From positions 1 through 35,843 of the forward strand of contig JAHDEO010000012.1 in NCBI GenBank assembly GCA_020628725.1: 35,843 nt of DNA, written 5' to 3'. This document shows positions 1 to 35,843 of this stretch, one piece after another. Below the pieces are notes generated by a model that worked only from the letters and a program-made list of their open reading frames with translations, searched no databases and was not told the origin of the DNA. The stretch comes from Saprospiraceae bacterium (GTDB taxonomy: Bacteria; Bacteroidota; Bacteroidia; Chitinophagales; Saprospiraceae). Each line of letters opens with the position of its first letter. Positions within the stretch are counted from its first letter, which is position 1. The position numbers and the translations under genes were made by a program.

Positions 1-2
1 GT

Positions 3-1004
3 TTCCACCAGTCACAGCGAACGGAAACACAAGCAGTGGAAACCATGCCCGGCGTGCGATGTTGGCGTAAAAGTGTACCGATTGACAAAGTGGGTTTGTA
101 TATTCCGGGCGGTACTGCGCCTTTGTTTTCTACGGTGTTGATGTTGGGTATTCCTGCGGCGATAGCGGGCTGTCGAGAGGTCGTGCTGTGTACACCTCCA
201 CAGGCAGACGGCAAGGTAAATCCCGTTATTTTGTATGCAGCAGAATTGGTCGGTATCAAATCTGTGTTCAAAATCGGTGGAGTGCAAGCAGTCGGGGCAA
301 TGGCATACGGAACAGCGAGTGTACCGCGTGTATACAAGATTTTTGGACCGGGCAATCAATACGTTACTGTTGCTAAACAATTGGTTAGTCGCGGCGGCGT
401 ATCAATTGATATGCCCGCCGGACCTTCGGAAGTTTTGGTCGTCGCAGATGATACCGCAAATCCCGCTTATGTAGCTGCGGACTTGCTTTCGCAAGCCGAA
501 CACGGTATTGACAGTCAGGTAGTTTTAGTTTGTTTTAATGAAAAAACGGCAACACAGGTACAAACCGAAATCAACGCACAACTGACCGCACTACCTCGCG
601 CCGATATTGCCCGTAAAGCATTGGAAAACAGCCATGCCGTCATCATTCAAACCGAAAACGAAGCCCTCAACCTCATCAACGAATATGCCCCCGAACACCT
701 CATTATTGCAACAAAAAATGCAGATAATTTTTCAGAAAAAATAATCAATGCAGGCTCGGTATTCATCGGAAATTACACCCCCGAAGCCGTCGGCGACTAC
801 GCCTCCGGTACGAATCACACGCTACCGACCAACGGTTATGCAACAGCGTATAGTGGCGTTTCATTAGATACATTTTTAAAGAAAATTACCTATCAAAAAC
901 TCACAAAAGAAGGTTTAGAAAATATCGGCGAAGCCGTCATGCAAATGGCAGCCGCCGAGCAATTAGACGCTCACAAAAATGCGGTAGCAATAAGACTTGA
1001 ATAA
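3..1004 (+). CDS. hisD: Histidinol dehydrogenase HisD, 5' end outside window
   Basis: HisD catalyses the last two steps of histidine synthesis, oxidising L-histidinol to L-histidine with NAD+ and a zinc ion. The frame is open from the left edge (FHQSQ...VETMPGVRCWRK) with no upstream stop, so about 100 N-terminal residues of the usual ~430 lie outside; an apparent start at the GTG near 36 is only an internal codon. Visible family motifs are VGLYIPGG, the zinc/active-site segment SQAEHG near 490, NEYAPEHL near 680 (catalytic Glu-His pair), GDYASGTNH near 800, and the final zinc-ligand His in DAHKNA at the C-terminus. It is followed by an FNR-like gene and then hisC-hisB, which fits a his operon. 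The identification is firm. Confidence 0.97.
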   Translation, partial: FHQSQRTETQAVETMPGVRCWRKSVPIDKVGLYIPGGTAPLFSTVLMLGIPAAIAGCREVVLCTPPQADGKVNPVILYAAELVGIKSVFKIGGVQAVGAMAYGTASVPRVYKIFGPGNQYVTVAKQLVSRGGVSIDMPAGPSEVLVVADDTANPAYVAADLLSQAEHGIDSQVVLVCFNEKTATQVQTEINAQLTALPRADIARKALENSHAVIIQTENEALNLINEYAPEHLIIATKNADNFSEKIINAGSVFIGNYTPEAVGDYASGTNHTLPTNGYATAYSGVSLDTFLKKITYQKLTKEGLENIGEAVMQMAAAEQLDAHKNAVAIRLE

Positions 1005-1107
1005 GAGGTCAGAGGTCAGAACATTTCATTGTCAGAAGTCAGATAACCAAGGAAAAATCTGACTTCTGACAATGAAATGTTCTGACAGCGAAGCGGTCTG
1101 ACTTCTC
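1005..1107. repeat. Inverted repeat of the TCAGA heptamer family, copy 1
   Basis: Heptamers of the type AGAGGTC/AGAAGTC begin directly after the hisD stop. Positions 1016-1044 and 1057-1085 are a perfect 29-bp inverted repeat with a 12-base loop, followed by a further TCAGA word to 1107. The transcript would form a long stable hairpin between hisD and the next gene. Related copies lie at 8226, 16849, 22447, 23301, 27128 and 29556. Confidence 0.9.
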
Positions 1108-1123
1108 AAAAAATCATTAATAA

Positions 1124-1840
1124 ATGTGGACTTGGCACGACAGCACCCTCACAAAAATCGAAAAAACCACCCCGACGACTTGGCGTTTTTGGCTGAAAGC
1201 GAAGGATTTGGATAAAATCGACTTTCGCGCCGGACAATTCATTACTATGGATTTGCCCATACATGAACGTAGGCGCAAACGTTGGCGCAGCTACTCCATT
1301 GCGAATGCACCGAATGAAAAAAATACAGTAGAATTGGCGATTGCGTATTACGAAGGTGGCTTGGCATCCGAGTATCTTTTCAAAGAAATAAACGAAGGCG
1401 ACACGATTACTTTCAAAGGACCGGACGGCGCATTTTATTTGCCGCCGAAAATTGAAAATGACTTGGTATTTGTGTGTACAGGTACAGGCGTTGCTCCTTT
1501 TCGCAGTATGATTTTTGACCTCGAAAAACGCGATTTTGATGGGCGGAATATTCACTTGATTTTTGGGACACGATACGAAAATGCCATTTTGTATCGCGAA
1601 GAATTTGAAGCCCTTGCGGAACGTAATCCACGTTTTCGATACACCGTCACGCTGTCGCGCGAAGAAAATTGGGAAGGGGTGAAAGGCTACGTTCACCAAG
1701 TCTATGAAACCGAATATGCCGATAAACCCAATACCCGTTTCTACCTCTGCGGCTGGCAATATATGATTGACGAAGCGCGTGAACGATTGGAAAAGATGGG
1801 CTTTGATAAAACGAAAGTTTTTTATGAATTATATGGATAA
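1124..1840 (+). CDS. FNR-type FAD/NAD(P)H oxidoreductase
   Basis: This 238-residue protein has the two-domain layout of ferredoxin/flavodoxin-NADP reductases. The N-terminal FAD-binding barrel carries RSYSIA (the RxYS flavin-binding motif, near residue 65) preceded by AGQFITMDL. The NAD(P)-binding half starts with VCTGTGVAPFRSM near residue 120 and ends with YLCGWQYMIDEARE and a C-terminal FYELYG. Such proteins pass electrons from NAD(P)H to a ferredoxin, flavodoxin or oxygenase partner; the partner is not evident here. The ATG at 1124 gives the normal family length. It lies between hisD and hisC-hisB, each gap filled by a large hairpin, so co-transcription is likely but a role in histidine synthesis is not implied. 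Confidence 0.85.
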   Translation: MWTWHDSTLTKIEKTTPTTWRFWLKAKDLDKIDFRAGQFITMDLPIHERRRKRWRSYSIANAPNEKNTVELAIAYYEGGLASEYLFKEINEGDTITFKGPDGAFYLPPKIENDLVFVCTGTGVAPFRSMIFDLEKRDFDGRNIHLIFGTRYENAILYREEFEALAERNPRFRYTVTLSREENWEGVKGYVHQVYETEYADKPNTRFYLCGWQYMIDEARERLEKMGFDKTKVFYELYG

Positions 1841-1912
1841 CGTAACGCGAGCTTCCAGCTCGCCGTACACTTTTTAAAATTAAAAAACTGCGAGCTGGAA
1901 GCTCGCGTTACG
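1841..1912. repeat. Perfect 23-bp inverted repeat before hisC start
   Basis: Positions 1841-1863 and 1890-1912 are exact reverse complements (core GCGAGCTTCCAGCTCGC), separated by 26 AT-rich bases. The left arm begins just after the stop of the reductase gene, and the right arm ends three bases before the ATG of hisC-hisB. The element is therefore both a strong transcript hairpin and part of the ribosome landing zone of the next gene. Confidence 0.9.
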
Positions 1913-1915
1913 ATT

Positions 1916-3694
1916 ATGCAACACCTCGTTCGACCAAATATTTTAAAATTAAAACCCTACTCTTCCGCCCGCAGCGAATTTAAAGGCGAAGGCAACTTCA
2001 TCCTCTTAGATGCCAACGAAAATCCATATAACAACGGACTCAATCGCTATCCCGACCCACTTCAATTGAAGCTAAAAAAACGATTGAGTGGGATAAAAAA
2101 CATTCCCGCCGAACAAATATTTTTGAGCAACGGAAGCGATGAAGCAATCGGTTTGATAACAACAGTTTTTTGCGAACCGGGACAAGATAATATCATCATT
2201 TTACCACCGACATTTGGAATGTATCGCGTAGCGGCAGACGTGGCGAATGTGGAAGTACGCGAAGTGAGTCTCATGCCTGATTTTCAACCGAATGTGGAAG
2301 CTATTCTCGCGGCTGCGGACGACCATTCCAAAGTACTTTACGTTTGTACGCCCAATAATCCGACAGGAAATTCGATGCAAGCGGAACGCATCCGCGAATT
2401 ACTCGAAAAATTCAAAGGAATCGTGGTCGTAGATGAAGCGTATATTGATTTTTCAGAGCAAGAAAGTTGTACAAATTGGCTTGATAAATTTCCGAATTTA
2501 ATCGTCACACAAACCTTCTCCAAAGGCTGGGGCATGGCAGGTGTAAGATTAGGAATGACATTCGCCAATGAGGAAATCATTGACTATTTGAATAAGGTAA
2601 AAATGCCTTATAATGTCAATGAACTAACACAGTGGATAGCCATGCAAGCCCTTGAAAATCACACCGAAGTACAAGCCAGAATCCAAACCATTCTCCAAGA
2701 AAGAAAAAAACTTGAGGCGGCTTTGTCGCAATTTTCATTTGTCAAAAAAATATTCCCATCAGATGCGAATTTTTTATTGGTACAAGTCGAAAAACCGCGT
2801 GAATTATATGATTTTTTAATCGAAAAAAAAGTTATCGTACGCAATCGTGCGAATGTACCGATGTGCGAGGGGAGTTTGCGATTTAGTGTGGGTACGGAGG
2901 CGGAGAATGAGTGGTTGGTGAGGTGTTTGGAAGCGTTTACCTCACCCCGACCCTCTCCTTCAAAGGAGAGGGAGTTCGCTTTATCTGGAGATTCTGCTAA
3001 ACCCGTATCTTTTGAGGAAGAAGTTTTGCGAAGCGAAACTGACTCCCTCTCCTTGAAAGGAGAGGGCTGGGGTGAGGTAGACAACCCGATACTGAAATTC
3101 CTCTCACAGTCCACCCCACGCACCGCCACCGTCCAACGCACGACCAAAGAAACCGACATCAACATCCACCTCAATCTCGACGGCACGGGCACGAGCGACA
3201 ACCACACAGGCATCGGCTTTTTCGACCATATGCTCGACCAACTCGCGCGTCACTCCGGCGTAGACTTGCGCGTACACGTAAAAGGTGACCTCCACATCGA
3301 CGAACATCACACCATCGAAGATACAGCACTGGCACTCGGCGAGGCTTACGCACAGGCATTGGGCGATAAGCGGGGGATTGAGCGCTATGGTTTTTGCTTG
3401 CCGATGGATGATTGTTTGGTGCAAGTAGCATTGGATTTTGGTGGACGCCCGTGGCTGGTGTGGGAAGCCGAATTTAAGCGCGAAATGATAGGACAAATGC
3501 CGACGGAGATGTTTATTCATTTCTTCAAATCTTTCTCTGATGCCGCTAAGTGCAATCTCAACATTAAAGCAGAAGGTACGAATGAACATCACAAAATTGA
3601 AGGGATTTTTAAGGCATTTGCTAAGGCAATTAAGATGGCGGTGCGACGCGATTTTATGAATCGGCAATTGCCTACGACTAAGGGAGTTTTATGA
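1916..3694 (+). CDS. hisC-hisB: HisC-HisB fusion: histidinol-phosphate aminotransferase plus IGP dehydratase
   Basis: One 592-residue frame joins two histidine enzymes. Residues 1-341 are HisC, a PLP aminotransferase: [22 protein letters not shown], and the PLP lysine K203 in TFSKGWG, ending at WLVRCLEAF as in free-standing HisC. Residues about 398-592 are imidazoleglycerol-phosphate dehydratase His[15 protein letters not shown], the metal-binding [20 protein letters not shown] region, HHTIEDTA, and [16 protein letters not shown]. The intervening ~50 residues are translated from a palindromic DNA repeat (2939-3078) and look unstructured. No ATG, GTG or TTG lies between the repeat and the HisB domain, so HisB appears to be made only as a fusion. 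HisB fused to a HAD phosphatase is common; fusion to HisC through a repeat is not. Confidence 0.93.
2939..3078. repeat. Palindromic repeat embedded in the hisC-hisB frame
   Basis: Two 36-base arms (2939-2974 and 3043-3078) are inverted copies with about four mismatches. Each contains its own small hairpin (CCCTCTCCTT ... AAGGAGAGGG) and an outer CTCACCCC/GGGGTGAG. This type of sequence is familiar as an intergenic repeat in many bacteria. Here it is translated as [12 protein letters not shown] ... [12 protein letters not shown] and forms the linker of the fusion protein. Confidence 0.9.
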
Positions 3695-3872
3695 TTTTTG
3701 ATTGAATGATTTTCGATTTTTGATTGAATTTTATTGATGTATTATGATTAATTCTTAAATTCGTTTTTTGTTAAAAATCAAAATATTGTTTGTGTGAAAA
3801 TGATTTTTAAGTGAAATTTGAATGGATTTAATCAAAAATCGAAAATCAAAAATCATCCAATCAAAAATTCAT
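3692..3872. repeat. GATTTTTGATTGA word repeats, inverted arms
   Basis: The hisC-hisB stop codon TGA is itself part of a run of GATTTTTGATTGAATGATTT words (3692-3730). The complementary words (AATCAAAAATCGAAAATC) lie at 3834-3872, so the gap can fold into a long AT-rich stem. A separate 14-bp palindrome, CCGATAATTATCGG, lies near 3931 and resembles a short palindrome often seen in Bacteroidota. No gene is seen between 3695 and 3965. Confidence 0.75.
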
Positions 3873-3965
3873 TTGGCATTGCATTTGCAAAGGCAGGTAC
3901 ATATACAGCAAAAAAACATTTTAAACTTTACCGATAATTATCGGGATAAACTTAATCTGATACAC

Positions 3966-4199
3966 ATGAAAAAGACCATATTATCTATATTAGCAGTTGC
4001 GGCGATATTATTTGCTATAAGCTGCAATAGCAGCCCAAAATTGATGACCGAATCTGAAATGGATAAAAGAATCGAACAATTGACTGCTATGGAAATTGAT
4101 TCGCTGGATGCCGTTTTGGATGCGGATTGCGAGCGTAAAATGCCACGAATGGTAGCTGCTAAGCGCGATTCTATCATTGCTGCTTCACAGGAAAACTAA
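3966..4199 (+). CDS. Small lipoprotein, 77 residues
   Basis: I do not recognise a family. The start is placed at ATG 3966 because it opens a lipoprotein signal: MKKTILSILAVAAILFAISC, with the lipidated Cys at residue 20. An upstream in-frame ATG at 3822 would add 48 residues of repeat-derived sequence. The mature part is about 57 residues, charged, with regularly spaced Met/Glu/Asp (ESEMDKRIEQLTAMEIDSLDAV), probably one helix. It precedes another small exported protein in the same direction. It is likely membrane-anchored; function unknown. Confidence 0.65.
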   Translation: MKKTILSILAVAAILFAISCNSSPKLMTESEMDKRIEQLTAMEIDSLDAVLDADCERKMPRMVAAKRDSIIAASQEN

Positions 4200-4200
4200 A

Positions 4201-4300
4201 GCGATTTTTGATTTAGAGGTTTTTGATTTTTGATTGATTTTATCATTCGAAAACAATTCACTCATTCAAAATTAATTTATTCAAAATTCAAAATTAATTA
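4201..4300. repeat. GATTTTTGATT and ATTCAAA word repeats
   Basis: Short words GATTTTTGATT (4203-4238) are followed by ATTCAAA/ATTAATT words (4262-4300) that run up to the start codon of the next gene at 4305. They belong to the same AT-rich word families seen at 3692, 6646, 16038 and 25945. Confidence 0.7.
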
Positions 4301-4304
4301 TATT

Positions 4305-4889
4305 ATGAAAAATACATTATTAGTTATAACATTACTTGGAATTATGGCGACTTTGGGATTGATGTCATTCGAGAAAAATTCGGCTCAAAGTCAAAAACAA
4401 TATATAGAGGATATGGTGGCAGAAAATGTCGATATCTTCCGCGCTGAAAAAGAAGCTGAATGTCAGGAATTGGCATTGCAACAAGCAATTTTGGAAGCTG
4501 ATGAGTTGATGTTGACAGCTAAAACAGCTACTCCAAAACCAAGAAGTACACAGACAACAAAACCAACATCACCTCGACCAAAACCGACGCCAAAACCAAC
4601 AACTACAACCACAACCACTTCGGCGGATACTTATACTCCTCCATCAACAACAACTTACACTCCTCCGGCGACGACAACTTATACGCCACCGGCAACTACG
4701 ACGACGACTACCATACCAGCCACTACAACAACCGTAACAACACCTACGGTAACAGAGCCATCCAGACCTTCATTGGGTAAAGGTGATTCAGCACCGGACA
4801 AAGCAACGACTACTACATCAGGTACAACGACGACTACCGCACCTAAAAAACCACGCCTCGGAAAAGGGAAGAAAAGAGATAATAATTAA
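4305..4889 (+). CDS. Secreted Thr/Pro-rich low-complexity protein
   Basis: The 194-residue product starts with a hydrophobic signal segment (MKNTLLVITLLGIMATLGLM), a helical acidic stretch (about residues 25-70), then a long low-complexity tail: TPKPRSTQTTKPT, Thr runs, three tandem copies of TTTYTPPAT-like units, and a final PSRPSLGKGDSAP ... KKPRLGKGKKRDNN with two PRLGKG-like motifs. It is composed like a flexible, possibly glycosylated surface or periplasmic spacer. The start at 4305 is chosen over an upstream ATG at 4230 because it opens the signal and follows repeat DNA. No enzymatic domain is visible. Confidence 0.7.
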   Translation: MKNTLLVITLLGIMATLGLMSFEKNSAQSQKQYIEDMVAENVDIFRAEKEAECQELALQQAILEADELMLTAKTATPKPRSTQTTKPTSPRPKPTPKPTTTTTTTSADTYTPPSTTTYTPPATTTYTPPATTTTTTIPATTTTVTTPTVTEPSRPSLGKGDSAPDKATTTTSGTTTTTAPKKPRLGKGKKRDNN

Positions 4890-4956
4890 TCTGTAGTTCC
4901 GTAGTCGATAGTTGGCTAATCTGCGGACTTATAAATTGGGATTTCAAAAAGAAAAA

Positions 4957-4989
4957 AAGCCCTCTCGAAATAGAATTTCGAGAGGGCTT
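4957..4989 (-). terminator. Rho-independent terminator between converging genes
   Basis: A perfect 14-bp stem (AAGCCCTCTCGAAA, loop TAGAA) is followed on the minus strand by a U-rich tract (the A-rich run at 4946-4957 on the plus strand). It lies just beyond the minus-strand gene ending at 5023 and also beyond the plus-strand gene ending at 4889, so it may act in both directions. Confidence 0.85.
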
Positions 4990-5022
4990 AGTCTTTGATA
5001 GTGAAGGGATAGTGTGCAAGTA

Positions 5023-5361
5023 CTAGGCACTTGCAGCAATGAGTTCATCCAATATTTCGGCTCTGGTCAAACTATCGAATCGGTCTCCTTTGACGAGGCG
5101 TTCGATAATTGAAATGTCAACAACTTTTGAAAAATCAGAAATTAATTTCAGCTTATCTACTGATATGGCAGCAGCTTTAATAACTGATAGTAATCTCTCG
5201 TTTTCTCTGGAAGCCAGACTGCGCTCTTTAGAAGGCAAGTCTTTCGTTGGACGATACTCAAGAGCAGTACTGCTCATACTGATTTCGCGTCGTTTAATAC
5301 CTTGCAAAATCATGGTCTGAATATTGGACAGTTGGGGAGCTGTCGCACTTGTGGTCATCAT
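5023..5361 (-). CDS. Unknown 112-residue protein
   Basis: No family is recognised. The product is hydrophilic and mostly helical by eye, with no signal peptide or membrane segment. The central part (SKERSLASRENERLLSVIKAAA) is charged; the C-terminus ends in SLTRAEILDELIAASA. It is flanked by a good terminator at 4957-4989 and an upstream region with repeated TACATTTTA sites, which supports a real, separately expressed gene. A 93-residue frame on the other strand is judged a shadow. The start could be either of the first two Met codons. Confidence 0.6.
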   Translation of the reverse strand: MMTTSATAPQLSNIQTMILQGIKRREISMSSTALEYRPTKDLPSKERSLASRENERLLSVIKAAAISVDKLKLISDFSKVVDISIIERLVKGDRFDSLTRAEILDELIAASA

Positions 5362-5393
5362 AGGCTTGGTCTAGGTTAGTGGGAAAAACTATG

Positions 5394-5434
5394 TTACATT
5401 TTACGTTCAACATTAAATGTAAAAGTACATTTTA
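5394..5434. promoter_or_regulatory. Repeated TACATTTTA sites upstream of the 112-residue gene
   Basis: TTACATTT (5394-5401) and AAATGTAA (5415-5422) form an inverted pair, and TACATTTTA occurs as direct copies at 5395-5403 and 5426-5434, 31 bases apart (about three helical turns). The sites lie 30-75 bases upstream of the minus-strand start at 5361. This is compatible with an operator, but the AT-rich context makes chance possible. Confidence 0.35.
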
Positions 5435-5598
5435 TGAAAAGCAAACGCGAAAAAGCTTTTTTTGTGACGTTATTTTATTGTTCATTTTTTCAAAAAAAAT
5501 AATAAATAAAGGATTTTATGTATTTTTTTTGTAACAAAAAATGATTTAACGTTTCGCTAACATATCTACCTGATTTTCAATAAAAACATTAAACAAAA

Positions 5599-6579
5599 CT
5601 ACTTTTTGCCCAACATAGCGGGGCGTTGAGAGATTTCATGATAACAAATCACCTCTTCGCAAAAGTAATGACAAACCATACTCTGACGCGTACTTCCGGC
5701 TTGTTTGATGGGACTACCGCCATGAATTAGATTGGCATGCCAGATTAGTAAATCACCTTTTTTTGCGTAGAAATACTCTTTTTTAAGCTGATGTTCTTCA
5801 ATGATTTCTGCAATTTTATCTTCGTAATTTTTGTTTGCACTTTTACCTAATCGCCATTTGCTGTGCCCACTTTCAAAGTCATCACTCATCACATAAGGCA
5901 ATTTATGACTACCCGGATAATAAAATAACAAGCCGTTTCCTTCATGACAATCTTCCAATGCTGCCCAAGATGCGACCATATAGCCTTTAGGTTCGCTCGT
6001 CATATGTATTGAGTCTGAATGGGCACGTTGCTCACTACCTCGAATGAAATTTATCGTTTGAAAAGGATGTATTTTTTTACCTAAAATAAAACTCATTAAT
6101 TGCAGCAACTTTTCATAGCGAAAATACTTGTCAATTACCCCAGAAATCTGATGGGCATCCATGATTTTTCTACCCGTATAATTAAAAGCAGTTTTTTGTT
6201 CTTGAAGCAAACGTTGAACTTCAGCGTTAATCTGATCGACTTCATCTTCCGAATAAAATCCCTCCAAAATCAAATATCCATTATCTATCCAGTGAATGAG
6301 TTGTTGCTGCGTATTCGCATCAAAGTTTTGAAAATCAGGATGTTCTATAAGTTTTTCTTTTGCATCAGGTCTGTCGAGCCAAGGCATATCATCATGTCTG
6401 ACTTTAAAATCCCGGCTGGCAATACTCCCGAAAATACTCTTTTCTAAGCCATATTTTTTGTACAATTGGTCATTATGACGCAATTTGCGGGCATTAAGCA
6501 GGTTATTGATGTAGTAAACAATGCGAAGGCTTCGCAATTGTCCTGTATATTTGCTGAAAATTCTATTTAATGCAGGCAT
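5599..6579 (-). CDS. Phytanoyl-CoA dioxygenase (PhyH) family protein
   Basis: The 326-residue protein matches Fe(II)/2-oxoglutarate-dependent dioxygenases of the PhyH type. After a ~90-residue N-terminal extension comes the typical opening GYLILEGFYSEDEVDQI. The iron-binding HxD is in RAHSDSIHM near residue 190, followed by VASWAALEDCHEGNGLLFYYPGSH, a strongly conserved PhyH stretch. The third ligand is the His in LIHGGSP near residue 288, with the 2-oxoglutarate-binding Arg in TRQSMVCHY shortly after. Substrates in this family range from lipids to small metabolites and cannot be told here. It stands alone on the minus strand, preceded by repeat DNA; no signal peptide is seen. Confidence 0.85.
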   Translation of the reverse strand: MPALNRIFSKYTGQLRSLRIVYYINNLLNARKLRHNDQLYKKYGLEKSIFGSIASRDFKVRHDDMPWLDRPDAKEKLIEHPDFQNFDANTQQQLIHWIDNGYLILEGFYSEDEVDQINAEVQRLLQEQKTAFNYTGRKIMDAHQISGVIDKYFRYEKLLQLMSFILGKKIHPFQTINFIRGSEQRAHSDSIHMTSEPKGYMVASWAALEDCHEGNGLLFYYPGSHKLPYVMSDDFESGHSKWRLGKSANKNYEDKIAEIIEEHQLKKEYFYAKKGDLLIWHANLIHGGSPIKQAGSTRQSMVCHYFCEEVICYHEISQRPAMLGKK

Positions 6580-6585
6580 ACGTGA

Positions 6586-6617
6586 GTTACGAGTTGCGAG
6601 TTACGAGTTGCCGAGTT
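6586..6617. repeat. GAGTTAC/GAGTTGC heptamer tandem
   Basis: Four tandem heptamers alternate GAGTTAC and GAGTTGC just upstream of the PhyH gene start. The same words occur at 8932-8998 next to pth, where they form an inverted pair. Confidence 0.85.
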
Positions 6618-6645
6618 ATTTCCGCTTCGTAATCTGTACAAAATT

Positions 6646-6694
6646 AATCAAAAATCATTCAATCAAAAATCAAAAATGATTCATTCATTCAAAA
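6646..6694. repeat. AATCAAAAATCA / TTCATTCA word repeats
   Basis: Words ATCAAAA, ATCATTC and TCATTCA follow one another in a 7-base rhythm. They belong to the AT-rich family at 3692-3872 and directly precede the long inverted repeat at 6696. Confidence 0.7.
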
Positions 6695-6695
6695 T

Positions 6696-6859
6696 TAGAC
6701 TTTATTTTGAAATAAGTTGTACGGCATGGAAATAAGGATTTTTTCGTTAATCGAAGCTCATTTTAAGCCGCATACCCTACGGTACGGGGCGAAAAATAGA
6801 TGAAGAGTAGCGGAAAAAGACTATTTAGCTGCCTGCAAATTATTTCAGAATAAAGTCTA
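6696..6859. repeat. 164-bp element with 20-bp terminal inverted repeats
   Basis: TAGACTTTATTTTGAAATAA (6696-6715) is matched in reverse complement by 6840-6859 with one mismatch. The 124-base interior has no open frame and includes a partly palindromic stretch (TACCCTACGGTACGGGG). TCATTCAAAAT words lie on both outer sides. The form recalls a miniature inverted-repeat element; no transposase is present in the window and no clear target duplication can be assigned. Confidence 0.6.
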
Positions 6860-6889
6860 TTAGCTCATTCAAAATTCAACATTAATACT

Positions 6890-7498
6890 ATGTTAGGCAC
6901 TTTATGGGAAGGGATTCTATTGGGTTTGGCTTTGAGTTTGGCGGCGGGTCCTATATTTTTTATGCTCGTTCAATTGGGTATTGAACGGGGTGTTACTGCT
7001 GGAATGACACTCTCTGCGGGGGTATTATTGAGTGATGTGGCGTATGTCATTCTTGTTTATTTTGGAGTGGAATGGTTGTCCGAATTACCTGATTTTAAGT
7101 GGTATATGGGACTTATTGGTGGTATTATCTTGATTGGTTTTGGCTTGGCAACTATGTTGAGTAAATACAAACCTCCTAAAGATATTGAAATCACAGCACG
7201 TACCTACGGCGGCTATTTTTTGAAAGGAGTAGCAGTCAATGTTTTCAATCCTTTTGTACTGTTTTTGTGGATAGCTGTCACGGGAAATATGATTGAACGA
7301 GGCATGGAACTTCCCGAACGTGCTACTTACTTTCTCGCCATTCTCATCACCGTAGCCATTACGGATTTTATCAAATTATTGATGGCATGGAAGATTCGAG
7401 CATACATGCAACCCAAACATTTTCAATGGCTTAGATATGTTGCGGGAACGGGATTAATGATATTCGGAATAGCATTGATATATCGTGTCTGGGGGTAA
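6890..7498 (+). CDS. LysE/RhtB-family amino-acid exporter
   Basis: The 202-residue product is an inner-membrane protein with about six hydrophobic segments. It opens with the family pattern GILLGLALSLAAGPIFFMLVQ, followed by RGVTAGMTLSAGVLLSDVAY, which matches the N-terminal signature of LysE-type translocators (GxxxGP, then an A/G-rich helix with Asp). The C-terminal half includes FLKGVAVNVFNPFVLFLW, the conserved NP-containing helix. Such proteins export amino acids or related small molecules by proton exchange; the substrate cannot be inferred. A repeat-built hairpin follows the gene at 7505-7595, then a GbsR/MarR-type regulator in the same direction. Confidence 0.88.
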   Translation: MLGTLWEGILLGLALSLAAGPIFFMLVQLGIERGVTAGMTLSAGVLLSDVAYVILVYFGVEWLSELPDFKWYMGLIGGIILIGFGLATMLSKYKPPKDIEITARTYGGYFLKGVAVNVFNPFVLFLWIAVTGNMIERGMELPERATYFLAILITVAITDFIKLLMAWKIRAYMQPKHFQWLRYVAGTGLMIFGIALIYRVWG

Positions 7499-7504
7499 TT
7501 TAGT

Positions 7505-7595
7505 TCAATTGGTTTATTGAGTTTATTGGGTTCATTTAGCTCATTAGTTTAATACTATAAACTCAGTAAACCCAATGAACTCAATAAACCAATCA
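7505..7595. repeat. ATTGGTTTATTGAGTT inverted repeat, copy 1
   Basis: Words TTTATTGAGTTTATTGGGTTCA (left, from about 7508) and TGAACTCAATAAACCAAT (right, ending about 7593) are inverted versions of each other across a short centre. The arms pair over roughly 35 bases with a few mismatches. A second copy built from the same words follows the lipoprotein gene at 26719-26815. Confidence 0.8.
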
Positions 7596-7616
7596 CTAAA
7601 AACATTGTTACACTAC

Positions 7617-7634
7617 TTTCAAAAGGTTTTGAAA
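7617..7634. promoter_or_regulatory. Palindrome upstream of GbsR/MarR-type regulator, candidate operator
   Basis: TTTCAAAA-GG-TTTTGAAA is a palindrome with perfect 8-base arms, 90 bases upstream of the regulator start at 7724 in an otherwise gene-free gap. Dimeric winged-helix regulators bind such sites and often control their own promoter. The assignment is by position and symmetry only. Confidence 0.45.
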
Positions 7635-7723
7635 ATACAAAAAATAACCTTACTTTCGGTCGAAATCCTGATACGATTATTGGATAAAACGAATTAACGA
7701 TTCAACGAATCACGACAAATAAG

Positions 7724-8224
7724 ATGCAACTACAAGAAGCACAGGAAAAATTTATACAATCTTGGGGAACGCTCGGTTCGCACTGGGGGATTAATCGCAC
7801 TATGGCGCAGGTACACGCACTATTGCTCATTTCTGCCAAACCGCTTTCTGCTCAAGAGATTATGGATGCATTAAAAATATCAAGCGGAAATGCGAATATG
7901 AATATTCGTGCCTTGATAGATTGGGGCTTGGTATTTAAAGAATTGAAACCCGGTGAACGCAAAGAGTTTTTTGTGGCGGAAAAAGATATGTGGGAAGTCA
8001 TTCGCAAGATTATCATTCAACGCAAGAAAAAGGAATTGGAACCTGTCATTAAGGTGCTGAATGATGTAAGTACGGTGGATGAAAATACGCCCGAAGCCGA
8101 AGAGTTTGTACGTGTAGTGCAGGATATTCGCCTATTCGCACAAAAAGCAGATTCTACATTGGAAGGCTTGGTCAAATCCGACCAAAAATGGTTTGTAGGG
8201 ACGTTTTTGAATATGATAAAATAA
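7724..8224 (+). CDS. GbsR/MarR-family transcriptional regulator
   Basis: The 166-residue protein has the arrangement of the Bacteroidota GbsR/MarR regulators: EKFIQSWGTLGSHWGINRTMAQVHALL, a winged helix-turn-helix with LSAQEIMDALKISSGNANMNIRALIDWGLV as the recognition region (about residues 40-75), the wing KELKPGERKEFFVAEKD, and a helical C-terminal dimerisation part. It should bind DNA as a dimer. The relatives regulate osmolyte uptake or envelope functions, but the regulon here is unknown. A symmetric site lies 90 bases upstream, suggesting autoregulation. The LysE-type exporter upstream is a possible target but is separated by a hairpin. Confidence 0.88.
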   Translation: MQLQEAQEKFIQSWGTLGSHWGINRTMAQVHALLLISAKPLSAQEIMDALKISSGNANMNIRALIDWGLVFKELKPGERKEFFVAEKDMWEVIRKIIIQRKKKELEPVIKVLNDVSTVDENTPEAEEFVRVVQDIRLFAQKADSTLEGLVKSDQKWFVGTFLNMIK

Positions 8225-8225
8225 A

Positions 8226-8314
8226 GAGAAGTCAGACCATTTCATTGTCAGATGTCAGAAGCCAGACTTAATTTATCTGACATCTGACAGCGAGCGGTCT
8301 GACTTCTGACATCT
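8226..8314. repeat. TCAGA heptamer inverted repeat, copy 2
   Basis: The left arm (AGAAGTCAGACCATTTCATTG..., from 8227) and right arm (...GCGGTCTGACTTCTGACATC, to about 8314) fill the gap between the regulator and the 3' end of pth. The words match copy 1, including CATTTCATTGTCAGA. The element separates two converging genes. Confidence 0.85.
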
Positions 8315-8316
8315 GA

Positions 8317-8931
8317 TTATTTATTAAACTGATTCATAGTAAATTGTAAGCCTATCGTGCCGAATGACGTACACATTTCGGCAGCACGGGTAACGAGTGC
8401 AGGCAATTTCTCATTCTCCTCTTCTGTCCATTCTCCCAGTACATAATTCACCTGTTGACCTTTTCCAAAATCATTACCTATACCGAAGCGCAAGCGGGCA
8501 TACTTGTTATTTCCAAGCGCTTGATTGATGTTTTTCAAGCCATTATGACCGCCGTCACTGCCCTTTCCTCTCATTCGCAATATGCCATAATCTAAGTTCA
8601 AATCATCAACCACCACGAGTAAATTTCCCGGTTTGATATTGTGCTTGGTGAGCCAATATTGAACGGCTTTGCCGCTGAGATTCATGTAGGTATTGGGTTT
8701 GAGTAGGCAGAAAGTACGTCCTTTATGCTTAAATTCTGTCGTGAAACCGAAGCGACCATCTTTAAACGTGGCATCGTATTCCTGCGCCAACTTATCCATG
8801 ACAAGAAAGCCTACATTATGGCGCGTATCTTCGTATTCTGCGCCAATATTTCCCAATCCGACGATTAAATATTTCATAGGGTCCGGCTCTGCCGGTTGTC
8901 TTGAAAATAATTGAAAAAATCTTTTTAGCAT
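8317..8931 (-). CDS. pth: Peptidyl-tRNA hydrolase
   Basis: Pth releases tRNA from stalled peptidyl-tRNA and is normally essential. The 204-residue product shows YLIVGLGNIGAEYEDTRHNVGF (substrate Asn in GLGN and catalytic His in RHN), KPNTYMNLSG (tRNA-binding Asn), VVVDDLNLDYG (catalytic Asp), and GGHNGLKNI. The frame is open upstream to 8973, but those codons come from the GAGTTGC heptamer repeat, so the start is set at ATG 8931 (MLKRFFQLF); ATG 8877 (MKYLIVGLGN) is a strong alternative because it is the usual family start. Gene order rplY then pth on the same strand is widely conserved; a terminator at 9006-9044 lies between them. Confidence 0.95.
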   Translation of the reverse strand: MLKRFFQLFSRQPAEPDPMKYLIVGLGNIGAEYEDTRHNVGFLVMDKLAQEYDATFKDGRFGFTTEFKHKGRTFCLLKPNTYMNLSGKAVQYWLTKHNIKPGNLLVVVDDLNLDYGILRMRGKGSDGGHNGLKNINQALGNNKYARLRFGIGNDFGKGQQVNYVLGEWTEEENEKLPALVTRAAEMCTSFGTIGLQFTMNQFNK

Positions 8932-8998
8932 ATGAGTTGCGGGGTGCGGGTTACGAGTTGCGGGGTATTTCATTAATAACCCGCAACTCGTAACCCAT
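8932..8998. repeat. GAGTTGC/GGGTTAC heptamer inverted repeat
   Basis: GAGTTGCGGGGTGCGGGTTACGAG-type heptamers (8934-8966) are mirrored by ACCCGCAACTCGTAACCC (8976-8994). It abuts the start of pth and can fold in the leader of its mRNA. Words are shared with 6586-6617. Confidence 0.85.
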
Positions 8999-9005
8999 TC
9001 AACTA

Positions 9006-9044
9006 AAAAAGAGGCTGATTCGTTCGCACAAATCGCCTCTTTTA
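9006..9044 (-). terminator. Terminator downstream of rplY
   Basis: AAAAGAGGC (9007-9015) pairs with GCCTCTTTT (9035-9043), extended by GATT/AATC across a one-base bulge. On the minus strand the stem is followed by a run of U. It lies 20 bases after the rplY stop and before pth, so it can end or attenuate the rplY transcript. Confidence 0.8.
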
Positions 9045-9065
9045 TAAATTATTTTTATGCAGAAA

Positions 9066-9698
9066 TTATTCTGTTGCTTCTCCCTCAGCTGCTTCTGTTG
9101 CTTCTCCTTCAGCTGCTGCTGCTTTCTCTTCATCCGCTTGAGCACTACGCAATGCACGTGGAATTTCGATAGAGACAACCGGTGAACTTGGACTATTAAG
9201 TACTTCCAAGCCTTCGACCGGCTTGATGTCGCGTACTCGTCCTGAATCTCCCAACTCCAGTTCTGTAATATCTATTTCAAGGACATCCACCAGACACTCA
9301 GGTGTTGTCTTCACTTTTGCACGACGCATTTTTTGCATCACGGCACCACCTGTTTTTGCGCCTATAGACTGCCCAACTAAACGTAAAGGAATTTCAGCCT
9401 TCAAAGGTTTGTTTGCTATAAGCTCCACAAAATCAATGTGCAGTATCTGGTCTGTTACCGGATGTGCTTGTATTTCTTTGACAATGGCTCTGTGTACATT
9501 ACCATTTATACTGATTTCTGCTATTTTGAAATCAGGTGTATAAAGAAGTGATTTGAAGTCATTGACAGGCGCAGAAAAATGAACATTTTCTTTACCGCCA
9601 TATACGTTGCAAGGGATGTGTCCCTCGCTTCTTACTGCTCTTACAGCTTTTTTGCCAAGCACGGTTCTTGCCGTACCTGTTATAGCTACTGTTTGCAT
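9066..9698 (-). CDS. rplY: 50S ribosomal protein L25 (CTC-type)
   Basis: L25 binds 5S rRNA in the large ribosomal subunit; the CTC form has an extra C-terminal domain. The 210-residue product starts MQTVAITGTARTVLGKKAVRAVRSEGHIPCNVYGG, which matches the L25 N-terminal RNA-binding domain, and continues with HIDFVEL and the second domain containing RRAKVKTTPECLVDVLEIDITELELGDSGRVRDI. It ends in an Ala/Glu-rich tail (EGEATEAAEGEATE), common in Bacteroidota L25. The ATG at 9698 is used because upstream in-frame codons to 9752 do not resemble the family. A terminator follows, then pth. Confidence 0.95.
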   Translation of the reverse strand: MQTVAITGTARTVLGKKAVRAVRSEGHIPCNVYGGKENVHFSAPVNDFKSLLYTPDFKIAEISINGNVHRAIVKEIQAHPVTDQILHIDFVELIANKPLKAEIPLRLVGQSIGAKTGGAVMQKMRRAKVKTTPECLVDVLEIDITELELGDSGRVRDIKPVEGLEVLNSPSSPVVSIEIPRALRSAQADEEKAAAAEGEATEAAEGEATE

Positions 9699-9770
9699 GA
9701 TTAATATCGTTTCTAAATTAATAAAAGTGCCTTTTTGAGAAAAGGCTCGCAAAGATAGATTTTTTTATTA

Positions 9771-9872
9771 AAAAATCCCAAACTCCAAGCACCAAATTCC
9801 AAAAATCAATTTTGGAGCGTTTCATTTGGATTTTAGAATTTGGGATTGGGTGCTTGGGATTTGGAATTTTTA
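9771..9872. repeat. CCAAATTCCAAGTA heptamer inverted repeat, copy 1
   Basis: Left arm heptamers CCAAACT-CCAAGCA-CCAAATT-CCAAAAA (9778-9805) face right arm words GGGATTG-GGTGCTT-GGGATTT-GGAATTT (9842-9870). The gap lies upstream of rplY. Single-arm copies with the same words occur at 16711-16755 and 27695-27727. Confidence 0.85.
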
Positions 9873-9877
9873 ATAAA

Positions 9878-9906
9878 AAAAAGCTGTCCGAAACAGACAG
9901 CTTTTT
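9878..9906 (-). terminator. Terminator downstream of the DUF1573 gene
   Basis: AAAAAGCTGTC (9878-9888) and GACAGCTTTTT (9896-9906) form a perfect 11-bp stem with a 7-base loop and A/T tracts on both sides. On the minus strand it lies 41 bases after the DUF1573 stop. It is symmetrical enough to work in both directions. Confidence 0.85.
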
Positions 9907-9946
9907 AAACTCAAAAAATCTTTACTAACGTATGAAATGAGGATGC

Positions 9947-10579
9947 TTAGAGCTTCCAAATTACCTCTCCTGTGATGTGTAGCACTGTTCCTTCTTTCGT
10001 CGTATCTGCACTTGTGTACACGGTAACTGTTTTTTTGAAAGGTCCGATATCTTCTGCATTATAAGTAGCAGTGATAAGGGCTGTTTCACCGGGTAAAATC
10101 GCGTCCTTTGAAAAATTTGTCCCCGTGCATCCGCACGAACCTTTTGCTTCTTTGATGATGATAGGGACATCGCCTGTATTCACAAATTCAAACTCACCTG
10201 TTACCGGTTTTTGGTAGTCAATGACACCAAAATTGTGGGTCGTTTTTTTCCATTCTACGATGGATTGAGGTTTTTCGGTGGTGATTGTACGAGGCACTAT
10301 TTTAGTAGGGGCGGTATATTCAAATTGAGGTGCTTTTTTCGTTAATTTTTGTGGTTTGATGTCTGCCGGAGTTTCATCGTTTTTTGTGGTTGGTACATAA
10401 TCGAATTGAGATTTTTTCAGTGCTTCAGCTTTTGGAGCTTCTTTGTCTCTTTTTGGTATGGTCAGATATTCTTCAGTAGGTGTGTATTCAAATTGGGGTG
10501 AAATTTTTTTAGTGGTTTCTTGAGCAAAAATCTGTCCTCCCACGAATGCAAACAACAATATTAGAATCACTTTTTTCAT
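9947..10579 (-). CDS. Exported DUF1573-domain protein
   Basis: The 210-residue protein has a signal peptide (MKKVILILLFAFVGGQIFAQ). Residues about 20-105 are a low-complexity, Lys/Thr/Pro-rich region with three copies of a short unit: SPQFEYTPT, KSQFDYVPT and APQFEYTAPT, spaced roughly 30 residues apart. Residues about 108-208 are the DUF1573 domain: HNFGVIDYQKPVTGEFEFVNTGDVPIIIKEAKGSCGCT, with the conserved SCGCT motif, then GPFKKTVTVYTSAD. DUF1573 is an immunoglobulin-like exported domain of unknown function, abundant in this phylum. It sits alone between two good terminator/repeat regions. Confidence 0.88.
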   Translation of the reverse strand: MKKVILILLFAFVGGQIFAQETTKKISPQFEYTPTEEYLTIPKRDKEAPKAEALKKSQFDYVPTTKNDETPADIKPQKLTKKAPQFEYTAPTKIVPRTITTEKPQSIVEWKKTTHNFGVIDYQKPVTGEFEFVNTGDVPIIIKEAKGSCGCTGTNFSKDAILPGETALITATYNAEDIGPFKKTVTVYTSADTTKEGTVLHITGEVIWKL

Positions 10580-10878
10580 AATAAAATAATTTTAATTGAT
10601 GAAAAATGGTAACAAAGTGGGCGTTGTGATTTTGAGACGATGTAAATTTTATGAAGTAACAAAACCTCAAAAAATTAACGCTTTTTTAAGAACTTATTTT
10701 TATGTATTTGAAGACAAGGGGTTGATTATCAGTTTTTAAGAAAAATAAAATTTATCTTTTTTTGTTTGTTTGTGACAATCAATATGTAAATATAGTGAAA
10801 ATATTTTTATTATAAAAAAATAAATTAAATAAAAAACATTCTCCTAATTACGAATTAACGAGTTCACGAGTCATGACT
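10580..10878. other. AT-rich gene-free gap
   Basis: About 300 bases, very AT-rich, with no convincing frame on either strand. It must hold the promoter of the DUF1573 gene. Near its right end (about 10842-10872) lie ACGAATTAACGAGTTCACGAGTC words, a family also seen at 7690-7715, 11970-12012 and 29790-29832. Nothing else is recognised. Confidence 0.5.
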
Positions 10879-11967
10879 TTACTTTCTTTCGCTCAAGTAT
10901 TTTTCTTTCTCAAAAATCGTCAAATCAGATTGCATCATATCTTTGACGAGTGCGGGAAGATTATATTTGGGTTTCCAGCCTAATTTTTGTTGAGCTTTGG
11001 TAGAATCACCAAGTAATAATTCGACTTCGGTAGGGCGGAAGTATCGTGGGTCTACAGCCACTACTTTCTTACCGATTTCGAGCTGATAATCGGGATTGGA
11101 GCAGGATACTACGATACCGATTTCATCCAAGCCCTCACCTTTGAATTCGAGTTCAATACCTGCTTCTGCAAATGACATGCGCACAAAATCACGCACAGAA
11201 GTTGTGACGCCTGTAGCAATAACAAAATCTTCGGGTTTTTCCTGTTGAAGCATGAGCCACATGACTTCTACATAGTCTTTGGCATGTCCCCAGTCGCGTT
11301 TGGCGTTCATATTGCCGAGATAGATGGTATCCTGCAGACCAAGCGCAATTTTTGCGGTAGCACGTGTAATCTTGCGTGTTACGAAGGTTTCGCCGCGTCG
11401 TGGGCTTTCGTGATTGAAGAGGATTCCGTTGACGGCATACATATCATATGCTTCGCGATAATTTACCGTAATCCAGTAAGCATACATCTTTGCTACGGCG
11501 TAAGGTGAGCGCGGATAAAAAGGCGTTTTTTCCGTTTGTGGCGTCTCTTGCACGAGTCCGTAGAGTTCGGAAGTAGAGGCTTGATAGATGCGCGTTTTCT
11601 CCGTCAAACCCAAAATGCGTACTGCCTCCAAAAGCCTTAATGTACCAACAGCATCCACATTTGCCGTGTATTCAGGTGTGTCAAAACTAACCTTAACATG
11701 CGACATCGCGCCAAGATTATAAATTTCATCGGGCTGTACCTGCTGAATGATACGGATGAGATTGGTCGAATCCGTAAGGTCGCCATAATGAAGTTGGAAA
11801 CGATAATTTTCTACATGCGGATCCTGATATATATGGTCGATGCGCTGTGTATTAAACGATGATGCACGTCGCTTGATGCCATGTACTTCGTAACCTTTAT
11901 TGAGGAGGAGTTCTGATAGATATGCGCCGTCTTGTCCGGTGATACCTGTAATTAAAGCTTTTTTCAT
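10879..11967 (-). CDS. gmd: GDP-mannose 4,6-dehydratase
   Basis: Gmd converts GDP-D-mannose to GDP-4-keto-6-deoxy-D-mannose, the precursor of GDP-fucose and related surface sugars. The 362-residue protein is full length for the family. It has the Rossmann motif [19 protein letters not shown] at the N-terminus, [12 protein letters not shown], the catalytic STSELYG region with Thr/Ser-Glu, YxxxK in [32 protein letters not shown], and [11 protein letters not shown]. No GDP-fucose synthase (fcl) follows in this window, so the final sugar is unknown. A short ATTCGTTGACTCGTT-type repeat lies just upstream of the start. Confidence 0.97.
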
Positions 11968-11969
11968 TT

Positions 11970-12012
11970 ATTTGTCGTGTATTCGTTGACTCGTTATTCG
12001 TTGATACGTCAC
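11970..12012. repeat. ATTCGTTGACTCGTT short repeats
   Basis: TATTCGTTGACTCG is followed by TTATTCGTTGATACGTCAC, a near-tandem of 15-base units made from 7-8 base words, between gmd and the metallophosphoesterase. Inverted versions (ACGAATTAACGA) occur at 7690, 10842 and 29790. Confidence 0.6.
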
Positions 12013-12032
12013 TTGAGATGAGATATTCGTTC

Positions 12033-12797
12033 TTAGGTCACTTCAATAGTAGCATCATACTCAAAATTGAGATGTTCGCCTGAATCTACATAACCAAGTT
12101 GATTGGTCAGCATGAGCGTATTGCCGATACTAAAGGGCGGCTTATTGCCATGACTATGCCCGTAAATCCAATAATCGACGTGGCTTTCTTCGATTTCGGG
12201 GGTCAAATTTACGCAAAATGCCTCGTTTAGTACACTTCCTTTGTATTTTTCTAAATTGCAGAGATGACTCGGCAAATGATGGGTGATAACTATCGTTTTA
12301 CCATCAAAAGGCTTATTCATTTCATTATACAGAAAATACCATGATTGCTTGAATAATTCATTATAATTGGGAACTGTAAGGCGTGTACCTTTACATCGAA
12401 TCAAATGGAAATCGTTCATGCCTCTTACGATAGCATGAATTTCATGCTGTATTTTCGACCAGAGTGTGGTGAAGATAATTCGCACGTTTCCAATGGTTTT
12501 TACGGTATTATTTACTACGAAAATATTGGGGCGAATTTCTAATTCGTAATTTTCCTGCAAGCAAATCTGAGCATCAAAACCTGTATAAAATTCATGATTG
12601 CCCGGAATGAGATAGACGAGTTTGTATTGTTCCGAAAGAACATCAAAATAAGGATGTTTGGCAAATTTAGGTCCTAAATTGTGTGTGTCGCCGGCTAAAA
12701 GCAAAATGTCTCCTACGGGTTTGATGGGTTTTTTTTCCAACCAAGCGGTGTTTTGAGGGAATTCGAGGTGGAGGTCGGAGGCGTATTGGATTTTCAT
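12033..12797 (-). CDS. Calcineurin-like metallophosphoesterase
   Basis: The 254-residue soluble protein has all metal-binding blocks of the calcineurin-like phosphoesterase fold: YASDLHLEF (DxH), LLAGDTHN (GD), IPGNHEFY (GNHE), ITHHLPS and YGHSHGNKP (GHxH). It should hydrolyse phosphomono- or diesters using two metal ions; the substrate is not predictable. No signal peptide is seen, so it is probably cytoplasmic. The start lies 9 bases after the stop of the upstream lipoprotein gene, so the two are very likely one transcript. Confidence 0.9.
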   Translation of the reverse strand: MKIQYASDLHLEFPQNTAWLEKKPIKPVGDILLLAGDTHNLGPKFAKHPYFDVLSEQYKLVYLIPGNHEFYTGFDAQICLQENYELEIRPNIFVVNNTVKTIGNVRIIFTTLWSKIQHEIHAIVRGMNDFHLIRCKGTRLTVPNYNELFKQSWYFLYNEMNKPFDGKTIVITHHLPSHLCNLEKYKGSVLNEAFCVNLTPEIEESHVDYWIYGHSHGNKPPFSIGNTLMLTNQLGYVDSGEHLNFEYDATIEVT

Positions 12798-12806
12798 CTT
12801 GACAAA

Positions 12807-13544
12807 TTATTCTACTTTTATCCAGAAGAACTCTTTCTCATCCGTTTTTTGTTCTAATCCCGGGACAGGTCTAGCTTCACATGGGATGTACAATTCTTCC
12901 AATAATTCAGGATTATTATCTGCAACATTGAATCTATACGATATATCTCCCGTTTGGTAATTATCGAATATGGTGTCACAACTTCCTGATGTATCGAACT
13001 GAACCAACATTTCAGGCAGCAAAGGGAGCATTTGGTACATAGTGAATATACCACTATTCAAGGGAACGATTTTTAAATCAAACAGAAAGGTATCCGAAAA
13101 AAGTTCGCATGGTATTCCGGCAACCACATAATTGAAATATGGAGGAGATAGTGTGATAACATCCGGTTGGTCAGTTAACATATAAAAGTTTGCATCAGAA
13201 GCAGTAGACGAAGCCCCCGGATAATGTATATAAGGAATATCTAAGAACATTTGGAAATAAATCATTTTGTCCTTCACATATCCCAAATCAACTTCAGTTT
13301 GAGATTTACTATCATATAATGTATTGTCTGAAATTTCAAATGATAAGGTTATGGTGTCACCGATATTGTAAACTTTCTGCAAAGGTGATACATTCATATC
13401 AACAATGAAATCGTAATCAGATTCAGGTTCATTTACGCTTAGTCTACTATCACCGAGACACTCTTTTTTACATTGAAATCCTATGATTAGCAGTCCTAAT
13501 ATTATGAATGTTGTCGTCGTGAGTTGTTTTATTTGTATTCTCAT
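12807..13544 (-). CDS. Unknown lipoprotein, 245 residues
   Basis: A lipoprotein signal is clear: a hydrophobic segment TFIILGLLIIGFQC with the lipidated Cys near residue 25, followed by KKECLGD. The mature part is rich in beta-strand-type sequence (KVYNIGDTITLSFEISDN, SYRFNVADNNPELLEELYIPCEARP) and resembles many Bacteroidota surface or periplasmic lipoproteins with an Ig-like fold. I do not recognise the family. It forms an operon with the metallophosphoesterase (9-base gap). Confidence 0.8.
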   Translation of the reverse strand: MRIQIKQLTTTTFIILGLLIIGFQCKKECLGDSRLSVNEPESDYDFIVDMNVSPLQKVYNIGDTITLSFEISDNTLYDSKSQTEVDLGYVKDKMIYFQMFLDIPYIHYPGASSTASDANFYMLTDQPDVITLSPPYFNYVVAGIPCELFSDTFLFDLKIVPLNSGIFTMYQMLPLLPEMLVQFDTSGSCDTIFDNYQTGDISYRFNVADNNPELLEELYIPCEARPVPGLEQKTDEKEFFWIKVE

Positions 13545-13566
13545 TATTTTGTTGTTATAAATAGTA

Positions 13567-13617
13567 AACGGATTTAAACTTTTACATCAAATTGAAAAAT
13601 AAAAGTTTAAATCCGTT
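13567..13617 (-). terminator. Perfect 18-bp hairpin after cysN
   Basis: AACGGATTTAAACTTTTA (13567-13584) and its exact reverse complement (13600-13617) enclose a 15-base loop. It lies about 50 bases beyond the cysN stop and 22 bases upstream of the lipoprotein start. The minus-strand flank has only a weak U tract, so it may end the cys transcript or simply protect its 3' end. Confidence 0.65.
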
Positions 13618-13670
13618 CTTTTTACGTATTCTTTTTTTCAAAAATACACATATTTTATCAGATAGTCAAT

Positions 13671-14957
13671 TTACCCAATAATCATCCCCGCACCCACAGT
13701 TTCATTCGTTGCTTCATCTACAAAAATGATACTACCTGTATTGCGATTTTTACGATACGAATCTACGAAAAGTGGTTTCGTAGTACGAATCACAATACGT
13801 GCAATGTCATTCATTTTGATGAACTTATCATCTTCATCGCGGTGCAATGTATTGATATTCACTTTGTAGCGAATGTCTTTGATGATACAGCGAACATCTT
13901 GTGTCGTGTGCAAGAGCGCGTACTTGCCGCGCGGCTGTAGTGGGCGGTCATTGAACCAACATACCATCACCTCCAAGTCTTGCTCTACATCCGGGACATT
14001 ATTTTCCCGTACAATCATATCACCGCGACTCACATCAATATCATCTTCCAACAACATGGTAACAGACATTGGTGGGAAAGCTTCCGCGATTTCTCCATCG
14101 TAAGTGTCTATTTTCTTAATCTTAGAAGTAAAACCCGATGGTAAAACCATTACTTTATCACCTTTCTTGAAAATACCGCCTGCGACACGTCCTGCGTAAC
14201 CACGATAGTCGTGGTATTCATCGCTATATGGACGAATAACATGCTGTACAGGCAAGCGACAGTCAATAAAATTGTGGTCGCTACCAATGTGGACATTCTC
14301 TAAGTGATAGAGCAGCGTCGTACCTTTGTACCAGGGCATATTTTCGGATTCGTTGACGATATTATCGCCGACAAGTGCGCTGACAGGGATAAACTCTACA
14401 TCGTTGACATCTAATTTTGCTGCAAAACCCCTGAATTCACTTTTGATTTTTTCGTAAGCCTCCTCGCTGTAATCCACCAAGTCCATTTTATTAATACAAA
14501 TGACCAAGTGAGGGATCTGCAATAAAGACGCAATGAAAGCGTGACGGCGAGTCTGCTCTACAATACCGTTTCTCGCATCAATCAAAATCAAGGCAAGGTT
14601 CGCCGTAGATGCGCCTGTCACCATGTTACGCGTATACTGGATGTGTCCGGGCGTGTCTGCGATGATGAATTTACGTTTTGGTGTAGCAAAGTAGCGGTAA
14701 GCCACATCAATCGTGATACCTTGCTCGCGCTCGGCGCGAAGTCCGTCAGTAAGAAGGGCGAGGTTGACGCCTTCTTCGCCGCGTCGCTCGCTGGTTTCCT
14801 TGATGGCATCATACTGGTCTTGAAATACCGATTTGGTATCATACAACATACGACCAATCAAAGTACTTTTTCCATCGTCTACACTTCCTGCCGTCGTGAA
14901 ACGGAGGAGACTCATTTTCTGATATTCCTCTAACGAGGTGAAGCTTTCCATGCTCAT
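13671..14957 (-). CDS. cysN: Sulfate adenylyltransferase subunit 1 (GTPase)
   Basis: CysN is the GTPase subunit that couples GTP hydrolysis to sulfate activation by CysD, forming APS from ATP and sulfate. The 428-residue product shows the G1 loop GSVDDGKSTLIGRML, the G2 segment REQGITIDVAYRYF, G3 ADTPGHIQYTRN, and G4 INKMDLVDYS, followed by EF-Tu-like domains 2 and 3. It ends without the C-terminal APS kinase domain found in fused CysNC; here CysC is separate. It is the last gene of the cysC-cysD-cysN run, after a 177-base repeat-filled gap. Confidence 0.96.
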   Translation of the reverse strand: MSMESFTSLEEYQKMSLLRFTTAGSVDDGKSTLIGRMLYDTKSVFQDQYDAIKETSERRGEEGVNLALLTDGLRAEREQGITIDVAYRYFATPKRKFIIADTPGHIQYTRNMVTGASTANLALILIDARNGIVEQTRRHAFIASLLQIPHLVICINKMDLVDYSEEAYEKIKSEFRGFAAKLDVNDVEFIPVSALVGDNIVNESENMPWYKGTTLLYHLENVHIGSDHNFIDCRLPVQHVIRPYSDEYHDYRGYAGRVAGGIFKKGDKVMVLPSGFTSKIKKIDTYDGEIAEAFPPMSVTMLLEDDIDVSRGDMIVRENNVPDVEQDLEVMVCWFNDRPLQPRGKYALLHTTQDVRCIIKDIRYKVNINTLHRDEDDKFIKMNDIARIVIRTTKPLFVDSYRKNRNTGSIIFVDEATNETVGAGMIIG

Positions 14958-14959
14958 AT

Positions 14960-15134
14960 TAAGTTCAAGTTCAAGTTCAAGTTCAAGCGCAAGTTCAAAT
15001 TCAAGCGCAAGTTCAAATTCAAGCGCAAGTTTTTGTCATTTAAATAAGTTCAAATTTTTAATCAAATACAAGTTAGAAATTTGGCTTAGCCAAATGATAA
15101 AATTGAACTTGTACTTGATTCTTGTACTTGAACT
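14960..15134. repeat. AAGTTC/AAGCGC/AAATTC hexamer repeats, inverted arms
   Basis: At least eleven tandem 6-base words (AAGTTC, AAGCGC, AAATTC; 14961-15030) are followed by an inverted arm of GAACTTGTACTTG words (15104-15134). The whole gap between cysD and cysN is built of it. A Ser-rich plus-strand frame here (SSSSSSASSNSSAS) is only a translation of the repeat. The period is 6, unlike the 7 of most other families. Confidence 0.85.
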
Positions 15135-16037
15135 TTAGAAATACCCTGCTTTCTTTCTATCTTCCATCGCCGTCTCCGAACGCTTATCATCGGCACGACC
15201 ACCGCGTTCGGTGATGCGTGTAGTGGCAACTTCCATGATAATATCCTGCACGGTAGCAGCATCAGAAAGTACTGCACCCGTAATTGGCATATCACCAAGG
15301 GTACGATAACGCACGGTCATTTCTTCGATTTTTTCGTCCGGTTTGAGGTTCACATATTCCGAGTCGGCAAGGATAACACCATCGCGGATGAAACATTTAC
15401 GTTTGTGCGAAAGATAAAGACTCGGCAATGGAATTTCCTCCAAAGCGATGTACTGCCAAATATCCAATTCCGTCCAATTACTAATCGGGAATACACGGAA
15501 GTGCTCGCCCATGCGTTTTTTACCATTGAACAAGTTCCACAACTCAGGACGTTGGTTTTTGGGATCCCATTGTCCGAATTCGTCGCGGTGTGAGAAGAAG
15601 CGTTCTTTGGCACGAGCTTTTTCCTCGTCGCGTCGTGCGCCACCCATTGCCGCATCGAATTTGTGCTTCTCCAATGTATCCAACAAAACGGCAGTTTGTA
15701 GTGAGTTTCGGCTGGCATTATACCCGGTTTCTTCTACTACCAAACCTGTGTCAATACCTTCTTGCACTGAGCCTACGATGAGTTTCACGCCCAATTCTTT
15801 CACCAAATTGTCACGATACTCCAATGCCTCCGGGAAATTATGCCCTGTATCAACATGCAATAAAGGAAATGGAATTTTTGCCGGAAAAAATGCCTTACGC
15901 GCCAAGTGCGTCATCACAATAGAATCCTTTCCACCCGAAAACATAATGACAGGTTTCTGGAATTGTGCGGCTACTTCGCGCAACACAAAAATAGATTCCG
16001 CTTCTAATTCACGTAAATGATTTATATGATACTTCAT
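15135..16037 (-). CDS. cysD: Sulfate adenylyltransferase subunit 2
   Basis: CysD is the catalytic ATP-pyrophosphatase subunit of ATP sulfurylase. The 300-residue protein has the PP-loop FSGGKDSIVM (about residue 35), VDTGHNFPEALEYRD, GGARRDEEKARAKER, and the C-terminal TERGGRADDKRSETAMEDRKKAGYF that is nearly invariant in CysD. Length and ends match the family. It lies between cysC and cysN in the same direction, so the three genes provide the complete route from sulfate to PAPS. Confidence 0.97.
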   Translation of the reverse strand: MKYHINHLRELEAESIFVLREVAAQFQKPVIMFSGGKDSIVMTHLARKAFFPAKIPFPLLHVDTGHNFPEALEYRDNLVKELGVKLIVGSVQEGIDTGLVVEETGYNASRNSLQTAVLLDTLEKHKFDAAMGGARRDEEKARAKERFFSHRDEFGQWDPKNQRPELWNLFNGKKRMGEHFRVFPISNWTELDIWQYIALEEIPLPSLYLSHKRKCFIRDGVILADSEYVNLKPDEKIEEMTVRYRTLGDMPITGAVLSDAATVQDIIMEVATTRITERGGRADDKRSETAMEDRKKAGYF

Positions 16038-16082
16038 TATTAATGAATGAATTTTGAATTTTGAATGAATGAATTAAAAATG
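16038..16082. repeat. TGAATGAATTTTGAA word repeats
   Basis: Words AATGAATGAATTTTGAATTTTGAATGAATGAA fill the 47-base gap between cysC and cysD. It is the same AT-rich word family as at 4262-4300 and 25945-25984. Confidence 0.7.
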
Positions 16083-16084
16083 AT

Positions 16085-16696
16085 TTATTCACTCATTGTG
16101 ATAAGGGGCAATATAAATTGATAAACCTCTTCCACTGATTGCTCAATGGTTTGATTGTCTGTTTTTACTTCCAATGCCGGATTTTCGGGAGCTTCGTAAG
16201 GGGAGTCGATGCCGGTGAAGTTTTTGATTTCGCCTTTGCGGACTTTCGCGTACAAGCCCTTCACATCGCGTGCTTCGCACACCTCGATGGGGGTGTTGAT
16301 ATAGATTTCGTAAAAATTATCTTCACCGATGATTTCGCGTGCATATTGGCGAATAGCCTTTGTAGGACTGATAAACGAGTTAATAGTAACAACCCCACAG
16401 TTGACAAATAACTTACTGACTTCGGCAATACGACGGATATTTTCTTGTCGGTCTTCTACCGTGAAGCTCAAATTACTATTTAATCCACTACGGATATTAT
16501 CACCATCTAACATTTGTGTGAAGAAGCCTTCTTCGTGAAGTTTGGCTTCCAGATGTTGTCCAATCGTACTTTTGCCCGAACCGGACAAACCAGTCATCCA
16601 CAAGGCAATAGAACGCTGCTTAAGCATGGCTTCTTTTACCCCTCTTTGAAGGAGTCTATCGAATATCGGATGTATATTTTCTGTATGCTTTTTCAT
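16085..16696 (-). CDS. cysC: Adenylylsulfate kinase
   Basis: CysC phosphorylates APS to PAPS. The 203-residue protein has the P-loop MTGLSGSGKSTIG, LDGDNIRSGLNSNLSFTVEDRQENIRR (APS-binding region), FISPTKAIRQYAREII, IYINTPIEVCEARDVKGLYAKVRKGEI, and FTGIDSPYEAPENPALEV, all hallmarks of APS kinase. The frame is open 20 codons further upstream, but those are translations of the CCAAATTCCAAGT heptamer repeat (giving WNLVLGIWHLEFV), so ATG 16696 is taken. First gene of the cysC-cysD-cysN transcript. Confidence 0.95.
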   Translation of the reverse strand: MKKHTENIHPIFDRLLQRGVKEAMLKQRSIALWMTGLSGSGKSTIGQHLEAKLHEEGFFTQMLDGDNIRSGLNSNLSFTVEDRQENIRRIAEVSKLFVNCGVVTINSFISPTKAIRQYAREIIGEDNFYEIYINTPIEVCEARDVKGLYAKVRKGEIKNFTGIDSPYEAPENPALEVKTDNQTIEQSVEEVYQFILPLITMSE

Positions 16697-16710
16697 TTCA
16701 GGGCGCAAAG

Positions 16711-16755
16711 GTACAAATTCCAAGTGCCAAATTCCAAGTACCAAATTCCAAATCA
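16711..16755. repeat. CCAAATTCCAAGTG heptamer tandem, copy 2
   Basis: Six tandem heptamers: CAAATTC, CAAGTGC, CAAATTC, CAAGTAC, CAAATTC, CAAATC. The array directly precedes cysC on the minus strand and shows the period of 7 most clearly. Confidence 0.9.
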
Positions 16756-16777
16756 TAAAGAAAAAAGCGTAGAAATC

Positions 16778-16823
16778 AGTGCAGAAGCAGAGAAAATTTA
16801 CGTTTTTTCCCTACTTCTGCACT
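16778..16823 (+). terminator. Hairpin with U tract in the cysC/peptidase gap
   Basis: AGTGCAGAAGCAG (16778-16790) pairs with CTACTTCTGCACT (16811-16823) with one mismatch, followed by TTTTT on the plus strand and preceded by AAAAAAG. It lies between divergent genes, so it may be part of a repeat element or stop stray transcription rather than end a known gene. Confidence 0.5.
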
Positions 16824-16848
16824 TTTTTATCTCTTTCAATCCAATTTA

Positions 16849-16897
16849 TCTGACTTCTGAGAGCTATGCGATCTGACTTCTGACAATGAAATGTTCT
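16849..16897. repeat. TCAGA heptamer repeat, solo arm (copy 3)
   Basis: TCTGACTTCTGAGAGC ... GATCTGACTTCTGACAATGAAATGTTCT matches the right arm of copy 1 at 1058-1085, but the long left arm is missing. It lies just upstream of the M28 peptidase gene. Confidence 0.8.
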
Positions 16898-16930
16898 CGT
16901 CTCTCAGAGTTTTTAATTACTTTTGACCCT

Positions 16931-18445
16931 ATGAAAAATTTACTCTACCTAATGTTTATCCCCATGATGATGCTTTCCTGTACAGCGACTAAAAAAGTCA
17001 GTGATTCGGCAGCAATCAAAAAAGATAAGGATCAACAACTAACAGAATCCACTGTCAATATCAACGACATCAAAGCGCATATCCACTATCTTGCCTCAGA
17101 TGAGTTGAAAGGACGCGATACTCCTTCGCCCGAACTCAATATTGCTGCTCGTTATCTCTCCACTTCGCTGATGCGTTACGGAGTGAAGCCGCTTCCGGGC
17201 TACGAAGATTATTTGCAAAAAGTACCTATGAAAACTGTTACTCCCGCCGACACAGGACTACTCAAAGTCGGTACACATCAAATGGAATTCCTAACTGATT
17301 TCCTAATGTTGGATGGTGACAATCTTGAACTTTCTGCCCAAACGGTATTTCTTGATAGAGGTACAGAAAAAGATTATGAAAAAGCAGATGTAAAAGGCAA
17401 AATCGTCGTAACAATTTGCGGTTACGAAGGGCAAGATGACCCGCAAGCATGGTTTTACGCAGCTAAGGAAAAGAAAGCACGTTCTAAGAAAAATGGAGCC
17501 ATCGCCCATCTTGAAATTTATAAAAATCCTCAAATTCCCTTTTTCTTTTTGGCTCGTTTCTTTTCCGGTACAGCAACCATGTTGGACGACGAAGCAGAAG
17601 ATGATGACAGCTTTCCTGTATTATGGGTAAATGCCGAAAATGAAGAAGCCATCAAAGCACTCAAAGAAGGTGGCAAAACGCTCTGCAACGTATACGTAGA
17701 CGGCATGAAAGTAGAGCCTGTCGAAACCTACAACGTCGTAGGTATGGTAGAAGGCAGCGACCCCGAATTGAAGAACGAATATATCATCTACTCCGCACAT
17801 TATGACCACGTAGGCGTAGGACGCGAAGTAGAAGGCGACAGTATCTATAATGGTGCGCGAGACAACGCCGTAGGCAGTGTCACCGTACTCGAAGCCGCCG
17901 AAAATCTTGCCTTATATCCAACCAAACGCTCCGCCCTGTTTATCTTTTTTACAGGCGAAGAAAAGGGCTTACTGGGGTCGGCATATTACGCTGATAATCC
18001 GATAATTCCGCTCAATCAGGTCACTTACTGTTTCAATAGTGATAACGCAGGTTATAATGACACTTCTGTAGCTACTATCATCGGCTTAGAGCGTACCGAA
18101 GCCGAAAATCTGATACAACAAGCCTGCAACACTTACGGCTTAAAAGCCATTCAAGATAACATGCCGCAAGAGGGATTATTTGACCGTTCGGATAATGTCA
18201 ATTTTGCGAAAAAAGGTGTGCCTGCGCCTACATTTAGTCTTGGTATCACTGCATTTGATGATACCATCAACACCTACTACCACCAACCCGCCGACGGACC
18301 AAATACATTGGATTATGATTATCTCGTCAAATTTTTCAAATCCTATGTGTATGCTTGTCGTTTGATTGGGAATACTTCGCAATCTGTCTTTTGGAAAGAA
18401 GGCGATAAGTATTATGATGCAGGGAAAGCTTTGTATAATAAGTAG
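16931..18445 (+). CDS. M28-family zinc peptidase, lipoprotein
   Basis: The 504-residue product begins with a lipoprotein signal (MKNLLYLMFIPMMMLSC, Cys at 17), which sets the start at ATG 16931 rather than at 16886. About residues 115-240 form a PA-like insertion (ADVKGKIVVTICGYEG ... KKARSKKNGAIAHLEI). The M28 catalytic domain follows, with zinc ligands and catalytic residues in order: YSAHYDHVG (His-x-Asp), NGARDNAVGS (bridging Asp), FFTGEEKGLLGS (catalytic Glu and zinc Glu), NSDNAGYND (Asp), and YYHQPADG (His). It is likely a membrane-anchored aminopeptidase acting on peptides outside the cytoplasm. It stands at the head of a plus-strand gene run. Confidence 0.92.
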   Translation: MKNLLYLMFIPMMMLSCTATKKVSDSAAIKKDKDQQLTESTVNINDIKAHIHYLASDELKGRDTPSPELNIAARYLSTSLMRYGVKPLPGYEDYLQKVPMKTVTPADTGLLKVGTHQMEFLTDFLMLDGDNLELSAQTVFLDRGTEKDYEKADVKGKIVVTICGYEGQDDPQAWFYAAKEKKARSKKNGAIAHLEIYKNPQIPFFFLARFFSGTATMLDDEAEDDDSFPVLWVNAENEEAIKALKEGGKTLCNVYVDGMKVEPVETYNVVGMVEGSDPELKNEYIIYSAHYDHVGVGREVEGDSIYNGARDNAVGSVTVLEAAENLALYPTKRSALFIFFTGEEKGLLGSAYYADNPIIPLNQVTYCFNSDNAGYNDTSVATIIGLERTEAENLIQQACNTYGLKAIQDNMPQEGLFDRSDNVNFAKKGVPAPTFSLGITAFDDTINTYYHQPADGPNTLDYDYLVKFFKSYVYACRLIGNTSQSVFWKEGDKYYDAGKALYNK

Positions 18446-18481
18446 CGAGTAAGCGAGTATCAAGTTATGAGTGAATTTGCA

Positions 18482-18569
18482 GATAGGACACGGATTTAAC
18501 GGATAAAACAGATTCAAACGGATATTTATCGGTTCTAATCCATTAAATCCCTCCAATCCGTGTCCTATC
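18482..18569. repeat. GGACACGGATTT inverted repeat
   Basis: GATAGGACACGGATT (18482-18496) and its exact reverse complement (18555-18569) flank internal AACGGATAAA/CAAACGGATA words. The element fills the gap between the peptidase and the DinB-like gene and ends 23 bases before the latter's ATG. Confidence 0.85.
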
Positions 18570-18592
18570 AAAAACTACAACACCACAACACC

Positions 18593-19090
18593 ATGAGAAA
18601 AGAATTTATCGACCAATCCATTTTTCGATTAGAAGAGGCGTTGCCACGTATCGTTCAATGTCTGAATGAACTAACGGAGACACAAATATGGCAACGCCCC
18701 AACGACAACTCCAATTCTGTCGGCAACCTCGTCGTACACCTCTGCGGCAATGTACGCCAATACATCATCTCCAATCTCGGTAATACGCCAGACACCCGCA
18801 CCCGCGATGCCGAGTTTGCGATGCGCGACGGCTACGACCGCCTACAACTCATCGAAAAAATCACCGAAACCACCCAACAAGCCGTCGAGGTGATTCGTGG
18901 AATGAGCGAGGAAGATTTGATGAAAGTCCGCAGTGTACAGGGCTTCGAGCAGACGGGTATCAATTCCATTATCCACGTAGTCGAACACTTCTCTTACCAC
19001 ACCGGACAAATTGCTTTTTGGACGAAATTGGTGCAGGATATTGATTTGAAATTTTATGGCGATATGAATTTGAATGTATTGAATGAGTAA
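18593..19090 (+). CDS. DinB-like / DUF1572-type protein
   Basis: The 165-residue protein looks like the four-helix-bundle DinB superfamily, which binds a metal through three histidines. Candidate ligands are the His in NLVVHLCGN (about residue 50) and the pair in IIHVVEHFSYHTGQI (about residues 130-140). The N-terminus (FRLEEALPRIVQCLNELTETQIWQRPNDNSNSVGNLVVHL) follows the DUF1572 pattern. Functions in this superfamily include thiol-dependent transferases, but most are uncharacterised. ATG 18593 is chosen because the upstream 11 codons lie in the preceding repeat. No signal peptide. Confidence 0.85.
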   Translation: MRKEFIDQSIFRLEEALPRIVQCLNELTETQIWQRPNDNSNSVGNLVVHLCGNVRQYIISNLGNTPDTRTRDAEFAMRDGYDRLQLIEKITETTQQAVEVIRGMSEEDLMKVRSVQGFEQTGINSIIHVVEHFSYHTGQIAFWTKLVQDIDLKFYGDMNLNVLNE

Positions 19091-19099
19091 ACTCGTCCG

Positions 19100-19185
19100 C
19101 AGCCATCAGTCCGCAGTCCGCCGCTATTACGCGAGTATTTTTTTCACGTTGGACTGTGGACTGTGGACTGTGGACTGCGGACTAT
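19100..19185. repeat. GGACTGT heptamer tandem with inverted partner
   Basis: Five tandem heptamers GGACTGT x3, GGACTGC, GGACTAT occupy 19151-19185, and AGTCCGCAGTCCGC at about 19108-19121 is the inverted partner. The last heptamer contains the ATG of the amidohydrolase gene (19184). Confidence 0.9.
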
Positions 19186-20239
19186 GAAAAAAATAAACGC
19201 ACACGGACACCTCCTCCCGTACCCCGAACAAATCCCCACATTCATGCGGGAAAAAGAAATCTTTTGGGTGGATGCTGACCGAAAATTTATGCGACAAAAA
19301 GGCTGGCAAAGACCCATTACAGATGCGAGTTTTTTTCTGCGTGAAAAATTGGAATGGATGGATAAAAACGACCTCGACCACGAGGTTATCCTCAATCTTT
19401 CCCAACTCTACTGTAATGGCATGGAACGCGATACGGCGCGTGATGTTATTCGTTTTCAAAATGACTTCAACGCCCAAGTACAGCACGAACATCCCAAGCG
19501 ATTTACAGGCGGATTTGTGGTGCAAGCAGCGTATGTAGATGATGCTTTGGAGGAAATAGAGCGATGTGTCAAGCAGTTGAATATGAAGTTGTTGTGTTTG
19601 CCGACACATTTTCTAAATCAAAGAAATGAATGGCATTCGACAGCTACGGAAGCGACCGCGCCCATTTGGGAATTAGCCGACGAATACGGACTTGCCATCG
19701 AAATTCACCCCTACGATGCACCGCGTATGATTGCGCTCGAAAATCGTTTTTGGCGATTCCACCTCGTATGGATGTGCGCCCAAACAGCCGACAATTATCA
19801 CACCTACACGCTACTTGATTTTCCGAAAAAATACCCGCACACGCGCGTCTGTTTTGCACACGGCAATCAATTTGGACAAATCAATATCGGCAGGCGCACA
19901 CAAGGCTTTGAGGGCAGACCCGACTTGTTTGAAAATACCATTCATCCGAAAGAAAACATGGCACAAAAAAACGTCTTTTTCGATACGCTCGTCCACGATG
20001 TCTATGCCTTCCGTATGCTCAAAGACCGGCAAGGCACAAGTCAAATCGTAGCTGGACTCGACGACCCCTACCCACTCGGCGAAATGGAATCCGTGCCCAA
20101 TTGTTACCCCGGTAAAGTGATTGACGAAGCCCTCGCGCATGGCTTTATTTCCGAAAAAGAAAAAAATGATATTTGGTGTGAGAATGTGGCGCAATGGCTG
20201 TATGGTGAGGAAAAAGATGTATTTTTACGGTCAATTTGA
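19184..20239 (+). CDS. Amidohydrolase, ACMSD-like
   Basis: The 351-residue TIM-barrel protein opens KKINAHGHLLPYP (HxH metal motif) and carries IEIHPYDAP (metal His), VCFAHGNQFGQ (active-site His), and VAGLDDPYPLGEMES near the C-terminus, which resembles the Asp-containing end motif of 2-amino-3-carboxymuconate-6-semialdehyde decarboxylase (ACMSD). ACMSD acts downstream of kynureninase in tryptophan breakdown, and a kynureninase gene lies 950 bases downstream in the same direction, which supports the assignment. Other amidohydrolase-2 decarboxylases remain possible. The codons upstream of 19184 (MDCGLRT) are heptamer repeat, so ATG 19184 is used. Confidence 0.8.
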   Translation: MKKINAHGHLLPYPEQIPTFMREKEIFWVDADRKFMRQKGWQRPITDASFFLREKLEWMDKNDLDHEVILNLSQLYCNGMERDTARDVIRFQNDFNAQVQHEHPKRFTGGFVVQAAYVDDALEEIERCVKQLNMKLLCLPTHFLNQRNEWHSTATEATAPIWELADEYGLAIEIHPYDAPRMIALENRFWRFHLVWMCAQTADNYHTYTLLDFPKKYPHTRVCFAHGNQFGQINIGRRTQGFEGRPDLFENTIHPKENMAQKNVFFDTLVHDVYAFRMLKDRQGTSQIVAGLDDPYPLGEMESVPNCYPGKVIDEALAHGFISEKEKNDIWCENVAQWLYGEEKDVFLRSI

Positions 20240-20281
20240 GAGCCGAATAATACCTTTCAGTCTTATTTTAAATTTTTTCGT

Positions 20282-21136
20282 ATGAAAAAAATACTTTTCT
20301 TTATAATTACTGTTTTGCTATCTATTCAAATACAAGGACAGAGTGATAAAACCTCAATTCCTAATCCAACAAAAGCCGGAAGTACCTATTACATATGCAT
20401 AGATAAGACTGAAATACTCACCCCCCCTGATAATCAGTTAATTTTAAAAATAACATATCCACAATGGGCGGTAGAAAAAATAGACACGGTTACTACTCCT
20501 GTTCTTCCAAAAGGGAAAACTGTATCGATGTCAGTAGAGATTAGACCTGCCGCTATAAAATGGCGTATTTCTGTAGGTGAATGTCTTTTCACGGATTCTA
20601 CAGATTGTCTCGGATTATTTTCTATGTATGAAAGAGCAAGGTCTAAAACTTTCCATTCGACGAAAGAACAATCTCATAATGTCGTAGAAATTGAAAAACT
20701 GACTCGTCCGGCTTCCTTATCACTTATCGCAGCAGATTCCTTACACTTTGATAGTCTGCAAAAAATAGAGTTGGAAAAAACTCCACCATTTACCTACTTT
20801 AAAGACACCATAGAACAAATCGTATATATCATTCCAAATTCCGGTCATTCTTTTTATTGGGATAAAGATAAACCTTATACTCATTGTAGCACTCCTGTAA
20901 AATTAAATACTGTGAGACAGGTACAACAAAAATTAAACGAGAAAGGATACGACTGTCCGGTGAGCAATATAATGTGTCAGAAAACGAAAGATGCTCTTGT
21001 ACGATTTCAAAAAGATAATGCAATAGCTAATAATTGTATAGGAGGGAACGATGTTATCCGTGCATTACTTCCACCGCCACCACCAACACCACCGAGTGAA
21101 GAGGATTTGAAGTTGAAGAGTTTGAATGAATGGTAA
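20282..21136 (+). CDS. Secreted protein with C-terminal peptidoglycan-binding-like domain
   Basis: The 284-residue product has a signal peptide (MKKILFFIITVLLSIQIQGQ). The middle (about 30-195) is unrecognised, with several Cys. About residues 208-262 resemble the PG_binding_1 three-helix fold: TVRQVQQKLNEKGYDCPVSN ... KTKDALVRFQKDNAIAN, with the typical Q.L...GY ... T..AL..FQ pattern. It ends with a PPPPPTPP stretch and a charged tail. It is placed between two presumed tryptophan-catabolism genes but has no obvious link to them. Likely periplasmic or surface, possibly cell-wall associated. Confidence 0.7.
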   Translation: MKKILFFIITVLLSIQIQGQSDKTSIPNPTKAGSTYYICIDKTEILTPPDNQLILKITYPQWAVEKIDTVTTPVLPKGKTVSMSVEIRPAAIKWRISVGECLFTDSTDCLGLFSMYERARSKTFHSTKEQSHNVVEIEKLTRPASLSLIAADSLHFDSLQKIELEKTPPFTYFKDTIEQIVYIIPNSGHSFYWDKDKPYTHCSTPVKLNTVRQVQQKLNEKGYDCPVSNIMCQKTKDALVRFQKDNAIANNCIGGNDVIRALLPPPPPTPPSEEDLKLKSLNEW

Positions 21137-21189
21137 TTTATTCAAAATAAAAATCTACACAAATCAATCTGCCAAATCCGCATTCTATC

Positions 21190-22449
21190 ATGAATTACGA
21201 AAATACCGCCACATTCGCTACTCTAAAAGATACTGAAGACCCTTTACGCAGCTACCGCGAACGTTTTCATTTACCAATAAAAAAAGACGGCACACCACAC
21301 ATTTATTTGTGTGGCAATTCGCTTGGTTTGCAATCTAAAAGCACTCGCCAATACATCGAACAAGAATTATTGGATTGGGAAAAATTGGGCGTAGAAGGAC
21401 ATTTCCACGCACGAAATCCTTGGATGCCTTACCATGAATTTTTGACGAAAGCTATGGCAAATGTCGTCGGTGCAAAACCGGAGGAAGTGGTCGTAATGAA
21501 CACCCTCAGCGTGAATTTACATTTGATGATGGTGTCTTTTTATCAGCCTGATAATGAGCGATTTAAAATTGTGATTGAAAGTGACGCCTTCCCTTCGGAC
21601 AGGTATGCGGTGGAGTCGCAGATTCGTTTTCACGGGCATGACCCGCGTGAGGCTTTGTTGGAAATTCGACCAAGAGAAGGAGAGGAATTGGTGCGTATGG
21701 AAGACCTTGAAGCATTGATTGAACGGGAAGGCAACCAAATTGCACTTATCATGCTCGGCGGCGTGAATTATTACACAGGACAAGTATTTGATTTCAAAAA
21801 AATAACCTCGCTCGGACAGGCGCATGGCTGCAAAGTCGGCTTCGACCTCGCACATGCAGCAGGCAATCTTGACTTGCAATTGCATGATAGCGGCATGGAC
21901 TTCGCGGTGTGGTGTACGTACAAATATCTCAACTCCGGTCCGGGTAGTTTGGGCGGCTGTTTTGTGCATGAACGACATGCTCGTGCCGATTTGCCACGCT
22001 TTGCAGGTTGGTGGGGACATAATAAAACGACCCGCTTCAATATGCGCCACGATTTTGACCCGATACCGGGCGCAGAAGGTTGGCAATTGAGCAATCCGCC
22101 GATATTATCTTTGGCGGCAATACGGGCTTCGCTGGATATTTTTGAGGAAGTCGGGATGAAGAAATTGAATGAGAAATCAAGTCTGTTGACAGGTTACATG
22201 GAGTTTTTATTGGATGAAATTCAAAACGAAAACATCCGCATTATCACCCCGCGCGACCCCTCGCAGCGTGGTTGCCAATTGTCCATTCAAGTAAAAAATG
22301 CGAATAAATTATTGTTTGAAAAAATAACAGAAAAAGGCGTGATTGCAGATTGGCGTGAGCCGGATGTGATACGGGTTGCGCCCGTGCCTTTGTACAATTC
22401 GTATATGGATGTGTTTGAATTTGTGGAGATATTGAAGGCGAGTTTATGA
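21190..22449 (+). CDS. kynU: Kynureninase
   Basis: KynU is a PLP enzyme that cleaves L-kynurenine to anthranilate and alanine, or 3-hydroxykynurenine to 3-hydroxyanthranilate. The 419-residue protein is of family length. It shows IYLCGNSLGLQ, VVVMNTLSVNLHLMM, ESDAFPSDRYAVESQ, GFDLAHAAGNLDL (PLP-binding Asp), the Schiff-base lysine K245 in WCTYKYLNSGPG, and FAGWWGHNKTTRF. Together with the ACMSD-like gene upstream it suggests tryptophan breakdown through 3-hydroxyanthranilate; 3-hydroxyanthranilate dioxygenase and kynurenine monooxygenase are not in this window. Its stop codon is shared with a TCAGA repeat element. Confidence 0.96.
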   Translation: MNYENTATFATLKDTEDPLRSYRERFHLPIKKDGTPHIYLCGNSLGLQSKSTRQYIEQELLDWEKLGVEGHFHARNPWMPYHEFLTKAMANVVGAKPEEVVVMNTLSVNLHLMMVSFYQPDNERFKIVIESDAFPSDRYAVESQIRFHGHDPREALLEIRPREGEELVRMEDLEALIEREGNQIALIMLGGVNYYTGQVFDFKKITSLGQAHGCKVGFDLAHAAGNLDLQLHDSGMDFAVWCTYKYLNSGPGSLGGCFVHERHARADLPRFAGWWGHNKTTRFNMRHDFDPIPGAEGWQLSNPPILSLAAIRASLDIFEEVGMKKLNEKSSLLTGYMEFLLDEIQNENIRIITPRDPSQRGCQLSIQVKNANKLLFEKITEKGVIADWREPDVIRVAPVPLYNSYMDVFEFVEILKASL

Positions 22450-22541
22450 GAAGTCAGAACATTTCATTGTCAGAAGTCAGAGGTCAGATTTCTGACAATA
22501 AAATGGTCTGACCTCTGACAGCGAAGCGTTATGACTTCTCA
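22447..22541. repeat. TCAGA heptamer inverted repeat (copy 4) spanning two stop codons
   Basis: The element starts TGAGAAGTCAGAACATTTCATTG and ends CTTCTCA, inverted arms around 22490. Its left TGA is the kynU stop (22447-22449), and its right TCA (22539-22541) is the TGA stop of the converging minus-strand gene. It thus fills the gap exactly and may act as a two-way terminator. Confidence 0.85.
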
Positions 22542-23288
22542 TAACCCCTTCGGCATTAACCAACTTGCACCCACAGAAATATAATTCATGCGATGCGAAA
22601 TGCCCGTTCCAAATGAAAAATCAAATTGTAAATTATCATTTGCCAGATAGATGAATCCGGCGTCGAAATTCAATGCAAATTCTTCAAATTCAGTTAGTTC
22701 TCCATATGGCTCAATATAAACAGCCACTTTATCATTGATACTCGAACTCAAAGACAATGAATAAGTGAGGTCAATGCCTTCGCCGAGATAATTCAAACCA
22801 ACATTATATCCCAAACCTAAATTTTCTCTCAATGGATAAGACATGCAAAACTTATTGATAATCCCAAGCGAACCACCGGTCAATTCCTCCGTACCCGTAG
22901 GGAAAACCAAGTGAGAAAGGAAAGCAATTTCCGCGTCTTTGCTTTCATCTTGAAGGATTTGGATTTTTGTACCGATTTGTAAATCACTGATACCTTGTCG
23001 ATTCCGATCGCTGATGCGTAGTGCTTCAATTTGGCTGACTAATCGAAGTTCTATACCTTTCGTGAGTCCGTATCTGAGTAAATTAGTTGGTAGCAAAAGC
23101 TGTCTATCGGAGCTGATAAAAGCACTTCCGCCTTCGTAAGCCACCAAAACTCCACTTTCAATTTGCAAATCTCCTGCGCCTACAGTAGCAGAACTTTCTG
23201 TTTGGTCAGGGCGGTCTGTTACGATTTGGGCGTTGATGTGATTCAGTGTTATCGCCATCAAGACGATTAGTAAAATTCTTTTTTTCAT
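22539..23288 (-). CDS. Outer-membrane channel-like protein (MetA-pathway/phenol-degradation type)
   Basis: The 249-residue product has a signal peptide (MKKRILLIVLMAITLNHINAQ) followed directly by IVTDRPDQTESSATVGAGDLQIESG, the characteristic start of a Bacteroidota outer-membrane family related to Phenol_MetA_deg. The rest consists of alternating strands with Gly/aromatic patterning (GLGYNVGLNYLGEG, LTYSLSLSSSIND, FNFDAGFIYLA-like), ending GASWLMPKGL, as for a beta-barrel. It lies downstream of the metal ABC genes in the same direction, separated by a TCAGA hairpin, and might be co-regulated with them. Substrate unknown. Confidence 0.75.
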   Translation of the reverse strand: MKKRILLIVLMAITLNHINAQIVTDRPDQTESSATVGAGDLQIESGVLVAYEGGSAFISSDRQLLLPTNLLRYGLTKGIELRLVSQIEALRISDRNRQGISDLQIGTKIQILQDESKDAEIAFLSHLVFPTGTEELTGGSLGIINKFCMSYPLRENLGLGYNVGLNYLGEGIDLTYSLSLSSSINDKVAVYIEPYGELTEFEEFALNFDAGFIYLANDNLQFDFSFGTGISHRMNYISVGASWLMPKGL

Positions 23289-23300
23289 TCCTGTTATTTT

Positions 23301-23371
23301 TAGAGGTCAGACCGTTTTCACTGTCAGAAGTCAGAGGTCAGACTTCTGACAGCAAAGCGTTCTGACATCTC
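23301..23371. repeat. TCAGA heptamer inverted repeat, copy 5
   Basis: AGAGGTCAGACCGTTTTCACTGTCAGAAGTCAGAGG is mirrored by TCTGACAGCAAAGCGTTCTGACATCT. It fills the gap between the ABC ATPase stop and the start of the channel-like gene. Confidence 0.85.
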
Positions 23372-24105
23372 TAATGTAATCCTGTTTTATGTAAAATATT
23401 TAATTGACCGCGATAAGCGCGATTGATATTTTCTTCTGTAAATACGGTTTCCGTATCGCCGTAGGCGACGACCCATTGATTGAGCAAAATCACTTGGTCA
23501 AAATAATCTTTCACTTTCGACAAGTCGTGGTGAATGACTAAAATAGTCTTTCCTGCGCTGCGTAATTCTTTCAAAATCTCCACGATTTTTTGTTCCGTTT
23601 TAATGTCAACTCCAACGAAGGGTTCGTCCATTAAAAAAATATCTGCTTGCTGGCACAAAGCACGCGCAATAAAGACGCGCTGCTGCTGCCCGCCTGATAG
23701 TTCGCCGATTTGTCGCTTGCGTAGGTGGTCGATGCCCATATCTTTGAGGGCTTGCATGGCGATGTCTTTATCTTCTCCTGAAAGTCGTTGCAAAATTCGC
23801 TTGAAGGGATAGCGTCCCATCATCACGACATCCATCACCGTAGCCGGGAATTGCCAGTCAATTTCGCCTTTCTGTGGGATATAGACCATCTTTTTGCGCT
23901 GATTTTCAACAGGTTCACCATTAATCAACACTTGCCCCGTATTGACAGGTATCAAGCCCAATATTGCCTTAAATAAGGTGGATTTCCCCGCACCATTCGG
24001 TCCCAATACGCCATACAACTGCCCCGCTTCCATATCCATGTAGATATTGGTCAACACCGTTTTTCTGTCGTATGAAACGGATAAACCTTTAATTGAAATC
24101 ACCAT
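23371..24105 (-). CDS. Metal ABC transporter ATP-binding protein (Mn/Zn type)
   Basis: The 244-residue ATPase contains Walker A GPNGAGKST (residues about 36-44), the Q-loop in VYIPQKGEIDWQFPATVMDVVMMGRYP (this PQK..IDW..P..V.D.V..GR pattern is typical of manganese/zinc/iron ABC ATPases), the signature LSGGQQQRVFIARAL, Walker B IFLMDEPFVGVD, and the H-loop VIHHDLSKV. It should energise uptake of Mn, Zn or Fe with the solute-binding protein encoded just upstream. No permease gene follows, unlike the usual three-gene operon. Confidence 0.92.
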   Translation of the reverse strand: MVISIKGLSVSYDRKTVLTNIYMDMEAGQLYGVLGPNGAGKSTLFKAILGLIPVNTGQVLINGEPVENQRKKMVYIPQKGEIDWQFPATVMDVVMMGRYPFKRILQRLSGEDKDIAMQALKDMGIDHLRKRQIGELSGGQQQRVFIARALCQQADIFLMDEPFVGVDIKTEQKIVEILKELRSAGKTILVIHHDLSKVKDYFDQVILLNQWVVAYGDTETVFTEENINRAYRGQLNILHKTGLH

Positions 24106-24111
24106 AACTTA

Positions 24112-24197
24112 ATGGATAATGGATAATGGATAATGGATAATATTTGAGTTTTGCAAAGCAAAAACAAAAAGCATTATCCGTCATCCATTATCCATTA
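24112..24197. repeat. GGATAAT heptamer inverted repeat
   Basis: Four tandem GGATAAT heptamers (24115-24142) face ATTATCCGTCATCCATTATCCATT (24174-24197). The hairpin fills the gap between the solute-binding protein and ATPase genes of one presumed operon. Confidence 0.9.
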
Positions 24198-24202
24198 AAA
24201 AA

Positions 24203-25195
24203 TTATCTATTCATTTTTGAAAACATAAATATCATTGCACCGACTAAGAGCAAACCGATTAGAATGGTTGCCCAACCGAAGCCGCCGGAGGATTGGTTGG
24301 TAGCGATAGATTCTTTGATTTTTCCTGTTAATCCTGCTACAATTTTATCAGTATTGGAGGTCATCATGTTGATATATGAATCGCCATCCTCGCCCGGTAG
24401 ACCAATAGAATCTGCATATAGTGAGCCACCGAGTACGATATTGGCGTCCTCGGCAATTTGCTTCATGATTTTAGGGTTTATGGTGGTTTCGGCAAAAATG
24501 GAAGGGACATTTGATTGCTTAATCACCTTGATCAAATTCTGTACATCTTGAGGCGTGGGTTCTGCGTCGGTAGAAACCCCCATCGTTGATTCGAGTTGAA
24601 CACCGTAGCGTTTGCCGTAGTATTTGAAGGCATCGTGTGAGGTGATGAGGATACGCTGAGTAGGAGGAATTTTAGTAATTTCGGATACAATATATTCGTC
24701 CATTTCCTCAATTTCGATGCGGTATGCGTTGTAATTTTTTTCGTAAAAATCCTTGTTTGCAGGATCAAGTGCGACGACAGCGTTTTTGATATTTTCGATA
24801 TATTTCAAGCCATTGCGTCCATCCATCCATGCGTGAGGGTCAGGCGAATCGTAAGCGTCACTCATCAAAGGAGTGATACCTTCCGTTATGGTGGCAACGG
24901 TCGCTTGTGTGCCGGAATGTTTGATTAATTCTCCCAACCAGCCTTCAAAACCGAGCGCGTTTTGGAGAATGAGGTCGGCATTGACCACCATCTTTGCATC
25001 TCCCGGCGTGGGCTTATGCGTGTGGGGGTCGGCACCGACGGGTACGAGGAGTTCGACGTTCATTTTGTCATCTACGATGTTTTTTGCCATATCAGCAAAC
25101 ATGGAGGCAGTAGCAACAATCGTGGGTTTTTCGGCTTTGATTTGGGAAGTTGAAAGGAGCAATAATAGTGTAATTAATATAGTGTAATTCTTCAT
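24203..25195 (-). CDS. Metal ABC solute-binding protein with C-terminal membrane anchor
   Basis: The 330-residue protein belongs to the TroA/ZnuA cluster A-I binding proteins. After a signal peptide (MKNYTILITLLLLLSTSQIKA) come IVATASMFADMAKNIV, the metal ligand His in VGADPHTHKPTPGD, a second His in DPHAWMDGRN, Glu in FAETTINPK, and Asp in GGSLYADSIG. The long His-rich loop of zinc-specific ZnuA is absent, so Mn or Fe is as likely as Zn. Residues about 307-327 (FGWATILIGLLLVGAMIFMF) form a C-terminal transmembrane helix, unusual for this family, which would tether the protein to the inner membrane. An MntR-like regulator lies directly upstream. Confidence 0.92.
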   Translation of the reverse strand: MKNYTILITLLLLLSTSQIKAEKPTIVATASMFADMAKNIVDDKMNVELLVPVGADPHTHKPTPGDAKMVVNADLILQNALGFEGWLGELIKHSGTQATVATITEGITPLMSDAYDSPDPHAWMDGRNGLKYIENIKNAVVALDPANKDFYEKNYNAYRIEIEEMDEYIVSEITKIPPTQRILITSHDAFKYYGKRYGVQLESTMGVSTDAEPTPQDVQNLIKVIKQSNVPSIFAETTINPKIMKQIAEDANIVLGGSLYADSIGLPGEDGDSYINMMTSNTDKIVAGLTGKIKESIATNQSSGGFGWATILIGLLLVGAMIFMFSKMNR

Positions 25196-25280
25196 TTGTG
25201 AATTTGTATAACAGTAGCATGGTGTTTCCGGTCTGCGTCTTTTGCTCTACATACGCGAGAAACGGGGTGGAAGCACCGTT

Positions 25281-25949
25281 CTACGATATTTTTAACAATA
25301 AATTTTTCGATACTTTTTCGCTCAATTCCATTTCTTTTTCATCGTCGATTCTAATGGAGATAGACTCGTCAAAGTCGTGTAATTCAAGGACTTGTATTTT
25401 TGTGCCGATACCAATATTGACTTTTCGGAGGTAACGCATCAATGAATCGGGGTGGTCTTGTAAGCCCGTAAGAATACCGTGTTCACCGACTTTAAGGGCA
25501 GAAAGTGGAGTCAATTGGCGCGTAGGAATTGTCCCATCAGCGCGTGGAATCGGATCGCCGTGCGGATCAAAATTGGGTTTGCCAAGATACTCATCCAAGC
25601 GATTCACCAATTCATCGGAACGAACATGCTCCAATTCTTCGGCGATGTCGTGGACTTCATCCCATTCAAATTTGAGTTTTTCGACCAAAAAATACTCCCA
25701 CAAACGATGTTTACGCACCAACGCAGTAGCTATTTTTCTGCCGGATACTTCGAGCCGCACTCCTTTGTATTTTTCGTAATGAATGAGTTCTTTCTCCGAT
25801 AATCGGCGCAACATATCCGTTACAGATGCCGCAGCAATATTCATTTCTGTTGCTATGGCATTCGTCGTGGCAGTTGGTCTTTCAGCTTCCTCTGTAAGCT
25901 TGAAAATTGCCTTTAGATAATTTTCTTCTGTAGGTGATAAACGTATCAA
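25281..25949 (-). CDS. DtxR/MntR-family metal-dependent repressor
   Basis: The 222-residue protein opens LSPTEENYLKAIFKLTE, the standard DtxR-family start, with a winged helix-turn-helix (ATEMNIAAASVTDMLRRLSEKELIHYEKYKGVRL), a dimerisation/metal-binding region (RKHRLWEYFLVEKLKFEWDEVHDIAEELEHVRSDELVNRLD with the metal-ligand Glu/His cluster), and a C-terminal FeoA/SH3-like part (PLSALKVGEHGILTGLQDH onward). It should sense Mn or Fe and control the downstream metal ABC genes. The start codon is TTG at 25949: no ATG is in frame before the upstream stop, and this start gives the family N-terminus. A symmetric site lies 67 bases upstream. Confidence 0.92.
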   Translation of the reverse strand: MIRLSPTEENYLKAIFKLTEEAERPTATTNAIATEMNIAAASVTDMLRRLSEKELIHYEKYKGVRLEVSGRKIATALVRKHRLWEYFLVEKLKFEWDEVHDIAEELEHVRSDELVNRLDEYLGKPNFDPHGDPIPRADGTIPTRQLTPLSALKVGEHGILTGLQDHPDSLMRYLRKVNIGIGTKIQVLELHDFDESISIRIDDEKEMELSEKVSKNLLLKIS

Positions 25950-25984
25950 TGAGTGAATTTTGAATGAGTGAATGAGTGAATCAT
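25945..25984. repeat. GAGTGAATGAGTGAAT word repeats at the mntR-like start
   Basis: ATGAGTGAATTTTGAATGAGTGAATGAGTGAATCA overlaps the TTG start codon of the regulator. It belongs to the AT-rich word family at 16038 and 4262; here the period is 8. Confidence 0.75.
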
Positions 25985-26015
25985 TTTAAATTCATATTTC
26001 GAGCGCAAAATTACA

Positions 26016-26037
26016 ATTTTTAGACTGCTCTAAAAAT
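26016..26037. promoter_or_regulatory. Candidate MntR/DtxR operator
   Basis: ATTTTTAGA-CTGC-TCTAAAAAT has perfect 9-base arms around four central bases. DtxR/MntR-type repressors bind similar symmetric TTTAG..CTAAA sites. It lies 67 bases upstream of the regulator's TTG start in the only gap that can contain the promoter of the metal-uptake genes. A weaker half-site TTAGTCTAAA occurs near 26118. Confidence 0.6.
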
Positions 26038-26214
26038 ATTTTTAAGTCAATTTTGTTTTTAAATTTAATTCAATGTAAAACACAGGCTAAAAAATAATGT
26101 TTTCGACAATGACTTTATTAGTCTAAATGATACCAATTATAGCAAACCAAGTCTCAATAATGAAAAATAACCTCCAATGAGCAATTAATCATTCACCGTT
26201 AATCATTACTAATT

Positions 26215-26721
26215 ATGAAATTGATACACCTAAATGGAATACTTGCACTATTAGCAGGCGTTATATTACTCAGCAGTTGCGGTGCTACGCGACAAGCAAA
26301 TCAACTTCTTGAACATCAGCAGATTTTACAAAAAATGGCAAGTGATACCACTTTTACGCCCGAAGAAAAATTTGATGTGATGATGGGAAGTATGACCGCC
26401 ATGATGCATGAAGGGATGCGTATCGTCAATCCCAAAAAAGGCGTGAACTACGTCACGAAATTTGGGACTCAAAATGCAAAGTCTATTGATGTAATCTTAC
26501 GTGAATTTACAGCATGGCAACAGGAAATGGGACCGGCAGAACGTATTGCCTTTGGCGCGAGTATGCTTCAAAAACCTTATTCGAGAGATGCTTTGGATTT
26601 GATACCTAAATTTGTACGAAAATACCAACAAGTTACTTTCGTAACGCGTACTATGAAGCGGGTAAAATCAGGAATTATAGGATTTGGTAAGAGTAGATTA
26701 GGGGATATACTGGGACAGTGA
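26215..26721 (+). CDS. Unknown lipoprotein, 168 residues
   Basis: The product starts with a lipoprotein signal (GILALLAGVILLSSC, Cys at about residue 22), followed by GATRQANQLLEHQQILQ. The mature part is helical and contains FDVMMGSMTAMMHEGMRIV, then GPAERIAFGASMLQKPYSRDAL and a basic C-terminus (RTMKRVKSGIIGFGKSRLGDILGQ). I do not recognise the family. Its TGA stop is the first part of a TGATTGG heptamer repeat. Confidence 0.75.
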   Translation: MKLIHLNGILALLAGVILLSSCGATRQANQLLEHQQILQKMASDTTFTPEEKFDVMMGSMTAMMHEGMRIVNPKKGVNYVTKFGTQNAKSIDVILREFTAWQQEMGPAERIAFGASMLQKPYSRDALDLIPKFVRKYQQVTFVTRTMKRVKSGIIGFGKSRLGDILGQ

Positions 26722-26815
26722 TTGGTGATTGGTTTATTAAGTTCATTAGATTTGTTGGATATTTTGTTAAGTCAATCACTCAATAAACCTAATGAACTTG
26801 ATAAACCGAATAACT
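26719..26815. repeat. TGATTGG / TTTATTAAGTTCATTAG inverted repeat, copy 2
   Basis: Two TGATTGG heptamers (the first being the stop codon of the lipoprotein gene) lead into TTTATTAAGTTCATTAG (26742 on), which is mirrored by CTAATGAACTTGATAAACC (about 26788-26806). Same words as 7505-7595. It separates two converging genes. Confidence 0.8.
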
Positions 26816-26817
26816 AA

Positions 26818-27114
26818 TTATACCTCAACAGTTTCGATATGAGCAGATAGTCCTCTGTCGATGAGTGCATCTTTCATTGGGCGCAGGACTTCCATTGTAG
26901 CAGTTTTGACCGTAGCCTTGCCTTTAAAATGAATAATCATAGAAAGCTGCTCGGCTTGCTGTTCGCTGTGTTTGCAAACTTTTATGAAAGATTCGATGAC
27001 CCATTCAAATGTATTATAGTCGTCATTGAATACCACGAGATGTGCTACCTCGCCGTTTTCAATTACATCTTCTACAAGAATATCCTCTTCGATTAATATG
27101 TCCGGGTTGAGCAT
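26818..27114 (-). CDS. clpS: ATP-dependent Clp protease adaptor ClpS
   Basis: ClpS binds the ClpA/ClpC N-domain and delivers proteins with destabilising N-termini. The 98-residue protein contains the conserved core HLVVFNDDYNTFEWVIESFIKVCKHSEQQAEQLSMIIHFKGKATV, including the NDD(Y)N substrate pocket region and the His-containing helix. The N-terminal ~25 residues are acidic and flexible, as usual. The upstream gene on the strand is a peroxiredoxin, separated by a TCAGA hairpin. Confidence 0.93.
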   Translation of the reverse strand: MLNPDILIEEDILVEDVIENGEVAHLVVFNDDYNTFEWVIESFIKVCKHSEQQAEQLSMIIHFKGKATVKTATMEVLRPMKDALIDRGLSAHIETVEV

Positions 27115-27127
27115 GATAATTTATTTA

Positions 27128-27205
27128 GATGTCAGAACATTTTATTGTCAGAAGACAGATAGATAATTTTTCCGACTTCTGACAGCAAAGTGGTCTGTCT
27201 TTTGT
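27128..27205. repeat. TCAGA heptamer inverted repeat, copy 6
   Basis: GATGTCAGAACATTTTATTGTCAGAAGACAGAT and CGACTTCTGACAGCAAAGTGGTCTGTC are the two arms, more diverged than the other copies. It lies between peroxiredoxin and clpS. Confidence 0.75.
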
Positions 27206-27217
27206 CCTCTTTTATAA

Positions 27218-27688
27218 CTAATTTAAAGCCTCTAAAGTTCCCTTTACGGCTGCAAAATCGGGCAATTCTCCCGCATTGTCAAGTACCTCTGCGTATTGGA
27301 TGACACCTTCTCCGTCAATGACGAATGCAGAACGCTTGGCTACGCCTTTCATCCCTAATACAAAATCGTCATATTGGGCACCATACGCCGCACAAACCGT
27401 GCGATTGAAATCCGCTAATAAAGGGAAGTTCAAATTTTGTTCCGCTTTGAATTTTTCTAATGTAAATAGAGAATCTACAGAGACCGCAAGTATTTCTGCA
27501 TCAAGGTTTTGATAGCTGGCAATATCATCGCGCATGGTACAAAGTTCGGTTGTACACACACCTGTAAATGCCAATGGGAAGAATAGTAAAACTACATTCT
27601 TTCCCTTATAATCTCCTAAAGCAACTTCCTTTTTATCGGAATTGAAAAGTGTGAAATCGGGGGCTTTGTCTCCTTTTTGTAGTGCCAT
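27218..27688 (-). CDS. Peroxiredoxin (AhpE/PrxQ-like)
   Basis: Thiol peroxidase that reduces hydrogen peroxide and alkyl hydroperoxides. The 156-residue protein opens [20 protein letters not shown] and has the active-site motif [19 protein letters not shown]: PxxxTxxC with the peroxidatic Cys near residue 45 and a second Cys five positions on, the spacing of PrxQ-type resolving cysteines. [14 protein letters not shown] and [17 protein letters not shown] follow, then [21 protein letters not shown] 27688 is used, because the 14 codons upstream derive partly from a CCAAATA heptamer repeat. Confidence 0.92.
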
Positions 27689-27694
27689 GTTCGT

Positions 27695-27727
27695 TATTTT
27701 AAATTCCAAATACCAAGCACCGGATTT
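27695..27727. repeat. CCAAATACCAAGCACC heptamers, copy 3
   Basis: AAATTCCAAATACCAAGCACCGGATTTCAA is a short array of the CCAAGCA family (compare 9778 and 16711), directly upstream of the peroxiredoxin start. Confidence 0.7.
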
Positions 27728-27730
27728 CAA

Positions 27731-28048
27731 TTAATATATGGCTTGGTCGGAATCTCTTTATATGTTCAAAGGTAATCAAAATCCTTTGTATTCGGATATG
27801 AAATTTTGATTAATTTTTATGTTGAATTGCAAATATTCAAATAGAATAATTTTTATTTTATTATTTCAACGGCTGCACATGCAAAAAACAAAGGTAATGT
27901 GATTTTGTTTTTTTAACTCCGATGGGTAAACAAGAAAAGGTCACGAGTTTAAAACTCATAACCTTTCTGATTTTTGGCGTTAAACCATTTTAAATACACA
28001 AATATTTATTTTAGCCTTATAACAAAACGCCTTCCATTGGATACTACA
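27731..28048. other. Gene-free gap with possible promoter and hairpin
   Basis: About 320 bases without a convincing gene. On the minus strand TACCTTTG (27767-27774 complement) matches the Bacteroidota -7 pattern TAnnTTTG and could drive the peroxiredoxin, but I see no good -33 box. At 27936-27966, AAAGGTCACGAG ... CTCATAACCTTT forms an imperfect hairpin with a U-rich minus-strand flank, suitable as terminator of the DUF4173 gene. Confidence 0.4.
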
Positions 28049-29542
28049 TCAATCTAATCCACGAGCCTTCGCGTTGTTTCCTGTCAAAAATCGCTTATTC
28101 CTATAATCTGCATAATTCCATGATGCCCAACTGATTTGTGTTTGTCTTTGAAGAAATGCTGCTCGTTTTTTACTGATGGCAGTACTCGCTGTGGAAAATT
28201 TTTCTTGAATATAGTCTTCATGTTGATACAATACATGGAGGTTTTTATCTGATACTTTTTCCAATAAAAAAACGTAGTCAATGCGCTTGATTTCTGCGGT
28301 CAGATTGTGACGAGTTATTAATACATCCCAATTTACAAAACATGTTAGTGTCATAATGATGTATAGTGCCCATGCATTAGTTTTTATGAGGTAATAAAAA
28401 CTCTTAATATCGCGTACTTTGAAGTACATCGTCAGCAGTCCAAAAAGTGTCATTAGCAAGAAAACCATGACCCCAACACGCCTGTAGCTCAATCCGTATG
28501 TATCAATGTATCTAAAATTGCGAACACCTACAGAAAGTGCCAGCGCAGCATTTTGAATAATCCACAAGTATGTAGCAACACGCAGGGGAGTATTTTTTTT
28601 ATAAAAATTTAAATTATTCCTAAAAAAATAGCCCACGATTGCCATTGCCAGTAAAATGCTGGCAATCAATACATATGTACTTTCATGTATAAATTGACTG
28701 AACTGTGCCGAAGTGTATTCACTGAAATCCAGCCACAAATATCGAATATCCACCATATTTACAAGAAATAATAAGGCATTCAGAGAGCAAATAACCATGA
28801 GACCAATACGATATTCATTTTTGAGTGCTAACATACCGAAGGACAAATGATGCTCAACAGAACGGCGTTGGCGTAGCAAAATATCATGGCGTGAGGCTTG
28901 CTCTGCCTTAAACCACTCTTGTATAGGCTGCCACATGACACTACCCGACACCAATAAGCCCAAACCAATAAAACCAAACCACCACCACGAAATATGTTGA
29001 AAAGGCGAAGACAATAGTTCACCCAAAAAACTAACAAAATTAGTAGAGAGTTCGGCAAATTTCGGGTTGGCAACGGCATACAATACGTAAAAAACCATCA
29101 GAAAAAATATCGGCACAAATGCAAATCGGGCATACAACCACGCCGGACGGATTTTGGCAACTGCATGTTCTATCGAAATGTCTTTTGATAGATGCACAGG
29201 TGTGTAAAAAATTCCCAAAAGTCCCGACAAAAAAGCATATCCCGTATGCTCAAAATCGGGTCGATGTATAAAACCAATGGTCGTAACCGCAGAGAGCAGG
29301 TGAACGACTTTGCTCAAATCCGAATTGTGCCATACCACAAATACAGCAGTTAAGAAAGTCATCACCATGCTCATCGTAGCAGCCTTAGAGAAGCCTTCAT
29401 CTATTTTCAAAAAAATTGAAAAACCAAGCAAAAGGACAGCAAAAAGTAGTGTGTTTAAGCCCATCTGTTCTTGCCAAAACAGCAGATGATAGGCTATGAG
29501 GGCTACAAGGACTAATAGATTGGGAAAAGCGGTATTCTTCAT
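28049..29542 (-). CDS. DUF4173-type polytopic membrane protein
   Basis: The 497-residue protein has about ten or more hydrophobic segments from the N-terminus to residue ~410 and a soluble C-terminal ~85 residues (KRIDYVFLLEKVSDKNLHVLYQH ... NYADYRNKRF). The stretch DFSEYTSAQFSQFIHESTYVLIASILLAMAIVGYFFR, followed by LRVATYLWIIQNAALALSVGVRN and SYRRVGVMVFLLMTLFGL, matches my memory of DUF4173 proteins. No catalytic function is known. Its start faces a plus-strand methyltransferase across a 313-base gap containing repeated AAAGTACTTT sites. Confidence 0.8.
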   Translation of the reverse strand: MKNTAFPNLLVLVALIAYHLLFWQEQMGLNTLLFAVLLLGFSIFLKIDEGFSKAATMSMVMTFLTAVFVVWHNSDLSKVVHLLSAVTTIGFIHRPDFEHTGYAFLSGLLGIFYTPVHLSKDISIEHAVAKIRPAWLYARFAFVPIFFLMVFYVLYAVANPKFAELSTNFVSFLGELLSSPFQHISWWWFGFIGLGLLVSGSVMWQPIQEWFKAEQASRHDILLRQRRSVEHHLSFGMLALKNEYRIGLMVICSLNALLFLVNMVDIRYLWLDFSEYTSAQFSQFIHESTYVLIASILLAMAIVGYFFRNNLNFYKKNTPLRVATYLWIIQNAALALSVGVRNFRYIDTYGLSYRRVGVMVFLLMTLFGLLTMYFKVRDIKSFYYLIKTNAWALYIIMTLTCFVNWDVLITRHNLTAEIKRIDYVFLLEKVSDKNLHVLYQHEDYIQEKFSTASTAISKKRAAFLQRQTQISWASWNYADYRNKRFLTGNNAKARGLD

Positions 29543-29555
29543 GATTTTTAATTAT

Positions 29556-29600
29556 TCTGACGTCAGACCATTTCATTCTCAGACGTCAGATGTCAGACGA
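29556..29600. repeat. TCAGA heptamer repeat, diverged copy 7
   Basis: TCTGACGTCAGACCATTTCATTCTCAGACGTCAGATGTCAGACG shares the CATTTCATT core with the other copies. Only one arm is present. It lies just upstream of the DUF4173 gene. Confidence 0.75.
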
Positions 29601-29622
29601 ATTACATGGTATCTATTTGATA

Positions 29623-29717
29623 AAAGTACTTTGTTTTTAAAAGCGTATTTCGCTAAAAAAACAGGCAATGCCTGAGTCGTTAATTTGTGATTTTATTTTT
29701 GTGCAATAAAGTACTTT
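29623..29717. promoter_or_regulatory. Two AAAGTACTTT palindromes in a divergent gap
   Basis: The 10-base palindrome AAAGTACTTT followed by G occurs at 29623-29632 and 29708-29717, and a partial ACAAAGTA lies just after the second. The gap is shared by the DUF4173 gene (minus) and the methyltransferase gene (plus). They could be operator sites; from memory, similar AAAGTACTTTG sites occur upstream of membrane-protein genes in this phylum. Confidence 0.35.
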
Positions 29718-29855
29718 GAATAACAAAGTAAGCATAAAAAAATCGTTTTGCCAAATTAATTTCATTTTTTTTCTATTTTTAAATCTGAACTAACGAATCA
29801 GGAATTAACAAATCGCAAATCAACGAAGTGAACAAAAAAATCACTACCTTGCGGC

Positions 29856-30602
29856 ATGGCAAATGACCTTCAACATACCATAAGTGCCGCTAAATCATGG
29901 TTTTCTAAAAATGCGAATCCATTTAGCAAGCGGCAATTGAAGAAGTTTTATCGCGAACTCGTCGAACCCGGTTATGTCTGTTATGATGTTGGCGGAGGTA
30001 TGGGACAACGCACCGAGGCGTGGTTGGCACTTGGGGCGCAAGTCGTATGTATTGAGCCGCAATCTGACCGGATGGCGCGTATTGAGAAGCGATTTGCAGG
30101 AAATAATAACTTCCGTACTGTCCGCAAAGCCGTTAGTCACGAAAAATACATGGGCATCATGCAGGTGAATAATGCCACCCCGGGTGCGGGTACGCTCACG
30201 CAAGGCACAGCACGCGTAGCGATTAGTCAAAACGACCCGCTAAGTAAAAACTGGGACAAAGAAGAACCTGTAGAAATCACCACCTTAGATGAGATAATCA
30301 ACTGGCATGGCTTACCTGATTTTTGCCAGATTAATGCGAAGGGCTACGAAGTAGAAGTGTTGAAAGGCTTGAACCATTCTGTCAAAAGTCTTGCCTTCGG
30401 CTATCTCGCAAACGCCCCCCAGTATGCCCTCGAATGCCTGACCCAATTGGAGCGATTTGGCGATTACGAATTCAAATGGACGTATGAGGACGAAACGGAA
30501 TTTGCTGCACCACGTTGGGTGAATGTCCATGCTATACGAACGGTCTTGCGCGGCTTTCATGCGCACGAGCGTTCGGGAGATATTTATGCGCGATTGAGGT
30601 GA
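29856..30602 (+). CDS. FkbM-family SAM-dependent methyltransferase
   Basis: The 248-residue protein has a SAM-binding motif CYDVGGGMGQRTEAWLALGAQVVCIEPQ (about residues 42-70) and the FkbM-type segment TTLDEIINWHGLPDFCQINAKGYEVEVLKGL (about 148-180). In most FkbM proteins this reads ...KiDvEGyE..vL.G; here Asp-Val-Glu is replaced by Asn-Ala-Lys, so the usual acidic residues are missing. It may have changed specificity or lower activity. FkbM enzymes O-methylate sugars or lipids. It stands alone, followed by a gene of unknown function. Confidence 0.82.
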   Translation: MANDLQHTISAAKSWFSKNANPFSKRQLKKFYRELVEPGYVCYDVGGGMGQRTEAWLALGAQVVCIEPQSDRMARIEKRFAGNNNFRTVRKAVSHEKYMGIMQVNNATPGAGTLTQGTARVAISQNDPLSKNWDKEEPVEITTLDEIINWHGLPDFCQINAKGYEVEVLKGLNHSVKSLAFGYLANAPQYALECLTQLERFGDYEFKWTYEDETEFAAPRWVNVHAIRTVLRGFHAHERSGDIYARLR

Positions 30603-30657
30603 AGGATGATAAGGGTGTAGCAGAGATTTACAAGATTCAAAAAAGTAATTCACGACC

Positions 30658-31314
30658 ATGACATACAAAAAAGGCACTGTCGTAAAAATCAAACAAGGCG
30701 TTAAGATAAAAGACCTAAAATTCAGCGTAGAAGGCTGGCATGGCAGAATTGGTACGTCTGCATATCCTGACTCTGACATGATAATGATAGAATTGGATAG
30801 TGTGGTGATGAAAAGTCTGCCTGACGATTATATTATTAAAACCTTGCAGGGTACGGACATTGATTGGTTCAATCATTTCTATCTCAATGAAGAGGATGTA
30901 GAACCTGCCACCGCAAGAGATACACCTGCTGACGTAGAAGCAACATTGGAGAGAATCAATGATAAATATTATTGGAAGGCAATGAGTGGTGGCAGCCCTG
31001 AAGATGAATTGTTGGCAGAAATCATGGAAGAATTGGGAGAAGATGAAGATTGGGCAAGCTACCTCGAAGAACATCTTACCTTTCCCTTTCAAGTCGAAAT
31101 TGTGGAGTCAGAACGTTTGCATGACCCTAATCTGGGCAAAAAATTCAAGGTGCATAGTTTTCAAGGCGATACCGAAGATTACGGCATCATCGTCAATGGC
31201 AGAAAGATGCGACAGCGCATGAATTATCCATTATGTGATTTGGAAGTTGTGGATAAGGAAAGTCCGAATTATTTGCCTGTTCGGGCGTATTGTATTTGGT
31301 TTGCTAATCGGTGA
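30658..31314 (+). CDS. Two-part protein, possibly calcium-binding (CcbP-like) C-terminal region
   Basis: The 218-residue acidic protein has no signal peptide. Residues 1-80 (YKKGTVVKIKQGVKIKDLKF ... FYLNEEDVEPA) look like a small SH3/KOW-type barrel. Residues about 115-210 contain DEDWASYLEEHLTFPFQVEIVE, then GKKFKVHSFQGD and a closing PLCDLEVVDKESPNY. The YLEEHLTFPF block followed by a small barrel recalls the cyanobacterial calcium-binding protein family CcbP, a resemblance from memory only. Acidic residues are plentiful (EELGEDEDW). Function unknown. Confidence 0.55.
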   Translation: MTYKKGTVVKIKQGVKIKDLKFSVEGWHGRIGTSAYPDSDMIMIELDSVVMKSLPDDYIIKTLQGTDIDWFNHFYLNEEDVEPATARDTPADVEATLERINDKYYWKAMSGGSPEDELLAEIMEELGEDEDWASYLEEHLTFPFQVEIVESERLHDPNLGKKFKVHSFQGDTEDYGIIVNGRKMRQRMNYPLCDLEVVDKESPNYLPVRAYCIWFANR

Positions 31315-31320
31315 TAAAAA

Positions 31321-31623
31321 TCACGCCACCGCATCTATCAATTCTACTTTAAATTTAATCTGTGCTTTCAAGGCATCAAAAACTTTCAAAATCGTAGCAA
31401 TCGTCACATTCTTTGAGCCTTTTTCGAGTTTGGAGATTTGAGCTTTCTGTACGCCGACCAACTGACCGAGTTCTTCTTGCGTCAAATTGCGTTCTTTTCG
31501 TACATTTTTTATCATTTAACCAATCAAATCTATCTGCAAATCAAATTCGTATTGGTCGCGCTTGGGTGTGCCTTTTTTGCCGATGTATTTGTCTTTTGCT
31601 TGGTCTAATGTTATCTTTTTCAT
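31321..31623 (-). pseudogene. XRE/HigA-like antitoxin with one in-frame stop
   Basis: Read from ATG 31623, the frame gives MKKITLDQAKDKYIGKKGTP ... DLQIDLIG, then TAA at codon 36 (31516-31518), then MIKNVRKERNLTQEELGQLVGVQKAQISKLEKG and on to a normal end: 101 codons in one frame. Intact relatives in this phylum read ...IGE.IK.., so the stop most simply derives from a GAA codon by one G-to-T change. The downstream 64-residue frame starting at ATG 31515 still holds the whole helix-turn-helix and could be made by re-initiation. It starts 4 bases after the hepT stop, so the three genes mntA-hepT-xre form one transcript. Such proteins normally pair with a HigB/RelE toxin, which is absent here. 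Confidence 0.75.
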
Positions 31624-31627
31624 TGTT

Positions 31628-32065
31628 TTATGATTTATCGTCAATATCCCTCAAATACCCAATATTCTGATAAAAATCAGAGGATAAGATGCGTTCCATG
31701 AGTTCATCTTCAAATTCTATTTTGGGAATCATTTCTATCAGTGTTTGCTTCAATACGGGAAGGTAATTGGTGACAATATCGTAGGAAATATTCGGGTCTA
31801 TACTTCTGTAATCATGTGCAATGCGATTGCGTAATCCGATAATCAAATGCCAAGGAATTTCAGGGTGTTCCGCTTCCAAACCTTCATCAATTTTTCTAAC
31901 TTCTTCGCCAATCAACAGGAGTAGTGTTTGACAGGCGTTAAAATTCATTTGCTGATTTTTGGTGAAAAAATCGTCTGCATCTTTGATGTCTTGTGTGTAG
32001 AGAAATATCTTTTCGATTGCCTCCAACATCGTGAGTACGTATGTGAGATTTTGCTTCTTATACAT
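31628..32065 (-). CDS. hepT: HepT-like toxin (DUF86 family)
   Basis: The 145-residue helical protein matches the HEPN-type HepT ribonuclease toxins. It carries the RX4HXY motif as RNRIAHDY (about residues 81-88) in the context PWHLIIGLRNRIAHDYRSID, plus LLLLIGEEVRKI near residue 50. In characterised pairs the motif Tyr is AMPylated by MntA, which neutralises the toxin. The gene overlaps the end of the mntA-like gene by 8 bases, the normal organisation of this toxin-antitoxin type. The C-terminus (~residues 115-145) is somewhat longer than in short HepT proteins. Confidence 0.9.
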   Translation of the reverse strand: MYKKQNLTYVLTMLEAIEKIFLYTQDIKDADDFFTKNQQMNFNACQTLLLLIGEEVRKIDEGLEAEHPEIPWHLIIGLRNRIAHDYRSIDPNISYDIVTNYLPVLKQTLIEMIPKIEFEDELMERILSSDFYQNIGYLRDIDDKS

Positions 32066-32357
32066 AAATCACGGATTTCTCCATTTCGCTCTCAATAATC
32101 GGATTCATATATTTTCGATTGACCAAATCTACTTTTTCAACCTGCAATACATCTTTTACAAACACTTCTAAATCATAGACTTCTTGGAGTCCGAGTCGTT
32201 TGCCTTCCAACAATTCATACACCAAATCCACATCGCTATTAGAATGCGCTTGGTCAGTCGCATAGCTGCCAAACAGACCAATATCCGTAATGTGGAATTG
32301 CTCCGCAAATGCTGATTTATGCGCTTGTAAGACTTGTATGATGTTGGTCTTTGTCAT
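32058..32357 (-). CDS. mntA: MntA-like minimal nucleotidyltransferase antitoxin
   Basis: The 99-residue protein is a minimal nucleotidyltransferase with the motif GSX10DXD: GLFGSYATDQAHSNSDVDLV (about residues 29-48), followed by a third acidic position in the KVDLVNRKY strand. It should AMPylate the HepT toxin encoded immediately downstream (8-base overlap). It is the first gene of the minus-strand run and probably drives the transcript that includes hepT and the broken xre gene. Confidence 0.92.
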   Translation of the reverse strand: MTKTNIIQVLQAHKSAFAEQFHITDIGLFGSYATDQAHSNSDVDLVYELLEGKRLGLQEVYDLEVFVKDVLQVEKVDLVNRKYMNPIIESEMEKSVIYV

Positions 32358-32429
32358 GGTTGATTATTTTTTGTGAAGTTACGGATTTTTGGGCGTAAGG
32401 GCAAATGGCTTCAAACGACATAGGGCAAC

Positions 32430-32610
32430 ACAAAAAAAATACCCCCAAAAGCAACCGTCATTCCAAACCCCGATTTGTCCGCGATAGCTATCGGGATGCC
32501 GGGTCTTGGCACGATGTCAGACAGAAGCATTAGTTTAAAATCGCGCTCTTGCGCCCAAAAGATTCTGAATCGAGTTCAGAATGACGGTTGATTTTGGGTT
32601 TTTTTTTTAT
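32430..32610. repeat. Large inverted-repeat element between divergent genes
   Basis: CCCAAAAGCAACCGTCATT (32444-32462) is mirrored by 32580-32598 with one mismatch, and A/T homopolymers lie on both outer sides (32431-32439 and 32599-32609). Inside are a hairpin ATTCTGAATCGAGTTCAGAAT (32562-32582 region) and the palindrome GATAGCTATC (near 32483), both of types familiar from Bacteroidota intergenic DNA. No open frame of interest occurs in the 455-base gap. Confidence 0.65.
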
Positions 32611-32714
32611 GAGAAAGTCTGTAAATGAGGGATTTGTGATTGTAAGGTTGTTGTAGTTTTGTGTAGGTGTTTTTTGGGGGATGAGCGAATTTTACATATT
32701 TTTGCATTTGATTT

Positions 32715-32765
32715 ATAACTTTGAAAGGGCAGGCTTTTCTGGTTTTAGGTTCCCTTTAAAGTTAT
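32715..32765 (+). promoter_or_regulatory. Leader hairpin upstream of the EAD-like gene
   Basis: ATAACTTTGAAAGGG (32715-32729) pairs with CCCTTTAAAGTTAT (32752-32765) with a single bulged base, giving a 14-bp stem and a 22-base loop, 47 bases before the ATG at 32813. TAACTTTG (32716-32723) in its left arm also fits the TAnnTTTG promoter box, but no -33 box is at the right distance. It could be a leader structure or a binding site. Confidence 0.4.
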
Positions 32766-32812
32766 GCTGAAAAAACACATACAAGTATTCTATTAAGTAC
32801 GCAAATAGATAT

Positions 32813-33664
32813 ATGCAAAATAAAGAATTTAAAAAGAGGGTACTCAACCTTGTTTCACAAGATAAACTTGAGAAAGCCATTGAAATCTGCATGGATGAGT
32901 TTGATGTGAATGGAACTCATTATGATGAAATAGCAATCATATCCGGTAATTTTCAAAAATGGAAGAGTGATAATAGAAAAGGATTCGATCCAGAAGATAA
33001 AGTCCTAAGTAAGATAAGAGGTTCCATTGTTGATTTAGTGAATGATTATATGACCTCAGTATCAAATGTTAAAAAAGTAAAACCAGATAATATTGAAGGA
33101 ATAGAAATAGATAAAAACTATCCTCCCAAAGAAGAAAACTTAAATGCTGAATCTTTAATTAGAGAGAAGGCGAAAAGGGAATATCCGAATGACTTTGAAA
33201 TGCAGAGGTATGTCATAAAACAACAAACGAAAGCCCTTCAAGAACTAAAAAGAAATAAGCCAGAGGATATTCCTGAAGATGTATTCAAACAAATAAAAAG
33301 CAAAGCAAAAGAAGATTATCCAAATGATTTTACAATGCAAAAACACATTGAAAATCAGCAACTTGAATCTTATAGAAAAATTCAACATAAAAAACCAGAA
33401 GATATACCCCAAAACATTTGGATGCAAATAAGAAATAAGGCTGAAAGGGAATATTCAAATGATTTTGCAATGCAAAAATATATTGAGGATAATCAGGTTG
33501 CTTCTTATAGAAATCTCAAACAGATAAAACTAAATGACATTCCAAACGATATATTCAAGGTCATTTATGACAAAGCTACTTCTGAATATCCAAATGATTT
33601 TGCAATGCAAGAATATATAATTAAACAACAAGTCAAAGCCTACAAAGAATTGAATGCAAATTGA
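32813..33664 (+). CDS. EAD-like adaptor domain followed by four tandem YPNDF-MQ repeats
   Basis: The 283-residue protein has two parts. Residues 1-85 (FKKRVLNLVSQDKLEKAIEI ... DNRKGFDPEDKVLSKIRGSIVDLVNDYM) follow the layout of Effector-Associated Domain 11, a helical death-like adaptor found in Bacteroidota conflict and signalling proteins. After a ~30-residue linker come four units of about 45 residues, each with KA(K/E)xxYPNDFxMQxYIxxQ(x)xAYxxL and a joining PEDIPxDIFxxI; the last lacks the joiner. The repeats are strongly helical. No enzyme is in this chain, so it probably acts as an adaptor or sensor. The gene is far more AT-rich than its surroundings and is 7 bases from the next gene. 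Confidence 0.6.
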   Translation: MQNKEFKKRVLNLVSQDKLEKAIEICMDEFDVNGTHYDEIAIISGNFQKWKSDNRKGFDPEDKVLSKIRGSIVDLVNDYMTSVSNVKKVKPDNIEGIEIDKNYPPKEENLNAESLIREKAKREYPNDFEMQRYVIKQQTKALQELKRNKPEDIPEDVFKQIKSKAKEDYPNDFTMQKHIENQQLESYRKIQHKKPEDIPQNIWMQIRNKAEREYSNDFAMQKYIEDNQVASYRNLKQIKLNDIPNDIFKVIYDKATSEYPNDFAMQEYIIKQQVKAYKELNAN

Positions 33665-33671
33665 ATAATCT

Positions 33672-34574
33672 ATGAAAATACAAATTGATATTCCAAAAGA
33701 TGAAAAAGGAATGCTTGGTAGAGAGTGTTTAGAATGCGAAGGATACTTTAAATTAAAGCCAGGCACCGGACTTGCGACAAAATATTGTCACTGTCCTTAT
33801 TGTGATTATGAGGGAGATGCCGATACATTCTGGACAAAAGACCAAATTGAGTATGTTCGGAGTGTTGCATTACAAAAAGCTTACGGTTTGATAAAGTCAT
33901 CTCTTGATGATATGGGTAGAGAATTAGAACGAGCATCAAGAGATAGTCTAATTAAAATAACCGTTAAAACAAGCGATGTAGAGGAGTCTTTTCCGATAAA
34001 ATACTATTCTGAAAAAGAACTGGAAACTCATATAACCTGTGATAATTGTAAATTAGAATTTGCAGTATATGATGTATTTTCACGATGTCCTGACTGTAAT
34101 AAAACGAATGCTTTTTTAATATACGAGTCATCATTGGACGTGATAAAAAAACAGCTTGATATTTTTTCCAAACCTAAAATTCCACATGACATTCAAGAAG
34201 TTTCTTTAAATTCGACATTAAACTCGACAATTACTGCATTTGATGAGTTAGGTCAGGAATTAAGAAAAATAAAACCTCACAAGTATTCTAAAAAAACAAA
34301 AAAAATATTCCAAAACTTATCCGCCTTAAATCTGGAGAAAAATGACTATTTCAAAAAGAATCATTCTAATTTTGAAACTCTATTAAAACTGTTTCAAGTA
34401 AAATATTGTAACGAACATAACAAAGGTATCATTACTTCTAAAAGTGCAACAAAAATCCCTACATTGAAGAACATGATTGGGGAAAAGTACCTCCTAACTA
34501 TCAATGAATTATATGAATTTCTTAACTCAATGAGAGAATTAGGAAAATTAGTTAAACAAGATTTTGAAGAATAA
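33672..34574 (+). CDS. Unknown protein with two zinc ribbons
   Basis: The 300-residue protein carries a first zinc ribbon, RECLECEGYFK ... CHCPYCDYEG (about residues 17-50), followed by DTFWTKDQIEYVRSVALQKAYGLI, and a second, CDNCKLEFAVYDVFSRCPDC (about 124-143). The C-terminal half (about 155-300) is helical, basic and unrecognised (FDELGQELRKIKPHKYSKKTKKIFQNL ... LTINELYEFLNSMRELGKLVKQDFEE). The ribbons may bind nucleic acid or act structurally. It starts 7 bases after the EAD-like gene, so the two are almost certainly co-transcribed. AT-rich, unlike the genes either side of the island. Confidence 0.7.
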   Translation: MKIQIDIPKDEKGMLGRECLECEGYFKLKPGTGLATKYCHCPYCDYEGDADTFWTKDQIEYVRSVALQKAYGLIKSSLDDMGRELERASRDSLIKITVKTSDVEESFPIKYYSEKELETHITCDNCKLEFAVYDVFSRCPDCNKTNAFLIYESSLDVIKKQLDIFSKPKIPHDIQEVSLNSTLNSTITAFDELGQELRKIKPHKYSKKTKKIFQNLSALNLEKNDYFKKNHSNFETLLKLFQVKYCNEHNKGIITSKSATKIPTLKNMIGEKYLLTINELYEFLNSMRELGKLVKQDFEE

Positions 34575-34598
34575 TTTATTATAAAAATGATTTTAAAA

Positions 34599-34805
34599 AT
34601 GCCACTATTTGAAATAACAAAAACACTATACACAACTCTGACAATCAACTGTAATTCAATCGAAGAAGCAAAAGAATGGGCTAACATGATAGTTGCCACA
34701 GTAGAAGTTGACGACAGTGACGAAATCTCACCTAATCTCGAATCTTTTGAAGCTGAATCAATACCAAACGAGATAAAAATCAAAGAAATCCAACCGGAAA
34801 CGTAA
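34599..34805 (+). CDS. Small acidic unknown protein
   Basis: A 68-residue product from ATG 34599 (MPLFEITKTLYTTLTINCNS), or 72 residues from ATG 34587; the first is preferred because MPLFEIT gives a clean strand-like opening. It then reads SIEEAKEWANMIVATVEVDDSDE, a helix with a beta-alpha-beta feel, and ends with an acidic tail. No family is recognised. It lies 24 bases after the zinc-ribbon gene and shares its AT-rich composition, so it may be the third member of the same unit. Confidence 0.5.
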   Translation: MPLFEITKTLYTTLTINCNSIEEAKEWANMIVATVEVDDSDEISPNLESFEAESIPNEIKIKEIQPET

Positions 34806-34825
34806 TTAATAAAAAAAATAAATCC

Positions 34826-35843
34826 ATGCGCCCACACCACCTCCTCCTTGCCCTCCTCATAACAATCACCTCTTGCCAAAGTCCTAAAGAAACCCCAGCC
34901 CTCCTAATCACCAACGCAAAAATCTGGACAGCCAACCCCACCCAACCCTACGCCGAGTCCATGGCAATAGCCGACGACAAGATACTCGCCATAGGCACAC
35001 GCGAGGACATGCGCGACTACGCAGCCGCGCAAGAGGTGGATGCCGGAGGACGATTTATCGTACCCGGCTTCATTGACAGCCATGTGCATTTGATGACGGG
35101 CGGACGCAGTTTGTTGAGTGTGGACTTGCGGGATGCGGCGAGTCGGGAGGAATTTAGTCGGCGGGTCGGGGCATTTGCGGAGACCATGCAGGCGGGCGAG
35201 TGGATGCTCGAAGGCAATTGGGACCATACGCTTTGGGGCGGGGAATTGCCGCACCGCGATTGGATAGATGCAGTGACGAAAGACGTGCCGGTTTTGCTCT
35301 TTCGTTTGGATTGGCACATGGCATTGGCGAATACGGCGGCACTCAAATTTGCGGGTATCGACGAGCGCACGCCCGACGTGGAAGGTGGCACGATTGAGCG
35401 CGACAAAAACGGCAAACTCACCGGCATCCTCAAAGACAATGCGATGAATCTGGTCATGGATAAAATCCCGCCCATGTCGCCGGAGCAAAAAGACAAATCA
35501 TTTCGCGCCGCTATGGAGTATTTTTTGTCGAATGGCGTGACGACCGTACACGATGTGGATGGCTTGAACAAGGATTTTGAGAGTTACAGCACCGCACAGG
35601 CGTACAGGCAGTCGGGCGATTTGCAGGTACGCATCTATGCCGCTACGCCACTCAATGAATGGCAGCAATTGACCCAGCAAAAATACGATGACGATGAGTG
35701 GCTCAAAACGGGTTGCCTCAAAGGTTTTGTCGATGGTTCTTTGGGGTCGCATACGGCGGCTTTTCACGACCATTATACCGACAAAGATGACGATAAAGGC
35801 TTTTTTATCAATACCAAAAACGACCTCTATCAATGGATTTCGG
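34826..35843 (+). CDS. Amidohydrolase (YtcJ-like) lipoprotein, 3' end outside window
   Basis: The frame is open from ATG 34826 to the right edge (339 codons). It starts with a lipoprotein signal (MRPHHLLLALLITITSC) and continues ALLITNAKIWTAN, VDAGGRFIVPGFIDSHVHLMTGG (HxH metal motif), EGNWDHTLWGGELP, LLFRLDWHMALANTAAL, GILKDNAMNLV, NGVTTVHDVDG and GFVDGSLGSHTAAF. This is the pattern of the YtcJ-type amidohydrolase-3 family, whose substrates are mostly unknown; the lipid anchor suggests a periplasmic or surface place of action. GC-rich codon choice (GCG, CGC, GGC) contrasts sharply with the AT-rich genes just before it. Confidence 0.88.
   Translation, partial: MRPHHLLLALLITITSCQSPKETPALLITNAKIWTANPTQPYAESMAIADDKILAIGTREDMRDYAAAQEVDAGGRFIVPGFIDSHVHLMTGGRSLLSVDLRDAASREEFSRRVGAFAETMQAGEWMLEGNWDHTLWGGELPHRDWIDAVTKDVPVLLFRLDWHMALANTAALKFAGIDERTPDVEGGTIERDKNGKLTGILKDNAMNLVMDKIPPMSPEQKDKSFRAAMEYFLSNGVTTVHDVDGLNKDFESYSTAQAYRQSGDLQVRIYAATPLNEWQQLTQQKYDDDEWLKTGCLKGFVDGSLGSHTAAFHDHYTDKDDDKGFFINTKNDLYQWIS

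Follow-up and report, generated by a model that had tools for sequence, protein, structure and literature searches.

A single open reading frame of a Saprospiraceae genome joins histidinol-phosphate aminotransferase (HisC) to imidazoleglycerol-phosphate dehydratase (IGPD) through a linker encoded by two inverted palindromes. Comparison of the locus with its relatives makes it quite probable that this is a genuine two-domain protein, the IGPD part being only the dehydratase half of HisB, and that it arose in two steps: the fusion came first, by loss of a domain, and the palindromes followed as tolerated passengers. The window, i.e., the whole stretch of 35,843 nucleotides that was analysed, is contig C338 of the source genome G000, a draft of 7.2 Mb in 683 contigs.

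The features of the locus are listed in Table 1. Translation gave 592 codons uninterrupted by a stop, and no in-frame methionine was found between residue 341 and M439, which already lies within the IGPD domain. Hence, translation and profiles confirmed the original prediction that the frame runs from HisC through an inverted repeat into HisB with neither a stop nor a HisB start of its own. Pfam placed Aminotran_1_2 at residues 39-336 and IGPD at residues 431-572 of the 592-aa protein. Among the NCBIfam profiles, TIGR01141 assigned the first part to HisC (351.1 bits against a cut-off of 276.55, residues 6-339), and K203 within TFSKGWG was the lysine of the SK motif expected of HisC. The second part was assigned to IGPD by NF002111 (261.3 bits against a cut-off of 231, residues 401-592), the remaining IGPD models staying below their own cut-offs, and contained the His-rich motifs expected of IGPD, DEHHTIED and NEHHKIE.

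A structure model calculated with 65 aligned sequences showed a mean pLDDT of 85.4, with 397 of the 592 residues at 90 or higher; a shallower model from five sequences (mean pLDDT 57.9) was set aside in its favor. The values of the 65-sequence model were mostly above 90 in both domains, except for residues about 11-50 of HisC (52-65), whereas block means of 37-57 were obtained over residues 351-400, with values below 50 at residues 352-388. The model is consistent with two intact domains connected by a bridge that is probably disordered. Upstream, hisD is apparently truncated by the start of the contig, and a gene for an FAD/NAD-binding oxidoreductase (1124-1840) sits between hisD and the fusion gene.

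Table 1 Features of the hisC-IGPD locus (positions in the window).
Feature	Position	Strand	Basis
hisD, upstream neighbour of the fusion gene	36..1004	+	profile match begins at position 75 of 393
hisC-IGPD fusion gene, 592 aa	1916..3694	+	ORF translation, Pfam, NCBIfam profiles
HisC domain (histidinol-phosphate aminotransferase), residues 1-341	1916..2938	+	profiles, structure model
Inverted repeat, left arm, containing a smaller palindrome (core 2941-2958, CTCACCCCGACCCTCTCC)	2935..2975	+	repeat search
Repeat-derived linker sequence, residues 342-388	2939..3079	+	translation, linker comparison, structure model
Spacer of 66 nt separating the arms, translated in frame	2976..3041	+	repeat search
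Inverted repeat, right arm (core 3059-3076, minus strand, CTCACCCCAGCCCTCTCC)	3042..3082	+	repeat search
DNPILKFL segment	3080..3103	+	aligns with the last HAD helix; HisB profile matched from residue 381
IGPD domain (imidazoleglycerol-phosphate dehydratase), residues 401-592, with stop codon	3116..3694	+	profiles, structure model

The two arms in the linker were 41 nt each, 88% complementary and 66 nt apart, and each held a smaller palindrome. Folding of the strand at 2930-3090 gave -89 kcal/mol, whereas 200 shuffled sequences averaged -47.5 (sd 3.7; z -11.2) and not one of them (0/200) folded as well. The core of this palindrome family (family A), CTCACCCCNNCCCTCTCC, was present in two copies in the window against 0.08 expected when up to three mismatches were allowed, and in nine copies in G000 against none for the reversed control with at most one mismatch. 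The original prediction was right in that the linker is encoded by a palindromic repeat whose family has further copies in the genome. By eye, the beginning of the spacer looked similar to sequence flanking certain other copies of family A. At the protein level, the palindrome would act as a disordered spacer, as judged from the model, and no function would be needed to explain it.

In unfused relatives, hisC is followed by a hisB of approximately 375-400 aa encoding a HAD phosphatase domain and IGPD. A simple motif test found the HAD and IGPD motifs in one ORF at 93 of 134 loci, a set in which fused loci were included and two genomes were counted twice; five further loci missed by the test had both domains on reading. 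Phosphatase-less HisB proteins flagged by the same test in L028, L033, L174, and L189 were rejected as such, with a full HAD region carrying DRDGV or DRDGC in each case, and L150, which was also missed, had a full HAD region on reading. With the profile of bifunctional HisB (HisNB), NF003937, the fused protein remained below the cut-off (322.9 bits against 443) and covered only positions 151-355 of 355. From this limited match, we infer that a deletion took away the phosphatase domain along with the stop of hisC and the start of hisB. Such a deletion, extending from the end of hisC almost through the phosphatase domain, would have joined HisC to IGPD, and DNPILKFL, which corresponds in the alignment to the last HAD helix (W..IY.FL in relatives), may be its scar. 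Accordingly, the predicted HisC-HisB fusion with a palindromic linker was borne out as such, but not as a fusion with a whole HisB, of which the HAD phosphatase half is missing.

A search for the HAD HisN domain gave strong matches in G001, G005, and G006, against matches of just 23-27% in G000, G002, G003, and G004. The HAD match of G000 is GmhB-like and scores above the TIGR01656 cut-off; the absence of HAD in G002 and G004 is weaker evidence, because both genomes are only about 69% complete. A separate HisB at L159:7017-7871 had a region before IGPD that was shrunk to approximately 90 residues without a HAD motif, and it is possibly an intermediate in phosphatase loss.

Among 60 genomes including the source, residues 1-592 were matched without a break in G000 (100% identity), G004 (90%), and G002 (84%), and among the matches listed, best first, these were the only three of the 298 genomes of the family with an unbroken match. 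All three belong to the same genus, and the nearest named matches were uncultured Saprospiraceae MAGs. The linkers of the three genomes differed. That of G000 contains the family A palindrome pair and that of G004 a pair of family B palindromes (core CCCCCCAGCCCCCTCC; arms of 32 nt, 91% complementary), whereas no inverted repeat of at least 12 nt was found in the G002 linker of 23 residues. The linker spacers of G000 and G004 have a GCTTTAT stretch in common.

In a joint HisC and IGPD tree of 105 loci, G000, G002, and G004 formed one clade with a support of 1.0. The branching order within the clade was poorly supported in the trees (0.28-0.76), with G000 and G004 the most alike (HisC 0.91, IGPD 0.95). 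The nearest neighbours of the clade differed between the HisC tree and the IGPD tree, and its HisC was nearer to that of other genera than to that of G001 and G005, which are unfused members of the same genus. G003 gave no good hisC-hisB match, and no fusion intermediate was found in the genus. Since the three fused genomes form one clade while their linkers differ, the most natural reading is that the fusion predates the repeats.

HisC-IGPD fusions with short linkers were also present in two Bacteroidales MAGs, L089 and L090, and neither had an inverted repeat at the fusion junction. In the joint tree, L089 grouped with L109, L150, and L154, all three with HAD and IGPD, and L090 stood apart. 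The L089 group had a support of 0.685 in the joint tree and 0.906 in the IGPD tree, and was not recovered in the HisC tree; on the basis of this grouping and its uneven supports, the two fusions are likely to be independent of one another.

A candidate for the missing activity was found in G000 as a PHP-type histidinol-phosphatase of the HisJ family, assigned by TIGR01856 (140.2 bits against a cut-off of 90.2); PRK07328 and PRK08123, which are narrower, remained below their cut-offs. The gene is located at L082:1396-2283, and the two adjoining ORFs are not his-like by eye. TIGR01856 was above its cut-off in all three fused genomes and in the unfused G005, and not in G001 or G006. G005 carries both phosphatase types, HAD and PHP, and shows that the two can coexist before one is lost. 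In the whole family, TIGR01856 exceeded the cut-off in 24 of 298 genomes, i.e., in 3/3 fused genomes against 21/295 others (Fisher p 0.0005); the three fused genomes count as a single event, and some of the 295 gave no good hisC-hisB match. Beyond the family, the PHP phosphatase was above the cut-off in L089, L090, and L159 (3/3), compared with 12 of a further 50 Bacteroidota (p 0.02); these 50 controls were hand-chosen from 80 loci without a one-by-one check of hisB, and one of them, L094, is seemingly a Saprospiraceae genome already counted among the 298. In three Saprospiraceae controls, L091-L093, no PHP phosphatase was found. These results suggest that a separate PHP-type enzyme, a plausible replacement, probably took over the lost histidinol-phosphatase activity. 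The GmhB-like HAD phosphatase of G000 could be the phosphatase instead. The link between PHP phosphatase and fusion comes from few independent events, and the PHP gene is found in unfused genomes too.

The family B palindrome of the G004 linker was counted 32 times in G000, 63 in G004, 30 in G002, 26 in G005, once in G001, and not at all in G003. For its position relative to genes, all listed sites of G000 (26 regions) and G004 (43 regions) were taken, to which G002 and G005 contributed a further 11 and 13 regions, respectively; sites near contig ends and two unlisted G005 sites were left out. Arms less than 250 bp apart were merged, and elements closer than 250 bp to an end were dropped (4, 22, 1, and 1). 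An element was scored as in an ORF when the ORF had at least 100 codons and extended 150 nt on both sides of the element. By this rule, 16/24 elements in G000, 9/24 in G004, 5/10 in G002, and 5/12 in G005 were in ORFs and in frame, a total of 35 of 70 scorable elements, some of the ORFs being possibly spurious or starting after the element. Random positions in the same stretches were in ORFs at a frequency of 0.60-0.70, and 35/70 differed from an assumed 0.65 with a binomial p of 0.012. Family B thus avoids ORFs mildly, and over-representation in genes was rejected by the same comparison. The elements varied in their C-runs and in where they ended, which blurred their length modulo 3 inside and outside genes.

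When the rule was relaxed, 24 of the 32 single family B arms of G000 lay in ORFs. Of 18 ORFs drawn from the resulting list, a few of which (L265 and L272 among them) fail the stricter rule, nine had a Pfam match above the gathering score: a PD-(D/E)XK nuclease, two glycosyltransferases, an M36 peptidase, a PMT-like protein, the tRNA-lysidine synthetase TilS, an AAA ATPase, a Rieske protein, and a DUF2279 protein. Family B was read in three frames, giving peptides such as PPAPSKGGD, SPQPPPKGE, and PPNPLQRGR. The TilS insert of 34 residues was lacking in every orthologue aligned (14/14), including three of the genus itself; of the 18 genomes searched, G002 and G004 yielded no match to TilS, and one more was left out of the alignment. 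In all three cases in which domains were mapped on both sides (TilS, a glycosyltransferase, and the M36 peptidase), the insert lay between domains. Three inserts were shared between species at the same position: that of the glycosyltransferase in G000 and G004, partly deleted in G002 (L252, L317, and L342); that of the AAA ATPase in G000 and G005 (L257 and L361); and that of the PMT-like protein in G000 and G004 (L271 and L299). Within the genus, in-frame palindromes therefore persist, the HisC-IGPD linker being one of many such cases. Within palindrome-coded inserts of L328 and L355, short peptides (PSKGGEVLGDF and SPPLEGSTTTL) occurred in tandem, a sign of local expansion.

For family A, the hisC-IGPD copy was the only one in a long ORF among the G000 copies scored; one more was in a 90-aa ORF, and others were intergenic or at gene ends. 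A one-mismatch family A site of G001 was located within a 774-aa ORF. The original expectation that such repeats are normally intergenic thus fits most family A copies but not the sister family B, with half of its scorable elements in ORFs. Of 130 family B arms of 36 nt, 72 were open in each of the six frames, compared with 15% of shuffled sequences and 5% of 36-mers drawn at random from the genome. A general openness of the repeats in every frame was nevertheless rejected, since the whole insert at 2939-3078 is open in just 2/6. Hence, their composition favors open frames, but the survivors would still have to be selected.

Taken together, these findings would fit the following course of events. 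The ancestor would have had adjacent genes for hisC and a bifunctional hisB (HAD histidinol-phosphatase and IGPD). A deletion would then have taken the hisC stop, the hisB start, and approximately 150 phosphatase codons, leaving the last HAD helix and joining HisC to IGPD, with the lost activity presumably covered by the separate PHP-type histidinol-phosphatase. Subsequently, REP-doublet-like repeats of two related families would have entered, or been exchanged within, the new flexible linker, where they could survive because the frame was kept and the disordered linker tolerates them. The linkers do differ between relatives, and we infer the direction of this change. G002 may have lost a palindrome completely; another of its genes does contain a partly deleted copy. 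For G000 and G004, a single ancestral insertion with a later swap of arms is no less possible than two separate insertions, the two courses being indistinguishable because the spacers of both genomes have GCTTTAT in common.

According to the original prediction, the palindrome caused the fusion by inserting between hisC and hisB and thereby removing the hisC stop and the hisB start. A palindrome does span the linker in G000, and another one does so in G004. However, the observation named beforehand as refuting this prediction, the same fusion in relatives with a different linker, was made: the palindrome of G004 belongs to another family, and G002 is fused without any inverted repeat detected, as are the junctions of L089 and L090. 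Moreover, insertion leaves the loss of the phosphatase domain unexplained, and we now regard it as very improbable as the cause. Somewhat less improbable, yet still unlikely, is a repeat-mediated deletion, in which recombination or slippage between palindromes near the end of hisC and inside hisB would have removed the phosphatase domain and left a palindrome at the junction, to be lost later in G002. Palindromes lie at the junction in two of the three fused genomes and within other ORFs, and G002 has a partly deleted copy in its glycosyltransferase gene; against these points stand the lack of an inverted repeat in the G002 linker, the different families of the G000 and G004 arms, and the palindrome-free fusions of L089 and L090. 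A chance read-through produced by misassembly or decay could be imagined for drafts of 410-690 contigs (about 460 for G002 and about 590 for G004), in which repeats can misassemble. Nevertheless, the frame is kept in three genomes at 84-90% identity, the G002 linker has no repeat to misassemble, and both domains score above their family cut-offs and are well modelled, so that an artefact or a pseudogene appears extremely improbable. Domain loss followed by the arrival of the palindromes is the reading that we retain, and the comparison corrects the attractive story of a repeat insertion making a gene fusion.

Other long reading frames were noted at his loci. Open frames of 730-870 aa over HisC were rejected as HisC-HisB fusions: L015, L019, and L021 have separate ORFs with a stop between them, and HisD (by eye) and HisC are joined in one ORF in L017 (838 aa) and L022 (811 aa). 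HisC-bearing ORFs of approximately 790-820 aa in L091, L092, L093, L109, and L177 suggest the same HisD-HisC fusion by their length alone.

The accessible part of one paper lists five his fusions, i.e., hisA/hisF, hisIE, hisHF, hisNB, and hisIED (PMC1963479). As here, enzymes of one pathway are joined in these; in contrast, hisC is in none of the five, and the HisD-HisC fusion is likewise absent from that list. Bifunctional hisNB is reported, in the part available, for all Bacteroidetes considered in a survey of the phylum (PMC8305728), and no mention of a HisC-IGPD fusion was found in that part. In open-licence literature, covered mainly as titles and beginnings of abstracts, no earlier report of a hisC-hisB fusion was found, nor, in such titles and beginnings of abstracts, one of in-frame palindromes in Bacteroidota or Saprospiraceae. 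The fusion shares with bifunctional HisB the IGPD half and the last HAD helix, but lacks its catalytic HAD phosphatase domain and has HisC in its place. The HisC-IGPD architecture is seen in Saprospiraceae and Bacteroidales, each time with a PHP phosphatase in the genome, and may exemplify how replacement of an enzyme paves the way for the loss of a domain.

The palindromes resemble two kinds of known element. Rickettsia palindromic elements (RPE), according to the part of the source available, are approximately 100-150 bp long and occur in frame in unrelated genes (PMC10969869); in-frame palindromes of similar length in unrelated genes were likewise found here, with an insertion evident for TilS and in-frame presence in the others. 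Unlike RPE, as far as that part describes them, the present repeats use three frames and have half of their scorable elements in ORFs. REP doublets (REPIN, BIME) are described in the accessible parts of two papers as two inverted palindromes that are dispersed, some of them intragenic (PMC3733652, PMC6006769), and intragenic REP dimers or groups code 20 to 30 residues (PMC3733652). The present repeats likewise consist of two inverted palindromes with dispersed copies, and single arms occur too; the GTAG/CGTC tag of the REP superfamilies was, by eye, not constant in the family A copies inspected (GTAG at one window arm; GTAA, GTGA, GTTG, and GTTA at others). In-frame palindromes themselves are thus already known; what appears new, as far as the accessible literature goes, is that they occur in these hosts and that half of those scorable lie within ORFs. 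How genes tolerate such inserts could be studied here, beyond Rickettsia and the species of PMC3733652. With moderate confidence, we propose that this Saprospiraceae genus harbors an RPE-like system of REP-doublet palindromes, which lie in genes little below the random frequency, are read in three frames, persist in frame across species in linkers and loops, and produce disordered linkers, including that of a new HisC-IGPD enzyme born by domain loss after replacement of its phosphatase.
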